Part shown: positions 1-64,000 of the stretch, one piece after another
Position numbering within the stretch: position 1 is the first letter of the stretch
How the letters are laid out: every line of letters begins with the position of its first letter
NCBI RefSeq assembly: GCF_030845175.1
Contig: NZ_CP132542.1
Coordinates: forward strand, 3,321,501 to 3,385,500
Length of the DNA: 64,000 nt
Direction: 5' to 3'
DNA from: Coralliovum pocilloporae
GTDB lineage: Bacteria > Pseudomonadota > Alphaproteobacteria > Rhizobiales > Cohaesibacteraceae
Made by a program: the position numbers and the translations under genes
Notes under the pieces: model-generated
The model's input: only the letters and a program-made list of their open reading frames with translations
Databases searched by the model: none
Told to the model about the DNA's origin: nothing

Positions 1-1
1 T

Positions 2-1603
2 TCGCTCGAAGAAGGCGGCTTTGCGGCTTTCCTCGCGCTCCTGGCACTGGTCCTTGTGATTATGTCAGGAAAATCCGTAGACGGTGTGATGGGTTTCCAT
101 GCAGCACTTGGTGCTCTCATGGCGGCCATTGGTGCCTTCTACATCATCAAATCTCATTTCGACGGAAAACCGGATCTGTCGGGATATAATGAAGGCCCGA
201 TCAAGTTCGCAACACTCGCCGCCGTTTTCTGGGGCGTTGCCGGATTTACCGTTGGTTTGATCATCGCCTTGCAGCTTGCCTTCCCGGCACTGAATCTTGA
301 TCTGCCTTGGACCACCTTCGGGCGCGTTCGCCCGCTGCATACCAGCGCAGTGATCTTTGCCTTTGGCGGCAACGTTCTTCTGGCTTCGTCCTTCTATGTG
401 GTACAGCGTACCTGTCGGGCGCGTATGCCAGGCCGCATCGCTCCGTGGTTCGTTATTCTCGGCTATAACGCGTTTATCGTAATCGCAGGCACGGGTTACC
501 TGTTGGGTGCAACACAGTCCAAGGAATATGCAGAACCGGAATGGTATGCTGACCTGTGGCTGACCATCGTCTGGGTTGTTTATCTGCTGCTGTTCCTCGG
601 TACCATCTGGCGCCGTAAGGAGCCACACATCTACGTGGCGAACTGGTTCTATCTGGCCTTTATTGCGACGATTGCCATGCTGCATATCGTCAACAATCTG
701 GCGATTCCGGTTTCTATCTACGGCATCAAATCCTATCCGGTCTTTGCCGGTGTACAGGATGCACTGGTGCAGTGGTGGTATGGTCATAACGCTGTGGGCT
801 TCTTCCTGACAGCCGGCTTCCTGGCCATCATGTACTACTTCATGCCGAAACGGGCTGAACGGCCAGTCTATTCCTACCGTCTCTCCATCGTGCACTTCTG
901 GGCGCTGATCTTCCTGTATATCTGGGCTGGTCCGCACCATCTGCACTATACGGCTCTGCCGGAATGGGCACAGACACTGGGCATGACCTTCTCGATCATC
1001 CTGTGGATGCCGAGCTGGGGTGGCATGATCAACGGTCTGATGACGCTCTCCGGCGCATGGGACAAGCTCCGTACTGATCCGGTTCTCCGTATGATGGTGG
1101 TCTCCGTTGCCTTCTACGGTATGTCCACGTTCGAAGGCCCACTCATGTCTGTTAAAGCTGTGAACTCTCTCAGCCACTACACAGACTGGACCATTGGTCA
1201 CGTGCATTCAGGTGCTCTTGGCTGGGTTGGCTACATTTCGTTCGGTGCCATCTATTGTCTGGTTCCATGGCTGTGGAAGAAGAAAGAGCTCTACTCCCTG
1301 AGGCTGGTGAACTGGCACTTCTGGGTCTCCACGATCGGTATCGTTCTCTACATCACCGCGATGTGGGTCTCCGGTATCCTTCAGGGTCTGATGTGGCGCG
1401 CTTACGACAAGCTTGGCTTCCTTGAGTATTCTTTCGTGGAAACAGTCGAAGTCATGTATCCGTTCTATGTCATTCGTGCTCTGGGCGGTCTGCTCTTTGT
1501 GCTTGGCTCTCTCATCATGGTCTACAATGTCTGGATGACAATCCGTTCTGGTGAGAAGTCTGAAGCCAAAGATGCCTACCCAGCTCTGGCACCAGCGGAA
1601 TAA
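2..1603 (+). CDS. ccoN: cbb3-type cytochrome c oxidase subunit I, 5' end cut by window edge
   Basis: Catalytic subunit of the high-affinity cbb3 terminal oxidase; it reduces O2 at a heme b3-CuB centre in the inner membrane. The frame is open from base 2, so the true start lies outside the window; GTG at 56 and ATG at 62 are internal codons. About 533 residues are visible, with many hydrophobic membrane segments. Recognisable metal-ligand stretches are RPLHTS near the start, [10 protein letters not shown] and GPHHLHYT (CuB region), and [11 protein letters not shown] (heme ligands). A strong Shine-Dalgarno (AAGGAGGG) follows the stop and leads into ccoO 14 bases on, so the genes are one operon. 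The FNR/FixK-type promoter expected for such operons would lie outside the window. Confidence 0.97.
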
Positions 1604-1617
1604 GGAGGGAAGAAACC

Positions 1618-2352
1618 ATGTCTCTCTGGGTCAAACATAAAATCCTTGAGAAAAACTCCATTCTGCTGCTGGTTGGCATTCTGATTGTTGTGGCAATCGG
1701 TGGTTTGGTGGAAATCGCGCCGCTCTTCTATCTGAAGAGCACCATCGAGAAGGTTGAGGGCATGCGCCCTTATACCCCGCTCGAACTGGCCGGTCGCAAC
1801 ATCTACATCCGGGAAGGCTGCTATACCTGCCATTCCCAGATGGTGCGTCCGATGCGCGACGAAGTGGAGCGTTATGGCCACTTCTCACTGGCCGCTGAGT
1901 CCATGTACGACCACCCATTCCAGTGGGGGTCCAAGCGTACAGGGCCGGATCTGGCACGTGTTGGCGGTAAATATTCCGATGAATGGCACCGCGAACACCT
2001 GATCAACCCGCGCGCCGTTGTGCCGGAATCCATCATGCCGGGTTATCCGTTCCTGATGGAAGCGAAGCTCAGCGACAGACTGATCACCGATGATCTGAAA
2101 GCCAACCTTGCAATCGGTGTTCCGTATACCGAAGACCAGATCGCATCAGCCAGACAGGACCTTCGGGCCCAGGCCAATCCGGATGACGACAATGTGGATG
2201 CATTCCTCGAGCGCTATCCGAATGCGACAGTCGGTGATTACGACAACAAGCCTGGTGAATTGACGGAGATGGATGCCCTGGTGGCGTATCTCCAGGTTCT
2301 TGGCACACTCGTGGATTTCTCGATCTACGACGACAAAGCCAATCTGCGCTAG
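1618..2352 (+). CDS. ccoO: cbb3-type cytochrome c oxidase subunit II (mono-heme)
   Basis: Membrane-anchored mono-heme cytochrome c subunit of the cbb3 oxidase, which passes electrons from CcoP to CcoN. The 244-residue protein has one N-terminal membrane segment (about residues 14-36) and a single heme c site, C68-x-x-C71-H72 in the stretch [10 protein letters not shown]; the length is normal for the family. ATG at 1618 follows an AAGGAGGG site with good spacing. The stop codon overlaps the ribosome-binding site of ccoQ, suggesting tight translational coupling. Confidence 0.97.
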
Positions 2353-2361
2353 GAGGATATG

Positions 2362-2511
2362 ATGACTTATTCAGACGTATCTGCTTTCGCACAGACCTGG
2401 GGTCTTTTCTATTTCGTCATCCTGTTTGCAGCTGTTGTGGCCTATGCACTTTGGCCGAAAAACCGCAAGCGGTTTGAAGATGCTGCACATATCCCGCTGA
2501 GGGAGGACTAA
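2362..2511 (+). CDS. ccoQ: cbb3-type oxidase small subunit CcoQ/FixQ
   Basis: Short single-span membrane protein that stabilises the cbb3 complex or its contact with CcoP. It encodes 49 residues: a short N-terminus, a hydrophobic helix from about residue 14 to 31, then the basic stretch WPKNRKRFEDAA that is typical of CcoQ. Two adjacent ATG codons exist (2359 and 2362); 2362 is preferred because AGGAGG at 2351-2356 leaves a five-base spacer. It sits in the invariant position between ccoO and ccoP, and its stop is two bases before the ccoP start. Confidence 0.93.
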   Translation: MTYSDVSAFAQTWGLFYFVILFAAVVAYALWPKNRKRFEDAAHIPLRED

Positions 2512-2513
2512 TC

Positions 2514-3386
2514 ATGGCAGATCAAAAAAAGGTCGACGAACTGTCGGGTGTCGCCACCACCGGTCACGAGTGGGACGGCATTGAAGAGCTGAACAACCCA
2601 TTGCCACGCTGGTGGCTGTGGATGTTCTATGTCACGATCATCTGGGCATTCCTGTACTGGATTGCGATGCCATCCTGGCCGCTGGTTTCCAGCTACACCA
2701 CTGGCATTCTGGGACACTCCCAGCGCGCCAATGTGCTGGAAGATGTGGCTCAGGCAAAGGCCGCCCGGTCAGAACTTGGCCAGGGCCTGATCAACGCGTC
2801 TCTTGAAGATATCCAGAACACGGCTGATCTTCTTGAGTTCGCTATGGCCAGCGGTTCAGCTGCCTTTGGTGACAATTGTGCGCCATGTCATGGTTCAGGT
2901 GCCCAGGGCTCAAGAGGCTTCCCGAACCTGAACGATGATGACTGGCTCTGGGGTGGTGATCTGGATTCAATCCATGAAACCATCCGTGTCGGCATCCGGT
3001 CCGGTCATGACGAGGAACGCTCCGGTGACATGACAGCCTTTGGTCGCGATGAAATCCTGGAAAAGGACGAAATCCAGACCGTCGCAGCCTATGTCCGCTC
3101 CATGTCCGGTCTTCAGACTTTGTCTGACGAGCAGAAAACAGCAGGCGAAGAACTGTTTGCTGACAATTGTGCCGCCTGCCACGCTGAAGACGGAACCGGC
3201 GAAATCGCTCTTGGTGCACCAAACCTGACAGATGGTATCTGGCTCTTTGGTTCATCCATGGACGATGTTGTTGAAACCATCACCAATGGCCGTAAGGGCG
3301 TTATGCCAGCCTGGGATACACGCCTGGACGAAGTGACCGTCAAGTCTCTGGCAGTCTATGTCCACAGCCTCGGCGGTGGTCAGTAA
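2514..3386 (+). CDS. ccoP: cbb3-type cytochrome c oxidase subunit III (di-heme)
   Basis: Di-heme cytochrome c subunit, the entry point for electrons from soluble cytochrome c into the cbb3 oxidase. The protein has 290 residues. A conserved N-terminal part (TGHEWDGIEELNNPLPRWW) precedes one membrane helix near residues 35-55. Two heme c sites follow: C122-x-x-C125-H126 and C219-x-x-C222-H223. Length and domain order are normal. The start lies directly after the ccoQ stop with GGGAGG upstream. An intergenic hairpin follows before ccoG. Confidence 0.97.
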   Translation: MADQKKVDELSGVATTGHEWDGIEELNNPLPRWWLWMFYVTIIWAFLYWIAMPSWPLVSSYTTGILGHSQRANVLEDVAQAKAARSELGQGLINASLEDIQNTADLLEFAMASGSAAFGDNCAPCHGSGAQGSRGFPNLNDDDWLWGGDLDSIHETIRVGIRSGHDEERSGDMTAFGRDEILEKDEIQTVAAYVRSMSGLQTLSDEQKTAGEELFADNCAACHAEDGTGEIALGAPNLTDGIWLFGSSMDDVVETITNGRKGVMPAWDTRLDEVTVKSLAVYVHSLGGGQ

Positions 3387-3401
3387 ACTCTGCTATTCTC
3401 T

Positions 3402-3427
3402 CCCGGCGCGGCATCTGTTGCGCCGGG
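3402..3427 (+). other. Intergenic hairpin between ccoP and ccoG
   Basis: CCCGGCGC (3402-3409) can pair with GCGCCGGG (3420-3427), giving an 8-bp GC-rich stem with a 10-base loop. No run of T follows, so this does not look like an intrinsic terminator. A role in protecting the 3' end of a ccoNOQP message, or partial attenuation before the less-needed ccoGHIS genes, is inferred. Confidence 0.5.
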
Positions 3428-3540
3428 GGCAATAACAATAAGGCGATAGAGAGGAAAACCTCCGCGCCACCCAGGGGGAAACAGGGTCATTCAACCAAAA
3501 GCGTTCGGTGCAGCGAACGGTATGACACAGGAAGCCGGTT

Positions 3541-4992
3541 ATGAGTGCGGATGCCCAACAATCCAGCCCCGACGATGATGATATTGTTCTCTACGAGAAA
3601 CGAAAAAAAGTCTTTCCCCAAAGCGTCAAGGGTTTCTATCGAAACATTCGCTGGTCCTTGATGGCCATCACGCTGGGTATCTATTATCTCACACCGTTTA
3701 TTCGCTGGGACAGGGGCCCCAATGCGCCAGATCAGGCCGTATTGATCGATTTTCCGGGCCGTCGGTTCTACTTCTTCATGATCGAGATATGGCCGCAGGA
3801 GTTCTACTACCTCACGGGCCTTCTCATCATTGCTTCTATGGCCTTGTTCCTGATGAACGCCCTGGCAGGCCGAATCTGGTGCGGTTATCTCTGCCCGCAG
3901 ACGGTCTGGACAGATCTGTTTTATGCTGTTGAGCGCCTGGTTGAAGGCGATCGGCGTGAGCAGATGAAGCTCGACAAGGCTCCATGGACCATCAAGAAGG
4001 TCGGGGAGAAAGTCGTAAAGCACGGTCTCTGGCTGATGATTGCCTGGTGGACCGGGGGCGCGTGGGTGCTTTACTTCGCCGATGCACCAACGCTTGTTCG
4101 TGATCTCGCCACAGGTGAGGCACCATTTGTTGCCTATCTGTGGATCGCTATCCTGACCTTCACCACGTATTCCCTGGCCGGGCATATGCGGGAACATGTC
4201 TGCATCTATATGTGTCCCTGGCCACGCATTCAGGCTGCTCTGACAGATGAATGGGCGCTGAATGTCACCTATCGCTATGACCGTGGCGAACCCCGTGGCA
4301 GCCTTAAATCCGCTGAAAAGCGTCTGGCCAAAGGCGAACCGGCCGGAGACTGTATCGATTGCCGCCAGTGTGTGGCGGTGTGTCCTACAGGCGTGGATAT
4401 TCGTGAGGGACTACAGCTCGGCTGTATCCAGTGCGGTCTCTGCATCGACGCATGCGACACCGTCATGGACAAGGTAGGCAAGGAACGCGGGCTTATCGCC
4501 TGGGATACGGACATCAACACCGAACGCCGCGAGGAAGGCAAAGAGCCGATCTATCGCCCGATCCGACCTCGGACAATCATCTATATGGCGATTATCGGCC
4601 TTGTCGGCGCGATGATGCTGGTTACCCTGTTCACCCGGTCATTTACGCATATAAGTGTTCTGCACGACCGCAATCCACTCTATGTGCAGCTGTCGGATGG
4701 CGGCATTCGGAATGGCTATACAATTCGCCTGATCAACAAACGGCTCCATGAGCGGACCTTTGTGCTCAGTGCGGAAGGCCTGCCGGGTCTCAGGGTGGAA
4801 GCTGTGGGTATTCAAAGCAAGGTAGGCGGCTGGCCTGCCATCAAGGTTGATCCGGCGACAACGCGAGAAGTTCGTATTCTGCTGTTCTCACCAACCAGCA
4901 ACCTGCCAAAATCAACTGACATCCGCTTCCGTATTACAGATATTCAGCAAGCGGAAAGTGCAACAGCCGACGATTACTTCAAGGCTCCTTAA
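3541..4992 (+). CDS. ccoG: Cytochrome oxidase accessory protein CcoG (FixG/RdxA)
   Basis: Polyferredoxin-type membrane protein needed for cbb3 oxidase assembly; family members reduce copper for the oxidase. The protein has 483 residues: several membrane helices in the first 210 residues, including WCGYLCPQTVW with paired cysteines. A ferredoxin domain follows with C271, C274, C277 and C281, then a second four-cysteine set (CIQCGLCIDAC). A further helix near residue 345 leads to a C-terminal Ig-like domain (FixG_C). A GGAAGCC-type site precedes the ATG. It is the first gene of the assembly half of the cluster. Confidence 0.96.
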   Translation: MSADAQQSSPDDDDIVLYEKRKKVFPQSVKGFYRNIRWSLMAITLGIYYLTPFIRWDRGPNAPDQAVLIDFPGRRFYFFMIEIWPQEFYYLTGLLIIASMALFLMNALAGRIWCGYLCPQTVWTDLFYAVERLVEGDRREQMKLDKAPWTIKKVGEKVVKHGLWLMIAWWTGGAWVLYFADAPTLVRDLATGEAPFVAYLWIAILTFTTYSLAGHMREHVCIYMCPWPRIQAALTDEWALNVTYRYDRGEPRGSLKSAEKRLAKGEPAGDCIDCRQCVAVCPTGVDIREGLQLGCIQCGLCIDACDTVMDKVGKERGLIAWDTDINTERREEGKEPIYRPIRPRTIIYMAIIGLVGAMMLVTLFTRSFTHISVLHDRNPLYVQLSDGGIRNGYTIRLINKRLHERTFVLSAEGLPGLRVEAVGIQSKVGGWPAIKVDPATTREVRILLFSPTSNLPKSTDIRFRITDIQQAESATADDYFKAP

Positions 4993-5000
4993 TACAGAAA

Positions 5001-5038
5001 AGCGGTTCGGTTCAGGGGCTGCCGGGCCCCGAACCGCT
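5001..5038 (+). other. Intergenic hairpin between ccoG and ccoH
   Basis: AGCGGTTCGG (5001-5010) pairs perfectly with CCGAACCGCT (5029-5038). The loop region itself holds GGGGC...GCCCC, which offers an alternative fold. No T-run follows, and the ccoH Shine-Dalgarno (GAGGAGGG) lies shortly after it. It is probably an mRNA stability or processing element rather than a terminator. Confidence 0.55.
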
Positions 5039-5057
5039 TCGTTCCGAGGAGGGACAC

Positions 5058-5570
5058 ATGACGACAGTCAACAAGGTCAAAGAACCTAAACCGATCACCG
5101 GCTGGACGGTTCTATACTGGATTCTCGGGTTCTTTGCGGTCATTTTCTTGGCCAATGCAATCTTCATTTATCTGGCTCTGGGCAGTTTTCCCGGAGTAGA
5201 AGTCGACAGCGCCTACAAGGCAGGCCAGCACTATGATGATGATCTGGCTCAGGCTCGCGCGCAGGACGAGCTTGGCTGGTCGGTTGATGTATCCTTTGAT
5301 CGCACCAGTAATGGCCGTGGTTCGCTGTCAATCAAAACGGCAGACAAAGCCGGAAAGCCTCTGTCAGACCTGCAAGGCACCGCCATCCTCAAGCATCCCA
5401 CGACCGAGATTGCGGACAAGCCTATTGAGCTGACAGCAGCTGGGAATGGTGAGCTGTCTGGTATTGCCGAGGATGTTGCGCCAGGCAACTGGATCCTGGA
5501 ACTGACCCTGACCGACAAAACGGGCAATCAGTTCAAGTCCCGCAACAAACTGTTTGTTCGTGAGCAGTAA
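5058..5570 (+). CDS. ccoH: cbb3 oxidase assembly protein CcoH (FixH)
   Basis: FixH-family membrane protein required for stable cbb3 oxidase assembly. The protein has 170 residues: a short cytoplasmic N-terminus, a membrane anchor from about residue 14 to 38, and a periplasmic beta-rich domain with the family's ...ELGWSVDVSF region and C-terminal GNWILELTLTDKTG. A strong GAGGAGGG site precedes the ATG. The gene sits between ccoG and ccoI, its normal position, and its stop is 14 bases before ccoI. Confidence 0.93.
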   Translation: MTTVNKVKEPKPITGWTVLYWILGFFAVIFLANAIFIYLALGSFPGVEVDSAYKAGQHYDDDLAQARAQDELGWSVDVSFDRTSNGRGSLSIKTADKAGKPLSDLQGTAILKHPTTEIADKPIELTAAGNGELSGIAEDVAPGNWILELTLTDKTGNQFKSRNKLFVREQ

Positions 5571-5584
5571 AAGGCCGCTGTTCC

Positions 5585-7780
5585 ATGTCGGATCACGTCA
5601 TTACCCGCGATTGGTCTGCTTATACCCGTACTCCTGAGGCGGATATCAGCGAGATTGACCTTGCGGTAGAGGGTATCCATTGTGCTGCCTGTATCGCTCG
5701 GATCGAGCGCGGCATCGGCGCACTGGATGGCGTGCGCAATGCGCGGCTGAACTTCACCAGCCACAGGCTTACGGTTTCCTGGGATTCTGATCGTCAGCAA
5801 CCGGAACAGTTTCTCACCACCCTGACGAAACTGGGTTATGAGGCTCAGCCGTTTGATCCGAACCGACAGAAAGACAAGTCAGACCCGGAATCCCGCCGCC
5901 TGATGCGGGCGATCGCTGTCTCGGGTTTCGCCGGCATGAATGTCATGCTGCTGTCCATTTCAGTCTGGTCTGGCAATGTCAGCGATATGCTGCCTGAAAC
6001 ACGGGCCTTCTTTCACTGGATTTCAGCCGTCATTGCCATCCCGGCAACGCTGTATGCAGGACGGCCGTTTTTCTCAAGCGCCTGGGCCGCTGTTCGCTCA
6101 CGGTTCCTGAACATGGATGTGCCGATTGCCATCGGTGTCCTTCTGGCACTGGGGCTTTCTATCTATCAGACCATCCACCACGCCAAGCATGTTTATTTTG
6201 ACTCAGCTCTGATGCTGCTGTTCTTCCTTCTGGTTGGCCGGTTTCTCGATCACAGCATGCGGGGCAGGGTCAGGGTTCACGCCGAGAACATCGCGGCTCT
6301 CCGGTCAGATGCAGCCAATGTCATCGGAGAACACGGTGAACTGATCGAACGGCCTCTGTCCAAAGTCTCGATGGGAGACCGCATCCTGGTGCGCCCGGGC
6401 GACCGAATTCCTCTCGACGGTCAGGTGCTCAACGGGGAATCGGAAATCGACCAGAGTCTCGTCACCGGTGAGACCCAGCTGGCCCGGATTTCTGAAGGCA
6501 GTCAGGTCTTTGCAGGCACTGTAAACGGGGCAGGGGCCTTGACCCTGAGCGTAACAGCAGAAGCCGGGCAGACCGTTCTTGACGAGGTCAATCGGCTTCT
6601 TGAGACAGCCGCACAGAACCGGTCCCGTTATGTGCGGCTGGCCGACAAGGCTGCAGCGCTTTACGCGCCGCTCGTCCATGCCGCCGCTGCACTGACCTGC
6701 ATAGGCTGGCTCGCCATAGGTGCCGGGTGGGAGAAGTCTCTCATCATCGCAATTTCAGTTCTGATTATCACGTGTCCATGCGCTCTGGGGCTTGCGGTAC
6801 CAGCCGTGCAGGTGGTGACGTCGGGTCGCCTCTTCCAGCATGGAATTCTGCTGAATTCAGGCGATGCCATCGAAAAACTGGCGGCTGTGGATACCGTGGT
6901 TTTTGATAAGACCGGTACGCTGACAAGGCCAAAAGCCGAAGTTATCAATCTGGATATGACGCCTCCCGAATACCTCGACAAAGCCATCAGGCTCGCCAAA
7001 GCCAGTCGCCATCCACTGTCACTTGCGCTGGCGGAATGCCGTCCGATGGATGAGGCCGAAGCGTATCAAAATGTCACTGAGATTACCGGCAAGGGCGTGG
7101 AATGCACCGTCGATGGTGAGATTATGCGGCTTGGACATCCAATCTTCTGTAATCTGGAGGCAGCGGGTCAAAGCCTTTCTGAGACGTATCCCAATGCATC
7201 CCTGATTGCGTTCCGGCACGGAGAAGAGACGGCCGTCTTTGCTATCGAACAACAGCTTCGTACCGATGCGCTTGAAACAATAAATGCGTTGAAGGAACGA
7301 GGATATCAGCTCGCGATTCTCTCAGGCGATCGCCAGAGCCCGGTTGACCAGATTGCCAATCACTTGAAGATTGAAAACCGGCATTTCGGCCTTGATCCGA
7401 AACAGAAGGTTGACTGCCTAGCTGAGTTGGCACGGGATGGCAGAACAACACTGATGGTGGGTGACGGTCTCAACGATGCGGCAGCACTTGCGGCAGCCCA
7501 TGTTTCCCTGTCACCTGTGACCGCGACCGATCTGGCTCAGACATCCTCAGATGCCGTGTTTCTTGGAGAACGGCTGGCACCGGTCAAGCATGCGCTTTCT
7601 GTTGCGATCAATGCCCGGCATGCGATGGATCAAAACATGGCACTGGCTGTCGTGTATAATATTGTTGCTGTACCCTTTGCCGTACTGGGCTTTGTGACGC
7701 CTCTCGTTGCAGCTCTTGCCATGTCCGGTTCGTCTCTTGTGGTTACCGCCAACGCACTCCGGTTGAAGTGGAAACGATGA
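5585..7780 (+). CDS. ccoI: Copper-translocating P-type ATPase CcoI (FixI)
   Basis: P1B-type ATPase that supplies copper for cbb3 oxidase maturation by moving it across the inner membrane. The protein has 731 residues. An N-terminal heavy-metal-associated domain carries GIHCAAC. The transduction domain (GDRIPLDG, TGE) follows. The metal-site motif C397-P398-C399 lies in a membrane helix. The phosphorylation site is D441-KTGT, with SRHPLS and GDGLNDAAAL further on. This is the normal CcoI architecture. The stop codon overlaps the ccoS start (ATGA), so the two are translationally coupled. Confidence 0.97.
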   Translation: MSDHVITRDWSAYTRTPEADISEIDLAVEGIHCAACIARIERGIGALDGVRNARLNFTSHRLTVSWDSDRQQPEQFLTTLTKLGYEAQPFDPNRQKDKSDPESRRLMRAIAVSGFAGMNVMLLSISVWSGNVSDMLPETRAFFHWISAVIAIPATLYAGRPFFSSAWAAVRSRFLNMDVPIAIGVLLALGLSIYQTIHHAKHVYFDSALMLLFFLLVGRFLDHSMRGRVRVHAENIAALRSDAANVIGEHGELIERPLSKVSMGDRILVRPGDRIPLDGQVLNGESEIDQSLVTGETQLARISEGSQVFAGTVNGAGALTLSVTAEAGQTVLDEVNRLLETAAQNRSRYVRLADKAAALYAPLVHAAAALTCIGWLAIGAGWEKSLIIAISVLIITCPCALGLAVPAVQVVTSGRLFQHGILLNSGDAIEKLAAVDTVVFDKTGTLTRPKAEVINLDMTPPEYLDKAIRLAKASRHPLSLALAECRPMDEAEAYQNVTEITGKGVECTVDGEIMRLGHPIFCNLEAAGQSLSETYPNASLIAFRHGEETAVFAIEQQLRTDALETINALKERGYQLAILSGDRQSPVDQIANHLKIENRHFGLDPKQKVDCLAELARDGRTTLMVGDGLNDAAALAAAHVSLSPVTATDLAQTSSDAVFLGERLAPVKHALSVAINARHAMDQNMALAVVYNIVAVPFAVLGFVTPLVAALAMSGSSLVVTANALRLKWKR

Positions 7781-7938
7781 ACGCTCTGATTTACCTGATC
7801 CCAATTGCCGTCGGTCTGGGCCTTCTCGGTCTCGCGGCCTTCCTCTGGTCTCTCCGGGCCAACCAGTATGATGATCTGGAAGGTGCTGCATGGCGGGCAA
7901 TTATGGATGATGATGACGGACCTTCTGACGGCAAATAG
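7777..7938 (+). CDS. ccoS: cbb3 oxidase maturation protein CcoS
   Basis: Small membrane protein needed for cofactor insertion into the cbb3 oxidase. It encodes 53 residues: a membrane helix at about residues 3-26, the conserved FLWSLRANQYDDLEGAAWR stretch, and an acidic tail (MDDDDG). The start overlaps the ccoI stop as ATGA. Family, length and position all agree, and it completes the ccoNOQP-GHIS order. Confidence 0.93.
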   Translation: MNALIYLIPIAVGLGLLGLAAFLWSLRANQYDDLEGAAWRAIMDDDDGPSDGK

Positions 7939-8005
7939 AGCCTTTATTCGATGGCCCTGACTACCTATGTTGGACACACAACAGTCAGGCAGGGATATCA
8001 CCGCA

Positions 8006-8446
8006 ATGCGCTATCTACACACTATGGTTCGTGTCCGCGATCTGGATGAATCACTCGATTTCTATTGCAACAAGATGGGGCTGGTGGAAACCCGCCGCTG
8101 GGAAAATGAGGGCGGTCGCTTCACTCTGGTTTTCCTGGCAGCATCAGATGATGTGGATGCGGTGAAAAACGGTCAGGCTCCGGCGCTTGAGCTCACCTAT
8201 AACTGGGACACGGAAGACTATCAGGGCGGTCGCAATTTCGGCCATCTTGCCTATGAGGTGGATGACATCTACGCCACCTGTCAGGGACTCATGGACAAGG
8301 GTGTTACAATCAATCGCCCGCCAAGAGATGGCCGGATGGCCTTTATCAAATCTCCCGACGGTATTTCCTTTGAATTGCTGCAGAAAGGCGATGCCCTGCC
8401 AGCCAAAGAACCATGGACCAGCATGGAGAATACCGGAAGCTGGTAA
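8006..8446 (+). CDS. Lactoylglutathione lyase / glyoxalase-family protein
   Basis: Vicinal-oxygen-chelate fold protein related to glyoxalase I, which converts the hemithioacetal of methylglyoxal and glutathione to lactoylglutathione. The protein has 146 residues from the preferred ATG at 8006 (MRYLHTMVRVRD, the usual family start); an upstream ATG at 7967 would add 13 residues with no family match. Visible features are the metal-ligand H in LHTMVRV, YNWDTEDYQGG, HLAYEVDDI and the C-terminal SPDGISFELLQ. AGGGA ten bases upstream supports the start. The gene converges with the LysR gene, whose stop is only three bases away. The substrate is assigned by family only. Confidence 0.88.
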   Translation: MRYLHTMVRVRDLDESLDFYCNKMGLVETRRWENEGGRFTLVFLAASDDVDAVKNGQAPALELTYNWDTEDYQGGRNFGHLAYEVDDIYATCQGLMDKGVTINRPPRDGRMAFIKSPDGISFELLQKGDALPAKEPWTSMENTGSW

Positions 8447-8449
8447 GGT

Positions 8450-9298
8450 TCAGACCGTGTCTCTCTGGAGCGTCAGCAAAGCATCATAGAGCGCCTGAGC
8501 GGGTGTCCTGCCGGACACCTCTTTCCTGAGTGAAATCGCAAGCTTGGACTGGGGCAGGGGCGGCAGGTCACCTGATATCACATCCGCTTCCCCTCCGAGC
8601 ATGGATGCAGGTAGAGCTGATATCGCCATGCCGGACTGAACTGCGGTTCTTATGCCGATGTGAGAGGGGCAGGTCACGACCACCTCGTAGGCAATGCCGG
8701 CATTTTCCAGCGCGTGACTGATCGTTTCCCGGTAGAGACAGGGAACAGGCCCAACGGCGATGGGCACGGCATCATAATCCGCCTGTCTGAAGCCATCGGG
8801 CACACACCAGCTCAGTGGTTCAAGCAGAAGCGCTGGGCCGGAGGGCTCATCAGCCCGACAACGGATCAGAACCAGATCAAAGTCACCCGCTTCAAACCGG
8901 GCCTGTATCTGACGCGTCAATCCGATCTCGAAATCCACATGAACTTTTGGATGCTCAGCAGAAAACCGCTTCAATGCGGCTGCAAGAACATCATTGAAAC
9001 CGTCATCGGCCGCACCCACACGAATAACGCCGCGCAACTCATCAGACCGATAACTCTGCCAGAGATCATCCGCCTGCCGAACAAGGGACGCCACATCCTT
9101 GTACAGACGATCACCTTCCGGCGTGAGGTCGCAAAATGCCCGGTTTCTGCGAAACAGGCGCGCGCCTATCTGATCTTCCAGACGTTTGATCTGATGACTG
9201 ACCGTTGACTGGGTCAGAAACAGACGATCAGCCGCAGCTGTGAACCCACCACAGTCGACAATCGCAACAAAGGTTTTCAGCAGCTTGAAATCCCACAT
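8450..9298 (-). CDS. LysR-family transcriptional regulator
   Basis: DNA-binding regulator of 282 residues. An N-terminal winged helix-turn-helix (about residues 3-60; FTAAADRLFLTQSTVSHQIKRLE) is followed by a periplasmic-binding-protein-like effector domain (about 90-280). It is transcribed divergently from the creatinase gene across a 134-bp spacer that contains a 17-bp palindrome. This is the standard arrangement for a LysR protein that controls its divergent neighbour. The effector is not known; creatine or a related guanidino compound is an inference from context. Confidence 0.92.
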   Translation of the reverse strand: MWDFKLLKTFVAIVDCGGFTAAADRLFLTQSTVSHQIKRLEDQIGARLFRRNRAFCDLTPEGDRLYKDVASLVRQADDLWQSYRSDELRGVIRVGAADDGFNDVLAAALKRFSAEHPKVHVDFEIGLTRQIQARFEAGDFDLVLIRCRADEPSGPALLLEPLSWCVPDGFRQADYDAVPIAVGPVPCLYRETISHALENAGIAYEVVVTCPSHIGIRTAVQSGMAISALPASMLGGEADVISGDLPPLPQSKLAISLRKEVSGRTPAQALYDALLTLQRDTV

Positions 9299-9342
9299 CG
9301 GCTTTCATGTCAAAAATTCATCTATCAAGGAAATATATTTCA

Positions 9343-9359
9343 TTTTTCATCATGAAAAA
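9343..9359. promoter_or_regulatory. Palindromic candidate operator between lysR and creatinase
   Basis: TTTTTCAT-C-ATGAAAAA is a perfect dyad around one central base, in the spacer between the divergent lysR gene and the creatinase gene. LysR-family regulators typically bind such AT-rich interrupted dyads between themselves and their target. Binding by the neighbouring regulator is inferred. Confidence 0.55.
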
Positions 9360-9432
9360 AGCCATCTAGCTTCAAAAAGAACAAATCAAACACTCCGATA
9401 CAGGATCGGAACAGATCTGCAGGATAGCGACA

Positions 9433-10653
9433 ATGGCGACCAATACCGATGACATGCTGCACGTGATGGAATGGCATAATGGCGACAAGGATTACTCGCC
9501 ATTTTCCGATGGTGAAATGAACCGTCGACAGAACGATGTCCGCAAATGGATGTCAGAGAACGACGTCGATGCCTGTCTTTTCACCTCCTATCACTGCATC
9601 AACTATTACTCAGGCTGGCTCTACTGCTATTTTGGTCGCAAATACGGCATGGTGATCACCGAGAAGGATGCCACCACCATTTCCGCCGGTATTGATGGTG
9701 GCCAGCCATGGCGCCGCAGTCACGGTTCAAACATTACCTACAGTGACTGGCGCAAGGACAACTTTTTCACCGCTGTCAGAAACCTCGTCGGCAATGCCAA
9801 ACGCATCGGTATTGAGTTCGACCATGTATCGCTCGACTATCGCGACCAGATTGCTGCGGCTCTTCCCGGTGTTGAGCTGGTCGATGTCGGGCAGCCATCC
9901 ATGTGGATGCGCACGATCAAATCACAGGAAGAACTGGTCCTTATCCGCGAAGGTGCCCGTATCTGTGATCTCGGCGGTGAAGCTGTCGCTGCTGCCGTAA
10001 ACGCCGGTGTTGCCGAACACGAGGTTGCCATCGCCTCGACCAATGCAATGATCCGGGAAATCGCCAGATCCTTTCCGTTCGTTGAACTGATGGATACCTG
10101 GACCTGGTTTCAGTCGGGTATCAATACAGACGGCGCGCATAATCCGGTGACAAACAAGATTGTCCAGTCAGGTGACATCCTGTCGCTGAACTGCTTCCCG
10201 ATGATCTTCGGTTATTACACAGCACTTGAACGGACCCTGTTCTGTGAATCAGCCACGGATGTAGAACTGGATCTCTGGGAAAAGAATGTTGCGGTTCATC
10301 GGCGGGGTCTGGAACTGATCAAACCGGGTGCACGGTGTTCCGACATTGCTTCAGAACTGAACGAGATGTACCGGGAGTGGGACCTGCTGAAATACCGTTC
10401 CTTCGGCTATGGTCACAGCTTCGGCGTTCTGTCTCACTACTATGGCCGGGAGGCCGGTGTGGAACTGCGTGAGGATATTCACACGATTCTCGAACCTGGA
10501 ATGGTCGTGTCCATGGAGCCGATGATCATGATTCCGGAGGGCCAGGCCGGGGCAGGAGGGTACCGCGAACACGATATCCTGATCGTTCATGAAGACAATG
10601 CGGAAAATATTACCAAGTTCCCGTTCGGTCCAGAATACAACATAATCGGCTGA
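9433..10653 (+). CDS. Creatinase (creatine amidinohydrolase)
   Basis: M24-fold ('pita bread') hydrolase that splits creatine into sarcosine and urea. The protein has 406 residues, the usual length. It resembles Pseudomonas creatinase along its whole length as I recall that sequence: FTSYHCINYYSGWLYCYFGR, IDGGQPWRR, DTWTWFQSGINTDGAHNPVT, LSNCFPMI-type stretch, FGYGHSFG, SHYYGREAGVELREDI and EPGMVVSMEPMIM. The active-site histidine of the family (His232 in P. putida) is H236 here, in GAHNPVT. No metal-binding set of M24 aminopeptidases is apparent, as expected for creatinase. A terminator follows the gene. A four-gene ABC transporter lies downstream and a LysR gene diverges upstream. Confidence 0.93.
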   Translation: MATNTDDMLHVMEWHNGDKDYSPFSDGEMNRRQNDVRKWMSENDVDACLFTSYHCINYYSGWLYCYFGRKYGMVITEKDATTISAGIDGGQPWRRSHGSNITYSDWRKDNFFTAVRNLVGNAKRIGIEFDHVSLDYRDQIAAALPGVELVDVGQPSMWMRTIKSQEELVLIREGARICDLGGEAVAAAVNAGVAEHEVAIASTNAMIREIARSFPFVELMDTWTWFQSGINTDGAHNPVTNKIVQSGDILSLNCFPMIFGYYTALERTLFCESATDVELDLWEKNVAVHRRGLELIKPGARCSDIASELNEMYREWDLLKYRSFGYGHSFGVLSHYYGREAGVELREDIHTILEPGMVVSMEPMIMIPEGQAGAGGYREHDILIVHEDNAENITKFPFGPEYNIIG

Positions 10654-10659
10654 AATCCG

Positions 10660-10700
10660 GGCCTGAACAGACCACATTAACTGTTCAGGCCTTTTCTTTT
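10660..10700 (+). terminator. Rho-independent terminator after creatinase
   Basis: GGCCTGAACAG (10660-10670) pairs perfectly with CTGTTCAGGCC (10681-10691), with a ten-base loop, followed by TTTTCTTTT. It separates the creatinase transcript from the ABC transporter operon. Confidence 0.93.
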
Positions 10701-10904
10701 CTCACAAGGTGGCCAAGGGGTGTTGAAAAGTGATCAAAAACTGTGTTGAATGCCCCAACAAGATAACAAATAACGATAAGAGGCTGAAAGCACGTCAAAA
10801 ACACGGGACCTTCAAAACCATATAGATCTCGTAAGAATTAATTGTTTTGGCCGCAAACAAATCACAAAAGATCAGGCCAAACACGTGGGAGGTAATGCAC
10901 AAGT

Positions 10905-11999
10905 ATGACCGGCACTCAGCCGAATAATGATGCTATCGTTCGCTTTGAAAACGTTCAGAAAAGCTACGATGGCGAGATTCTCGTCGTAAAGAACCTCAAT
11001 CTTGATGTCGCACGCGGGGAATTCCTTACAATGCTGGGCCCTTCCGGGTCGGGCAAAACCACCTGCCTCATGATGGTCGCCGGTTTTGAAACCGCTACAC
11101 ATGGCGAGATCGTTCTCAACGGACGTCCCATCAACAACGTGCCTCCACATAAACGTGGCATCGGCATGGTCTTCCAGAACTACGCACTGTTCCCTCACAT
11201 GTCTGTCGGTGAAAACCTTGCTTTCCCGCTTCAGGTCCGTGGGATGTCAAAAGCTGATACCGAGCAGAAGGTAAAGCGCGCGCTGGAGATGGTGCAGCTG
11301 GGCGATTTCGTTGGTCGTCGTCCGACACAGCTTTCCGGTGGTCAGCAGCAGCGCGTAGCGCTTGCCCGTGCTCTCGTTTTCGAACCGGAACTGGTTCTGA
11401 TGGATGAGCCGCTCGGCGCGCTCGACAAGCAGCTTCGTGAACACATGCAGTATGAGATCAAACATCTGCACGAAAATCTGGGCATCAGCGTTATCTACGT
11501 AACCCACGATCAGAGCGAAGCGTTGACCATGTCCAATCGCGTTGCTGTGTTTAACGATGGCATTATTCAGCAACTTGCACCGCCTGATGATCTCTACGAA
11601 CGTCCGGAAAACTCGTTCGTGGCGCAGTTCATCGGCGAGAACAATACGCTGCGGGGCAAAGTGGAAAGCGTTGACGGTAATCAGGCCAATGTGGTTCTGG
11701 AAACCGGCCAAAAGGTTGCAGCTCTGGCTGTCAACTGCGGCGGAGTGGGTGAAACCACCCAGCTTTCAATTCGTCCGGAACGGGTTGTGATTGGCGACGA
11801 CGCTGATCAGAACACCCTGTCCGGAACGGTCGTCGAGCTGATTTATCTCGGTGATCATATTCGTTGCCGGATGGAGGTAGCCGGGAACGAAGAGTTTGTC
11901 GTCAAGGTTCCAAACAATCACGCTCACACCGTCTTGAATGTCGGTCAGGAGACCAAGATTGGTTGGTTCACTGAGGACTGCAGGGCACTGGACGGATAA
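10905..11999 (+). CDS. ABC transporter ATP-binding protein, spermidine/putrescine (PotA) type
   Basis: Cytoplasmic ATPase that powers the transporter encoded downstream. The protein has 364 residues: an ABC domain with Walker A at about 45-52 (GPSGSGKT), signature LSGGQQQR, Walker B LVLMDEPLGALD and switch histidine in VTHDQ, then a C-terminal TOBE domain (about 280-360). GGGAGG lies about ten bases before the ATG. The gene order ATPase, binding protein, permease, permease matches polyamine-type importers. Two short hairpins lie in the 77-bp gap before the binding-protein gene. The substrate cannot be read from this subunit. Confidence 0.94.
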   Translation: MTGTQPNNDAIVRFENVQKSYDGEILVVKNLNLDVARGEFLTMLGPSGSGKTTCLMMVAGFETATHGEIVLNGRPINNVPPHKRGIGMVFQNYALFPHMSVGENLAFPLQVRGMSKADTEQKVKRALEMVQLGDFVGRRPTQLSGGQQQRVALARALVFEPELVLMDEPLGALDKQLREHMQYEIKHLHENLGISVIYVTHDQSEALTMSNRVAVFNDGIIQQLAPPDDLYERPENSFVAQFIGENNTLRGKVESVDGNQANVVLETGQKVAALAVNCGGVGETTQLSIRPERVVIGDDADQNTLSGTVVELIYLGDHIRCRMEVAGNEEFVVKVPNNHAHTVLNVGQETKIGWFTEDCRALDG

Positions 12000-12011
12000 A
12001 ATCCGTCCAGC

Positions 12012-12054
12012 GATCCGCATGCCCGAAGCGGATCCAAATCCCGAAAAAATCGGG
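12012..12054 (+). other. Two tandem intergenic hairpins upstream of the binding-protein gene
   Basis: GATCCGC (12012-12018) pairs with GCGGATC (12028-12034), and CCCGA (12040-12044) pairs with TCGGG (12050-12054). There is no following T-run. They lie between the ATPase gene and the binding-protein gene and may act as RNA processing or stability elements. Confidence 0.4.
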
Positions 12055-12076
12055 TTCATTCATAAGGGAGAGAGTA

Positions 12077-13177
12077 ATGAAGCTCACCAAACTTGTAGCC
12101 GGAACAGCCGTTGCCGCACTGATGGCATCGACTGCAATGGCAGAAGACATGACGATTGTGTCCTGGGGCGGGGCATATTCCAAATCACAGCTGAAGGCTT
12201 ATCACGAGCCTTACATGGCGAAAAATTCTGGCGTGAACATCATCAATGATGAAAGCTCCGCTGAAGCCGTGGCCAAGTTGCGCGCCATGACAGAAGCTGG
12301 CAACGTCACATGGGATGTGGTCGATGTTGTTGCATCTGACGCCATCCGTCTGTGCGATGAAGGCCTGGCGCTTGAAATCAATCCGGACAAGGATCTGGCC
12401 AAGGCTCCGGACGGTTCATCCGCTGCGGACGACTTCGGTGATCTGCTTGTTTCATCCTGCTTCATTCCTCAGATCGTTTACTCAACCACATTTGGTTACC
12501 GGTCTGACGTTGCAGCATGGAATGGCAAAGAGCCACAGGATGTCTGCGCAGTCTTCGATGTTGAAAACTTCCCGGGCAAGCGTTCCCTTGAGAAGCGCCC
12601 GATCAACAACATGGAATGGGCACTGCTCTGTGACGGCGTCGAAAAAGACAAAATCTACGACGTTCTGTCCACAGATGAAGGTGTAGATCGCGCCCTCGCC
12701 AAACTCGGCTCCATCAAGGACCATGTCGTATGGTGGTCTGCTGGTGCTGAAACACCACAGCGTCTGGCTGACGGCGAAGTCGTAATCGGCTCCACCTATA
12801 ACGGTCGTCTGTTTGCTCTCATCGAAGAGCAGAAGCAGCCGGTTAAAATGCTCTGGGACGCACAGGTATTCGACCTTGACGGCTGGATCATCCCGGCTGG
12901 TCTGTCTGAAGAGCGCAAGAAGCGTGCACTGGATTACATCCACTTCGCAACCGACACCCAGCGTCTTGCTGACCAGGCCAAGTACATTTCCTATGGCCCG
13001 GCCCGTAAGTCGTCTGCACCGCTTGTCGGCAAGCACGCTGACCTCGGCATCGAAATGGCACCACATATGCCAACCGATCCGAACAACTCCAAGAACACCT
13101 TCCTCTATAACTACGAGTGGTGGGCGGACAACCGTGACGATCTGGATGCAAAATTCCAGGCTTGGCTGTCCAAGTAA
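12077..13177 (+). CDS. ABC transporter periplasmic substrate-binding protein, PotD-like
   Basis: Periplasmic solute receptor of the polyamine-type transporter family. The protein has 366 residues. A clear signal peptide has a basic start (MKLTKL), a hydrophobic core, and a likely cleavage site after AMA at residue 22. The mature protein begins with the family's TIVSWGGAYSKSQ. GGGAGAGAG lies before the ATG. Relatives bind spermidine, putrescine or other small cationic or quaternary amines. The creatinase gene just upstream makes creatine or another guanidino compound a possible ligand, but this is an inference. A strong hairpin follows the stop, as often seen when the binding protein is made in excess over the membrane subunits. 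Confidence 0.93.
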   Translation: MKLTKLVAGTAVAALMASTAMAEDMTIVSWGGAYSKSQLKAYHEPYMAKNSGVNIINDESSAEAVAKLRAMTEAGNVTWDVVDVVASDAIRLCDEGLALEINPDKDLAKAPDGSSAADDFGDLLVSSCFIPQIVYSTTFGYRSDVAAWNGKEPQDVCAVFDVENFPGKRSLEKRPINNMEWALLCDGVEKDKIYDVLSTDEGVDRALAKLGSIKDHVVWWSAGAETPQRLADGEVVIGSTYNGRLFALIEEQKQPVKMLWDAQVFDLDGWIIPAGLSEERKKRALDYIHFATDTQRLADQAKYISYGPARKSSAPLVGKHADLGIEMAPHMPTDPNNSKNTFLYNYEWWADNRDDLDAKFQAWLSK

Positions 13178-13219
13178 GTCTTGATCAAGACGAGAGAGAA
13201 GGGCGGTTTCGCCCTTCTC
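13178..13219 (+). other. Palindrome and strong hairpin after the binding-protein gene
   Basis: GTCTTGATCAAGAC (13178-13191) is a perfect 14-bp palindrome just past the stop codon. Next to it, GAGAAGGGCG (13196-13205) pairs with CGCCCTTCTC (13210-13219), a 10-bp stem with a GTTT loop. No T-run follows, so this is more likely an mRNA-stabilising element or attenuator than a full terminator. Confidence 0.6.
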
Positions 13220-13253
13220 ACCCCAATAAGAAACTCCACCTTACGAGGATCGG

Positions 13254-14519
13254 ATGACAGATACGGCAACGCCTGACGGGCCGATGCTCGCCGCAGATGG
13301 CACACCTCTCAAAGCAAGTCTGGCCCGCGCTCTCAGACGAGAAAAGCTGCGCGCCCTTATGCTGATTGCTCCGCTGCTGGTTTTTGTTGCAGTGACCTTT
13401 ATCGCTCCAATCGGCAATATGCTGGTGCGATCAGTTGATAACTCCATTGTCCCGGAAACTCTGCCGGAAACCGTTGTCGCGATCCAGAAATGGGATCCGC
13501 TGTCTGGTGAATTGCCAGATGAATCTGTTTTCGCCGCCATGATTGCTGACCTGAAGGTCGCATCAAAGGCAAAGACGCACACACGCGTCGGCTCCCGGCT
13601 GAACTATGAACAGCCAGGCATTGCCAGCCTGTTCCGCAAGACCGGTCGTAGGGTCAAGAAATTTGACGACAGCAACGCAAAGGATCAGTTGCTGAAAGCC
13701 GATAAGAAATGGGGCAATATCGAGGTCTGGCAGACCATCCATCGCTTCTCCGGAGAATACACATCCGGCTATTTCCTCGCCGCTGCTGATGCGGAAAAAA
13801 CAGCGGAAGGTGTCCAGTTCCTCGATGAGGATGATCAGATTTACCTTTATCTGTTTGGCCGGACGCTTTTCCTGTCCATCACGATTACGGTAACCTGCCT
13901 TCTGCTCGGCTACCCGATCGCCTGGATTCTGGCCAATCTGCCGCTGAGAACATCCAACCTCTTGATGATTCTGGTCTTATTGCCGTTCTGGACCTCACTG
14001 CTCGTGCGGACCTCCGCCTGGATTGTTCTTCTCCAGCAGCAGGGTGTGATCAACAACACACTGGTCTGGCTTGGCGTGCTTGATGATCAGAACCGGCTTG
14101 AAATGATGTTTAACCAGACCGGTACGATCATCGCGATGACGCATATTCTGCTGCCATTCATGATCCTGCCGCTCTACTCCGTGATGAAATCGATTCCACC
14201 CCATTATGTCCGCGCTGCCAAATCTCTCGGTGCAACGGACTGGGTGGCCTTCTGGAGAGTCTATTTCCCTCAGACCGTACCGGGAATCGGAGCGGGTGCG
14301 ATCCTCGTATTCATTCTGGCCATCGGCTACTACATCACACCGGAACTGGTTGGCGGAACATCGGGTATCTTTATCTCGAACCGGATTGCCTATCACATTT
14401 CCTCATCCCTGAACTGGGGACTGGGCGCAGCACTTGGCTTGATCCTGCTGGTTGCTGTTCTGATCCTCTACGCCGCTTACGACAAGATCGTTGGCATCGA
14501 TAACGTGAAACTGGGATAG
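13254..14519 (+). CDS. ABC transporter permease, PotB type with long periplasmic insert
   Basis: Inner-membrane permease subunit of 421 residues. The first membrane helix is at about 36-58. A hydrophilic stretch of roughly 135 residues (about 60-200) precedes the remaining five helices. The EAA loop that docks the ATPase is visible as AAKSLGATDWVAFWRVYFPQ. The long insert makes it larger than classical PotB (about 275-310 residues); such inserts occur in several alphaproteobacterial relatives. ACGAGGATCGG precedes the ATG. The next permease gene starts four bases after its stop. Confidence 0.92.
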   Translation: MTDTATPDGPMLAADGTPLKASLARALRREKLRALMLIAPLLVFVAVTFIAPIGNMLVRSVDNSIVPETLPETVVAIQKWDPLSGELPDESVFAAMIADLKVASKAKTHTRVGSRLNYEQPGIASLFRKTGRRVKKFDDSNAKDQLLKADKKWGNIEVWQTIHRFSGEYTSGYFLAAADAEKTAEGVQFLDEDDQIYLYLFGRTLFLSITITVTCLLLGYPIAWILANLPLRTSNLLMILVLLPFWTSLLVRTSAWIVLLQQQGVINNTLVWLGVLDDQNRLEMMFNQTGTIIAMTHILLPFMILPLYSVMKSIPPHYVRAAKSLGATDWVAFWRVYFPQTVPGIGAGAILVFILAIGYYITPELVGGTSGIFISNRIAYHISSSLNWGLGAALGLILLVAVLILYAAYDKIVGIDNVKLG

Positions 14520-14523
14520 AATC

Positions 14524-15378
14524 ATGTCTGGGCTTCCTCCATATGCATCGACAGGACAGCGCGTCTGGTACTACACGTTCCGTGTTATCTGTGCTTTCCT
14601 GTTCATCTTTCTCATCACACCAATCCTGATCATCCTGCCGCTCAGCTTCAATGCGGAAGACTTCTTTACCTTCACGCAGAAGATGCTGACGCTGGATCCG
14701 GAGGGGTATTCTCTCAAACACTACAATGACTTCTTCACGAATTCCGACTGGCAGCGTGCCATGTGGAATTCGCTGAAGATTGCGCCTCAGGCTGCTATTT
14801 TGTCGACCGTACTCGGCACATTGGCTGCCATTGGCCTCTCGCAAAGCCATGTGCCTTTCAAAGGGCCCATCATGGCCATTCTGATCTCGCCAATGATCGT
14901 GCCCCTGATCATCTCTGCGACTGGCATGTTCTTCTTCTACTCATCCATCGGCCTGCAGGGTACGCAGGTGGGCGTGGTTCTCGCCCATGCGGTGCTGGGG
15001 ACGCCATTTGTGGTGATCACGGTGACGGCAACCCTGGTCGGTTTTGACCGCTCTCTGGTCCGTGCCGCGGCCAATATGGGGGCAGGGCCTGTCAGAACCT
15101 TCTTCAAGGTTCAGATGCCGCTGATTCTGCCGGGTGTGATTTCAGGTGGTCTGTTTGCCTTCATCACCTCATTCGATGAAGTGGTGGTGGTGCTGTTTGT
15201 CGGTTCTGCCGGCAGCAAGACCCTGCCATGGCAGATGTTTACCGGGCTGCGTGAGCAGATTTCACCAACGATCCTGGCGGTGGCGACCATCATGGTCACC
15301 CTGTCCATCATCCTGCTGACCACGCTTGAAGTTCTCAGACGCCGGTCAGAACGCCTCCGCGGGTTATCCCCAAGTTAG
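14524..15378 (+). CDS. ABC transporter permease, PotC type
   Basis: Second inner-membrane permease of the polyamine-type importer. The protein has 284 residues with six predicted helices and the EAA loop AAANMGAGPVRTFFKVQMPL. Length and motif are normal for the family. It is the last gene of the operon; an intrinsic terminator lies 24 bases after the stop. Confidence 0.93.
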   Translation: MSGLPPYASTGQRVWYYTFRVICAFLFIFLITPILIILPLSFNAEDFFTFTQKMLTLDPEGYSLKHYNDFFTNSDWQRAMWNSLKIAPQAAILSTVLGTLAAIGLSQSHVPFKGPIMAILISPMIVPLIISATGMFFFYSSIGLQGTQVGVVLAHAVLGTPFVVITVTATLVGFDRSLVRAAANMGAGPVRTFFKVQMPLILPGVISGGLFAFITSFDEVVVVLFVGSAGSKTLPWQMFTGLREQISPTILAVATIMVTLSIILLTTLEVLRRRSERLRGLSPS

Positions 15379-15402
15379 GCGATTATCAAAGCACCATTTA
15401 AA

Positions 15403-15427
15403 AGCCGCCGATTTCGGCGGCTTTTTT
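15403..15427 (+). terminator. Rho-independent terminator after the ABC transporter operon
   Basis: AGCCGCCG (15403-15410) pairs with CGGCGGCT (15415-15422) with a four-base loop, followed by a run of six T. It closes the transporter operon. Confidence 0.93.
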
Positions 15428-15559
15428 CGTTTCATAAGCGTCTTGAGTAGCTTACACGGCTATGAAATTGAGATCAGATCTTCCGAGTGGTGGAAAACTA
15501 TCGATTTCCTGGTTGACGAGACCGGCAGAAGAAACTAAACAAACGCTCACACGGCGCGG

Positions 15560-15635
15560 GTGCCCTTAGCTCAGCCGGTAGAGCAACTGACTTTTAATCA
15601 GTAGGTCGAAGGTTCGAACCCTTCAGGGCACACCA
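15560..15635 (+). tRNA. tRNA-Lys (anticodon UUU)
   Basis: A 76-base cloverleaf. The acceptor GTGCCCT (15560-15566) pairs with AGGGCAC (15625-15631). The D-arm is GCTC...GAGC. The anticodon stem ACTGA/TCAGT holds the loop CTTTTAA, giving anticodon TTT. The T-arm is GAAGG-TTCGAAC-CCTTC. The discriminator A and a genome-encoded CCA follow. Confidence 0.97.
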
Positions 15636-15701
15636 TCCCTCCCTTAAAAATTCAAGCACGTTTGGTAATGCGTCAGCGCTCGGCCATATGCTTACCTGCG
15701 C

Positions 15702-16604
15702 TCAACGACGTTTGGGAAATGTCGCCAGAATAACTCCGCCCATCACCAGGCAGATACCAATAGCATGGTAGGTCTCGAAGGTTTCTCCCAGAAACAGAAC
15801 GGCCATTAAAATGCCGTAGGGCGGCAGCAGATACATAAAAATGCCCGTGGTCGACGGTCCCACCACCTTGACGCCAATCTGGAAGGTCAGAAAGGCGAGA
15901 ATGGATGATATGGCGACAATGCCAGCCAGCAACAGCCAGGCTGTCCCGTTTGTCGGCAAGGCAGCGGTATAGACCAGCTCCATCGCCATAAATGGTGCAA
16001 GGGTGACGAATCCGGCAAGGCAGACTGCCACAAACAGTGGCACGGTCGGAATATTCTGCAGACCATCACGCTTGAGAACAAGCGAGTACAAAGCCCAGGA
16101 CAAGGCCGTCAGCACAAAAAAGAGGTCTCCTGCATTGAATTGCAGGGCGAGGAGGCGGGCGAACTCTCCATTGAGGACAATATAAAAGACACCCAGCAGC
16201 CCAAGGACAATCCCGATGACCTCGCGAACAGATATGGCACGCCCCCGCAAGAGCCAATCCAGCAACAGGATCATCACGGGAGAGGCTGTATAGATCAGGG
16301 TACCATTTGTGGCGGTCGTATAGCGCAGGGCGTAGTAGACAATCGCGCCACAGATCCACATACCCAGAAAGCCGCCAAAAAGCAGCCAGGGCCACTGAGC
16401 CTTTAGCTGATCCCTGTTTGCCTGAAACCAGGGCCAGGCAAGAGGCAGCAGGACAAGACCGGTTATACCCCATCTGAGCGCGGCCAATGTCCACGGCTCG
16501 AAATAGGTGACCGCAACACGACCGAAAATCACATTACTTGAGAAAAACAGCGGCATAAGGACCAGAAGCCCATAGACACGCCAGCCGGACGCGGTGAAAG
16601 ACAT
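15702..16604 (-). CDS. EamA-family (DMT) membrane transporter
   Basis: Ten-helix drug/metabolite transporter, probably an exporter of small metabolites. The protein has 300 residues from the ATG at 16604 (MSFTASGW); a TTG at 16628 would add eight residues. It consists of two tandem EamA repeats (about 10-140 and 155-295), each with five hydrophobic helices; typical stretches are FSSNVIFGRVAV, LAALRWGITGLVLLPLA and the second-repeat GIFMYLLPPYGILMAVLFLGE. The substrate is unknown. It stands alone between tRNA-Lys and a SPOR-like gene, on the opposite strand to glmU. Confidence 0.9.
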   Translation of the reverse strand: MSFTASGWRVYGLLVLMPLFFSSNVIFGRVAVTYFEPWTLAALRWGITGLVLLPLAWPWFQANRDQLKAQWPWLLFGGFLGMWICGAIVYYALRYTTATNGTLIYTASPVMILLLDWLLRGRAISVREVIGIVLGLLGVFYIVLNGEFARLLALQFNAGDLFFVLTALSWALYSLVLKRDGLQNIPTVPLFVAVCLAGFVTLAPFMAMELVYTAALPTNGTAWLLLAGIVAISSILAFLTFQIGVKVVGPSTTGIFMYLLPPYGILMAVLFLGETFETYHAIGICLVMGGVILATFPKRR

Positions 16605-16652
16605 GGAAAACTCGGTGGATCTGAACAAAAGACAGACGGCTAGGAAGCCGCG

Positions 16653-17537
16653 TTACTCGCTGTCTGTCAACCCGGCTGTTCTGGTGCCCTTCAGAGCCTG
16701 GCCATGATAGATGGTGGCCGCACAGGTCAGGCCTTCCTGACGCAGTCGGGCACAGACGGTCGCAGCGGTTACAGCATTGCGGAACGGTCCGGCAAGAAGC
16801 CGCAGACTAAGGCGGCTATCTGTATCTTTTAATGCTGCACGAGGGGCAAGGTCCTCAAGCGGCGCCAGTTTCCGTTCAGATAATCGCTTCCACTCGTGCT
16901 CAAGAGAGGCCAGAGACGAGAAACCACCCAGATCAACGGCAAACTGTGATCGCCCGGCAATCACATCGTTGTCTGGAAGGTCATTCGTGCCACTTGATGC
17001 CCCGGGAATGGATGCCGCATCAACGGTTTCAGGCGGATTGATCGGAAATGGCAGCTCTTTCGAAACAACATCTGCCTGCTCGCCACGGCCGGACGTCGCA
17101 CGTGGCAACCGGTCTGTTGTTGCGAGGTTATTTGATGTTTCAGCAGTCGGCGTCCTTGAGATCGAACCCGTAACTTCGCCCACAAGAGATTCGAGCCGCG
17201 CAATCCGCTGGTTGAGAACCGTATTCTGCTGCCGGAGAGATGCACTTGTCCGTCTGAAGGCTGCGATTTCACGTTTCATCTGTGCCGCCTGCTTCTCAAG
17301 TGCTGAAATCACATTTGAGGAATCAGTCGGGATGGACCCGGTCTGGATCGTATCAACAAGACCATCGGGAGGAATCTGGACAACAACCCGCTCGAGCGGA
17401 ACAGAACGGACAAAGGTCTGATAAGCGCCAAAGGCAGCTACAAGAGAAAGGCCAGCGGCAAGCGTCCATCCGGTCACAACAAAACCAGACAGATTTGCAG
17501 GTTGGCTGTCATCCCTGCGTCTGTTTGATTGCGCCAT
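16653..17537 (-). CDS. Membrane-anchored SPOR-like envelope protein (hypothetical)
   Basis: Predicted inner-membrane protein of 294 residues. One N-terminal membrane helix lies at about 20-42. A coiled-coil segment follows at about 85-120 (rich in Q, R and L around LEKQAAQMKREIAAFRR), then a low-complexity linker. A C-terminal domain of about 80 residues begins FAVDLGGFSSLASLEHEWKR and ends with AVTAATVCARLRQEGLTC, resembling a SPOR (peptidoglycan-binding) fold. ATG at 17537 is preferred to a GTG at 17552 because GAAGG lies eight bases upstream. A cell-division or envelope role is inferred from the SPOR-like domain. Confidence 0.75.
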   Translation of the reverse strand: MAQSNRRRDDSQPANLSGFVVTGWTLAAGLSLVAAFGAYQTFVRSVPLERVVVQIPPDGLVDTIQTGSIPTDSSNVISALEKQAAQMKREIAAFRRTSASLRQQNTVLNQRIARLESLVGEVTGSISRTPTAETSNNLATTDRLPRATSGRGEQADVVSKELPFPINPPETVDAASIPGASSGTNDLPDNDVIAGRSQFAVDLGGFSSLASLEHEWKRLSERKLAPLEDLAPRAALKDTDSRLSLRLLAGPFRNAVTAATVCARLRQEGLTCAATIYHGQALKGTRTAGLTDSE

Positions 17538-17754
17538 CCTGTTCGCCTTCACACTTTGCGATTCTCATTGAACTTAGAATAGAGAATGCAAAGGCATCTA
17601 TTAAGGTCCAATTAACGATAAATCGAACTTTTGACGCCCAGTGCATTCTTTTCTGTCATCACCAATATGAAAGGATCACTTGATCTGAAACCGCTTTCGG
17701 GCCAATGAAAACCCAGCATCAAGGCCCAACACCATGGCAAGGGAACGCTCTCAC

Positions 17755-19098
17755 ATGTCAACCAGCCGCAAAACCCTCGCAATTGTTCTGGCCGCGGGGC
17801 AGGGAACCCGGATGCGATCCGAAAAGCCGAAGGTCCTGCATCAGATCGGTCATTTGTCCATGCTGGGCCATGTGCTGAAAGCTCTTTCGGATGCCAGCGT
17901 CGACAAGACAGCTGTGGTCATTGGTCATAATGCAGACCTGGTCCGGACGGACATCGCAGCCAATGCACCCGATGTAGATGTGTTTGAACAAACAGAACGG
18001 CTGGGGACGGCTCACGCAGTTCTGGCGGCACGCAAGGCGATTGAAGCCTTTGACGGGGACCATATTCTGGTTCTCTACGGCGACACTCCACTGGTTACAG
18101 CTGATACACTGCAGGCTATTTCAGACGGGCTTGAGGACGGTTCTGATGTGGTTGTCACCGGCTTCCATACAGACGAGCCCGGCAAGTATGGCCGCTTTAT
18201 CATGGATGGCGAACGGCTGATGGCGATCCGTGAGGCAAAGGACGCGACAGAGAGCGAACTGGCTATCACCTTCTGTAATGGCGGGTTGAAGGGCTTCACA
18301 AGAGAGCATTGTCTTTCCATTCTTGATCGGATCGACAGGAACAACGCGCAAGGTGAGTATTATCTCACCGACGCAGTTGAAATTGCCAACGAGATTGGCC
18401 TGTCAGTTTCAGCTGTTCCGATTTCTGAAACAGAAGTGCTCGGCGTCAACGACAGGGCCCAACTGGCCCGTGCTGCTGATCTGTTTCAACAGCGGCGGCG
18501 AATGGATGCAATGGTTTCAGGTGTCACACTGGAAGCACCGGAAACGGTCTTTTTTGCCTATGACACACAGCTGGCAATAGATGTAACCGTTGAGCCCAAT
18601 GTGGTGTTTGGCCCTGGTGTCTCTGTCGGGTCCGGCAGCCAGATCCGGGCTTTTTCCCATCTCGAAGGAACACGCGTCGAGACCGGTGCCGTTATCGGTC
18701 CCTATGCTCGTCTGAGACCCGGAACAGTGGTCCATAACGGCGCGAAAATTGGTAATTTTGTTGAGACCAAGAAGACCACGGTCGAACGCGGTGCCAAGAT
18801 CAACCATCTGTCCTATGTGGGAGATGCCCGCGTGGGAGAGGCTGCCAATATCGGCGCAGGCACCATCACCTGCAACTATGATGGCGTGTCGAAATATCAG
18901 ACCAATATTCGTGCCGGAGCCTTCATCGGATCGAACTCCGCGCTTGTTGCGCCGGTCACCATAGGCGAGGGCGCTTTTGTGGGCAGCGGCAGTGTCATCA
19001 CCGATGATGTACCGGACCATGCGCTGGCTCTTGGGCGTGGACGACAGGTCGTCAAACAGCGCTGGGCATCCGCTTTCCGGGCCAAACGCAAGAACTGA
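17755..19098 (+). CDS. glmU: Bifunctional UDP-N-acetylglucosamine pyrophosphorylase / glucosamine-1-phosphate acetyltransferase
   Basis: Makes UDP-GlcNAc, precursor of peptidoglycan and lipopolysaccharide, by acetylating glucosamine-1-phosphate and transferring UMP. The protein has 447 residues from ATG 17755 (MSTSRKTLAIVLAAGQGTRM); an in-frame ATG at 17734 would add seven residues. An AGGGAA site suits the later start. The N-terminal nucleotidyltransferase domain (about 1-230) has LAAGQGTRMRSEKPK and LYGDTPLV. The C-terminal left-handed beta-helix (about 250-440) has RPGTVVHNGAKIGNFVE and NIGAGTITCNYDG. glmS follows, so both amino-sugar enzymes are adjacent. Confidence 0.96.
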   Translation: MSTSRKTLAIVLAAGQGTRMRSEKPKVLHQIGHLSMLGHVLKALSDASVDKTAVVIGHNADLVRTDIAANAPDVDVFEQTERLGTAHAVLAARKAIEAFDGDHILVLYGDTPLVTADTLQAISDGLEDGSDVVVTGFHTDEPGKYGRFIMDGERLMAIREAKDATESELAITFCNGGLKGFTREHCLSILDRIDRNNAQGEYYLTDAVEIANEIGLSVSAVPISETEVLGVNDRAQLARAADLFQQRRRMDAMVSGVTLEAPETVFFAYDTQLAIDVTVEPNVVFGPGVSVGSGSQIRAFSHLEGTRVETGAVIGPYARLRPGTVVHNGAKIGNFVETKKTTVERGAKINHLSYVGDARVGEAANIGAGTITCNYDGVSKYQTNIRAGAFIGSNSALVAPVTIGEGAFVGSGSVITDDVPDHALALGRGRQVVKQRWASAFRAKRKN

Positions 19099-19214
19099 CT
19101 CCTCAGCCTCGGAACAGGGCAGACTGTCATATTCAGAAATCTGATTTGATTCCGAGCTTTCGGCAAAAACGACTAAACAACGTCCGTTGAATAACAGCGT
19201 GAAGGATTCTCTGA

Positions 19215-21041
19215 ATGTGCGGCATCGTTGGCATCATCGGTAAGGAACCGGTTGCTCCTCAGCTTGTGGACGCTCTGAAACGGCTGGAGTATCGCGGGTA
19301 TGATTCCGCAGGCATTGCAGCTCTGACAGATGGAACCATTGATCGCCGCCGCGCTGAAGGAAAGCTTCGGAATCTCGAGGAAACGCTGTACAGAGATCCA
19401 CTGGAAGGCACAATCGGCATTGGCCATACACGTTGGGCCACCCATGGCGCCCCTACAGTTCACAATGCTCACCCACATATGACGTCTGACGTGGCTGTGG
19501 TTCACAATGGCATCATTGAGAACTTCAGTGAGCTCAGAGCTGAGCTGTCGGCAGACGGCCATTCCTTTGAATCCGAGACCGACACCGAGGTGGTTGCTCA
19601 TCTCCTCAACCGCGAAATATCCAGAGGGCTTGATCCTGTTGAGGCCGTACGCCTGGTTCTGCCAAGGCTGGACGGCGCATTTGCCCTGGCGCTTGTCTTT
19701 AAAGGGCATGACAATCTGATGATTGGCGCCCGGCTTGGCAGCCCGCTTGCTGTTGGTCATGGAACGGGTGAAATGTTCCTCGGTTCCGATGCCATCGCTC
19801 TGTCACCATTCACCGACCGGGTCACCTATCTTGAAGACGGCGACTGGGTGGTTCTGAGTGCTACTGAATGTCAGATCTATGACATTGACGGACAGGCCGT
19901 GGAACGGGCGCTTCAGACTTCGTCTGTATCCTCCCAGATGGTGGACAAAGGCAATCACCGGCACTTCATGCACAAGGAAATTCATGAGCAGCCGGAAGTC
20001 ATTTCACACACGGTTTCCCATTATCTTGATCTGGCCTCGGGCACCACACGTCTGCCGGCTGACCTGCCGTTTGACTTCAACGCATTGAGCCGGATCACGA
20101 TTACGGCCTGTGGCACAGCCTATTATGCAGGGCTTGTGGCCAAATACTGGTTCGAACGTTTTGCCAGACTGCCGGTTGAAATCGATGTTGCGTCCGAATT
20201 CCGGTATCGCGAACTGCCTCTGCCTGAGAATGGCCTGGCCATCTTTATCTCCCAGTCCGGCGAAACTGCCGATACGCTTGCTTCTCTGCGCTATTGCAAA
20301 GAGAACGGTCAGCACACGGCTGCAATCGTCAACGTGCAGGAATCAACAATTGCCCGGGAATCCGATGTGGTTCTGCCAACTTATGCCGGGCCGGAGATCG
20401 GCGTTGCCTCGACAAAAGCCTTTACCTGTCAGCTTGGGGCCCTTGCAGCACTGGCCGTGGCTGCCGGTCGCGCACGCGGCAATCTGACTGAAGATGATGA
20501 AGCCAAGCTTGTGCGTGCACTGAGTGAATTGCCACGCCTTGCGATCCAGGCACTGAAGCTGGAAGATGAGATTGAGAAGCTGTCACGCTCGCTCACCAAC
20601 GCGCGGGATGTGCTCTATCTCGGCCGCGGAACCAATTACCCACTGGCTTTGGAAGGCGCTCTGAAACTCAAGGAAATTTCCTATATCCACGCAGAGGGTT
20701 ATGCCGCTGGCGAGTTGAAACACGGTCCTATCGCGCTGATCGACGAGACAATGCCGGTTGTCGTCATCGCGCCGTTTGATCGCGTGTTTGAGAAAACTGT
20801 CTCCAATATGCAGGAAGTGGCCGCCCGTGGTGGCAAGATCATTCTGATCACCGATCAGAAAGGCGCAGAGCAGGCTACAATTGATGCGGTGGAGACTATC
20901 ATCCTGCCGGATATGCCATCCACAATCGCTCCACTGATCTATGCGATCCCGATCCAGCTGCTCGCCTATCACACTGCGGTTTTCATGGGAACGGATGTGG
21001 ACCAGCCACGCAACCTGGCGAAGTCTGTCACCGTCGAATAA
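19215..21041 (+). CDS. glmS: Glutamine-fructose-6-phosphate aminotransferase (isomerizing)
   Basis: First committed step of hexosamine synthesis: fructose-6-phosphate plus glutamine gives glucosamine-6-phosphate. The protein has 608 residues. An N-terminal class II glutamine amidotransferase domain starts at the catalytic Cys2 (MCGIVGIIG; RLEYRGYDSAGIA, GHTRWATHG). Two SIS domains follow (about 290-420 and 455-590), with SQSGETADTLASLRYCKENG and the C-terminal DQPRNLAKSVTVE. The 116-bp spacer upstream is too short for a glmS ribozyme, so regulation by that route is not seen. Confidence 0.97.
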   Translation: MCGIVGIIGKEPVAPQLVDALKRLEYRGYDSAGIAALTDGTIDRRRAEGKLRNLEETLYRDPLEGTIGIGHTRWATHGAPTVHNAHPHMTSDVAVVHNGIIENFSELRAELSADGHSFESETDTEVVAHLLNREISRGLDPVEAVRLVLPRLDGAFALALVFKGHDNLMIGARLGSPLAVGHGTGEMFLGSDAIALSPFTDRVTYLEDGDWVVLSATECQIYDIDGQAVERALQTSSVSSQMVDKGNHRHFMHKEIHEQPEVISHTVSHYLDLASGTTRLPADLPFDFNALSRITITACGTAYYAGLVAKYWFERFARLPVEIDVASEFRYRELPLPENGLAIFISQSGETADTLASLRYCKENGQHTAAIVNVQESTIARESDVVLPTYAGPEIGVASTKAFTCQLGALAALAVAAGRARGNLTEDDEAKLVRALSELPRLAIQALKLEDEIEKLSRSLTNARDVLYLGRGTNYPLALEGALKLKEISYIHAEGYAAGELKHGPIALIDETMPVVVIAPFDRVFEKTVSNMQEVAARGGKIILITDQKGAEQATIDAVETIILPDMPSTIAPLIYAIPIQLLAYHTAVFMGTDVDQPRNLAKSVTVE

Positions 21042-21185
21042 CTGCAGAATCCTGCAGCGAACGTGGTTTTCTCATCATGCAGACAGTCAATGTCGAGTTG
21101 AGACCCGACGCGACATACTTTCGACAGGATAGGCTTTAGAACGAGAGATCTGTCTTCCTGTCCAAAGGCCAGCTATCTTTCACCT

Positions 21186-21851
21186 ATGAGATATCTTCTT
21201 GTCCTGCCACTCGCGGTTCTGGCTCTTGCCGGTTGTGAAACACGTTCAAAGTCTCCGAAGACGAGCCCGGAGCCTTCATTCTCCTCAACAACGGTTACCT
21301 ATCCAGCAGGAGCACCAAGGATCGCATCTGACTTCCACAGCCATATCGGCGTCAATGGTGGAAGACGAAAGCAGATCCACCTGGGTATCGATATCAAGGG
21401 AAAGGTCGGTCAGAAAATTCTGGCCGCAGCTGATGGTGTTGTTCTGGAAGCATCAACTGAATCCTGTTGGGGTCCAACGATTGCCGTTGATCATGGTACC
21501 GGCGTGGATGGCAAGACAATCATCGCGCTCTACGGACATGTGGGAGACGCGCTCGTCAAGGCAGGAGACCGGATCAGGCGCGGCCAGCTCATCGCTAGGC
21601 TGTCGGATAACCAGAATGACTATCACTGCATCGGCGGTGCACGCCATCTGCATTTTCAGCTCGGTCAGGAATACAGACGTAAATCAGACAAAGGCACGAA
21701 CTGGGGCTGGGGTTATTATCTCAAAGGCGGTCCGAAAGACATGCTGAACCCGCACAATTACTGGGCAGACGGTCCCAACAGGGTAACCTGCTTCCGTAAA
21801 GGGCAAACCTTCAAGCCGGGCACACTCACATATCCTGTTCCCTGCCTGTAG
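21186..21851 (+). CDS. M23-family (LytM) peptidase lipoprotein
   Basis: Predicted lipid-anchored zinc endopeptidase or amidase-activator-like protein acting on peptidoglycan. The protein has 221 residues. A lipoprotein signal ends in LALAGC (lipobox, Cys at residue 17). A LytM domain carries the zinc ligands HLGID (HxxxD) and HLHFQ (HxH), with LYGHVGDALVKAGDRIRRGQ between them. Both zinc motifs are intact, so catalytic activity is plausible. It lies downstream of glmS, but nothing else ties it to a specific partner. Confidence 0.88.
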   Translation: MRYLLVLPLAVLALAGCETRSKSPKTSPEPSFSSTTVTYPAGAPRIASDFHSHIGVNGGRRKQIHLGIDIKGKVGQKILAAADGVVLEASTESCWGPTIAVDHGTGVDGKTIIALYGHVGDALVKAGDRIRRGQLIARLSDNQNDYHCIGGARHLHFQLGQEYRRKSDKGTNWGWGYYLKGGPKDMLNPHNYWADGPNRVTCFRKGQTFKPGTLTYPVPCL

Positions 21852-21854
21852 GCT

Positions 21855-22214
21855 TCAGGCTGTCGGCCGCGACAGAATAAACGTGGCCGCCCCGGCCATA
21901 ACCGCAAAAACCACCATCCCCAGCAGAAGAGACGGGCTGACCGTAACCACGAAAATGATGAAGCCCGAGACAATGCCAATTATGGCAATGGTCTTGGCGC
22001 GAGAGCCAATTGCACCGTTCTCACGCCATTTCTTCACGGGTGGTCCGAACATCGGATGATTCAACAGCCAGGCCTCAAAACGGGGAGAGGAGCGCGCGAA
22101 GCAGGCGGCAGCCAGGAGCAGAAAAGGCGTCGTAGGCAGGACCGGCAGGACAATACCGAGCAACCCTGCTGCGACAGCCAGAAAACCGATACATAAAAAA
22201 ACGATCCGCATCAT
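21855..22214 (-). CDS. DUF454 (YbaN-like) small membrane protein
   Basis: Small inner-membrane protein of 119 residues with three or four hydrophobic helices. The family signature is clear: GLLGIVLPVLPTTPFLLLAA followed by CFARSSPRFEAWLLNHPMFG. Function is unknown for the family. It converges with the M23 lipoprotein gene, the stops being three bases apart. Confidence 0.9.
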   Translation of the reverse strand: MMRIVFLCIGFLAVAAGLLGIVLPVLPTTPFLLLAAACFARSSPRFEAWLLNHPMFGPPVKKWRENGAIGSRAKTIAIIGIVSGFIIFVVTVSPSLLLGMVVFAVMAGAATFILSRPTA

Positions 22215-22400
22215 TCAGCCTTTATGTCAGACAAAAGCGGCAAAAATCCTTGGGGATTAACTCCGTGGCACAGTTTTATCTCGCCACCAATAGACATTCG
22301 AGATAGTGTCGGGCTCCTGATTGAACAAGATCCAATAAGCACTACGTTATCAGAACCGGGTGTAGATCAATCCAGCTGAAAAGTGACGCGTCAACGGCCC

Positions 22401-23123
22401 ATGAGTAAAAACGATACAACAAAAATAGGGTTCAGCACCCGCGTTCGGAACTATTTTCTGACCGGCCTTGTGATTGCCGCCCCCATCTCGATAACTGTCT
22501 ATCTGACCTGGACTTTCATCCGCTGGGTTGATGACTGGGTAAAGCCATGGCTGCCGCCAATCTATAACCCAGACAATTATCTGCCATTCTCTCTTCCTGG
22601 CGTGGGCCTGATAACGGCATTTCTGGGCATAACACTTCTGGGTTTTCTCACAGCCAATCTCGTTGGCCGATCGATTCTCCAGTATGGCGAGATGATGCTC
22701 GGACGCATGCCTCTGGTCCGGAATATCTACAGCGCATTGAAGCAGATTTTCGAGACAGTTCTGTCCGAAAGAGGGCAATCTTTCCAGAATGCAGCGCTGA
22801 TCGAATATCCACGCAGAGGCCTCTGGGCAATTGTTTTCATTTCCACAGAAACAAAAGGCGAGATCCTTGCCAAGGCCAGTGATGGTAATGGAGAGGACTT
22901 TGTCAGCGTCTTCCTGCCAACAACGCCGAACCCCACATCCGGCTTTCTGCTGTTTGTACCAGCCAGGGATGTGAAGGTGCTGGATATGTCTGTCGAAGAA
23001 GCTGCCAAACTGATCATCTCAGCTGGTCTGGTCAGTCCGGATTACGAGGAAGAGGCAGATTCCGGTGTATTGGACACGCCACCTCATATGGTTTCTGAAA
23101 AGGTCAGTATCGGTAACGGCTGA
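22401..23123 (+). CDS. DUF502 membrane protein
   Basis: Conserved inner-membrane protein of 240 residues from ATG 22401 (MSKNDTT); an upstream GTG at 22383 would add six residues. Two hydrophobic segments (about 18-42 and 70-95) precede a soluble domain containing ERIPLVRNIYSALKQ-like sequence (here MPLVRNIYSALKQIFETV), the hallmark of DUF502. In Hyphomicrobiales this gene is commonly found between glmS and recG, as here. The biochemical function is not established. Confidence 0.88.
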   Translation: MSKNDTTKIGFSTRVRNYFLTGLVIAAPISITVYLTWTFIRWVDDWVKPWLPPIYNPDNYLPFSLPGVGLITAFLGITLLGFLTANLVGRSILQYGEMMLGRMPLVRNIYSALKQIFETVLSERGQSFQNAALIEYPRRGLWAIVFISTETKGEILAKASDGNGEDFVSVFLPTTPNPTSGFLLFVPARDVKVLDMSVEEAAKLIISAGLVSPDYEEEADSGVLDTPPHMVSEKVSIGNG

Positions 23124-23161
23124 CAGCCTTTCATACAGCAGTACGGTTATGGGAGAGGGGA

Positions 23162-24340
23162 ATGGATCGTTTCTCTGATCTGACGCGCCGGATCGCCGGT
23201 CGCACCACAAATGCCTGGCATATCTACCACCAGGCCGTTCACCGCCAGATGAAGGGTGAGCGCGTGATCAATCTCGCTGTTGGAGATCCTGATCTCGAAA
23301 CGCCCGATCTCATAAAGCGCAGCGCAAAAGCCGCGCTTGACGCAGGCTATACGCATTATGAGGAGCCAGCAGGCAACCCGATACTGAGGCAGGCGATTGC
23401 GGCCTTTCAGTCAGATTTGAGCGGCCAGAGCCTCGCCGAGGAAAATATTTGCGTCTTCTCCGGTGGGCAAAATGCGCTGTTTGCTGCAGCTCTCTGCCTG
23501 TTTGATGCCGGTGATGAAGTTATAGCGCCAGACCCGTGCTATGTAACTTATGAAGGGGTGATCCGGGCCAGCGGCGCACAGATGGTGCAAGTGCCCCTCG
23601 ATGCTGCAAGCGGCTTTTCCCTCGATATTGCCGCTATGGAAAGTGCGATTACGCCCAAAACCCGTGGACTTCTTGTCAACTTCCCGAACAACCCCACAGG
23701 AGCCGGCATTGGCCCTGATGAGGCTCGGGAGCTGGTCGCACTGGCCCGCCGCCATGACCTCTGGATCATCTCCGACGAGGTCTACGCGACAATCCTGTTT
23801 GACGGCGATTTCACCAGCCCAACACATGTTGCAGACGGATATGACAAGATTGCCGTGGTCAATTCCATGTCCAAGTCCCATGCCATGACCGGCTGGCGCG
23901 TGGGCTGGCTGGCGGGACCAGCCGACCTGATCCTCCATGTGACTGCCTTGTCATCCTGCATGATCTTTGGCTGCGCTTCATTCTCCCAGCAGGCAGCCCT
24001 GACGGCTCTGACTGAAGGGCTCGGAGAGATTGAAACGTTCCGGCAGATCTTCAAGGCTCGTCGGGATGCCTTCTGCGATATACTTGAAACCATCCCCGGT
24101 CTTGGTGTGTTCCGGCCCGTCGCCGGGATGTTCATCATTCTTGATATCGCTGCATCAGGCCTGTCCCCGACAGATTTCGCCCAGACACTGCTCGACGAGC
24201 ACGATGTGGCAGTTCTGCCCGGACCTGCCTTCGGCGACAGCCTCTCAACTCATGTGCGTGTCAGCCTGATGGCAGACGAACAAGCCCTGAAGGAATCTGC
24301 CCGGAAAATCGGTCTGGTGATGAGTAAAACCAGCGCTTAA
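23162..24340 (+). CDS. PLP-dependent aminotransferase, class I/II
   Basis: Fold-type I aminotransferase of 392 residues, close to the aspartate-aminotransferase subgroup. The cofactor lysine is K238 in NSMSKSHAMTGWRVGW. Other landmarks are GDPDLETPD, HYEEPAGNP, GGQNALFAA, NFPNNPTGAG and SDEVYATILFDG. The conserved C-terminal arginine that binds the substrate carboxylate is in HVRVSLM. Substrate preference cannot be read from the sequence. GGAGAGGGGA precedes the ATG. It stands between the DUF502 gene and a small membrane-protein gene on the other strand. Confidence 0.92.
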   Translation: MDRFSDLTRRIAGRTTNAWHIYHQAVHRQMKGERVINLAVGDPDLETPDLIKRSAKAALDAGYTHYEEPAGNPILRQAIAAFQSDLSGQSLAEENICVFSGGQNALFAAALCLFDAGDEVIAPDPCYVTYEGVIRASGAQMVQVPLDAASGFSLDIAAMESAITPKTRGLLVNFPNNPTGAGIGPDEARELVALARRHDLWIISDEVYATILFDGDFTSPTHVADGYDKIAVVNSMSKSHAMTGWRVGWLAGPADLILHVTALSSCMIFGCASFSQQAALTALTEGLGEIETFRQIFKARRDAFCDILETIPGLGVFRPVAGMFIILDIAASGLSPTDFAQTLLDEHDVAVLPGPAFGDSLSTHVRVSLMADEQALKESARKIGLVMSKTSA

Positions 24341-24721
24341 TCAGTCCTGTTTGCCCGTTCTCCAAAACAACCGGAAGAACCAGAGCGTCAGGGCAGGGTC
24401 AGCGACAAGTGCCAGCCACAGATAGGGACCAGTGTCTAAGGTTAGAGCGGCCCATGCTGCGGCTAGTGCCTGCCCGCAGAACCAGGTGGCAAAGCCCAGC
24501 AAAAGGGCCCGCTGGAACGCAATATTGCGAAAGGCGCAGATAGTCAGCACCAACAGCGCCGCACTCGCGGAAGCCCCGTAGCGCTTCAGTGTAACGTCAG
24601 CGGCATCCTCCGGAGCTATGCCCAGCAGAGATGCAGTCCATTGAGCGGGGAAGAAGCCAAACAGCAAGACCGCAGCCCCAATACCAAAGCCACCAAACAA
24701 GAGCGAGTATTTCACAAGCAC
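24341..24721 (-). CDS. Hypothetical four-helix membrane protein
   Basis: Predicted integral membrane protein of about 126 residues with four hydrophobic helices and short loops; no family recognised with confidence. No ATG is available near the 5' end. GTG at 24721 is preferred because AGGGGA lies eight bases upstream; the open frame extends to 24760. The stop abuts the stop of the aminotransferase on the other strand. Confidence 0.6.
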   Translation of the reverse strand: MLVKYSLLFGGFGIGAAVLLFGFFPAQWTASLLGIAPEDAADVTLKRYGASASAALLVLTICAFRNIAFQRALLLGFATWFCGQALAAAWAALTLDTGPYLWLALVADPALTLWFFRLFWRTGKQD

Positions 24722-24890
24722 GACAGAATCCCCTGACGGATAGCCCCTGATAGGCAACACTTAAGGGTGTTCGAAGCGCACCCGTTTGGCAAGCTTGCCC
24801 TTAGACGAATATTTCAAGTGAAATGAAATAAAACTAAGGGTAGGAAAATGGCTAAGTTTTCATTAGAAAAATCATGTCAATCGAAATGAC

Positions 24891-26999
24891 TTAGCCGGAA
24901 TGTAAAAGCCGTATCGTTTCATCCCGGCGGAACAGATAGAGCAACATGCGCAGAGCCTTGCCGCGTTCGCTCTCCAGAGATGGATCCTTCATCAGGATCA
25001 GACGCGCATCGTCGCGTGCTGCTTCCATCAGCTCCCCATGGAACTCTGCCAGAGCCATACGAAAACCGGGCATACCCGATTGGCGGATACCAAGAACATC
25101 ACCCTCACCACGCAATTTCAGATCTTCTTCAGCAATGCGGAAGCCGTCTTCCGTCTCTCGCATCACAGACAGGCGGGCTTGCGAGACCTCGCCAAGAGGC
25201 GTCTTGTAGAGCAAAAGACAGGTAGAGGACGCACTGCCGCGCCCCACACGTCCGCGCAGCTGATGGAGCTGGGCCAGGCCAAACCGTTCCGCATGCTCGA
25301 TCACCATAATCGTCGCATCCGGCACATCAACGCCCACCTCAATCACCGTGGTGGAGACGAGAACGCGAATATCACCGGTCTGGAACCGTCGCATTTCCTC
25401 ATCTTTCTGTTGCGCCTTCATGCGTCCGTGCACCAGACCAACCTGATCTCCCAGCAGAGGCTGCAGGGCAGCAAAGCGGTCTTCAGCAGACGTCAAATCA
25501 ATGAGTTCCGATTCCTCCACAAGCGGGCAGACCCAATAGATCTTGGCACCTTCAGCAACAGCACGTGCCACGCGATGCATCACTTCCTCGACCCGGTCCA
25601 GCGATACGGTTCGCGTTTCAATAGGCAGACGCCCGGCAGGCTTTTCCATCAGTTTTGACACATCCATATCGCCGAAATAGGTGAGAACCAGCGTCCGTGG
25701 AATCGGCGTTGCAGTCATCACCAGAAGGTCAGAATCCTGTCCCTTGTTACTGAGTGCCAACCGCTGATGAACACCGAAACGGTGCTGCTCATCCACCACT
25801 GCCAGCCCCAGATCCCTGAACGCCACATCGGACTGGAACACAGCATGTGTCCCGATCAGAATATCAAGCTCACCCTTTTCAAGCTGGTTCAGGATCCTGG
25901 TCCGTGCACTGCCTTTTTCACGCCCTGTGAGAACAGCAACCGACAGCCCGGCCGCCTCACAAAGCGGTTCCAGAGATCGCATATGCTGGCGTGCCAGGAG
26001 TTCCGTTGGCGCCATCAGGGCAGCCTGTGAACCGCTTTCCACCACAGCAGCCATCGCCATCAGGGCCACCATGGTCTTGCCAGACCCCACATCACCCTGA
26101 ACCAGCCGGATCATCTTCCTGTCGCTGGCGAGATCGGCTTCAATCTCCTGAATGGTCTCGGACTGACTTCCAGTGAGACTGAAGGGCAGGGCAGCAAGGA
26201 TCTTGTTCTTGATGTGCCCCTCAAACCGGCGAATCTTGCCACGGGTTACCCGCATGGTCTGCCTGACAAGCCCCAATGCCAACTGGGAGGCCAGATATTC
26301 GTCATATGCAAGGCGCTTCCAGGCAGCAGAACCAGGATCAAGGTCGTTCGCATCTTCTGGCCTGTGCAAATGCGCCAGAGCGGCAGCAAACGAAAGCGCC
26401 CCATTTCGTTGAAGCCAGGCCTGATCCTGCCACTCCGGGAAGTCCGGCACGCTCTCAAGCGCTGCCCTTATTGCCTTGCCGAGAACCTTGCCTGAAATAC
26501 CCTTGGTCAACGGATAAACCGGCTCAATCAGGGGAAGCGCGTGAAATTCTTCTTCCGTGACCATGTGATCAGGATGCACCATCTGTGGTGCGCCGTTAAA
26601 CCACTCCACCCGACTGGACACATACCGCGTCTCCCCGACAGGCAACGAACGTTCCAGCCAGCTCTGCTTTGCATGGAAGAAGACCAGTGTGATTTCGCCC
26701 GTCTCATCATGGGCAGAAACCTTGTAGGGAACGCGTGGCAAGTGGCGCGGTGTCGGCTGGTGCCGATCAATCCGCACTTTCAAGGTCACAATGGAATTGT
26801 GAGGAGCCTGCGCAATACCTGGCTGCCTGCGCCGGTCCACAAGGCCGGACGGCATATGCAGCATGAGATCAATCAGTGTCGCAGGACCACTTGCTTCCTG
26901 ACCCAGCAGGAGCTTCGACAGGGTCAGTTCAATCTTGGGACCAACCCCCTGCAGCACCGAGATCGGTCGAAACAGATCATTCAACAGGTCCGGGCGCAT
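24891..26999 (-). CDS. recG: ATP-dependent DNA helicase RecG
   Basis: Branch-migration helicase that remodels stalled forks and Holliday junctions. The protein has 702 residues: an N-terminal wedge/OB domain (about 1-260), then two helicase domains with Walker A GDVGSGKT, DEQH box VVDEQHRFGVHQR, TATPIPRT, and the C-terminal motif QLRGRVGRG followed by EEDLKLRGEGDVLG. Length is normal. It diverges from sdhE-mfd, a conserved neighbourhood in Hyphomicrobiales. GGCTAAGT (24850-24857) and ACTTAGCC (24889-24896) form a weak stem at its 3' end. Confidence 0.97.
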   Translation of the reverse strand: MRPDLLNDLFRPISVLQGVGPKIELTLSKLLLGQEASGPATLIDLMLHMPSGLVDRRRQPGIAQAPHNSIVTLKVRIDRHQPTPRHLPRVPYKVSAHDETGEITLVFFHAKQSWLERSLPVGETRYVSSRVEWFNGAPQMVHPDHMVTEEEFHALPLIEPVYPLTKGISGKVLGKAIRAALESVPDFPEWQDQAWLQRNGALSFAAALAHLHRPEDANDLDPGSAAWKRLAYDEYLASQLALGLVRQTMRVTRGKIRRFEGHIKNKILAALPFSLTGSQSETIQEIEADLASDRKMIRLVQGDVGSGKTMVALMAMAAVVESGSQAALMAPTELLARQHMRSLEPLCEAAGLSVAVLTGREKGSARTRILNQLEKGELDILIGTHAVFQSDVAFRDLGLAVVDEQHRFGVHQRLALSNKGQDSDLLVMTATPIPRTLVLTYFGDMDVSKLMEKPAGRLPIETRTVSLDRVEEVMHRVARAVAEGAKIYWVCPLVEESELIDLTSAEDRFAALQPLLGDQVGLVHGRMKAQQKDEEMRRFQTGDIRVLVSTTVIEVGVDVPDATIMVIEHAERFGLAQLHQLRGRVGRGSASSTCLLLYKTPLGEVSQARLSVMRETEDGFRIAEEDLKLRGEGDVLGIRQSGMPGFRMALAEFHGELMEAARDDARLILMKDPSLESERGKALRMLLYLFRRDETIRLLHSG

Positions 27000-27113
27000 G
27001 GGCTAATCCTTGATTGTCGTGATCAAATAACCGATCGGGTGCTGACAGCGGCGCGTATCATGCGTATATCTTCGCCCGACCAAATCAGTTGAGATTGATC
27101 CGAGAGTCATACA

Positions 27114-27407
27114 ATGTTCGGCACCACACGCTCAAGCGACGGTTTGGATGATCGTCGCAAACGTATTCTCTACAGGGCCTGGCACAGAGGCACCCGCGAA
27201 ATGGATCTGTTCCTGGGTCGCTTCGCGGATGTGGCGCTGGAAGCCATGACCGATGAAGAACTGGATGTGTTCGAGACATTGATGAATGCGGCAGATCAGG
27301 ATCTCACCACATGGGTAACGGGCAAGAACCCGATCCCGCCGACTTATGATACGCCGCTGTTTCATCGCATTCTGGATTTTGCCAAGGCCAATCCCGTAAC
27401 GGACTGA
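27114..27407 (+). CDS. sdhE: Succinate dehydrogenase assembly factor 2 / FAD assembly factor SdhE
   Basis: Small five-helix protein that promotes covalent attachment of FAD to succinate dehydrogenase (SdhA). It has 97 residues, the usual length, with the functional RGxxE motif in HRGTREMDLFLGRFAD. Its position between recG and mfd is conserved in many alphaproteobacteria. The stop is nine bases before the mfd ATG. Confidence 0.93.
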   Translation: MFGTTRSSDGLDDRRKRILYRAWHRGTREMDLFLGRFADVALEAMTDEELDVFETLMNAADQDLTTWVTGKNPIPPTYDTPLFHRILDFAKANPVTD

Positions 27408-27416
27408 TTGACTTCC

Positions 27417-30400
27417 ATGACGATTGCTCTGCCGCAGGACCTGTTTCGGATTTCAAACGGGATCACCTTCTCAAGCGTTCCCGATGGGGCCGAAGCGCGC
27501 ATGCTCGCCCAGCTGGCTCTGCATGGCCGGGGCGCGTGCTTTGTTGCGCGCGACAGCCAGCGAACCGCACAGATAGCTCAGGCCCTCAGATTCTACGCAC
27601 CAGAGCTGACTGTTCTGGATTTCCCTGCCTGGGATTGTCTGCCCTATGACCGTGTGTCACCCAACGCCGACATCATGGCACGGCGCATGACCACGCTCAG
27701 CCGTCTGTCGGAGAATGAAAACCTGCCGGACAATCTGATTATTCTCACAACGGCCAATGCAATCATCCAGAAAGTTCCGGGGCAGAGCGCAATCAGGCAA
27801 CGGGCCTGGTCAGCGGCAGCCGGAAATGTCATCGAGATGGATGATGTGGTCCGCTGGCTGGAGGATAATGGCTTCACCAGAACTCCAACCGTGAGGGAAA
27901 GTGGAGAATACGCGGTCCGTGGTGGCATTCTTGATCTCTTCGCGCCGGGGAAACCAGAGCCGATCAGGCTGGATTTCTTCGGTGATACACTTGAATCGAT
28001 CCGCACCTTTGACGCGGAAACCCAGCGGACAATCGGCCAAGTTCCAAGCGTAGACCTGATTGCTGCCGGTGAAGCCATCCTTGATGAAGACTCAATCAAA
28101 CGGTTCAGGCGCGCTTATGTGAAGGCCTTTGGCGCAGCCCAGAAGGATGATGCACTCTACCAGGCCATTTCAGAAGGCCGCCGCTATGCGGGTATGGAGC
28201 ACTGGCTCGGTTTCCTTAGCGATGATCTGGTTCCATTCTCAACCTTCCTTGGGGAAAGACCAATCATCCTTGATCACCTGGGAGAAGACGCCGTTGCTGA
28301 GCGGCTGGATCAGATCAAGGACCATTATGAAGCCCGGCTCGATTCTCTGGAGCGGGATCAGACCGGCCTTGTCCCTTACAAGCCGGCGCCGCCAGAGAGC
28401 CTCTTTCTGCGCGAGGAAGACTGGAAAGCGCTTCTGGCGGACCATCCCAATGTTACCCTCTCTCGATTGGCCGTACCGGAGACTAACGATCGCCCGGTTC
28501 ATGATTTCGCCGGACGGCAAGGCCGATCCTTTGCAGCGGAGCGAACCGCCGGTGACGTCAACGTCTTTGACGCACTGATTGAGCACCTCTCAACGCTGAG
28601 GAAAACCGGCTCCCGTGTGATTATCGCCTGTTGGTCTGAGGGAACCCGAGAGCGTATGGCTCAGGTTCTGGCAGACCATGGCCTTGAGCGCCTGAAGCCG
28701 ATTGATAGCTGGGAAGGTCTGGACAGCCTTGAGAAGGGCATGACAGCTCTTGCAGTTCTGCAGGTGGAAAGCGGATTTCTGTTTGACGGAACAGCAGTTA
28801 TTGCGGAGCAGGATATTCTCGGTGACCGGCTGGTTCGACAACGTAAAAAACGCAAAAAGGCCTCTGAATTCCTCACCGAAGCCACATCGCTCTCGGAAGG
28901 AGACCTGATCGTCCATGTGGAACACGGTGTCGGACGCTTTGTCGGCCTGAAAACCATTGAAGCTGCAGGCGCACCCCATGACTGTCTTGAACTGGTCTAT
29001 CATGGCGGCGACAAACTGTTTCTGCCGGTTGAAAACATCGAACTGCTGTCCCGCTATGGCTCGGAAGATACAGAAGCCCAGCTCGATAAGCTTGGCGGTG
29101 TTGCCTGGCAGGCCAAGAAAGCAAAACTCAAGCAGCGCATCCGCGAGATTGCCGATAACCTGATCAAGGTAGCTGCAGCCCGTGCCCTGAAAACCGCTCC
29201 CAAGATCCTTGCACCGGAAGGTGTCTATGACGAATTCGCGGCGCGGTTCCCGTTCGAAGAAACCGACGATCAGCTCAATGCTATCGATTCCATCTTTGAG
29301 GATCTGTCCTCCGGTCGGCCGATGGACCGCCTGATTTGTGGTGATGTGGGTTTTGGAAAGACCGAGGTTGCTCTCAGAGCTGCATTCCTCGCTGCCATGA
29401 GCGGCAGGCAGGTTGCCGTTGTAGTGCCAACCACTCTGCTGGCCCGCCAGCACTATCGCACATTTGCAGAACGGTTCAGCGGCCTGCCCATCAATGTGGC
29501 CCAGGCCTCACGGCTGGTGGGTTCCTCGGAGCTCTCCAAGACCAAGAAAGGCGTAGCAGACGGCACGGTAGATATTGTCATCGGCACCCATGCACTTCTT
29601 GGCAAATCCATCTCGTTCCGCGATCTCGGGCTTCTGATCATTGATGAAGAGCAGCATTTCGGCGTCAAGCACAAGGAACGTCTGAAAGAGCTGAAGTCCG
29701 ATGTGCATGTACTGACCCTGTCAGCGACGCCAATCCCCCGGACGCTGCAGCTGGCCCTGACCGGGGTGCGTGAGCTGTCACTCATCGCAACGCCCCCTGT
29801 GGATCGCCTGGCCGTACGAACCTTCTTCTCGCCTTTTGACCCTCTGATCGTTCGCGAAGCCCTGCTGCGTGAGCGTTATCGTGGGGGGCAGTCTTTCTAT
29901 GTCTGCCCCAGGGTTTCCGATCTGGCAGAGACCAGAGCTTTTCTTGAAGAGCACGTGCCTGAAGTGAAAGTGGCTGTAGCCCATGGCCAGATGCCGGCAG
30001 GGGAGCTCGATGACATCATGAATGCCTTCTATGAGGGCAAATACGATGTCTTGCTGTCCACGACCATTGTGGAGTCCGGGATTGATATCCCGACAGCCAA
30101 CACGCTGATTGTCCACCGCGCCGACATGTTTGGTCTCGCACAGCTCTATCAGCTGCGCGGGCGTGTGGGACGATCAAAGGTCCGGGCCTATTCCCTGTTC
30201 ACCGTTCCGGCCCGCAAGAAGCTGACCGTGACCGCAGAGCGTCGCCTGAAAGTTCTCCAGTCACTTGATACGCTTGGCGCCGGGTTCCAGCTCGCAAGTC
30301 ATGATATGGATATTCGCGGGGCGGGGAACCTGCTTGGTGAGGAGCAGTCCGGCCATATCAAGGAAGTCGGTTATGAGCTGTACCAGCAGATGCTGGAAGA

Positions 30401-30914
30401 AGCCGTAGCCAGCCTGAAGGCCGGTGACGGGTTTGAACTTGAAGAGCAGTGGTCGCCGCAGATCACTGTCGGCACACCGGTAATGATCCCGGAAGTCTAT
30501 GTGCCGGATCTCCAGCTGCGCCTTGGCCTCTACAAACGCCTGTCTGACCTGACGGAGCCAGGCGACATTGATGCCTTCGGAGCCGAGCTGATCGATCGTT
30601 TTGGACCTTTGCCGGAAGAAGTCGACCATCTGTTGAAAATCGTATTCGTCAAAGGTCTTTGCCGCAAAGCCAATGTGGAGAAGATCGATGCCGGTCCAAA
30701 GGGTATCGTCGTCACCTTCCGGAACGGCGAATACGCCAACCCGGTTGGTCTTGTGCGCTTTATTACAGAGCAGGGGACCCTGGCCAAAATCCGTCCGGAT
30801 CAGAAATTGGTTCTCATGCGCGACTGGCCAACGCCAGAGAAACGACTGAAGGGAACAGCCGTTATCCTCTCTCGCCTCGCAAAGATGGCAGAAGAATCCG
30901 ACGCTGCCGCGTAA
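27417..30914 (+). CDS. mfd: Transcription-repair coupling factor Mfd
   Basis: Large DNA translocase that removes RNA polymerase stalled at lesions and recruits UvrA. The protein has 1165 residues from ATG 27417; an in-frame TTG at 27408 would add three. It has an N-terminal UvrB-homology region (DFPAWDCLPYDR), a CarD-like RNA-polymerase-interaction domain (DLIVHVEHGVGRF, LFLPVENIELLSRYG), then RecG-like helicase domains with GDVGFGKTE, DEEQHFGVKHKE, TATPIPRT and QLRGRVGRS, and the C-terminal TRCF domain. The architecture is complete. Confidence 0.97.
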   Translation: MTIALPQDLFRISNGITFSSVPDGAEARMLAQLALHGRGACFVARDSQRTAQIAQALRFYAPELTVLDFPAWDCLPYDRVSPNADIMARRMTTLSRLSENENLPDNLIILTTANAIIQKVPGQSAIRQRAWSAAAGNVIEMDDVVRWLEDNGFTRTPTVRESGEYAVRGGILDLFAPGKPEPIRLDFFGDTLESIRTFDAETQRTIGQVPSVDLIAAGEAILDEDSIKRFRRAYVKAFGAAQKDDALYQAISEGRRYAGMEHWLGFLSDDLVPFSTFLGERPIILDHLGEDAVAERLDQIKDHYEARLDSLERDQTGLVPYKPAPPESLFLREEDWKALLADHPNVTLSRLAVPETNDRPVHDFAGRQGRSFAAERTAGDVNVFDALIEHLSTLRKTGSRVIIACWSEGTRERMAQVLADHGLERLKPIDSWEGLDSLEKGMTALAVLQVESGFLFDGTAVIAEQDILGDRLVRQRKKRKKASEFLTEATSLSEGDLIVHVEHGVGRFVGLKTIEAAGAPHDCLELVYHGGDKLFLPVENIELLSRYGSEDTEAQLDKLGGVAWQAKKAKLKQRIREIADNLIKVAAARALKTAPKILAPEGVYDEFAARFPFEETDDQLNAIDSIFEDLSSGRPMDRLICGDVGFGKTEVALRAAFLAAMSGRQVAVVVPTTLLARQHYRTFAERFSGLPINVAQASRLVGSSELSKTKKGVADGTVDIVIGTHALLGKSISFRDLGLLIIDEEQHFGVKHKERLKELKSDVHVLTLSATPIPRTLQLALTGVRELSLIATPPVDRLAVRTFFSPFDPLIVREALLRERYRGGQSFYVCPRVSDLAETRAFLEEHVPEVKVAVAHGQMPAGELDDIMNAFYEGKYDVLLSTTIVESGIDIPTANTLIVHRADMFGLAQLYQLRGRVGRSKVRAYSLFTVPARKKLTVTAERRLKVLQSLDTLGAGFQLASHDMDIRGAGNLLGEEQSGHIKEVGYELYQQMLEEAVASLKAGDGFELEEQWSPQITVGTPVMIPEVYVPDLQLRLGLYKRLSDLTEPGDIDAFGAELIDRFGPLPEEVDHLLKIVFVKGLCRKANVEKIDAGPKGIVVTFRNGEYANPVGLVRFITEQGTLAKIRPDQKLVLMRDWPTPEKRLKGTAVILSRLAKMAEESDAAA

Positions 30915-30928
30915 GAACCAGGCTCTTA

Positions 30929-31570
30929 CTACTGTTCGGATGCAGCCTTGCGGATCATTTCCGCAAGAGCCTGCGGGTCTTGCGCACCCATAAGGCCGAA
31001 TTTCTGATCCGCAATAAAGCAGGGCACACCGGTCACGCCTATCTGTTGTGCATGACTGACCTGGGCTTTCACCGCTTCAAGGTCCTTGTCACTTTCGAGC
31101 AGATCACGAACCAGGACACCATCCATGCCCACATGCTCTGCTGCAGCGACCAGCACATCATGCTGGGTGAGGTCTGCGCCCTGTTCAAAGAAGAGCTGAA
31201 ACAGATGTTCGACCAGTGCATTTTGCTTGCCGGTGGACTGTGCCCAATGGATCAGGCGATGGCAGTCGAGCGTATTGGGAGATTTCTCGATTTTATCGAA
31301 GGCAAAGTCGATCCCTTCGTACTGTCCGGCTTCCTCAATACGTGCGTAAACCTCACGAGCCCGGGCCTTACCGCCAAACTTGTTGCTCAGATAAGTCTGC
31401 CGGTCCATGCCTTCTGAAGGAATTGTCTGGTCAAGCTGATAAGGACGCCACTGGACGTCAACCTGAATATCGTCAATCTGATCAAGCGCCTTTTCCAGAC
31501 GTCGCATACCCACATAACACCAGGGGCACATCACATCAGAGACAACATCCAGCGAAACTGTTTTCATCAT
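30929..31570 (-). CDS. DsbA-family oxidoreductase (FrnE-like)
   Basis: Thioredoxin-fold protein of about 213 residues with the CPWC redox site in VVSDVMCPWCYVGMRRLEKA and the C-terminal cis-proline region GVTGVPCFIADQKFGLMGAQ. There is no signal peptide, so it is probably cytoplasmic, as in the FrnE / 2-hydroxychromene-2-carboxylate isomerase-like group. The start is one of two adjacent ATGs (31570, 31567); GGGAGAAG is just upstream. It converges with mfd. Confidence 0.88.
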   Translation of the reverse strand: MMKTVSLDVVSDVMCPWCYVGMRRLEKALDQIDDIQVDVQWRPYQLDQTIPSEGMDRQTYLSNKFGGKARAREVYARIEEAGQYEGIDFAFDKIEKSPNTLDCHRLIHWAQSTGKQNALVEHLFQLFFEQGADLTQHDVLVAAAEHVGMDGVLVRDLLESDKDLEAVKAQVSHAQQIGVTGVPCFIADQKFGLMGAQDPQALAEMIRKAASEQ

Positions 31571-31760
31571 TCTTCTCCCAGCCTGTTGGCTCGACATATA
31601 GTAAGCTCATTTCAAGGATACAAATCGCGTTCCTGTTATTTCTGCCGAAGATCAGCCTTTTTTAAGGAAATTACCTCATAATTATTCTTGAAATCTTGGA
31701 GAGAACTACTGGGTAAGCAGAGATCTGTTCAACAGATTCGAGATTGTGTTGGGGGAACAA

Positions 31761-34031
31761 ATGCAGTCCGTCGATTCCGGAAGCATTTCAGGGAAAACAC
31801 CTGAACTGAAAGATGGCGAATCCGCATCCTTTCAGGAACGAAGACTGGGACGAGCTGTCGAGGCTCTTACTGCCATCTCTGCTCCCAGCAAATCCAGCGC
31901 TGATTTCTTCGCAACATGTGTTCAACAGCTGGCCAAGGCCTATGGAACACGTTTTGCCTTTATCGGGTTGTTTGATGAAAACGCCCAAAAGACACAGGTT
32001 ACGACCATAGCGGGTTTTGCCAATGGCGAGCTTATCCCGTCTGTGACCTATCCGCTTTATGGCTCTCCCTGTCAGGATGTTCTCTGCGTCAAGAAAGTTT
32101 TTATCCCCGATGGTCTGATGGAACGCTATCCTGAAGATGAACTTCTGATCGAGATGAAACTTGAGAGCTATTTTGGCTCTGCCCTGACGGATCCTTCTGG
32201 TGAGCCGATCGGACTGGTGATTATTACAGATACGGAGCCGATGTCGCCGGACAGCTGGAATGATCCGCTGCTCGATCTTTTTGCAGACCGGATCTCATAC
32301 GAACTGGAGCGCGCGCAGGCAGAAGAAGAACTGCGCCTGGCCGCCAGTGTTTTTCAGGGCAGCCATGATGGTGTGCTGATCATGGAGCCTGACTGGACGA
32401 TCCGGAAGGTCAATCAGGCTTTCGAGGACATGACGGGCTGGACCGAACGTGAAGTGCTCGGTGAACATGCTCTCTTGCTTCGATCGGAACGTCACGATGA
32501 CAAGTTCTTTCGCGACAAGACCATACAGCTTCTGAAAACCGGATTCTGGCGGGAGGATGTCTGGATTACCCAGAAGAACCGGAAAATCTTGCCCGTACGC
32601 TGCTCTGTCACAGCAGTGAAGGACCCGGTCAAGGATCAGATTGTTCATTACGTCATGATGATCACTGACATTTCGGAAAAGAAATATGCCGAACAGCGTA
32701 TCCAACGCCTGGCTTATTTTGACACGATTACCGAGTTGCCCAACCGAACCCATTTCATCGAGAGACTGAACCGGACCCTTGGCAAGAGCAGAAACACAGA
32801 GCGTCCTCTGTCTGTCATGCTGCTTGATCTTGACGGGTTCAAAGCTGTCAATGACCGTCTGGGGCATAGCGGCGGTGACAAGCTTCTTTCAGCTGTTGGC
32901 GATCGCCTGCTCAGTCTGTCTTCCGAAGACTGCTTCTGCGCGCGCCTTGGTGGAGATGAATTTGCTGTACTTTTCCAGTCACCAGACCAGAATCGCGATT
33001 CTGTGGACCAAATGGCCGCAAGCATCGTTCAGCTGCTCTCTGAGCCCTATATCCTTGATGGAGAAACTGAAACTGTATCCGCCAGCATCGGCATCGCCTG
33101 CTATCCAAAGCATGGCAAGGATGCCCAGAGTCTGATGCGCAATGCCGATCTCGCGACCTATCATGCCAAGGCACAGGGGCGAAATCGTTTTGAGCACTAC
33201 CATGACGAACTCTGTGAGAAGGCTGAAAAGGCTGCCGCATTGCAGGCCCTGCTGCGCTGTGCCATTTCAAAAGACCAGTTCCGTATGGCCTATCAGACCA
33301 GACATTGCGTCGGGACTGGAAAACTGATCGGCTCTGAAGCACTTCTGCGTTGGCAGCTGGATGATGGCGCTCATATCAGCCCGGCACAGTTCATTCCGAT
33401 TGCCGAGGAAACCGGCCTGATTGAGCCAATCGGCGATTGGGTTTTAACAACGGTTTTCCATCAGCTGTCTGAATGGAACAGGGTGGGGGTCTCCTCTGGC
33501 ATGACCTCTATCAACGTGTCAGGGCGCCAGCTCCTCAGCCCCGAGTTTTCATCCAAACTTGCCAGTCTCGTCAAAGAAACGGGTGTTGCCCCTGGACAGG
33601 TCGAGCTTGAGATTACCGAAACCTGGCTTATGGAAGACCCCAATCGGTCCGTAGACCTTTTGCGCAGCCTCAAGGCGATGGGTTTCAAACTGGCCATTGA
33701 TGATTTCGGTGTTGCCTATTCGTCCATGAACTATCTGAAGCACTTCCCGATTGATACGATCAAGATTGACCGGAGCTTTACGCGGGACATCAACACCGAA
33801 GAGAACAGTCTCGCAATCATATCGGCCATCGTTGCCATGGGGCGTAGTCTTGGGCTCAACGTGCTGGCTGAAGGCGTGGAAACAGAAGCCCAGCTTAAGA
33901 CGCTCCACTCAACCGGATGCGATGAATGCCAGGGCTACTATTTCTCCAGGCCCATGGCGGAAGAAGAATTCACAGCGCTTCTGAACAATGGTCATGCAGT
34001 TATGCCGAAGCGCAGCCTGCTCGGCTCATAA
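31761..34031 (+). CDS. GAF-PAS-GGDEF-EAL cyclic-di-GMP signalling protein
   Basis: Predicted cytoplasmic bifunctional c-di-GMP enzyme of 756 residues. A GAF domain lies at about 40-190, a PAS domain with PAC tail at about 195-310, a GGDEF domain with an intact G397-G-D-E-F401 and an EAL domain with E526-A-L and LAEGVETEAQL. Both catalytic signatures are present, so synthesis, breakdown or both are possible. No membrane segment is seen. ATG 31761 follows GGGGGAA closely; a TTG at 31746 is also in frame. Its 3' end overlaps by 32 bases the 3' end of the convergent receiver-protein gene, itself a degenerate GGDEF protein. Confidence 0.93.
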   Translation: MQSVDSGSISGKTPELKDGESASFQERRLGRAVEALTAISAPSKSSADFFATCVQQLAKAYGTRFAFIGLFDENAQKTQVTTIAGFANGELIPSVTYPLYGSPCQDVLCVKKVFIPDGLMERYPEDELLIEMKLESYFGSALTDPSGEPIGLVIITDTEPMSPDSWNDPLLDLFADRISYELERAQAEEELRLAASVFQGSHDGVLIMEPDWTIRKVNQAFEDMTGWTEREVLGEHALLLRSERHDDKFFRDKTIQLLKTGFWREDVWITQKNRKILPVRCSVTAVKDPVKDQIVHYVMMITDISEKKYAEQRIQRLAYFDTITELPNRTHFIERLNRTLGKSRNTERPLSVMLLDLDGFKAVNDRLGHSGGDKLLSAVGDRLLSLSSEDCFCARLGGDEFAVLFQSPDQNRDSVDQMAASIVQLLSEPYILDGETETVSASIGIACYPKHGKDAQSLMRNADLATYHAKAQGRNRFEHYHDELCEKAEKAAALQALLRCAISKDQFRMAYQTRHCVGTGKLIGSEALLRWQLDDGAHISPAQFIPIAEETGLIEPIGDWVLTTVFHQLSEWNRVGVSSGMTSINVSGRQLLSPEFSSKLASLVKETGVAPGQVELEITETWLMEDPNRSVDLLRSLKAMGFKLAIDDFGVAYSSMNYLKHFPIDTIKIDRSFTRDINTEENSLAIISAIVAMGRSLGLNVLAEGVETEAQLKTLHSTGCDECQGYYFSRPMAEEEFTALLNNGHAVMPKRSLLGS

Positions 34032-35238
34032 GTGTCTCAGGCGTATCCCCGGGGACGGCAATCGCATAGCCTTCCTCAATGTGATATTCCGCGCCACCAT
34101 CATTACGTTGCAAGGAATCCAGGCTGGCCTGCAGGATTGAATAGAGCCGCGTGGAAACCTGCTCCAGATTCGAGACTTCACGTTTTCTGATCGCCACCAG
34201 AACTTCCTGATTTTCAAGGCGTGTATGACAGAAATCTACTGTCCGGGTCAGCAAGGGCACCATTCCCAGACACTGGTTCAGAACTGCCCTGTCCCAGCCA
34301 TCAGGGTCAACATCATTCATATCCGGCGCGACGGCAAACCTAAGCAGGCAGATATTTTCTTCAACCTGGAGGCATCGGGACAGGTATGCTTCAAAGAAAG
34401 TGTCACACTCGTCTGGCAGATCTGATGTTTTGAGGCTTTCCAGAAGAGCGCGTTCAATCCGGTAACGGTGGGACAAAATAGAAATAACCGCAACAAGTTC
34501 TGATGCCGGAAGCGTACTCGGAAACACATCAATCCCCGCATCAGGCGTTATGTCATCAGCATCTGACAGAATAATAACGGGGCGGGTTACATGACGCATA
34601 TCGCGCTTCAGAGTTCCAACCAGCTCGACGGCATCAAGGCCTGCCGTTTCCGATAAGAGAAGACAATCAAATGACTGACGTGCCGCAAGGTCTGAAACCT
34701 GGTCCGGCGTCATGGCCGTGATCACATCGGGACTGTCATCTTGCTCCAGAATGTCTTTCGGGTAGGGTCCCAATGCCAGAACAGACGTCTTGTCACGCTG
34801 AGCTGCAGCCGTTGGATCTAAAGCCTGCTGCTGCCCATCAACAATCGCCTGTCGGAAGAGCATCTCGTCAAGAAGCTCCAGATGACGGCGGCACTGCCGG
34901 ACAAACCAATTCAGCCGGGACGGTGACAATCCGCTCGGCAACCAGAACCAGTTGTCATTTTTGTCCCGGTCAAGATCGCGTATCCGTCGCGTCAGGATAA
35001 TGCCGACAAACGGATTCCGATCCATTGCCGGAGCAACCGATGTGAGATCACCGACAAGATCATCGGTCAGTGCTGTAGCATCAACAACAACCAGATCGGA
35101 TGAAGCGATGTCACGAAGGCACCCATCCTGACGAGCGTCTTCAGCACTGTAACGCCTGACATCATCGCTGTCGGCACCGAGTGTGGCAGCAACTTCATCA
35201 CTGACACCAATACAAATGGTTTTTCCAGCCACCGGCAT
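34000..35238 (-). CDS. Double receiver-like protein with degenerate GGDEF domain
   Basis: About 412 residues. Three domains can be inferred. The first is receiver-like (about 5-120), with DLVVVDATAL placing an aspartate near residue 53 at the phosphoacceptor position. The second is receiver-like (about 150-260), where FDCLLLSETAG puts Ser196 where an aspartate would be expected, followed by RPVIILSDADD. The C-terminal region (about 280-400) has the pattern of a GGDEF domain, but ENQEV (342-346) stands where GGDEF should be. The layout recalls PleD, but the domain cannot be an active diguanylate cyclase. ATG 35238 is used; GTG 35241 is also possible. It is eight bases downstream of the adenylate-forming homologue, same strand. 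The function is unknown. Confidence 0.75.
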   Translation of the reverse strand: MPVAGKTICIGVSDEVAATLGADSDDVRRYSAEDARQDGCLRDIASSDLVVVDATALTDDLVGDLTSVAPAMDRNPFVGIILTRRIRDLDRDKNDNWFWLPSGLSPSRLNWFVRQCRRHLELLDEMLFRQAIVDGQQQALDPTAAAQRDKTSVLALGPYPKDILEQDDSPDVITAMTPDQVSDLAARQSFDCLLLSETAGLDAVELVGTLKRDMRHVTRPVIILSDADDITPDAGIDVFPSTLPASELVAVISILSHRYRIERALLESLKTSDLPDECDTFFEAYLSRCLQVEENICLLRFAVAPDMNDVDPDGWDRAVLNQCLGMVPLLTRTVDFCHTRLENQEVLVAIRKREVSNLEQVSTRLYSILQASLDSLQRNDGGAEYHIEEGYAIAVPGDTPETLMSRAGCASA

Positions 35239-35246
35239 CACATCCT

Positions 35247-36908
35247 TCAGGCGCTGAACTGTCGGGTAAGGGCAGGGCGGACCACCGTCCCGTCTTCGGT
35301 TCGCGGAATTTTCCTGATGGCCCGAATAGAAGCAGGGGAGAGATGCGCGTCCAGTTCAATCTGGTTGATGTGATCTCGCAGTTCCTGCTCATCAAATTCA
35401 CAGCCGGGTTTCAGAACCACGGCAAGATGCAGGCGATCACCCAGAATAGGATCCGGCTGGCTGAAGAGAGCAGCATCCTTGAGACTGAAATGATCTGCAA
35501 TGGCTGCTTCAGACGCTGAAGCATGAACCGGGACACGTCCCATAACAAATTCACCGGACAGAACACCCGTGGGATGAACACCGGCATCTTCCACGCTGAC
35601 GAGATTGCAGCCAATGCCGGTGCGGATGTATCCATCCTCATTCACATGGCTTTCATCAAGTCCACCCTGTCGGTTGAAGGCGCCCTTTGGTATAGCCGGA
35701 CCACGACAGCAGAATTCTGCATCCCCCCGACCAAGCGCAACAGTGTCAGACCCCGGCGCCAGAGGAACGAGAGCCGTTTGCAGAAGGGGGACCATCCCGG
35801 ATGACCTGCTGCCTGTCACATCGCCAACCGGAAGAGGCGCGGGATTGTCCGGCTGGTCCTCAGCGCGCGAAGAGACAATCATCGTCCACTCACCCAGCAC
35901 AGTGACATCGGAGACCCTGTATCCCTTTGGCAGAGGTTCCGGCTGATCATGACGTCCGGGCCAGATAAGAGACAAGCCGAGATCCTCCCCGTCGTCACGC
36001 TCTTCGAGAAGCCCACCCAACGAGGCTGGCATGACCACATGAGAGGCTTCCGTTTCCCGCATCCGGCCAACAAACTGCCCGCCACTGGTAAAATGTCCCA
36101 GCTCCAGAACACCGGCAGACAGCAACCAGGGAAGAATAACCGGCCCCAGGCCGCCCATCAGACCGGGGTGCATAATGCTGAAAATTCTAGCCTTCTGCTC
36201 AATCCGCGCTTCCAGAAGGTGCTGGACACCTGTCGAGATCCACTGATTATGGCTACGAGGAATCAGAATGAGAGACCCGTCTGACGCATACTGAGGAGAC
36301 AGGGTAGCCACGTGATCCGCTGGAAGATCCTTCCGCTCTATCGGCGCTTCCATCCCGGCCAGGTCACCATCCCGGGCAATATCATCCAGAGGCACCAGAC
36401 CATCCGGCAGGTCTTTGCCAAAGCCAAACACAAAGCGCACATTGAACATCTCCGCAGCCGCATCGCGTGCTCGAAGGGCAGGGGTATCATCTTCAATCCG
36501 GGTACAGGTTATAATCGCCTTGGCGCTGGCCTCATCAATCAGGGTTTTAAGAGACCGGCCACGCAAGCTGAGAGAGACCGGAACCGCAATAAGTCCGGCC
36601 CGGAAGCAGGCAAACAGCGCACAGTAGAAATCAACTGTATTGGGTAGCTGGATGACAACCCGATCATCTGCTTTCAGTCCGAGGGAAGACATGAAAACAG
36701 ACAGCGCCTGGACGCGGCGTTCAAGCTGGCGATAGCTTATCACTTCAGGCGGCATGCCATTCCAGTGTTCCCTGTCGGGGGAATCTCTCAGCGCCACCTC
36801 ATCCGGGTTTGTTGCAGCATTCTTCCGCAGGATGATATCCAGTGGAACGCGCCCCCAAAGTCCGGCTGCAATATTTGCCTCTGATTCAGCCTTGTCATTC
36901 AGGATCAT
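35247..36908 (-). CDS. Acyl-adenylating (ANL) superfamily homologue with degenerate active-site motifs
   Basis: The protein has 553 residues with the overall layout of an AMP-dependent synthetase/ligase: SYRQLERRVQALS, VVIQLPNTVDFYCALFACFRAGLIAVPV, and a C-terminal lid with DAALFSQPDPILGDRLHLAVV. The catalytic motifs are lost. The phosphate-binding loop region (about 208-221) reads ASDGSLILIPRSHN with no lysine. The Y-x-x-TGD motif reads Y427-IRTG-I432, so the ATP-binding aspartate is missing. The PxxxxGK lysine near the end is Thr541 (PRTEDGT). It is probably a pseudoenzyme that may still bind an acyl or CoA ligand. GAGGGG lies nine bases before the ATG. It lies between a YejA-like gene and a receiver-like gene in one operon. 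Confidence 0.8.
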   Translation of the reverse strand: MILNDKAESEANIAAGLWGRVPLDIILRKNAATNPDEVALRDSPDREHWNGMPPEVISYRQLERRVQALSVFMSSLGLKADDRVVIQLPNTVDFYCALFACFRAGLIAVPVSLSLRGRSLKTLIDEASAKAIITCTRIEDDTPALRARDAAAEMFNVRFVFGFGKDLPDGLVPLDDIARDGDLAGMEAPIERKDLPADHVATLSPQYASDGSLILIPRSHNQWISTGVQHLLEARIEQKARIFSIMHPGLMGGLGPVILPWLLSAGVLELGHFTSGGQFVGRMRETEASHVVMPASLGGLLEERDDGEDLGLSLIWPGRHDQPEPLPKGYRVSDVTVLGEWTMIVSSRAEDQPDNPAPLPVGDVTGSRSSGMVPLLQTALVPLAPGSDTVALGRGDAEFCCRGPAIPKGAFNRQGGLDESHVNEDGYIRTGIGCNLVSVEDAGVHPTGVLSGEFVMGRVPVHASASEAAIADHFSLKDAALFSQPDPILGDRLHLAVVLKPGCEFDEQELRDHINQIELDAHLSPASIRAIRKIPRTEDGTVVRPALTRQFSA

Positions 36909-36945
36909 GATGTTCGCCCCTCACTCGTGACCCGCAATCTTTTCT

Positions 36946-38754
36946 TCACTTTGCCCACCATGTCATCGGTTGATAGCCATAGGCCGACGTCTGTTTAGGT
37001 CGTCCGATCCGGGCGGAACGGGCGACCCACTGTTCCCCTGCATGGAACAGCGGCACAACATAATATCCGGAGATCAGCACCCGATCGAGAGCACGTACAG
37101 CCGCTATAAACTCTTCCTCGCTTACAGCATTGAGCAAGGCATCGATCATCGCGTCAGCCGCAGGGTTTCGGACACCAGCCATGTTGAAAGAGCCCTGCAG
37201 GTCCGCGCTGTCGCTCCGCCAGCGGAAATTCTGCTCATTGCCGGGAGACAGAGATGCCGCATAGACAAACTGGATCATGTCAAAGTCAAAACTCTGACGC
37301 CGACGCTGATATTGCGCCGAATCCACGGTCCGGATCGTCATTTCGATTCCAAGCCGTTTCAGAACCTGCGCATAGGTGAGGGCCAGCTTTTCCTGCTCTG
37401 TCGACACAGCCATAAACTCGAAAGCCAGCGGTTCACCACTCACCTTGTGAACAAGCCGATTGGCCTTGCGGACATAACCGGCACTTTGAAGCAGAGACAG
37501 AGCAGTCCGCATATTCCGCCGGTCGCGACCACTGCCATCTGTCCGCGCCACCCGGTATGTGCCATCCATCACTTCGGGTGTGACCGCGTCGGGGAAATCC
37601 TTCAACAGAGCTTTCTCACCAGGATCAGCCGCCCGTTCCAAAGCGGACAACACAGAGCCATGGAAGTAACTTTCCGAGCGGGTGTAAAGGCCAAAATAGA
37701 GATTCTTGTTGATCCACTCAAAATCAAACAACAGAGCCAGGGCCTGTCTGACTTTTATGTCCTGAAAAACCGGTCTCCGTGTATTGAACACGAAACTGGC
37801 CATCGGCTTTGGCGTCCTGCTGGTAAAGCGATCCAGAACAACCCGGCCATCCTTGACAGCAGGAAAGCCATATCCATCAGACCAGCGTCCAGGGTCGCTT
37901 TCCGCATTCAGATCAAACAGGCCTTTCTTGAAGGCTTCAAACCGTGCCGAGCCGTCCCGATAATAATCGACAACAATCTCGTCGAAATTCGAAAACCCGC
38001 GCCGCACGGGCAGGTCTTTGCCCCAATAATCTGGGTCACGTTTCAGGATAATCCGTTTCCCCGGGTCAACACTGTCAACCTTATAAGGGCCGCTACCGGG
38101 AACGGCATCAAACGAGGTCTGGTCAAAGTTCTCCACGTCAATGGCATGTTTCGGCAGGACCGGCATCAATCCGATCAGCAGCGCCAGCTCCCGATCCGCC
38201 TTGCTGAAACGAAACAGAACCGTGTGCGTATCCTCCACTTCAACGCGCTCAACATTGCTGTAATAGATCCGGTAGTTCCCACGCCCTTTGGTTTTCAGGA
38301 GCTCAACCGTAAAAGCAACATCATCAGCAGTAATTGGCGTCCCGTCGGCAAAGCGGGCCTCGGGGCGCAAGCGGAACCGGATCCAGCGTCTGTCAGCAGC
38401 AGTTTCCACGCTTTCTGCCACAAGCCCGTAGAGTGCAAAGGCTTCATCACGATTACGCGCCAGAAGGCTGTCATAGACATTACGCCCGTACAAACCATCC
38501 CACAGCCCGCGAGGGGCCACACCTTTCGTAATGAACGGATTGAGGCTGTCGAACGTGCCAGTCATGGCATAAACAATGCGTCCGCCCTTTGGCGCATCAG
38601 GATTCGCATAAGGAAAGTGGGTAAAATCGGCGGGGAGCTTTGGCTCGCCATGCATGGCAATACCATGTGCGGGACCGTATGTTTCCTCGGAAATTGCTGT
38701 TCCCGCGGAAGCAACCATAAAGGCTGAAATAACAAGCAGTCTTAAAAACAGCAT
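36946..38754 (-). CDS. Extracellular solute-binding protein family 5, YejA-like
   Basis: Periplasmic peptide-binding protein of the oligopeptide/microcin C uptake type. The protein has 602 residues. The signal peptide MLFLRLLVISAFMVASAGTA has a likely cleavage just before EETYGPAHG. YejA-type landmarks are FPYANPDAPKGGRIVY, GTFDSLNPF, LAESVE-like VAESVETAADRRWIRFRLRP and GSGPYKV. ATG 38754 is preferred over a TTG at 38763. No permease or ATPase genes are next to it, unlike yejABEF, so it may be an orphan receptor. The 37-base gap to the ANL homologue suggests co-transcription. Confidence 0.9.
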   Translation of the reverse strand: MLFLRLLVISAFMVASAGTAISEETYGPAHGIAMHGEPKLPADFTHFPYANPDAPKGGRIVYAMTGTFDSLNPFITKGVAPRGLWDGLYGRNVYDSLLARNRDEAFALYGLVAESVETAADRRWIRFRLRPEARFADGTPITADDVAFTVELLKTKGRGNYRIYYSNVERVEVEDTHTVLFRFSKADRELALLIGLMPVLPKHAIDVENFDQTSFDAVPGSGPYKVDSVDPGKRIILKRDPDYWGKDLPVRRGFSNFDEIVVDYYRDGSARFEAFKKGLFDLNAESDPGRWSDGYGFPAVKDGRVVLDRFTSRTPKPMASFVFNTRRPVFQDIKVRQALALLFDFEWINKNLYFGLYTRSESYFHGSVLSALERAADPGEKALLKDFPDAVTPEVMDGTYRVARTDGSGRDRRNMRTALSLLQSAGYVRKANRLVHKVSGEPLAFEFMAVSTEQEKLALTYAQVLKRLGIEMTIRTVDSAQYQRRRQSFDFDMIQFVYAASLSPGNEQNFRWRSDSADLQGSFNMAGVRNPAADAMIDALLNAVSEEEFIAAVRALDRVLISGYYVVPLFHAGEQWVARSARIGRPKQTSAYGYQPMTWWAK

Positions 38755-39063
38755 ATGACCCAACCGGTTAGCGTACTGTCCAGAGAGAATCCGAGTGACC
38801 TTGAAGCGAGCTTATCAGATTCGCACGATCCGCATGTATTCCTCTGTAATCATGGGCAAAATCAGGCTCACAGGCTTTTCAACAAGATTAGCTATGGAAA
38901 TTGTCAGGAATACGCGATATTGAGGCCGGGTTCGCATGCTCTGAAAATCGCGCCACCCTGTTGCCGCAATTGACGTGCATCGAGCCCTGAAGTGATACAG
39001 GCAAACACTATGGTATGCCCGTATCAGACTTACTTCCGTCGGAATTCAAGGAACAGTGTTTCT
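38755..39063. other. Divergent intergenic region, yejA-like / ialB-like
   Basis: About 310 bases without a supported gene. It should hold the promoters for the yejA-like operon (leftward) and the IalB-like gene (rightward). One candidate rightward promoter is listed separately. An open frame from 38992 into the IalB gene would start inside that promoter, so it is not used. Confidence 0.5.
38970..38998 (+). promoter_or_regulatory. Candidate promoter for the IalB-like gene
   Basis: TTGACG (38970-38975) matches five of six bases of a sigma-70 -35 box. Seventeen bases later comes TGATAC (38993-38998), a weak -10 box. The predicted transcript would start near 39005, upstream of ATG 39064. Confidence 0.35.
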
Positions 39064-39678
39064 ATGACAAATATCACAACGACCGTTTCCCGGCTCACCG
39101 CAATCTTCTCCGCGACGCTTATGGCTGGCGCGTTTGCCGCCGGAACGGCTGCTGCTCAGGAAGCTGGTGCTCCGGGCTGGACCAAAATCTGTAACGTTGA
39201 TCAGAACAGCAAGAAAGAGATCTGCCTGACAACGCGAGAACTGCGTGCCCAGACAGGCCAGTTTCTTGCCTCTGTCGCGATCCGCGAGTTCAAAGGTGAA
39301 GCACGCAAGAGCCTGATCATTTCCGTTCCTCCTGGAATGTTGCTTGTACCAGGCCTGCGTTACCAGGTTGATGCCAACAAACAGGGCTCAGCCAATTATG
39401 GCATCTGCTTCCCGAACGCTTGTTATGCTGAAAAGGTCATTGATGACAGCTTCATTACCCAGCTCAAGAAGGGCAACAAGCTGGTCATCACCGCCCTGAA
39501 CCAGCGCGCCAAGGGTCAGAATTTCGAGCTGTCTCTCTCCGGTTTCACTAAGACCATTGAAGGTGACCCGGTCGATCCGAAAGTTCTGCAGGAACGCCAG
39601 AAGAAACTGCAGGAAGAACTGCAGCGCCGCGCTGAAGAGCAGCGCCAGAAACTTCTGCAGCAGCAAAACGCACAGTAA
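39064..39678 (+). CDS. Invasion associated locus B (IalB) family protein
   Basis: Predicted periplasmic or outer-membrane-associated protein of 204 residues. The signal peptide ends near AAGTAAAQ. The IalB domain has the four cysteines typical of the family (KICNVD, KEICLT, YGICFPNACYAEK), with APGWTKIC at its start. The C-terminal 35 residues are rich in Q, E and R and predicted to be coiled-coil. ATG 39064 follows AAGGA and fits the signal peptide; a start at 38992 would spoil it. In pathogens IalB aids host-cell entry; in environmental alphaproteobacteria the role is unclear. An intrinsic terminator follows. Confidence 0.9.
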   Translation: MTNITTTVSRLTAIFSATLMAGAFAAGTAAAQEAGAPGWTKICNVDQNSKKEICLTTRELRAQTGQFLASVAIREFKGEARKSLIISVPPGMLLVPGLRYQVDANKQGSANYGICFPNACYAEKVIDDSFITQLKKGNKLVITALNQRAKGQNFELSLSGFTKTIEGDPVDPKVLQERQKKLQEELQRRAEEQRQKLLQQQNAQ

Positions 39679-39691
39679 GACTAGCGTCAAT

Positions 39692-39740
39692 TACGAGAAA
39701 GCCCGCCAATCCGGCGGGCTTTTTTTCGTAAGAGGACAAG
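39692..39740 (+). repeat. Terminator-containing direct repeat, copy 1
   Basis: Forty-nine bases shared with 40564-40613: a TACGAGAAAGCCCGCC-type left part, the hairpin and T-run, then TAAGAGGACAAG. The copies differ at only a few positions and bracket the methyltransferase gene. Confidence 0.8.
39700..39726 (+). terminator. Rho-independent terminator after the IalB-like gene
   Basis: AGCCCGCC (39700-39707) pairs with GGCGGGCT (39713-39720), five-base loop, followed by a run of T. It lies inside repeat copy 1. Confidence 0.92.
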
Positions 39741-39843
39741 CATGCAGTGTTTGGTTTTATCTTTTAGACCCACGCCGTTACAAACACAAAAACACTGCAG
39801 GAATCAGCCGAAAATATCTATGATATCGCTTTGGGGGAAGCAA

Positions 39844-40554
39844 ATGACGACACAGCAGGACGAAAACCGCTTCGAGAGCCGTTTTATCAGAGAGCAAGAT
39901 CCGAAATCAGATCATTTCCTGTTTGATCTACCGCCAGACTGGTGGAGTCGTCCACACGAATATCACTGGGCTTTCCAGTTTGCCGAGGCTGGCCAGACCG
40001 TGTTGGATGCAGCCTGTGGCCTGGAACATCCACTTAAGTTCAAACTTCATGACCAGGGCTGCAATACACACGCCTGCGATTATGACCCGCGCCTGCAGGA
40101 CCAGGACCTGATCGCCGGATATCTCGAGAAACTTGGTGGCAAACCAGTCTCCAGACACTATTTCTCGGAAATCGCGTTTCAGAATTGCGTTATCGAACAA
40201 ACGCCATATGCGGATAATCAGTTTGATCGTGTTTTCTGTATCTCAACGCTGGAACACGTGAAAGATGCTTTTAAAAGACGCCCGGTTCTCTGGCCCTTCC
40301 GACCACTTCTCAAACCATTTTTCAGATATAATGTCGAAAACGGGCTGAAGGAGTTTGCACGGATCACCAAACCCGGCGGCCTTGTTGTGCTCACAATGGA
40401 CGTTCCACGCGTCAATGTGAACTATCTCGATCTGATCATGAAGAACAGCGGACTGGAATTTGCCGGGCCAGTCAACAGGCAGTTGCCTGCCGACGCCATC
40501 CGCAGCCCTGATGGCAAACTCACCTGTTTCCGCTGTGTGCTGGTGAAGAAATAG
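39844..40554 (+). CDS. SAM-dependent methyltransferase, class I
   Basis: Predicted cytoplasmic methyltransferase of 236 residues with the SAM-binding motif I stretch TVLDAACGLEHPLKFKL, motif II acidic region ACDYDP, and the motif VLTMDVPR after KPGGLV. FCISTLEHVKD is the typical post-motif region. ATG 39844 follows GGGGGAAG at good spacing; an upstream ATG at 39742 would add 34 residues without family match. The substrate is unknown. The gene is flanked on both sides by near-identical terminator repeats, so it looks like an inserted or duplicated cassette. Confidence 0.82.
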   Translation: MTTQQDENRFESRFIREQDPKSDHFLFDLPPDWWSRPHEYHWAFQFAEAGQTVLDAACGLEHPLKFKLHDQGCNTHACDYDPRLQDQDLIAGYLEKLGGKPVSRHYFSEIAFQNCVIEQTPYADNQFDRVFCISTLEHVKDAFKRRPVLWPFRPLLKPFFRYNVENGLKEFARITKPGGLVVLTMDVPRVNVNYLDLIMKNSGLEFAGPVNRQLPADAIRSPDGKLTCFRCVLVKK

Positions 40555-40563
40555 AATCGGGGT

Positions 40564-40613
40564 AACGACAAAGCCCGCCAATACGGCGGGCTTTTTTGCG
40601 TTAAGAGGACAAG
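40564..40613 (+). repeat. Terminator-containing direct repeat, copy 2
   Basis: Fifty bases nearly identical to 39692-39740, including the hairpin, T-run and the trailing TTAAGAGGACAAG. It lies between the methyltransferase stop and the hspQ stop on the other strand. Confidence 0.8.
40572..40597 (+). terminator. Rho-independent terminator after the methyltransferase gene
   Basis: AGCCCGCC (40572-40579) pairs with GGCGGGCT, followed by a run of T. The hairpin is preceded by A residues on the other strand's 3' side, so it may also end hspQ transcription. Confidence 0.92.
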
Positions 40614-40615
40614 TT

Positions 40616-40951
40616 CTAATTCAGAGTATGCGCGTAAGAGATGAAGTCACCGTCTTCATCTTCAGCGAAATACTCAGGAAGCTGCGGGTGCCTCAAGGGC
40701 TCGCCGGTTTCATCTTCCATCAGATTCTGTTCGCTGACATAGGCGATATATTCCGTTTCCTCATTCTCAGCGAGAAGATGATAAAACGGCTGTTCTTTCG
40801 ACGGACGGATATCTTCGGGGATCGCCTCATACCATTCATCGGTATTGGCAAATTCGGGATCCACATCGAAGATAACACCGCGAAAGCCGAAATGACGGTG
40901 CTGAACCACCTGGCCAATCCGGAATTTCGCGATGCGTGATTTCTCTATCAT
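40616..40951 (-). CDS. hspQ: Heat shock protein HspQ (YccV-like, hemimethylated-DNA-binding family)
   Basis: Small protein of 111 residues; in enterobacteria HspQ modulates proteolysis by Lon and affects DnaA levels. The family core is clear: AKFRIGQVVQHRHFGFRGVIFDVDPEFANTDEWY split over the first 45 residues, then PFYHLLAENEETEYIAYVSEQNL. Length and acidic C-terminus are normal for alphaproteobacterial members. It stands alone, convergent with the methyltransferase gene. Confidence 0.92.
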   Translation of the reverse strand: MIEKSRIAKFRIGQVVQHRHFGFRGVIFDVDPEFANTDEWYEAIPEDIRPSKEQPFYHLLAENEETEYIAYVSEQNLMEDETGEPLRHPQLPEYFAEDEDGDFISYAHTLN

Positions 40952-41041
40952 TGTCTGTCTTTCAGGATAAAACGAGGATCCTTACAGGCCATGACCGGCC
41001 GCATCTGTCAAGCATCCTGACGTATTTTTCCTGCTACTGAA

Positions 41042-42085
41042 TCACAAACCATATTGCTCTGCAAGATCAGGGTCTTTGCTGGCGACAATCCGGGCCAGAT
41101 CGACGATCACCTTGGCCTGTTTCCAGGTTGCGTCATCCTGCATCTTCCCATCAATCATCACCGCACCTGTTCCATCAGGCATGGCATCAAGGATCTTCTT
41201 TGAGAACAGCACTTCTTCCGGCTCCGGGCTGAACACCCGCTTGGCAATATCGATCTGGGATGGATGCAAGGACCAGGCCCCCAGACAGCCCTGCAGGAAA
41301 GCATTTCTGAACTGCGCTTCACAGGCATCCGGATCAGAGAAATCACCAAACGGACCGTAGAATGCCTTGATACCGGCCGCCATGCAGGCATCAACCATCT
41401 TGCCCACTGTATAGTGCCAGAGGTCCTGCTGGTATCCGGTCCGTGCGGCCTCACCATCAGCATCTGCGAGCACAGAATAGTGGGGGTGGCCACCGCCAAC
41501 ACGGGTTGTTTTCATGCCCCGCGATGCTGCAAGGTCGGCAGGTCCCAGGCTCATGCCGTGCATACGCGGACTTGCATTGGCAATAGCCTCAACATTCTTG
41601 ACACCTTCAGCCGTTTCCAGAATGGCGTGGATCAGGATGGGCTTGGTCACCTGATGTGCCGCCTCAAGCTGTGCGAGAAGCTGATCCAGATAGTGAATAT
41701 CCCACGGGCCTTCCACTTTCGGCAGCATAATGACATCGAGTTTGTTGCCGATCCTGCCGACAATCTCGGTAATATCATCCAGCACCCAGGGGCTGTTCAG
41801 GCAGTTGATCCGGGTCCACAGGCCGGTGGAGCCAAAATCATTGTCTTCTGCCATCTGAATGAAGCCTTCGCGGGCAGCAAGCTTCTGATCCGCTGGAATG
41901 GCGTCTTCAAGATTACCCAGAATCACATCCACCTTGCTGATGAGATCAGGAACCTTTGCCCGCACCTTTTCGATATGCGGCGGAACGAAATGGATCATGC
42001 GCTCCAGGCGAACGGGAAGCTCCCGATAGGGCTGGGGGGCTCCAATGGCCAGAGGGGCATAATAGGACCGCGGTTGACGCATCAT
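41042..42085 (-). CDS. HpcH/HpaI-family CoA-ester lyase (malyl-CoA / citramalyl-CoA lyase-like)
   Basis: Predicted Mg-dependent C-C lyase of 347 residues that splits or joins a 3-hydroxyacyl-CoA ester such as malyl-CoA, methylmalyl-CoA or citramalyl-CoA. Family landmarks are [31 protein letters not shown], the metal-binding glutamate in [10 protein letters not shown] and the aspartate in [13 protein letters not shown], and the C-terminal [21 protein letters not shown]. The start is the first of two adjacent ATGs (42085) with GGAG nine bases upstream; the open frame runs further back but without family match. It is divergent from an AEC carrier gene and near a CoA-transferase gene, which suggests a shared organic-acid pathway. 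Confidence 0.88.
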
Positions 42086-42248
42086 TGAACTGAACTCCGG
42101 TAAGGCACAAGACTGGCCCACCGTGATCGGTTCAGTGCAGCGCCGCAATGGGTCGTTTGGAGAATATGCGGCCTGGCACTTGGTCTCCTCCGGGAAACCG
42201 GCTTTACTCCCGGGATGTACGGACTGATTCTGCAGGAATTTATCACCC

Positions 42249-43199
42249 ATGCTTGAGGTTCTCGGACTGGCCCTGCCGTTTTTCGGTCTGATCTTCTTGG
42301 GATTCGGGGCAGGCAAGATCGTCAAACTGCCCCTGGAAGGCTTGGCCTGGATGAACGTCTTCATCGTCTACGTGGCCTTGCCTGCACTGTTTTTCCGTCT
42401 TGTCTCACAAACCCCGTTTGATCAGCTGACAAACTGGGCCTATTTCGGCACCACAACATTTGCGACCTATATCGCCTTTAGCCTGTCTTTCTGTGTTGCC
42501 CTGCTCATGACACGCGGTCATATCGGAGAATCGACGGTACAGGGTTTTGTCGGTGCCTATGCCAATGTGGGTTATATGGGCCCCGGTCTGACACTTGCCG
42601 CACTTGGCCCTGCAGCAGCGGTTCCCACGGCCCTGATCATCTGTTTTGACAACATTCTGCATTTCACAATGGCACCGCTGCTGATGTCGGTTACGGGAGA
42701 AAGCAGGCAGAGTATTGCCGCAACCTTGCTGTTGACAGCTCGCCGGGTCTTGCTTCACCCTTTCATATTGGCAACGATTGCAGGCGGCCTGGCGGCCTAT
42801 TTCCGTCCGGATCTGCCAGATGCTCTCGACACGCTCATTACACTGCTGAGCAATGCAGCAGCTCCGGCCGCCCTGTTTGCGCTCGGCGTGACCGTCGCTC
42901 TTCGTCCTCTGAAACGTGTTCCGGTGGAGCTGCCCATCCATCTGGTGATGAAACTCATTCTTCATCCGCTGATTGTCTATGGTCTATTGCTTTATATTGG
43001 CGATATTGAACCGGTCTGGATCTATACGGCAGTTCTCATGGCCTGCCTGCCACCAGCCGCCAACGTTTTTGTAATCGCACAGCAATATGGCTTCTATATA
43101 GAGCGGGCATCCAGCGCCATTCTGATCGGAACCGTACTGTCCGTTTTCACGGTCACCGGGTTTCTCTATCTCATCCGTGCCAATATCCTGCCGGTATAA
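42249..43199 (+). CDS. AEC-family (auxin efflux carrier type) membrane transporter
   Basis: Integral membrane carrier of 316 residues with about ten helices in two repeats of five. Landmarks are [15 protein letters not shown] at the N-terminus, NVGYMGPGL, and the C-terminal [17 protein letters not shown]. Bacterial AEC members include malonate and malate carriers (MdcF, MleP). The neighbouring lyase and CoA-transferase genes fit a dicarboxylate substrate, but this is inferred. The 163-bp gap upstream is a divergent promoter region shared with the lyase gene. The CoA-transferase gene starts 31 bases downstream. Confidence 0.88.
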
Positions 43200-43229
43200 G
43201 AAGACAAAGCAGGCCGGGGAGGGCCTTAT

Positions 43230-44294
43230 ATGACGTCGCAACCGCTATCCGGTTTGAAGGTTCTCGATTTCAGCACCCTTTTGCCTGGCCCCCTGGCAGG
43301 CCTGTTCCTTGCGGAAGCCGGGGCCGACGTGATCAAGATCGAAAAGCCGGGCGGTGAAGATATGCGCTTCTATCCTCCGCTGCACAATGGTCGATCCATT
43401 GCCTATGAGTTGCTCAATCGTGGCAAGACCATTCAGGAAATTGACCTGAAAACCGATGAAGGACGAACAGCCGCGCTGACCCTTGTCAGAGAGGCCGATA
43501 TTCTGGTCGAGCAGTTCCGCCCCGGCGTCATGAAACGTCTGGGACTGGACTATGACAGCCTGAAAGCCATCAATCCAAGGCTCATCTACTGTTCGATTAC
43601 AGGCTTTGGCCAGAACGGCCCACGACGGGACGAGGCGGGCCATGACCTGACCTATCTGGCCCGGACGGGCCTGCTGGCCCTCGCCAGAGGCAATTCAGAC
43701 AGCCCGATCGTTCCACCTGCTCTTGTTGCGGATATTGCCGGCGGCTCTCTACCAGCCTTTTCCAACATCCTGCTGGCTCTTCTGCAGCGGGCCAGAACAG
43801 GCGAGGGAACCTATCTCGATATCGCTCTGGCTGAAGGTTGCTTTACGTTCCAGGTCTTTGCCCAGGCCATCGTGGCCGCTACCGGTGCAGCACCAGAAAA
43901 TGCAGAATGGCTTTTGACTGGAGGCTCTCCCCGCTATCAGATCTATCCCACCAGTGATGGCGGGCTGATTGCTGTTGGTGCATTGGAAGAAAAATTCTGG
44001 ACCAGATTTTGCGACATTATCGGCCTTGGCACTGACCTCAGGTCAGATGGTGCCGATGCCCAACTCGTCAAACAGACGATTAGAGAAATTATCGGCAGTC
44101 AGACCACCGCATACTGGACAGAGTGCCTGAATGAAGTCGATTGCTGTGCAGTACCTGTGACACCATTGCATGCCGCGATGGAAGATGATCACTTCAGACA
44201 ACGCGGCCTGTTCGAACACAGTCTCACGCTGCCTGATGGCCAGGTGATCCCGGCACTGTCTGTCCAGATCGATCCGGCATTCCGTCGAAGATAG
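43230..44294 (+). CDS. CaiB/BaiF-family (class III) CoA-transferase
   Basis: Moves CoA between carboxylic acids, or acts as an acyl-CoA racemase. The protein has 354 residues. Landmarks are LSGLKVLDFSTLLPGPLAG, EAGADVIKIEKPGGEDMR, NRGKTIQEIDLKT, LVEQFRPGVMKRLGLDYDSL, and the catalytic aspartate D139 in EAGHDLTYLA. It is shorter than many CaiB proteins (about 380-400), closer to alpha-methylacyl-CoA racemase. A GGAGGG site precedes the ATG. It is probably co-transcribed with the AEC carrier; with the CoA-ester lyase across the promoter region it could activate a dicarboxylate for cleavage. Confidence 0.9.
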   Translation: MTSQPLSGLKVLDFSTLLPGPLAGLFLAEAGADVIKIEKPGGEDMRFYPPLHNGRSIAYELLNRGKTIQEIDLKTDEGRTAALTLVREADILVEQFRPGVMKRLGLDYDSLKAINPRLIYCSITGFGQNGPRRDEAGHDLTYLARTGLLALARGNSDSPIVPPALVADIAGGSLPAFSNILLALLQRARTGEGTYLDIALAEGCFTFQVFAQAIVAATGAAPENAEWLLTGGSPRYQIYPTSDGGLIAVGALEEKFWTRFCDIIGLGTDLRSDGADAQLVKQTIREIIGSQTTAYWTECLNEVDCCAVPVTPLHAAMEDDHFRQRGLFEHSLTLPDGQVIPALSVQIDPAFRRR

Positions 44295-44300
44295 TGCGGG

Positions 44301-45506
44301 TCAGCCAGCAGATTTTCGCTCTGTAAGCCGCTCGACCAGAGACCGCACACCAAGGCCCGGCTCCACACCTTCCCGCATCATGAAGCGGCGCAACGGTCCG
44401 ACGGAACGGGCCAGTGCAAGACCGGCAGACCGCCCAAATTGCACAGGCAGGAAGTCCGTCAAAAGAGAACGGTTCAGCATATGAACCCCATTCGTCCGGG
44501 TTTTCACATCCGACTGTCGCTTGCGATCAAACGCCTCAAGCACATGAGGTGCACCGGCATCACCCGTCGATAAGGACAGAGCCTTGATCAGATCAGCAAT
44601 ATCCCGAATGCCAAGATTAAGCCCCTGAGCGCCGATGGGCGGGAAGACATGTCCGGCTTCGCCAATCAGTGCGATCCGGTTTGTCCCGAACCGCTCTGCC
44701 GTCATGCCGGAAAGCGGGTAAGTCTGGACCGGGCTTGCAAGCTTGAACTGGCCCAGCACACTGCGCCCCCGCTGCTCAAGCTCTGCAATCAGGAGCTCCT
44801 CAGACAGGTTTGCAAGACGGTCTGCATCTTCCGGTCTGACAACACAGACAAGGCTCGACAGGCCATTATCAAGCGGGACAAGCGTAAAAGGTCCCGTCTC
44901 GGTGTGAAACTCCGTCGACATGTCAAAATGCGGCTCGGTATGCTCAAGATTGAGAACCAGTGCACACTGGTCATACGACCATTCCCGAATGCCAATACCA
45001 GCCGCATCACGGGCAGGGGAACGCCTGCCGTCAGCCCCGGCAACCAGGTGAGCCTCGACAGTTTTTCCCGAACGCAGCGTCAGACGAACACCATTGGCAC
45101 CAATATCGAGGCTTTCGGTCCAGTCATCCAACCAGTCAACCGCATCATGATCTTTCAGAAGCCGCCGCAGGGCTTCCACCAGATGACGATTACGAATGTT
45201 ATAGCCAAATGCCTCAAGGCCGATCTCTGCTGAATCGAAACTCACCGACGGTGCCCGGATCAGCCGTGCCGTGCCATCCAGGATCCGCATAATCCGCAAA
45301 GGAGCTGCGTGGGGGGCAATTTCATCCCATGCATCAAAGTCTTTCAGAATGGAGACAGAACCTGCAAGAAGAGCCGTTGTCCGCTCATCCTCCACAGGAG
45401 CCTGCGGGGCAATCAGGGCAACACGATAATTGTTTTTCGCAAGCCCCAGCGCAGTGATCAATCCGGCAGGGCCTCCACCAGAAACAGCGACGTCATAGAC
45501 ACCCAT
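44301..45506 (-). CDS. UbiH/UbiF-family FAD-dependent hydroxylase
   Basis: Flavin monooxygenase of the ubiquinone-biosynthesis hydroxylase group; it adds a hydroxyl to the quinone ring. The protein has 401 residues from ATG 45506 with GGAG seven bases upstream; the open frame extends to 45542. Landmarks are the N-terminal dinucleotide fold VAVSGGGPAGLITALGLA, the DG motif LVAGADGRRSPAR, and IALIGEAGHVFPPIGAQGLNLGIRD. The final 60 residues are more divergent. Which ring position it acts on is not clear. It converges with the CoA-transferase gene, six bases apart. Confidence 0.88.
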   Translation of the reverse strand: MGVYDVAVSGGGPAGLITALGLAKNNYRVALIAPQAPVEDERTTALLAGSVSILKDFDAWDEIAPHAAPLRIMRILDGTARLIRAPSVSFDSAEIGLEAFGYNIRNRHLVEALRRLLKDHDAVDWLDDWTESLDIGANGVRLTLRSGKTVEAHLVAGADGRRSPARDAAGIGIREWSYDQCALVLNLEHTEPHFDMSTEFHTETGPFTLVPLDNGLSSLVCVVRPEDADRLANLSEELLIAELEQRGRSVLGQFKLASPVQTYPLSGMTAERFGTNRIALIGEAGHVFPPIGAQGLNLGIRDIADLIKALSLSTGDAGAPHVLEAFDRKRQSDVKTRTNGVHMLNRSLLTDFLPVQFGRSAGLALARSVGPLRRFMMREGVEPGLGVRSLVERLTERKSAG

Positions 45507-45928
45507 CCACTCACTCCAGTCACATGCGGAAACGGCAAACAACCATCCAGATCCTGATTGCTGCTCTATCCGAGATACGAATGAGGATCAAATCATAGAT
45601 TTGTCGCAGTTTCAGATAATCATGCCATAAATGCAGCTACAGACCTGAGTCTGTAGCTTCAGAAGCAGGGGGAAAAGCAAGCTTGTAAGCACTTGATCAA
45701 AGATCTAGAATGTAACAACAGTTTCATTCTGAAGGTCAGATTTTCTGCTTTTTTGTAACAGTTTTGCGAATAAGGATGGCTTAACAGGGCCATTTCCGGT
45801 TATCACTATACCTTCGTAGAAGATTCATTCATCGCAGTGCAGCGGTCATTGCAGTCACAAACCGACACCCCGCCTCGCTTTCACGCGAGCAGATATCGTC
45901 GACAGATCGGACAGGCCCTTTGAAGAAA
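45507..45928. other. Intergenic region between ubiH-type gene and pcs
   Basis: About 420 bases with no supported gene. It holds promoters for the two divergent neighbours and one clear hairpin: AGCTACAGA (45635-45643) paired with TCTGTAGCT (45650-45658), six-base loop, no T-run. The part around 45700-45800 is AT-rich. Confidence 0.5.
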
Positions 45929-46729
45929 ATGCAGCTTGCCAAAACCGATATGCAGAAAGCCAGCGCGTTTCTCATTCACATCCTCACGGCAACCGGAGCG
46001 CTTTGGGCCCTTCTGGCTATGGTTGCCGCTGCCCGTGGAGAATGGGTGGAAATGTTTGTATGGCTGGGTGTTGCCTTGTTTGTCGACGGGATTGACGGTC
46101 CTCTGGCGCGAAAGTTCGAAATCTCAGAACGCCTGCCGCGCTGGTCCGGTGATGCGCTGGACTATGTGATTGACTATGCGACCTATGTCTTCGTGCCGGG
46201 TTTTGCCCTGTTCTGGTCAGGCCTCCTGCCTGACAATGTGTCTGCAACAGCAGCCGCCGGAATCATTACGGTTTCAAGTGCCATCTACTTTGCTGACACC
46301 GGCATGAAGACTGAAGGCAAGTTCTTCCAGGGTTTCCCTGCTGTCTGGAACGCTGTTGTCTTCCTGTTCTTTGTTTTTGAACCGTCACAGCATGTTGCAC
46401 TTGGTCTGGTGGCATTTTTCGGGCTGCTGCATTTCCTTCCTGTCTGGTTCATTCATCCGGTTCGAGTAAAGCCGTTAAGACCGCTGACGCTTGCAGTCAC
46501 CGTAGCCTGGGCTGTTTTCGCCACACTTGCTCTGTTCAAAGGCATGATTGCGGATTCAGAACTGCTCGCACAAGGCATTGCGCGAGATATCGCTGAGATT
46601 GACGTTACTGCCAGCTTTGTGAAATTCGGTCTTGCGGCAACAAGCATCTATCTCGCATTGATCGGTCCGTTCCTGCAGGGCGTTCAGATCTACAAGCGAC
46701 GCGTCCGCAAAAAGAAACCGGATGCCTGA
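45929..46729 (+). CDS. pcs: Phosphatidylcholine synthase
   Basis: Inner-membrane CDP-alcohol phosphatidyltransferase that joins choline directly to CDP-diacylglycerol to make phosphatidylcholine, a pathway found mainly in alphaproteobacteria and some symbionts and pathogens. The protein has 266 residues with about eight helices and the catalytic motif DGIDGPLARKF followed by GDALDYVIDY (the DG-x2-AR-x8-G-x3-D-x3-D pattern in expanded form). ATG 45929 is used; a TTG at 45920 is in frame. No choline uptake gene is adjacent. Confidence 0.94.
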   Translation: MQLAKTDMQKASAFLIHILTATGALWALLAMVAAARGEWVEMFVWLGVALFVDGIDGPLARKFEISERLPRWSGDALDYVIDYATYVFVPGFALFWSGLLPDNVSATAAAGIITVSSAIYFADTGMKTEGKFFQGFPAVWNAVVFLFFVFEPSQHVALGLVAFFGLLHFLPVWFIHPVRVKPLRPLTLAVTVAWAVFATLALFKGMIADSELLAQGIARDIAEIDVTASFVKFGLAATSIYLALIGPFLQGVQIYKRRVRKKKPDA

Positions 46730-46892
46730 CCGCAGCGCGGCATAACTTCATCATATCCAGTAAGACCCTCCTTCAGCAGGTCACGACATTGTGGAGATGC
46801 CTGGTACGAGCAAGGGTATTCCACCACTTTATCAGACGTGGATAAATAAGGTTGCCTTGCAGACGAAGCCGGGTTAGGAGAAGCGCCCCCTC

Positions 46893-46920
46893 AGGGTTCA
46901 CCTGTCCTGCGCCCTGATTT
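46893..46920 (+). repeat. Short repeat related to the 62-kb inverted-repeat element
   Basis: About 24 of 28 bases match 62272-62299 inside the miniature element in the bestrophin gene; the shared core is CACCTGTCCTGCGC. Further partial similarity (ACAGAATGG, and a terminal ...TCTTGCCCCA against TCTTGGCCCTA) extends to about 47007, so this may be a decayed copy. No left inverted repeat was found. Confidence 0.45.
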
Positions 46921-47007
46921 CCATTCATTCAGTAATGTTCCCATCGATAGAACGGGAACAGAATGGACGGAATGTATGGGACTGAACCCTCAGCAAGGTC
47001 TTGCCCC

Positions 47008-48243
47008 ATGAGCGCACACACTCTCGCCATCGATTTTGGAACATCCAACTCAGCGGTCGCGATTTCCACGCCGGATGGTATCCGCCGAATTAAACTGGAA
47101 GGGATGTCTGACACCCTGCCAACCGCTGTGTTCTTCCCAACAGGTGGCGGCGCATTGAAGATCGGCAATGCAGCCACAGATGCCTTTATCAATGGGGCAG
47201 ATGGTCGTTACATGAGAGCCCTGAAAAGCGTTCTGGGTCAGCCTCTGGCTCACGAAAAACGGCTCATCAGCGGACGCTATCACACCATAAGCGGTATTAT
47301 CACCGACTTCCTGACCACGTTGCGTGAGCGCTCTGAGCAGGAAACGGGGCAGCGCTTCACCAAAGCGCTTTCCGGCAGGCCGGTTCACTTCCATTCCGCC
47401 AATGCTGACAAAGACAAGCAGGCGGAAGATGATCTGCGCGCCTGCTATCTGGCAGCAGGCTTTGATGAAGTCTCCTTTCTGGCAGAACCCGAAGCCGCAG
47501 CAATCGCCAGTCATAATCAGGCCGGTGGCTGCGACCTCGGCCTGATCGTCGATATCGGCGGGGGTACGTCCGATTTTTCGGTCTTTCGCAGCCACAATGA
47601 CAGGCCGGAGATTATCGCCAGTCACGGCATCCGCCTCGGCGGTACAGATTTTGATCAGGCCATCTCAGTCGCTCACGCCATGCCGTTGCTCGGTCTTGGC
47701 GGACAATTGCAAAGACCCATGGGTGCAGGGCTTCTGCCTGTTCCCAAAGCTCCCTATATGGACCTGGCCACATGGTCACAGATCCCGTTTCTCTACACAC
47801 CGGAAATGCGTCGCATGGTGGCCGACATGATCCGGCATGCTGTTGAGCCCCAAAAGATGATGCGCCTTGGCGATGTGATCGAAATGGAACTCGGACATGA
47901 TCTGGCATTCGCCGTCGAGCACGGCAAAATTGACGTCAACAACACCCGAGAAACCTGTCCCATTGCACTGGGTTTTATTGAGGCAAACCTGTCACAGGCT
48001 CTGGCTCCAGAAGGTCTTGATACAGCGCTCGACCAGCACAGCACCCAATTGCGGCAGGCCGCCAGTGATACGCTGACCATGGCAGAGATTGAGCCGGAAC
48101 AGATTCAGCAGGTCATTCTCGTGGGTGGATCAAGTTTGATGAATCTTGTTTCAAGAGAAATGAAATATCTTTGCATCAACGCAGAGATGGCTCGCTCTGA
48201 AGCCTTTACAGCCGTTGTAAACGGTCTCGCACTGGCCGCGTAA
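47008..48243 (+). CDS. Hsp70-family protein, short YegD-like
   Basis: Actin-fold ATPase related to DnaK but with only 411 residues, so it has the nucleotide-binding domain and lacks a full peptide-binding domain. Landmarks are LAIDFGTSNSAVAIS (phosphate 1), AEPEAAAIASHNQ, VDIGGGTSDFSVFR (phosphate 2) and VILVGGSSLMNLV (adenosine). This is the YegD group of putative chaperones. ATG 47008 matches the usual family start; an ATG at 46963 would add 15 residues from what looks like repeat-derived sequence. Confidence 0.9.
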   Translation: MSAHTLAIDFGTSNSAVAISTPDGIRRIKLEGMSDTLPTAVFFPTGGGALKIGNAATDAFINGADGRYMRALKSVLGQPLAHEKRLISGRYHTISGIITDFLTTLRERSEQETGQRFTKALSGRPVHFHSANADKDKQAEDDLRACYLAAGFDEVSFLAEPEAAAIASHNQAGGCDLGLIVDIGGGTSDFSVFRSHNDRPEIIASHGIRLGGTDFDQAISVAHAMPLLGLGGQLQRPMGAGLLPVPKAPYMDLATWSQIPFLYTPEMRRMVADMIRHAVEPQKMMRLGDVIEMELGHDLAFAVEHGKIDVNNTRETCPIALGFIEANLSQALAPEGLDTALDQHSTQLRQAASDTLTMAEIEPEQIQQVILVGGSSLMNLVSREMKYLCINAEMARSEAFTAVVNGLALAA

Positions 48244-48525
48244 AAGCATCCAGAAGTCCGGTTCATTTCATTGATCACACATCACAACCACACCTAACCG
48301 GTGGTTAGCTATTTTCATCTTGGCTTTGGAGCCATTTATAATAGGGTTCTGGTAATAAAGCACCAGACCTTTAGCCTGACTTGGCGGCAGTGCTTTAAGA
48401 GTTTGTTTCTAAGCGAGCTTTTATCTGAAAAATCTATCAACTTTTCAGAAGCACGCTGTAGTGTCAGAACCCTGATTTATTTGGGATAGACTCGAAATAA
48501 CGCTTATCAATGGAAGCCGGTTTTC

Positions 48526-49674
48526 ATGAACAGAACCCTTGAAATCCTTGAGCAACTGATCAGGTTTGACACGGTATCGGCAAACTCCAATCTTAAGCTG
48601 GTCAGCTGGGTCGAAGCCTTTCTGAAGGACTGCGGGTTCAAGGTTCAGCGCATCCCGTCACCCTGCGGAGAGAAGGCGGGGCTATATGCCGAACGGGGAC
48701 CTGCGGGGCCAGGTATCCTGCTGTCAGCTCATACAGATGTGGTTCCGGTCGCCGGACAGGAGTGGACCCGCGATCCCTTCCGTCTGACACAGGAAGACGA
48801 ACGCCTCTATGGTCGCGGCACCACAGATATGAAAGGCTATGTGGCCAGCGTGCTGGCCGTTGCGGAACGGGCATCACAGGCCCAACTGTCTGAGCCGCTG
48901 AAGATCGCTCTATCGTATGATGAAGAAGTCGGTTGCGTTGGCATTCGTGAGATGCTCGACAGACTTGCTCCGATGCTGGGCAAACCCCGCGCCTGTTTTG
49001 TCGGGGAACCGACGGAGATGCAGGTCGCTGTCGGCCACAAAGGCAAGGCCGCCCTGCGAGCCACATGCCACGGTCAGAATGGTCATTCAGCGCTGGCCCC
49101 TGAGTTTGTCAATGCGCTTCATCTGGCAACGGACTTCATAACAGAACTCAGAGCTCTTCAGGACGACCTGGCTAGAACCGGCGCACATGACGCGGCCTAT
49201 AGTGTGCCCTACACGACAGTGCATGTTGGAAAACTCACCGGCGGTCTGGCGCTTAATATCGTCCCAGATCAGGCCGAATTGCTCTTCGAATACCGCCATC
49301 TCGCTGCTGACGATCCTGATGATATTCTAAATCGGATCAGATCCGCTGCAGAACGTGTCAGTCAGCAGTATCGCACACGCTGGTCAGAAGCGCGTATAGA
49401 GGTGGATCAATATAATGCTTATCCAGGCCTCGATACTGAGGTAGCAAGCCCGGTGATCTGTCACGCCCAGAAACTGGCCCGGCGGAATGACACGACCAAG
49501 GTCGCTTTTGGCACTGAAGCCGGATTCTTTGACCGGCTGGGCATTCCCACGATTGTCTGCGGTCCCGGATCGATGGAGGGGCAGGGACATAAGCCAGACG
49601 AATATCTCTCGCTCAGTCAGCTTAATGCCTGTGATGCCATGATGGACCGAATCCTTGAGGATCTGCGTCAATAA
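48526..49674 (+). CDS. Acetylornithine deacetylase-like M20 metallopeptidase
   Basis: Zinc-dependent amidohydrolase of 382 residues, ArgE type, which removes N-acyl groups from amino acids such as N-acetylornithine. Metal and catalytic landmarks are SAHTDVVPV, GRGTTDMKGYV, SYDEEVGCVG, VGEPTEM, and the C-terminal GTEAGFF with GPGSMEGQGHKPDEY. All are intact. Neighbours are a flavin monooxygenase, a Rid-family protein and a DUF1028 protein in the same direction, so a catabolic rather than arginine-biosynthetic role is plausible. The 282-bp upstream region holds the inverted repeat CTAACC/GGTTAG at 48294-48308. Confidence 0.9.
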   Translation: MNRTLEILEQLIRFDTVSANSNLKLVSWVEAFLKDCGFKVQRIPSPCGEKAGLYAERGPAGPGILLSAHTDVVPVAGQEWTRDPFRLTQEDERLYGRGTTDMKGYVASVLAVAERASQAQLSEPLKIALSYDEEVGCVGIREMLDRLAPMLGKPRACFVGEPTEMQVAVGHKGKAALRATCHGQNGHSALAPEFVNALHLATDFITELRALQDDLARTGAHDAAYSVPYTTVHVGKLTGGLALNIVPDQAELLFEYRHLAADDPDDILNRIRSAAERVSQQYRTRWSEARIEVDQYNAYPGLDTEVASPVICHAQKLARRNDTTKVAFGTEAGFFDRLGIPTIVCGPGSMEGQGHKPDEYLSLSQLNACDAMMDRILEDLRQ

Positions 49675-49814
49675 CAGCAGGCCCCATTCCATGTTAGCCG
49701 CACCCCAAGCAAGGCTTTAGAAAATGATATTTATCGCCCGTCAAGAACGCCTCTAGACTGCAATCCATGTTGATACTGCGATCCATCGGTCGGAGTGTGC
49801 TAAGGGGATGAAAC

Positions 49815-51092
49815 ATGCCGATTGAGAAAATTGACACGCTGGTTGTTGGTGCTGGTCAGGCGGGTATCGCCGTAAGCGAACACCTGAGCAATAACAATGT
49901 CCCCCATCTTATTCTCGAGAAAAACAGGGTCGCCGAAGCATGGCGCTCCGGTCGCTGGGACGGGTTGGTTGCCAATGGCCCGGCATGGCATGATCGTTTT
50001 CCAAATCTCCAGTTTGAAGACTGCGACCCGGACAGCTTCCCCTCAAAAGAACGGGTTGCAGATTACCTCAACGACTATGCGAAGATGATTAAAGCGCCCA
50101 TCAGGACCGGTATTGAAGTGACCAGCGCCAAACGTCTGCCGGGTCAGGGCGGTTTTCTTGTCGAGACCTCTGATGGCTCCATTGAAGCAAACCGGATTGT
50201 CGCTGCAACGGGCGCTTTTCAACATCCGGTCATCCCGCCTGTCGTTCCTTCAGAAACTGCAGTCGAGCAGCTCCATTCATTCTATTACCGGAATCCCCGG
50301 CAATTGCCGGACGGTGCGGTTATGGTCGTCGGGGCCGGATCATCCGGCGCACAGATCGCTGATGAGCTCAACCGTGCGGGTCGCAAAGTCTTCCTGTCTA
50401 TTGGCCCGCATGATCGTCCACCACGCAGCTATCGCGGGCGCGACTTTGTCTGGTGGCTGGGCGTTCTCGGGCTTTGGGATCTCGCGGCAATGGAGCCAGG
50501 CAAAGAGCATGTCACCATATCGGTGAGTGGTGCTTATGGCGGCAGAACCATGGATTTCCGACGCCTGGCAGGTGAGGGAGTCACACTGCTTGGCATGACA
50601 CAGTCATTTGCTAATGGCACATTGAGCTTTGCTGAGGACCTGAAGGACAATATCGCGAACGGCGATGCTGACTACACAAAGATGCTGGATGCAGCAGACG
50701 CTTATGTGGCCCGGACGGGAATAGACCTGCCGGAAGAGCCGGAAGCCCGGAAAACGTGGCCGGATCCGGATTGCCTGACCAACCCGATCAAAGAACTGAA
50801 CCTGGCCGAAGAAGGCATTACGTCCATCATCTGGGCAACAGGGTTCCGCCAGGACTTCAGCTGGATGCATGTGGATGCCTTCGACGATCGCGGGGCGCCG
50901 GTGCACCAGCGCGGTGTTTCTTCAGAACCGGGGATCTATTTCCTCGGGCTCCCCTGGCAATCCCGGCGTGGCTCAACCTTTATCTGGGGCGTCTGGCACG
51001 ACGCCAAGCACATCGCTGATCAAATCGCGATCCAGCGCATGTATCAGGATTACCGTGCGCCTTCCGAGCGCAACAGCGAAGCAGCAGAATAA
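49815..51092 (+). CDS. FAD/NAD(P)-dependent flavoprotein monooxygenase (CzcO-like)
   Basis: Two-dinucleotide-binding-domain flavoprotein of 425 residues, related to Baeyer-Villiger and N-hydroxylating monooxygenases. Landmarks are the FAD fold TLVVGAGQAGIAVSEHL, LEKNRVAEAWRSGRWDGL, the NAD(P) fold VMVVGAGSSGAQIADEL, and IWATGFRQDFSW. A GGGGATG-type site precedes the ATG. The substrate is unknown; its cluster of ArgE-like, Rid and DUF1028 genes points to an amino-acid-derived or nitrogen compound. It is separated from the ArgE-like gene by 140 bp and from the Rid gene by 25 bp. Confidence 0.9.
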   Translation: MPIEKIDTLVVGAGQAGIAVSEHLSNNNVPHLILEKNRVAEAWRSGRWDGLVANGPAWHDRFPNLQFEDCDPDSFPSKERVADYLNDYAKMIKAPIRTGIEVTSAKRLPGQGGFLVETSDGSIEANRIVAATGAFQHPVIPPVVPSETAVEQLHSFYYRNPRQLPDGAVMVVGAGSSGAQIADELNRAGRKVFLSIGPHDRPPRSYRGRDFVWWLGVLGLWDLAAMEPGKEHVTISVSGAYGGRTMDFRRLAGEGVTLLGMTQSFANGTLSFAEDLKDNIANGDADYTKMLDAADAYVARTGIDLPEEPEARKTWPDPDCLTNPIKELNLAEEGITSIIWATGFRQDFSWMHVDAFDDRGAPVHQRGVSSEPGIYFLGLPWQSRRGSTFIWGVWHDAKHIADQIAIQRMYQDYRAPSERNSEAAE

Positions 51093-51117
51093 CCTTACCG
51101 TCGAACAGGACATGGAC

Positions 51118-51534
51118 ATGGCGCATACCAGAATTCGCAAATTCAACACCAAGGATACCTATCCAGAGCAGAACCTGGACAATGACCTGTGTCAGGCGGT
51201 TGTCACCCATGGCGGCAAGACTGTTTATCTCCGCGGCCAGTGCCCACAGAACCTGGATGACGCGGTGAATATCGACAGCCATGATCCGGTCGAGCAAACC
51301 CATAAGGTGATGCAGAACATCAAACAGCTGATTGAAGAAGCCGGTGGCAGTATGGAGCACCTGGTCAAGGTGGTGGTTTATATTACCGATGTACGTCACC
51401 GGGAAGCCGTATACCGGACCATGGGTGAATATATCAAAGGCGTTTATCCCTGTTCCACCGGTCTTGTGGTTCAGGCTCTAGCCCGACCCGAATGGCTGGT
51501 AGAAATCGACGGAACGGCCGTCATTCCAGACTGA
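51118..51534 (+). CDS. Rid-family protein (YjgF/YER057c/UK114), non-canonical
   Basis: Trimeric-fold protein of 138 residues. Landmarks are TVYLRGQCPQ, EQTHKVMQNIKQLIEEAGGSMEHLVKVVVYITD and the C-terminal LVEIDGTAV. Canonical RidA has an essential arginine in the P-x-R-[ST] stretch for imine hydrolysis; here the corresponding stretch is PCSTGLVV, with no arginine. It therefore looks like one of the Rid subfamilies that act on other substrates. ATG 51118 follows AGGA by seven bases; ATG 51112 is an alternative. The DUF1028 gene follows after 26 bases. Confidence 0.88.
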   Translation: MAHTRIRKFNTKDTYPEQNLDNDLCQAVVTHGGKTVYLRGQCPQNLDDAVNIDSHDPVEQTHKVMQNIKQLIEEAGGSMEHLVKVVVYITDVRHREAVYRTMGEYIKGVYPCSTGLVVQALARPEWLVEIDGTAVIPD

Positions 51535-51560
51535 ACGCAAACTGAAACCGGATCTGATTG

Positions 51561-52235
51561 ATGACCTTTTCTCTCGTCGCACGATGTGCTGAAACCGGCA
51601 TGTTCGGCCTTGCCATCTCATCCTCATCACCGGCCGTGGCTGCCCGTTGTTCGTTTGCCCGGGCCGGGGTAGGGGCCGTTGCTTCCCAGAATGTCACAGA
51701 TCCGAGCCTCGGTCCGCTGGCACTTGATCTGATGGAACAGGGCCTTTCGGCCCCGGAGGCCGTGGAGCAGGTTCGCCAGCAGGGCAGGTTCATTGAGTAT
51801 CGTCAGGTTCTCGCCGTGGACAGCCAGGGCAGAACCGCAATCCATTCCGGACCGAATTCGCTGGGAATCTGGACACAGGCACAGGCCGAGAACGTCGCTT
51901 CAGGCGGCAACCTTCTGGCAAATGACGGCATCCCTCAGGCGATCGTCGACGGGTTCCTGTCCTCAGACGGCCATATCGGAGACCGGCTGATTGCCGCAAT
52001 GCATGCCGGGCTTGCTGCCGGGGGTGAGGCCGGACCGGTTCACTCCGCCGGTATGAAAATCGTCGACAAAGTAAGCTGGCCCGTTGCAGACCTGCGCTGT
52101 GACTGGACGGAAGACTGCCCGATTGAAGCCATCGCCACGGCCTGGGACGTCTACAAGCCGCAGCTTGACGCCTACATCCAGCGCGCCCTGGACCCGCGCG
52201 AGGCACCATCCTATGGCGTTCCGGGGGATGAATGA
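51561..52235 (+). CDS. DUF1028 family protein
   Basis: The protein has 224 residues of the DUF1028 family, which is related in fold to Ntn hydrolases. Landmarks are the N-terminal TFSLVARCAETGMFGLAISS, SPAVAARC, VGAVASQNVTDP and GNLLANDG. The family's function is not established; members are often found beside Rid and peptidase genes, as here. ATG 51561 is used; TTG 51558 precedes it in frame. It is the last gene of the four-gene group; an imperfect stem near 52330-52352 follows before tRNA-Ser. Confidence 0.88.
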   Translation: MTFSLVARCAETGMFGLAISSSSPAVAARCSFARAGVGAVASQNVTDPSLGPLALDLMEQGLSAPEAVEQVRQQGRFIEYRQVLAVDSQGRTAIHSGPNSLGIWTQAQAENVASGGNLLANDGIPQAIVDGFLSSDGHIGDRLIAAMHAGLAAGGEAGPVHSAGMKIVDKVSWPVADLRCDWTEDCPIEAIATAWDVYKPQLDAYIQRALDPREAPSYGVPGDE

Positions 52236-52357
52236 GGATAGTAGCAAGACCGATAAAACAGGTTTGAAACAGACAAACACGCTGATCATGATATTTTTCC
52301 CCAGATCGAAAATCAGGGCTTGAAAAAAAGAGCCTTAGATCGCATAAGGGCTTTGCT

Positions 52358-52447
52358 GGAGGGGTGGCCGAGTGGTTTAAGGCACCGGTCTTGAAAACCG
52401 GCGTGCGTGAGAGCGTACCGTGGGTTCGAATCCCACCCCCTCCGCCA
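52358..52447 (+). tRNA. tRNA-Ser (anticodon UGA)
   Basis: A 90-base class II tRNA. The acceptor GGAGGGG (52358-52364) pairs with CCCCTCC (52437-52443). The anticodon stem CCGGT/ACCGG holds the loop CTTGAAA, giving anticodon TGA. A long variable arm is present (GCGTGCGTGAGAGCGTACC region). The T-arm is GTGGG-TTCGAAT-CCCAC. The discriminator G and an encoded CCA follow. Confidence 0.97.
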
Positions 52448-52450
52448 CTA

Positions 52451-52487
52451 TTTCACTCACGGCAGTTTCGCTTTGCTCAACGCCTCC
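52451..52487 (+). repeat. Imperfect direct repeat, copy 1
   Basis: Starts TTTCACTCACGGCAGT and ends GCTCAACGCCTCC; the second copy is at 52570-52606 with TTTCACTCACAGCAGT and GCTCAACATCTCC. The two are 119 bases apart, start to start. Confidence 0.6.
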
Positions 52488-52569
52488 GCGGGGGCGACCT
52501 GACCGGTCGGCGGCCAGTCCGCCTTACGAACCTTCTGGGTTTGGAATGTTCCCGTGATGCTCCGTCTTT

Positions 52570-52606
52570 TTTCACTCACAGCAGTCAGACCTCGCTCAAC
52601 ATCTCC
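52570..52606 (+). repeat. Imperfect direct repeat, copy 2
   Basis: Second copy of the repeat at 52451-52487, with conserved ends and a variable middle. Confidence 0.6.
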
Positions 52607-52658
52607 TTGGATCTGCCTTTCCTAGAGCTTGCTCATTCAGAGCTCCTGAAACTGTTTG

Positions 52659-52675
52659 TGTTTGGTCACCAAACA
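52659..52675. promoter_or_regulatory. Perfect 17-base palindrome
   Basis: TGTTTGGT-C-ACCAAACA is a perfect dyad around one base, in the non-coding segment between tRNA-Ser and the DUF1624 gene. It resembles a repressor operator, but no regulator gene is adjacent. Confidence 0.45.
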
Positions 52676-52769
52676 GTCTTACAGAGCACAATCCCTAAGG
52701 AAACCACACCTCAGCTCAATACTGAAAGGAACAGGATTTACAGCAGCTTCACGCTCTTCCATTCGCAAA

Positions 52770-53483
52770 TTACAACATGCTTAGTGGAATTATTATTGCC
52801 AACAATACAGGTTGATGAATCAAATAAATCAGTAAACTTCGTTTTCCAAGCCATACAATTGATTGAACGCATGCGTTGTTCTTCGGAAGGATGCACCATT
52901 GACTGATATTTTCTTGTACCAAGCAAAATTTAGTAATTGCCATTCCAATTAATGTTAGACCTAACCAGGGAAATACCGGAAAAAAGTCGTTACTAGCAGG
53001 AGGCGATTCAGAGAAGCCAATCCATGCAAACCAGCGTGAATCAAACGCAGATGTTGAGTAGTAAAAAGGCAGCAAAAATACAATTACTCCAGCGATCAGC
53101 GTGATATGCATCGACAAACGCAAGAAGGCCAACCCAACCAGACTAGAAACCGTAATTGAGTGTAATATTCCGAAGTATATAAAGCTGGTTGGAAAAGTGA
53201 TTAATGTCAGTAGCGAAATTGCGAATGCGGCGATCAGTAAGATTGATATCCGCTTTATGTATGCAATCAAATTCAAATGATTGGGGTGTGCCAGGACCAG
53301 ATTTATGCCAACAACCAACATAAAGGTCCCTGCCAATATCCGTCCAAAACCTAGCCAAATTGGATGAAAAGCTAATCCTGCAACAAAACCAACAAACTCC
53401 AAATCCCAAACCAAGTGAAATAACACCACACCAAGTATCGCCATACCCTTTAGTGCATCAATTTCATCTATTCTATAATTCAT
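52770..53483 (-). CDS. DUF1624 / heparan-alpha-glucosaminide N-acetyltransferase-like membrane protein
   Basis: Integral membrane protein of 237 residues with about seven hydrophobic helices. The N-terminus RIDEIDALKGMAILGVVLFHLVWDLEF is the typical start of DUF1624 acyltransferase-3-like proteins, and the end LLIYLIHQPVL is the usual last helix. These proteins are thought to transfer acyl groups across the membrane to sugars. Its base composition is clearly more AT-rich than the flanking genes, pointing to horizontal acquisition. It lies in a gene-poor island next to tRNA-Ser. Confidence 0.82.
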   Translation of the reverse strand: MNYRIDEIDALKGMAILGVVLFHLVWDLEFVGFVAGLAFHPIWLGFGRILAGTFMLVVGINLVLAHPNHLNLIAYIKRISILLIAAFAISLLTLITFPTSFIYFGILHSITVSSLVGLAFLRLSMHITLIAGVIVFLLPFYYSTSAFDSRWFAWIGFSESPPASNDFFPVFPWLGLTLIGMAITKFCLVQENISQWCILPKNNACVQSIVWLGKRSLLIYLIHQPVLLAIIIPLSML

Positions 53484-53557
53484 AAAAATAATCCATTATA
53501 AAATAATAATATATTTAATTAATTATGCGATCTTTAAATATAAAATATTAAATTAAT

Positions 53558-53764
53558 TTAGTCACAATTTAGACACAAATTATCATGTAGAGCAAAATCA
53601 CTATTATTTAGGTAGTAACGATAATCAATATAATAGAAATTATAACACTGACTTCTTTTTAAATCAAAAAAGGAAAAAATAGCCTCAGCATCCGCTTTAG
53701 ACGTTAGTTCATTATATGCCTTTGCTATATGGGGATAATATCCTCTGGCGACGGAGGACAGCAT
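53558..53764 (-). CDS. Possible small orphan protein or gene fragment
   Basis: An ATG-initiated frame of 68 codons in very AT-rich DNA, rich in Tyr, Asn and Cys (C near residue 40, CLNCD at the end). No family recognised. The composition resembles the neighbouring DUF1624 gene rather than the core genome, so it may be a remnant of a larger imported gene or chance. The evidence is weak. Confidence 0.25.
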   Translation of the reverse strand: MLSSVARGYYPHIAKAYNELTSKADAEAIFSFFDLKRSQCYNFYYIDYRYYLNNSDFALHDNLCLNCD

Positions 53765-53980
53765 CTCAACGCACTACGTGGTGTCGTGTTTCCTCCATCG
53801 AGCAATCCACCCCGCAAACTGCATTGAAGCTTTCGCAGCATTCACTCTCTCATGGCAGCCCTGGCGCAATATAGGCTGTCTTTGCACCAATAGCCCTGAC
53901 CCAGTCACGAACGCTTTGCGCAATGGACTCTGGACCAATCAAAAGGGGGAAGTGCAGTTATTCGTCACTTCCCAAATGTA

Positions 53981-54043
53981 GAAGCCGTTCCTGTGCGCTA
54001 TAACCAAAGGGGAGGAGATCGATACAGACACAGAAACGGCTTC
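53981..54043 (+). other. Long inverted repeat / stem-loop
   Basis: GAAGCCGTTCCTGTG (53981-53995) pairs with CACAGAAACGGCTTC (54029-54043), with one mismatch in 15 and a 33-base loop. No T-run follows. It is in a non-coding island and could be part of a small RNA, a recombination site or a decayed mobile element. Confidence 0.5.
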
Positions 54044-54280
54044 ACATTTTTGCGCCCCGAAAGACGCAGGCTTGGGAGGCTTCAGAGAAGCCGACCTTAT
54101 AAAAGCATGAACCATGCCAGCTTTGGGAAGCGGGATATCCCATTGTTTTACAACAATTATACTATTTTACCGCATCACCTCACGGCTTCCTGACCGCCTG
54201 CAAAATGCACAATTGCTCAAGATTTGTGCGTTGCACACAAACACTCCCTGACGGACAGAGTGCCGGTCAATCGAAACTGC

Positions 54281-54308
54281 TTGCACCGTGTTTTTTCAGG
54301 CGTATGAT
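54281..54308 (+). promoter_or_regulatory. Candidate promoter upstream of rlpA
   Basis: TTGCAC (54281-54286) and TATGAT (54303-54308) are spaced by 16 bases, a fair sigma-70-like match. A 14-base palindrome lies about 45 bases further on. Confidence 0.35.
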
Positions 54309-54477
54309 GGCGGCACATTGTGAGGTTGAGTCCCCGGCCTGGCTGGAATCTCTGCGTTTAAACGCATGTTAAGGCGTTTCATGTAGTGTGAATGGTCAGC
54401 AGGGGATTGCTTGGCCCGTTGGGGAACAGGCCAGCACCGCTTGAAGACAACGATCTTCAGTGTATCGAGTAGGCGGG

Positions 54478-55458
54478 ATGACAGGGTTTACAAACATGAC
54501 GGGACGCCACGAAAAGGCAGGGAAAGCGCGTGTGCCAGCGCTTCGTTCAGCACTGGCTGTATTGGCCTGTGTTTCTATTGCAGCCTGTTCATCAGGTCCC
54601 AAGGTGGCATCTGTCGACAAGAAATACGGCGTAACAGCCAGTCCTCGTGTTGTCGCCGCCAACAAGAAAATCCCGCGTGGCGGAGGCAGACGTCAGGTTG
54701 GCAAGCCTTACAAGATTGCCGGGCGCTGGTATCATCCGAAAGAAGATCCGAATTACAGCCGTGTCGGACAGGCCTCCTGGTACGGAGAGGCCTTTCATGG
54801 CCGCCTGACGGCCAATGGCGAAATTTTCGACATGAACACGCTGACGGCAGCCCACACCACCATGCCGTTGCCGTCCTATGCCCGCGTCACCAATCTGAGC
54901 AATGGCCGTTCGGTCATCGTTCGGGTGAACGACCGCGGACCGTTTGCCCATGACCGCGAGATTGACCTGTCCAAGCGCACTGCTGAAGTGCTGGATTTCA
55001 AACACAAGGGCCTGGCCAAGGTCAAAGTCGAATATGTGGGACAGGCTCGTCTGGATGGTCAGGATCAGGCCTTCCTTCTGGCATCAATCCGGGGGCCGGG
55101 TCAGAAACCGGCCACATTGTTCGCCGGTCTCCATACGGTGCCGACCGGGCCGGTTCCAACACCTCCAACACGGCCTTATCTGGTGGATGGCAACCCGTTT
55201 GATCCGTCCGTATACACAGCGCTCGCCTCAAGAGAGCCCATCGAACGGACCCGTCTGGCATCCTTCGATCCCTATAATGCGGATGGGGTCGACGAACCGC
55301 TTGTTCGCACGGCAGGGCTTTATTATGCCGCACCGGCTCGCGTGAGCGATGCCCATCAGGTGATGGATGAAATGGTCAGGGAAACAAGGGCATTTCAGAC
55401 GTCTTTCTGCGCGCAGACTTCTGTTCAGCGGTTTGTAAAAGGCGAAACCTGCCAGTAA
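54478..55458 (+). CDS. rlpA: Septal ring lytic transglycosylase RlpA family lipoprotein
   Basis: Outer-membrane lipoprotein with a double-psi beta-barrel domain, acting on peptidoglycan at the division site in better-studied species. The protein has 326 residues from ATG 54478; GTG 54460 and ATG 54496 are alternatives. The lipobox is VSIAAC. The RlpA domain (about 95-185) contains QASWYGEAFHGRLTANGE, the catalytic-site region NTLTAAHTTMPLPS and RVNDRGPFAHDREIDLS. No C-terminal SPOR domain is apparent. dacF follows in the same direction, as in related genomes. Confidence 0.92.
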   Translation: MTGFTNMTGRHEKAGKARVPALRSALAVLACVSIAACSSGPKVASVDKKYGVTASPRVVAANKKIPRGGGRRQVGKPYKIAGRWYHPKEDPNYSRVGQASWYGEAFHGRLTANGEIFDMNTLTAAHTTMPLPSYARVTNLSNGRSVIVRVNDRGPFAHDREIDLSKRTAEVLDFKHKGLAKVKVEYVGQARLDGQDQAFLLASIRGPGQKPATLFAGLHTVPTGPVPTPPTRPYLVDGNPFDPSVYTALASREPIERTRLASFDPYNADGVDEPLVRTAGLYYAAPARVSDAHQVMDEMVRETRAFQTSFCAQTSVQRFVKGETCQ

Positions 55459-55566
55459 TCCATTCTGCCGGGTCATCTCATTGCGGCGCAAACGCAATCG
55501 TGAGCATAGCTTGCGGTTGTCCTGATAGCTCAGGCCTGCTACTCCTTACCCTAAGGGAGGTTGGTT

Positions 55567-56754
55567 ATGGGCAAAAAAGCTGTTTTGCTAGAGCACATTA
55601 CAACACAGGCGATCACAAGAATGCTTGTCGCAGCAGCCATTGTCATGATGTCTGCAACACTTGCTCTTTCTCAAACCTTCAGCACCCGGGCCAAACACGC
55701 GTTTCTCTACGATGTGGACACGGGCACTGCTCTTTTCACCAAAGATGCAGATGCGCCCATGCCACCAGCCAGCATGGCCAAGCTGATGACTGTGGCCGTC
55801 GTCTTCGACATGCTGAAAAAGGGCGAACTCACTCTGGATGATGAGTTTCTCATTAGTGAGAATGCCTGGCGACGGGGCGGTGCCAGCTCCGGCGGTTCAA
55901 CCATGTTCGCCAAGCTGGACAGTTCTGTCAGACTTGAAGATCTGCTGCGCGGCATCATCGTGCAATCAGGAAATGACGCCTGCATTGCCGTTGCTGAAGG
56001 CATTTCCGGCAGTGAGTGGAGCTTTGCCGACCGGATGAATGAGCTAGCCAAGGAAATCGGCATGACCGGTTCCCAGTTTCAGAACTCCACCGGCCTGCCT
56101 GATCCTGCGCAATATGTCACCGCGCGTGACCTGGCCACCCTGGCAGAATATCTGATCCGGGAGCATCCCGACTATTACAACATGTTCGGCGAACCCGAAT
56201 TTACCTGGAACAAGATCAAGCAATATAACCGGAACCCGCTTCTGTCGCTCGGTATTGGTGCAGATGGTCTTAAAACCGGTTTCACCAAGGAGTCAGGCTA
56301 TGGCCTGACAGGATCCGTTCTCCGCTCCGGCCAGCGGCTTATTCTTGTGGTCAACGGCCTGAAGACGAGAAAGCAACGGGCTGAGGAATCCCAGAAAATT
56401 CTCACATGGGGCTTCCGGGCCTTTCGCTCCATAACCCTGTTTGAAGACGGTGAGACTGTTGGCGAAGCCCGCGTTTTTGGTGGTGACAAACGCAAGGTAG
56501 CCTTGCGGGCAGAGGGTGCATTGAAACTGCTTGTCCCGCAGGCAGATCGTCACAAATTGCGCGCCAGGATCACATTTGAAGGCCCTGTACCTGCACCCGT
56601 TTCAGAGGGTGATCAGATCGGTGCCCTGAAAGTTTGGACCGGGGACAAGCTGGTTCAGGAAACTCCGCTTTATGCTGCCGAAGATATCGGCTCAGGAACG
56701 CTTTCCCAAAGAGCGCTTGATGGGTTACAAGAATTGCTTCTTGGATGGATATAG
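55567..56754 (+). CDS. dacF: D-alanyl-D-alanine carboxypeptidase (penicillin-binding protein, S11)
   Basis: Periplasmic serine enzyme that trims the terminal D-Ala from peptidoglycan side chains. The protein has 395 residues from ATG 55567, with GGGAGG upstream. A signal peptide or anchor spans about 20-37. The three active-site motifs are intact: S-x-x-K in PASMAKLM, SGN in QSGNDACIAVAEG, and KTG in LKTGFTKESGYG. The C-terminal PBP5-like beta domain covers about 285-390. It precedes tmk by nine bases, suggesting co-transcription. Confidence 0.95.
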   Translation: MGKKAVLLEHITTQAITRMLVAAAIVMMSATLALSQTFSTRAKHAFLYDVDTGTALFTKDADAPMPPASMAKLMTVAVVFDMLKKGELTLDDEFLISENAWRRGGASSGGSTMFAKLDSSVRLEDLLRGIIVQSGNDACIAVAEGISGSEWSFADRMNELAKEIGMTGSQFQNSTGLPDPAQYVTARDLATLAEYLIREHPDYYNMFGEPEFTWNKIKQYNRNPLLSLGIGADGLKTGFTKESGYGLTGSVLRSGQRLILVVNGLKTRKQRAEESQKILTWGFRAFRSITLFEDGETVGEARVFGGDKRKVALRAEGALKLLVPQADRHKLRARITFEGPVPAPVSEGDQIGALKVWTGDKLVQETPLYAAEDIGSGTLSQRALDGLQELLLGWI

Positions 56755-56763
56755 GCCGATTCC

Positions 56764-57474
56764 ATGACAGCAAAGGCGGGGGCCGGATTAACACAAGCGG
56801 CCCAACCCTCAACTAGGTCCTCCCGACGGATTGCCCGCGGACAGTTCATTACGTTTGAAGGCGGAGAAGGCGTCGGGAAAAGCACCCAGATCCAGCTTTT
56901 GGCAGATCGTCTGCAAAAAGCCGGGATTACTGTGGTGCAGACCAGAGAACCGGGCGGATCACCAGCCGCTGAAGTTGTTCGCGAGGTCCTGCTGAGTGGA
57001 GCGGCCCAGCAGTTCGGCGAAGATACAGAAGCTATTCTGTTTGCCGCTGCGCGAGCTGATCACGTCTCAACCCGGATCAAACCGGCCCTGAATGTCGGCT
57101 ATTGGGTTCTGTGCGATCGGTTCATCGATTCAACCCGCGCCTATCAGGGGGGCGACACCAAACGCAAAGCTCTTCTGGATACGCTTGAGAGAACGGCCAT
57201 TGACGGGCTCAAACCAAACCTGACCTTCATTCTGGATCTGGACCCGAAGACAGGCCTGAGCCGCGCAGCAAAACGCGCGGATCTTGACCGGTTTGAGCAG
57301 GATGACCTCGCAGCTCACGAGGAACGTCGCCGGGTGTTTCTGGCTATTGCAAGGCGCGAGAAACGCCGATGCGTTGTTATCGATGCCGATCAGGAGATCA
57401 ATAAGATAGCGGACGACATCTGGCAGGTGGTGAAAGATCGCTTCAAGCTGGAAGAGGGGACATCCGATGGCTGA
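56764..57474 (+). CDS. tmk: Thymidylate kinase
   Basis: Phosphorylates dTMP to dTDP. The protein has 236 residues: an N-terminal extension of about 28 residues rich in basic and Ala residues, then the P-loop FEGGEGVGKSTQ, the substrate-binding REPGGSPAAEVVREVLLSG, CDRFIDSTRAYQGGD, and a lid region around ARREKRR. The extension is longer than in many family members, so a later start cannot be ruled out. It overlaps holB by eight bases, indicating translational coupling. Confidence 0.95.
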   Translation: MTAKAGAGLTQAAQPSTRSSRRIARGQFITFEGGEGVGKSTQIQLLADRLQKAGITVVQTREPGGSPAAEVVREVLLSGAAQQFGEDTEAILFAAARADHVSTRIKPALNVGYWVLCDRFIDSTRAYQGGDTKRKALLDTLERTAIDGLKPNLTFILDLDPKTGLSRAAKRADLDRFEQDDLAAHEERRRVFLAIARREKRRCVVIDADQEINKIADDIWQVVKDRFKLEEGTSDG

Positions 57475-58540
57475 TCTCGCCCCTGATGATGACTATGATG
57501 CCCTTGAAGACATTCCATCTCCGCGTCACACAATGGCGTTGAAAGGCCATGAGGCCTCTGAGAAAATCTTCCTTGATGCCGTGCAGTCAGGCAAACTGCA
57601 TCATGCCTGGCTGCTCACTGGCCCGAAAGGCATAGGCAAGGCCACCTTTGCCTATCGCGTGGCGCGGTTTCTGCTGAGTGGCGGCGAAGCAGAGCAGGGC
57701 ATGTTTGACGACCTGAGCCTTGATGTTGACCAGGATCATCCTTCTGTTCACAAGATCTCAGCCGGTGCGCATCCCAATATTCTGAAACTGTCGAGACGAT
57801 ATGATCCGGAGCGCAAGCGCTTCACAACAACGATCCCCGTTGATGATGTGCGCAAAACCGTCGGTTTTTTCGGCTCAACCGCAGGCGAAGCCGGTTGGCG
57901 GATCTGTCTTGTCGATGCAGCCGATGATATGAATGCGGCTGCAGCCAACGCGCTGCTGAAGATACTGGAAGAGCCGCCGAAGCAATCAATCTTCCTCATC
58001 ACCAGTCATGCACCGGGGCGCCTTTTGCCCACCATACGCTCCCGCTGCCGCCGTCTGCCATTCTCATCTCTGGATGATGACACCTTGAAATCCATCCTCG
58101 CAGATCTCGGGGCTCTGGACGGTGAAGACGACGACCATATTGCGGAAGCTATTGCCGCTGCTGATGGCAGTGTGAGAAAGGCAATTCTGTTTCTGAAGAA
58201 TAACGGACCGGCTCTTGCACAATCCCTCTCGGTCATCATGCGGGCGCTACCAAACCCGCCCATTGACGCCGTACACCGCCTGGGTGATCTGGTCTCGGCC
58301 AGAGGCGCGGAAGAATCCTACGCCATTCTGATCGATCTGATCCTGCATCGCCTCAGCCATATGGTTCATGCAGGAAGCTCGGATCAGCCCGTTTCTGCGC
58401 TTGCCTCTTGGGCAGGGGTATGGGAAAAGACCACCCGTTCCGTCGCGCAGGCTGAAGCGCTGAATCTGGACAAGAAAGCCGTTATCCTGGGAATAATCAG
58501 AGACTTTCAGGATGCGTCCCGTTCCCTGTCCTCAGCGTAA
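57467..58540 (+). CDS. holB: DNA polymerase III subunit delta'
   Basis: Clamp-loader subunit of the replicative polymerase. The protein has 357 residues with an AAA+ fold: a modified P-loop LTGPKGIGKATFAYRVARFL, a Walker B/sensor 1 region RICLVDAADDMNAAAANALLKILEEPP, and SHAPGRLLPTIRSRCRRL. Its acidic N-terminus (MADLAPDDDYDALEDIPSPR) is typical of alphaproteobacterial members. It overlaps tmk and is followed by metG. Confidence 0.94.
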   Translation: MADLAPDDDYDALEDIPSPRHTMALKGHEASEKIFLDAVQSGKLHHAWLLTGPKGIGKATFAYRVARFLLSGGEAEQGMFDDLSLDVDQDHPSVHKISAGAHPNILKLSRRYDPERKRFTTTIPVDDVRKTVGFFGSTAGEAGWRICLVDAADDMNAAAANALLKILEEPPKQSIFLITSHAPGRLLPTIRSRCRRLPFSSLDDDTLKSILADLGALDGEDDDHIAEAIAAADGSVRKAILFLKNNGPALAQSLSVIMRALPNPPIDAVHRLGDLVSARGAEESYAILIDLILHRLSHMVHAGSSDQPVSALASWAGVWEKTTRSVAQAEALNLDKKAVILGIIRDFQDASRSLSSA

Positions 58541-58624
58541 TGCTTCCGGAACATGGCCGTTTCATAACAGAAGCCCGGAAACCGGGCTGGTCTTGTGACC
58601 AAAAACCAAAAGAGTTCGTTTCGG

Positions 58625-60175
58625 ATGTCGGAAAAGACCTTCTATATCACGACTGCGATTTCCTATCCCAATGGCGCACCGCATATCGGGCATGCCTATG
58701 AGGTGATTGCGACAGATGCAATCGCACGCTTCAAGAGATTGGATGGTTATCGTGTCCACTTCCTGACCGGAACTGATGAGCACGGCCAGAAGATGCACCA
58801 GACAGCCACCCAGCGAGGACTGACCGCGCGAGAATTTGCTGACGAACAGGCTCCGCTGTTCAAGGCCATGGTCAAGGCAGTCGGTGCATCAAATGATGAT
58901 TTCATCCGGACAACGGAAGAGCGTCACTACAAGGCTTCTGCTGATATCTGGCAGCGTATGGCCGATAACGGCGATATTTATCTGGACAAATATGCTGGCT
59001 GGTACTCTGTCCGTGACGAGGCTTTTTATGCCGAGTCAGAGACTGAAGTCCGGGATGATGGCGTCCGCTATGGCCCACAGGGCTCTCCGGTTGAGTGGGT
59101 TGAGGAGGAAAGTTACTTCTTCCGTCTGTCCGCTTATCAGGACAAGCTCATGGAGCATTATGCCAACCATCCTGATTTTATCGGTCCGAGCGAACGTCGG
59201 AATGAGGTGGCCAGCTTTGTTAAGGGCGGCCTGAAGGACCTGTCCATTTCCCGTACCACATTTGACTGGGGCATTCCGGTTCCCGGTGACGAAAAACATG
59301 TGATGTATGTGTGGGTTGATGCGCTCACCAACTATCTGACGGCCACCGGTTATCCAGATCAGGAGAGCGATGGGTACAAGACCTTCTGGCCTGCCGATGT
59401 TCACGTCATTGGAAAAGACATTGTTCGCTTCCATGCCGTTTACTGGCCGGCTTTCCTGATGTCTGCCAACCTGCCTCTGCCCAAAAGGGTCTTCGGGCAC
59501 GGCTTCCTGTTCAATCGCGGTGAGAAGATGTCCAAATCCGTGGGCAACGTGATCGACCCCCATGCGCTGATTGAAGAATACGGGCTCGATCAGGTCCGCT
59601 ACTTCTTCCTGCGCGAGGTCCCGTTCGGTCAGGACGGCAATTACAGCCACGAAGCTATTGTCAACCGCACCAATGCAGACCTTGCCAACGATCTCGGCAA
59701 TCTCGCACAGCGCTCTCTGTCCATGATTGCCAAGAATCTCGGCGGGGAGATGCCGGAACTCACCAGTCTTTCAGAGGCAGATCAGGCTATCCTGGCTGCA
59801 GCAGATGCTATCCTGCCGAAATGCCGTGAGGCTCTCGAAAGCCAGGCGCTTCATCATGCCTTGTCAGCCATCTGGTCTGTTGTTGCTGAAGCGAACCGCT
59901 ATTTCGCTGGCGAGGAGCCATGGGCTCTGAAAAAGACCGACCCTGAGCGCATGGCGACTGTTCTGGGTGTCACTGCTGAGGTGGTCCGCAAGGTTGGCAT
60001 TCTGGCACAGCCCTACATTCCGGGCTCATCCTCCCGGCTTCTCGATTGCCTCGCTGTTGGCGAAGATCAGCGCAGTTTTGCTCATCTTGATGAGACCGGT
60101 CGCGTTCCGGCCGGAACCGTTCTGCCCAAACCAAGCCCCGTTTTCCCGCGTTACGTGGAGAAAGAGACCGACTGA
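58625..60175 (+). CDS. metG: Methionine-tRNA ligase
   Basis: Charges tRNA-Met. The protein has 516 residues from ATG 58625 ([17 protein letters not shown]); a GTG at 58595 is also in frame. Class I signatures are PHIGHAYE (HIGH) and [10 protein letters not shown] (KMSKS). The protein is the short form without the C-terminal dimerisation domain found in E. coli, which is usual in alphaproteobacteria. Its stop overlaps the tatD start by one base. Confidence 0.96.
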
Positions 60176-60954
60176 TGCTGGTGGACAGCCATTGCCATCT
60201 GGACTTCCCGGATTTTGAATTCGAGTTGCCGGACATCATCGCACGCGCCGAAGACACAGGCATCAGGCGCATGGTGACCATTTCAACGCGGGTCAAGCAG
60301 TTTGACCGTATCCGTGCCATCGCGGAGCGGTTTGATCCGGTCTATTGTTCAGTCGGGACCCATCCACACAATGCTGATGAAGAGCTGGACATTGAAACCA
60401 GCGACCTGATCCGCCTGGCTGAACACCCGAAGGTGGTTGCCATCGGCGAAGCTGGTCTGGACTATTTCTACGACAAGTCTCCACGGGATGCTCAGGCAAC
60501 CGGTTTCAGACGCCATATCGCAGCCGCTCGGGAAACCGGCCTGCCACTGGTCATTCATTCCCGCGATGCAGATGATGACATGATTGCCATTCTGGAAGAC
60601 GAAACAGAGAAGGGGGCCTTTCCCGCTATTCTCCATTGTTTCTCATCCGGCAGGCGTCTGGCAGAGCGCGGTGTGGCGCTGGGTCTCTATGTCTCATTCT
60701 CCGGTATCCTGACGTTCAAGAAGTCAGAAGATATCAGATCCATTGCGGCAGACGTTCCAATGGACCGGTTGCTTGTAGAGACCGACGCCCCTTATCTGGC
60801 ACCACCTCCCCATCGTGGCAAGCGCAACGAACCATCATATGTTGCGCATACGGCCAGGGTTCTTGCTGAGGTGAAAGGCGTGTCCGAAGAGGAAATCGCC
60901 CAACAGACGACCGAAAACTTCTTCAGACTTTTCAAAAAGGTCAGTTGTCCATGA
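60175..60954 (+). CDS. tatD: TatD-family metal-dependent DNase
   Basis: TIM-barrel metal-dependent hydrolase of 259 residues. Metal-ligand and signature stretches are VDSHCHLDF, CSVGTHPHNADE, AIGEAGLDYFYDKSP, LVIHSRDADDDM, AILHCFSSG and VETDAPYLAPPPHRGKRN. All are intact. It is coupled to metG by overlap (TGATG) and to the following metallo-beta-lactamase gene by an ATGA overlap. Confidence 0.95.
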   Translation: MLVDSHCHLDFPDFEFELPDIIARAEDTGIRRMVTISTRVKQFDRIRAIAERFDPVYCSVGTHPHNADEELDIETSDLIRLAEHPKVVAIGEAGLDYFYDKSPRDAQATGFRRHIAAARETGLPLVIHSRDADDDMIAILEDETEKGAFPAILHCFSSGRRLAERGVALGLYVSFSGILTFKKSEDIRSIAADVPMDRLLVETDAPYLAPPPHRGKRNEPSYVAHTARVLAEVKGVSEEEIAQQTTENFFRLFKKVSCP

Positions 60955-61793
60955 CACCTGAGGATCTGAAGCCGAAAAATCCGGGCCCTGATGAACTCAG
61001 GGTCACTATTCTTGGCTGCGGCTCTTCTCCGGGTGTTCCACGCCTTGGCAACGACTGGGGTGCCTGTGATCCCACAAACCCCAGAAACCGCCGTCGTCGC
61101 TGTGCACTCCTTGTTGAACGGTTCAGCACAGCCGGACGAACAGCCGTTCTCGTGGATACAGGACCAGACCTGCGCGAGCAATTGCTGACCACTGATCTGA
61201 CTTGGCTGGATGGTGTTCTCTATACCCATGCTCATGCGGATCATCTTCACGGCATTGATGATCTCAGAACCTTTGCCATTCTCAACAGACGACGTGTGGA
61301 CACCTATGCAGATGCGGCAACTGCAGAACGTATCTTCGCAGCTTTCGGCTATTGCTATGAGACGCCGGAAGGCAGCAGCTATCCACCCATTCTGACACAC
61401 CATCAATTGACCGCCGGCAAGATGGTGACCATTGAGGGAGAGGGGGGCCCTATCCCCGTTCTGCCATTTGAACAGGTTCACGGCAGCATCATGTCACTCG
61501 GGTTCCGGTTTGGTGATCTCGCCTATTCAAGCGATATCAGTGATCTACCGGAAACATCATTTGATGCCGTCAGCAACCTGAATACCTGGATTGTCGATGC
61601 ACTCCGGGATACTCCGCATCCAAGTCATTTCAGTGCAGATGAAGCTGTTGAATGGGCCAAACGGTTTCGCCCCAGTCACACCGTCCTGACACACATGCAT
61701 ATCGATCTGGACTACGCGACACTGCAGGCCAGACTACCCGATACCATAGAGCCGGCCTATGACGGCATGGTCCTGAAAGCATCACTCCGTTAG
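60951..61793 (+). CDS. MBL-fold metallo-hydrolase, PhnP-like
   Basis: Metallo-beta-lactamase-fold phosphodiesterase-type hydrolase of 280 residues. The metal motif is YTHAHADHLHGIDDLR, with further ligands in VHGS, SSDISDLP and LTHMHIDLDY. The N-terminal ILGCGSSPGVPRLG...W-x-x-CDP is the PhnP/cyclic phosphodiesterase-like start. ATG 60951 overlaps the tatD stop; a TTG at 60945 is in frame. In many alphaproteobacteria this gene follows tatD. The specific substrate is not known. Confidence 0.92.
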   Translation: MTPEDLKPKNPGPDELRVTILGCGSSPGVPRLGNDWGACDPTNPRNRRRRCALLVERFSTAGRTAVLVDTGPDLREQLLTTDLTWLDGVLYTHAHADHLHGIDDLRTFAILNRRRVDTYADAATAERIFAAFGYCYETPEGSSYPPILTHHQLTAGKMVTIEGEGGPIPVLPFEQVHGSIMSLGFRFGDLAYSSDISDLPETSFDAVSNLNTWIVDALRDTPHPSHFSADEAVEWAKRFRPSHTVLTHMHIDLDYATLQARLPDTIEPAYDGMVLKASLR

Positions 61794-62107
61794 CGAAGCA
61801 CATAATCATCCGGCAGAAGCGGTTCGGGAGCGGGATCACCCAGTGTTTCTGCCACTGAAATCTCGATTGTCCTGCACATGGCATCAAGCGGCAGTCCGTT
61901 CTCCACATTTGCAAACGGGTGCTCAAGTTCGTTGGTAACAGTCTGAAGACCAAAGAAAACATAAGCAACCACAGCTGCAAACAAGGGTGCAAACCAGCCC
62001 GTGGTCTCGATAAGCGCGAAAGGTAATAACGCGCAGTAGAGATAGGTGGTCCGTCGTACCAGAGGCGAATAGACGAACGGCAGAGGCGTGTTAGGGTCAA
62101 AACTCAT
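61790..62107 (-). pseudogene. Bestrophin-family channel, 3' fragment
   Basis: The C-terminal third of a bestrophin-like (UPF0187, YneE-like) membrane channel: PNTPLPFVYSPLVRRTTYLYC, LVGLQT-like FFGLQTVTNELEHPFANVENGLPLD. The fragment begins at an ATG that lies inside the inverted repeat of an inserted 264-bp element, so the first few residues (MSFD) come from the element. About 100 native residues remain. The upstream fragment is at 62097-62960. Its stop overlaps the stop of the MBL gene on the other strand. Confidence 0.85.
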
Positions 62108-62124
62108 TGCTCACGTCCATTCTG
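62092..62124 (+). repeat. Left terminal inverted repeat of the miniature element
   Basis: Thirty-three bases starting TAGGGTCAAAACTCATTGCT; 29 match the reverse complement of 62327-62359. Confidence 0.85.
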
Positions 62125-62960
62125 CGATAGTCATTTTTTCGTCCGGCGCGGCGGAGGTCCGCAGGAAACCTTCTGGTTTTCAAGGACCTCCAACAAAGCC
62201 GAGCGGTAAAATGGCCCCGCCCGTCGGGTTCATCAGGGAAGCGCAGCCTGACCACAAACAACAGCTTGAATAGGGTCCACCTGTCCTGCGCTCTTGTTTC
62301 TGCCCATTCTGTACTTCCCTGATGAACAGAATGGGCATGAGCAATGAGTCTTGGCCCTAAAATCCGTTCACATCCGGCCTGGGACATACCGATCGCTGAC
62401 AATGTCTGCGCCATAGCCAATTGTCCGTATCCGCTGATCAGTTTCTGCTCACGCGCCCGCCGGAGGCGGCGGCCGATTGTCCGGAGCGCGGCGTCTGCAG
62501 CATTCCCTTGCTGTAGAAGGACCTCACCATCAGCTTCAGAAACCCATTTCACCACATCAGCCTTGACGGGGCAGGCTCGCAGGTAGCCACGGTGCAGATG
62601 TGCAAAGGCAGCTGAATGGGTCAGAACAAATCGTCTGGTATCATCATCACTGACAAACAGATCAAGCTGTCGGCCGAGCGTCCGGATATCACCAATCAGG
62701 GCGCCCCACAGTTTCCGCGCCTCCCACCAACGGTCATAGGCCGCATTATTGCGGAACCCCAGGAAAAGAGAGAGCGCCACACCAAAAACCCCCATTGCAG
62801 CTATCGAAATTCGGGGCAAGGAAACGAGCAGGCTATCAACCACAATGACGATGGTAGACAGAAGGGCAATGCCAAGGATCTTGCCGCCGATACGCGGCAC
62901 GACCGAGCCTTTCATGACAAAGAAAAGTTCAAGAGATGACGGCTGCTTCATGACGATCAT
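62097..62960 (-). pseudogene. Bestrophin-family channel, 5' fragment
   Basis: The N-terminal two-thirds of a bestrophin-like anion channel: hydrophobic helices at about 25-65, then LSLFLGFRNNAAYDRWWEARKLWG (the family's signature RNNxxYDRWWEAR) and IGMSQAGCERI. After CERI the frame enters the inserted element and continues for about 87 meaningless codons to a stop at 62097. About 200 native residues remain. ATG 62960 follows AAGGA; ATG 62969 and 62951 are alternatives. Together with the 3' fragment a normal protein of about 300 residues can be reconstructed, so the gene is probably inactive. Confidence 0.85.
62327..62359 (-). repeat. Right terminal inverted repeat of the miniature element
   Basis: On the minus strand it starts TAGGGCCAAGACTCATTGCT. 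Its inner part (62327-62337) can also pair with TGCCCATTCTG at 62301-62311. Confidence 0.85.
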
Positions 62961-63224
62961 GGCGATCATCCTTCAGTTCCAGAAGAACCCGGACGGATTC
63001 AGACTTGCAGAGGCGGCTCGAGATGAGTATCGCCGACACAACGGATTGAAACTATGTTGAAAAAGCCGCTTTGTGATGCGTTCTCGACAAGCCACGCGAA
63101 ACGCTCCCAGCGCAGGTTTGCTGCAGCTCTTGAAAGCGGATGGCCCTGGGTGTCCGTTCTCAGCCGAACTGGTCTATAGTGTCCTATCTGGCATAGGGAT
63201 GATCAGCGAGGCTGCTATCGGGTT

Positions 63225-64000
63225 ATGAGAAAGCACATCAAGACGGACAGACTGGATATTGCCTACCACGATACCGGACCTGAGAATGGGCCCGCTGTCA
63301 TTCTGCTGCATGGCTTTCCTTATGATGCAAGCGCCTACTTTCAAGTGGCAGAAGCGCTTTCTGACGAGGGCCTCCGATGTATCATCCCGTATCTGCGCGG
63401 CTTCGGTGAAACGCGATTTCTGACAGCCAATATCATGCGCTCCGGACAACAGGCAGCAATTGCTCAGGATCTTCTGGATCTGATGAACACCTTGTCCATT
63501 AATCGTGCAGTCCTCGCAGGCTATGACTGGGGTGGCCGTGCTGCCTGCATAGTCTCCGCACTTTGGCCAGAACGCGTAACAGGCCTCGTGAGTTGCGGAG
63601 AAGGATACAATATCCAGAACATTCCAGCGGCGTCAGAACCAGCGTTTCCAGACGAAGAGCATCTGCTCTGGTATATCCACTATATGAACACCGAACGCGG
63701 TAGAAAGGGCCTGACGGCACATCGTGAGGCGTTTTGTCGAAAGCTATGGGTGCTCTGGTCGCCCAGTTGGGCTTTTGATGATGCGACATTCGCCAGAGCA
63801 GCTTTGTCCTTCGACAATCCGGATTTCATCGACATCGTCATTCATTCATATCGCCATCGGCTTGGAAATGCTCCAGGCGATCCGATTTACGCTGAGTTAG
63901 AACAGCAGCTGGCGAGGCAACCCAAGATCACCGTGCCAACCATCATTCTGCAGGGTCAGGATGATGGGGTCGACCCGCCATCTGCAAGCGCCATCAACAA
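63225..64000 (+). CDS. Alpha/beta-hydrolase, epoxide hydrolase / haloalkane dehalogenase-like (3' end cut by window edge)
   Basis: The frame is open from ATG 63225 to the right edge; about 258 residues are visible. Landmarks are the oxyanion-hole stretch VILLHGFPYDA, YLRGFGETRF, and the nucleophile elbow GYDWGGRA, where aspartate takes the place of serine as in epoxide hydrolases and haloalkane dehalogenases. PTIILQGQDDGVDPP near the end is the usual acid-residue region. The catalytic histidine would lie beyond the window. The substrate is not known. Confidence 0.88.
   Translation, partial: MRKHIKTDRLDIAYHDTGPENGPAVILLHGFPYDASAYFQVAEALSDEGLRCIIPYLRGFGETRFLTANIMRSGQQAAIAQDLLDLMNTLSINRAVLAGYDWGGRAACIVSALWPERVTGLVSCGEGYNIQNIPAASEPAFPDEEHLLWYIHYMNTERGRKGLTAHREAFCRKLWVLWSPSWAFDDATFARAALSFDNPDFIDIVIHSYRHRLGNAPGDPIYAELEQQLARQPKITVPTIILQGQDDGVDPPSASAIN

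Follow-up and report, generated by a model that had tools for sequence, protein, structure and literature searches.

A conserved Hyphomicrobiales locus with a YejA-type receptor, an adenylase-like pseudoenzyme and a putative divergent PopA orthologue

Introduction

PopA of Caulobacter is presented as a PleD paralogue with a degenerate A-site and an RxxD I-site (PMC12564702), as an enzymatically inactive c-di-GMP effector encoded by CC1842 (PMC3764195), and as the connection between c-di-GMP and the protease ClpXP (PMC10212136). Its known orthologues are very divergent, with 25% identity in Hyphomonas neptunium (PMC7200025), and Sinorhizobium meliloti is said to lack PopA (PMC11500502). Judged by published gene numbers, popA lies near mfd, which is CC1844 in Caulobacter (PMC1839093). 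A search of the literature on popA together with mfd or acyl-CoA synthetase found no mfd connection, and one for reports of PopA homologues returned only unrelated matches (a Bdellovibrio porin, mushroom genes). Two further systems are relevant: SgmT of Myxococcus xanthus, whose GGDEF domain has a degenerate A-site and an intact I-site and binds c-di-GMP (PMC3509222), and eukaryotic DIP2, in which the tandem FLD1-FLD2 consists of an active ANL domain and one with degenerate A5/A7 motifs (PMC9342972).

Organization of the locus

The window, the whole stretch of 64,000 nucleotides from Coralliovum pocilloporae that was analyzed, carries three consecutive genes on the minus strand: a 605 aa orphan YejA-type periplasmic solute-binding protein (SBP, 36946..38763), a 553 aa protein with the aryl-acid-adenylase fold (pseudo-ANL, 35247..36908) and a 413 aa REC1-REC2-GGDEF* protein, the putative PopA orthologue (RR, 34000..35241). 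The sequence-only reading had described a same-direction trio with gaps of 37 and 8 bases; the strand and the first gap hold, and the second is 5 bases, becoming 8 only if RR starts at its second Met. The SBP begins with TTG, an inner ATG giving the end at 38754 used in that reading. In a sequence scan, no minus-strand terminator-like match fell within either intergenic gap of the trio; terminator-like matches were above chance (10 vs a mean of 4.6, sd 2.3) and promoter-like matches at chance level (3 vs a mean of 3.0). The conserved flanks are a divergent IalB-family gene (38992..39678, plus strand; PF06776, E 7.9e-29), a DsbA-type thioredoxin-fold gene (30929..31597, minus strand; PF01323, E 1e-46) that often adjoins RR-type genes across the class, and, as a syntenic anchor, a plus-strand gene at 27408..30914 which we take, from reading its sequence alone, to be the DNA-repair gene mfd.

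The SBP matches SBP_bac_5 (PF00496; E 2.5e-70, 237.9 bits vs a gathering score of 32.4) and by eye has a signal-peptide-like N terminus. It is the third YejA-type copy in the genome and is 40-41% identical to a tandem pair in a yejA-yejA-yejB-yejE-yejF-like cluster elsewhere, with the yejBEF-like genes at about 1.872-1.876 Mb (names given by eye and from SBP similarity). YejABEF is a peptide importer. The gene calls at the window locus place no permease or ATPase gene beside the SBP, so that the trio does not amount to a YejABEF operon.

RR as a probable c-di-GMP reader

No Pfam domain was matched in RR at E<=1, and its domains are instead indicated by structure: the AlphaFold model (pLDDT 77.3, pTM 0.76) has only PleD chains among its ten best PDB matches, PleD is the best PDB match by profile as well as by fold, and a REC-REC-GGDEF architecture is found. 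As the global TM to PleD is low (0.28-0.40), the model supports the domains of RR, not their arrangement. Two receiver-like domains, one of them without a phosphoacceptor Asp, and a GGDEF motif reading ENQEV had been proposed, and this description stands. In REC1 the position of the phosphoacceptor is still occupied by an Asp, D54 (35080..35082, minus strand), which was assigned by eye on the alignment and ends model strand 50-54, the automatic alignment column showing a gap for the window protein; the corresponding place in REC2 is a Ser (S197), by eye on the alignment and model.

On alignment with PleD, the degenerate A-site ENQEV (343-347; 34201..34215, minus strand) takes the place of GGEEF, and the GG(D/E)EF active site of a diguanylate cyclase is thus absent. 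The I-site is intact on the same strand: RTVD (R333 and D336; 34234..34245) corresponds to PleD R359/D362 and is a putative c-di-GMP site, and R365 (34147..34149) is the equivalent of the secondary I-site Arg, PleD R390. RR relatives share only 13-23% identity with the window RR. Across 76 of them within the order, the three I-site residues hold ranks 1-3 of the 146 scored GGDEF-domain columns (R333 in 74/74, D336 in 72/74 and R365 in 74/74 of the rows with letters). A canonical A-site is seen in 0/76, two being gapped there, and the catalytic Glu of the motif is kept in six; among RRs of other orders, 2/12 have a canonical A-site. All 24 PleD-like controls have both A-site and I-site, and all 24 have GGEEF and the REC1 Asp, so that RR as a plain PleD copy was rejected. 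An I-site that is the most conserved part, a canonical A-site in none of the order's RRs, a frequent place beside DsbA or Mfd in other orders and, by gene number, the nearness of popA to mfd suggest that RR is probably a reader of c-di-GMP, not a producer. The proposed tie to c-di-GMP is thereby borne out at the level of the alignment, with its direction probably reversed: RR had been thought to feed into c-di-GMP control.

Relationship of RR to PopA

RR is most likely a highly divergent PopA orthologue, to judge from sequence and synteny, in which case the earlier view that the system is undescribed throughout would fall for its last protein. The window genome encodes the RcdA family (PF07323, E 7.6e-58). 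Outside the order, RR-type genes lie beside DsbA and/or Mfd in 11 of 13 chosen loci, these being high scorers together with L280, L282 and L281, which were added on account of an observed neighbour or a pseudo-ANL match, and in Caulobacteraceae-like genomes an RR-type gene lies beside DsbA or Mfd in 23 of the 30 best loci. When 30 other-order loci were taken as they came, 12 had DsbA or Mfd (>100 bits) within about 1.5 kb; the remaining 18 comprise 17 PleD-like loci, used as controls, and L246, an RR-type gene without such a neighbour. The other seven of the 24 controls are L090, L097, L098, L100, L101, L103 and L104, which had been classed as PleD-like and excluded for want of an adjoining SBP or pseudo-ANL.

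The tree comprised PleD, RR, other-order RR and Caulobacteraceae-like rows and contained no named PopA sequence; the label Caulobacteraceae-like, for the family of G459, is based only on 65% PleD identity, and G563 was rejected as Caulobacter, its PleD being 52% identical. A branch at 100/100 parts the 18 PleD rows from the RR, other-order RR and Caulobacteraceae-like rows. The window RR joins the Caulobacteraceae-like rows only weakly (91/73) and has a longer branch than any other row (4.41 changes per column). Neither the RRs of Hyphomicrobiales nor those of other orders come out as a single clade, and L282, from another order, is placed beside PleD (92/93).

Co-occurrence across genomes

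The survey covered 102 loci from 99 genomes; L102 and L236, which are 100-base fillers, were dropped. The 39 usable ANL-first loci were selected non-randomly from the listed matches for a broad range of families, and neighbours were thus inspected in part of the 195 matching genomes. The SBP adjoins pseudo-ANL in 95/95 pseudo-ANL loci, with IalB flanking in 86 and Mfd in 62, and RR is present in 69. The other 26 have no RR in the fetched stretch; since three genomes (G047, G282, G310) give two loci each, three of these (L222-L224) come from genomes with RR elsewhere (L066, L055, L063). Conversely, seven RR loci have no pseudo-ANL in the stretch: four of the genomes have it elsewhere, and in L064, L083 and L086, all from draft genomes, the stretch is short or truncated. 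An active ANL enzyme (X) lies beside pseudo-ANL in 26/95 loci, its place in the common gene order being between pseudo-ANL and RR. The trio belongs to a long-standing gene neighbourhood in Hyphomicrobiales, IalB / SBP - pseudo-ANL - (active ANL) - RR - DsbA / Mfd, and the genes do travel together, as had been expected; three genes as one obligatory module is more than the loci bear out, the SBP-pseudo-ANL pair being obligatory in the loci seen and RR not.

For comparison, 60 genomes were taken, the first part of the 202 of the order in which pseudo-ANL gave no match at E<=1e-60. Ten have no RR-profile match at E<=1e-25, a threshold below which a very divergent RR could fall. Of the 56 matches, six were left out of inspection (G008, G042, G103, G117, G122, G127), and the 50 inspected all show a canonical A-site and lack any neighbour from the locus; G056 and G093 encode a second REC-GGDEF protein with canonical GGEEF. 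RR presence in pseudo-ANL loci against negative genomes gives a Fisher p of 2e-22, not corrected for phylogeny.

We favour the view that SBP and pseudo-ANL may work as a pair that senses a ligand and acts either on a PopA-like adaptor or alongside it. The RR-less loci, together with the RR-type genes that occur beside DsbA/Mfd without SBP-ANL in other alphaproteobacterial orders, mean that the link may be one of neighbourhood only, with RR and the SBP-pseudo-ANL pair independent and kept side by side near mfd by vertical inheritance. The likewise conserved IalB and Mfd flanks fit this explanation, which we consider possible but rather unlikely, as RR accompanies 69 of the 95 pseudo-ANL loci against no degenerate RR among the matches inspected in the 60 negative genomes, and the window genes share one strand at spacings of 5 and 37 bases.

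Pseudo-ANL and loss of catalytic motifs

The middle protein does have the ANL fold, by profile and by predicted structure, and lacks the ATP-binding and catalytic residues, as first described. Pfam recognizes AMP-binding (E 9.3e-23) and AMP-binding_C (E 2e-7), and the AlphaFold model (pLDDT 86.5, pTM 0.89) has the two-domain ANL fold, with the salicylate-AMP ligase CahJ as its best PDB match (TM 0.78-0.82); the best PDB profile matches are aryl-acid AMP ligases (CahJ, DhbE, EntE, PchD). The P-loop pattern (S/T)(S/G)G(T/S)(T/S)G is found in 0/95 pseudo-ANLs, the window included, and the ribose-binding Asp of the A7 TGD in 0/95, two of these being gaps at the column. Positions 36240..36296 (minus strand) take in the site of the lost P-loop and, after it, a kept PRSHNQW stretch, of which P217, R218, S219, H220 and N221 are invariant in an 18-row alignment. 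Where the catalytic Lys of A10 would lie, the window protein has Thr541 (35286..35288, minus strand); K is kept in 11/95 and 10/95 are gapped, so that loss of the Lys in every pseudo-ANL was rejected. Also rejected was an origin as a recent copy of X, as the X of L270 reaches 748 bits against its own profile but 84 against that of pseudo-ANL; the nearest models are PRK06187 and benzoate-CoA ligase for X, which stays under their cut-offs, and aryl-AMP ligases for pseudo-ANL.

In the sister genus, strong purifying selection acts on both pseudo-ANL and RR (dN/dS 0.01-0.07 for the six closest pairs of each), and the pseudoenzymes first proposed thus look real and maintained. Such selection, the intact fold of the model and the Lys in 11 proteins would also suit a pseudo-ANL that is still an enzyme with altered cofactor or chemistry; we regard this as improbable given the Thr of the window protein and the disappearance of the P-loop pattern and A7 Asp from the entire family examined.

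The convergent GGDEF-EAL gene

On the plus strand, a gene at 31746..34031 converges on RR, overlaps its 3' end by 32 bp and separates it from DsbA/Mfd in the window. It had been called a GAF-PAS-GGDEF-EAL enzyme belonging to the system: Pfam finds PAS, GGDEF and EAL, the convergence is real, and, as no GAF match was obtained at E<=1, that label is unconfirmed. No match above 82 bits was found in 63 loci (55 module, 7 PleD-like and 1 filler), so that the gene looks window-specific and was rejected as a part of the module. A periplasmic ligand signal passing through the two pseudoenzymes to this enzyme, which would then set c-di-GMP, is highly improbable despite its PAS, GGDEF and EAL matches, as those loci contain no match above 82 bits and RR bears the apparent mark of a c-di-GMP reader.

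Proposed mechanism and significance

We lean, with slightly better than even confidence, toward RR as a fast-evolving PopA orthologue reading c-di-GMP, with SBP and pseudo-ANL as an obligatory ligand-sensing or docking pair acting on it. Having lost its A-site, RR would not synthesize c-di-GMP, and the kept I-site (R333, D336, R365) would bind it; the bound form would present a partner, as PopA does for ClpXP with RcdA. The SBP and pseudo-ANL would have joined the locus in Hyphomicrobiales as a pair. In the periplasm, the SBP would capture a ligand that is probably a peptide and might be handed on to YejBEF. The cytoplasmic pseudo-ANL, deprived of normal ATP use, would sense a ligand or provide a docking surface and so act on RR, and also on the active ANL enzyme in loci that encode one between the two; the identity of the ligand and the contact between pseudo-ANL and RR are guesses. 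A bolder version, in which c-di-GMP-gated proteolysis through PopA in much of the Hyphomicrobiales is wired to an external chemical cue, the YejA-type receptor and pseudo-adenylase (acyl, aryl or peptide ligand) licensing the adaptor, is a long shot; if true, the choice of the cell-cycle regulator to be degraded would depend jointly on c-di-GMP and on nutrient or signal uptake.

If PopA has a divergent, so far hidden family across many Hyphomicrobiales families, c-di-GMP/ClpXP control would extend to an order in which at least one model species is stated to lack PopA (PMC11500502), and candidate strains for its study would be at hand. In the SBP-pseudo-ANL pair there is a conserved family of pseudoenzymes for which literature searches, including those for an inactive acyl-CoA-synthetase regulator, showed no assigned role. 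RR, in turn, illustrates neatly how conservation in a GGDEF domain can be strongest at the allosteric site after decay of the catalytic one.

Comparison with known systems

The window SBP belongs to the SBP_bac_5 proteins as in YejABEF, but has no permease genes alongside. Pseudo-ANL shares the fold of the aryl-acid AMP ligases CahJ, DhbE, EntE and PchD, whereas the P-loop pattern and A7 Asp are missing in 95/95 family members examined. The FLD1-FLD2 pairing of DIP2 resembles X beside pseudo-ANL in 26/95 loci; however, DIP2 is a single eukaryotic, FAAL-derived polypeptide without a c-di-GMP protein. SgmT has the same combination of degenerate A-site and intact I-site in its GGDEF domain as RR, yet is a histidine kinase with a GAF domain, not a REC-REC-GGDEF protein. 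RR has the architecture of PleD, its best PDB match, but no module RR (n=76) has a canonical A-site, whereas PleD-like controls keep GGEEF and the REC1 Asp. Closest is PopA, with which RR shares REC-REC-GGDEF, the degenerate A-site, the intact RxxD I-site with its secondary Arg, the mfd synteny (RR-DsbA / Mfd in RR relatives, CC1842/CC1844 in Caulobacter) and an RcdA encoded in the genome; RR differs in its very low identity, in its operon with SBP and pseudo-ANL, and in being parted from DsbA/Mfd in the window by the GGDEF-EAL gene.

Organization of the Operon and Predicted Folds

The three genes lie on the minus strand with intergenic gaps of 37 and 5 bases: a YejA-type periplasmic binding protein (SBP; 36946-38763), an aryl-acid-adenylase fold protein without a P-loop (pseudo-ANL; 35247-36908) and a REC-REC-GGDEF protein (RR; 34000-35241). 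Their positions are as the sequence-only reading gave them. Pfam assigns SBP to SBP_bac_5 and pseudo-ANL to AMP-binding and AMP-binding_C, and structural models back the folds of pseudo-ANL and of the RR domains. Its interpretation, in which two pseudoenzymes and a receptor form a ligand-sensing module feeding into c-di-GMP control, is only partly supported, and the locus is recast here as the operon of a putative divergent c-di-GMP receptor of the type of PopA, the c-di-GMP-dependent ClpXP adaptor and PleD paralogue of Caulobacter, with the SBP-pseudo-ANL pair as operon-mates.

For pseudo-ANL, the model (pLDDT 86.5) has a TM of 0.78-0.82 to the salicylate-AMP ligase CahJ. No Pfam family hits RR at E<=1; PleD chains are the ten best PDB matches of its model (pLDDT 77.3) with a low global TM, thus the domains of RR are supported and their arrangement is not. 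A 585-aa open frame antisense to SBP (36970-38727, plus strand) is probably a by-product of codon usage. A GGDEF-EAL gene, whose 3' end shares 32 bp with that of RR (34000-34031), separates RR from DsbA and Mfd in the window, an arrangement unlike that of the relatives seen.

Conservation of the Locus

The window is part of a 3.92-Mb genome in one contig, from the order Hyphomicrobiales and probably the family Cohaesibacteraceae. The gene order in relatives is IalB, followed by SBP, pseudo-ANL, in some cases an active-looking ANL (X), RR and DsbA, and then Mfd, with some members absent in places. Neighbours were counted over 102 loci, 95 of them with pseudo-ANL, and many of the stretches stop at contig edges. 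SBP adjoins pseudo-ANL on the same strand in all 95, which also hold IalB (86), RR (69), Mfd (62), DsbA (47) and X (26). At E<=1e-60 the pseudo-ANL profile has matches in 195/397 genomes of the order, the neighbours being checked in part of these, and in 3/288 genomes besides the window's own in a class-wide draw. A scan of named contigs placed close relatives in Rhodobium, Pseudovibrio, Siculibacillus, Prosthecomicrobium, a Cohaesibacteraceae MAG and other Hyphomicrobiales or Alphaproteobacteria MAGs; 18 of its 77 loci (L123-L140) were taken as true pseudo-ANL on their scores of at least 506 bits with the pseudo-ANL profile; none of the other 59 exceeds 417. Among those others (L141-L199), Sphingopyxis, Chloroflexota and further taxa have ANLs that carry a PRSHN motif. 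One pseudo-ANL-type protein comes from outside the order (L281, genome G494; E 2.8e-103), and no SBP match was found on its short contig.

RR-profile matches also occur in 50 of 60 genomes of the order that lack a pseudo-ANL match, 56 in total. The 50 matches inspected all carry canonical GGEEF or GGDEF, none is a PopA-type RR, and DsbA, Mfd, SBP and pseudo-ANL neighbours are absent from their stretches. RR is present in 69/95 pseudo-ANL loci vs 0/60 negative genomes (Fisher p 2e-22, phylogeny ignored). This distribution suggests that within this order RR depends on pseudo-ANL, while pseudo-ANL can do without RR. A less likely alternative is that RR and the SBP-pseudo-ANL pair serve two separate functions and are simply neighbours near mfd.

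The Predicted c-di-GMP Site of RR and Its Probable Relation to PopA

PleD is the best PDB match of the RR profile, and its RxxD, catalytic motif (A-site) and later Arg align with the putative c-di-GMP-binding site (I-site), degenerate A-site and conserved Arg of the RR family (R333/D336, ENQEV and R365 in the window). This agrees with the PleD I-site numbering, R359/D362/R390. Across 76 RR relatives of the order, the window included, the I-site columns hold R in 74/74, D in 72/74 and R in 74/74 of the rows with letters and rank 1 to 3 in conservation among 146 scored GGDEF-domain columns; after thinning to <60% identity, the 41 rows left give 39/39, 37/39 and 39/39. None of the 76 has a canonical A-site (2 have gaps there), and 6 retain the Glu alone, e.g., SGSEF or GGQEF; both sites are present in 24/24 PleD-like controls. 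Receptors of c-di-GMP, PopA and SgmT among them, are marked by an intact I-site alongside a degenerate A-site (PMC3509222, PMC12564702). Outside Hyphomicrobiales, two RR-type proteins have a canonical A-site, L274 (GGDEF), which adjoins DsbA, and L275 (SGEEF), so RR may descend from a protein that was still a working cyclase.

In other orders, 11 of 13 chosen loci have an RR-type gene adjoining DsbA and/or Mfd; the remaining two are L275, a short contig showing only RR, and L281, which was taken for its ANL. In the Caulobacteraceae-like family of genome G459, whose PleD is 65% identical to Caulobacter PleD, the RR match adjoins DsbA and/or Mfd in 23 of the best 30 loci, with a flank of only ~1.5 kb. 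In C. crescentus, popA is listed as CC1842 (PMC3764195) and mfd as CC1844 (PMC1839093, Table 2). In a 58-row tree, a 100/100 branch has the 18 PleD rows on one side and, on the other, every row of RR, of other-order RR and of the Caulobacteraceae-like set. The window RR has a long branch (4.41) and groups with the Caulobacteraceae-like rows at only 91/73, the other-order locus L282 sits beside PleD, and the Hyphomicrobiales RR rows do not make one clade; RR is thus likely, rather than proven, to be the PopA orthologue.

Pseudoenzyme State, Selection and Proposed Role

The P-loop pattern and the A7 Asp are absent from all 95 pseudo-ANLs examined (2 have gaps at the latter), and the A10 column has K in 11/95, so loss of the A10 lysine is not universal. 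In the six closest pairs from 10 loci of the sister genus, the window's own genus having no genome among those drawn, dN/dS is 0.03-0.07 for pseudo-ANL, 0.01-0.05 for RR and 0.05-0.15 for SBP, indicating that there they are maintained proteins and not decaying genes. The window genome also has a yejA-yejA-yejB-yejE-yejF-like cluster at 1868600-1876300 of contig C1, with tandem receptors and one importer; as this stands elsewhere, the window SBP is an orphan third copy.

X looks active, the P-loop pattern and the PR...GK motif each being found in 25/28. Its closest match in the window genome (48% identity) lies away from the locus at C1:1212480-1213964 (6448-7977 of locus L119). It immediately follows a gene resembling 3-hydroxyacyl-CoA dehydrogenase, with a radical-SAM-like gene nearby; both identifications are by eye. 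In L075 and L099, the 1.6-kb interval between pseudo-ANL and RR, where relatives have X, holds no full ANL frame; X seems to be broken there, or the assembly wrong.

In the proposed role, SBP would be the receptor, pseudo-ANL a pseudoenzyme for ligand sensing or docking, and RR a c-di-GMP-gated adaptor or scaffold. RcdA (PF07323), which is described as working together with PopA in Caulobacter (PMC7200025), is encoded in the window genome. The nearest parallel to X with pseudo-ANL is DIP2, in which an active ANL domain and a degenerate one stand in tandem (PMC9342972).
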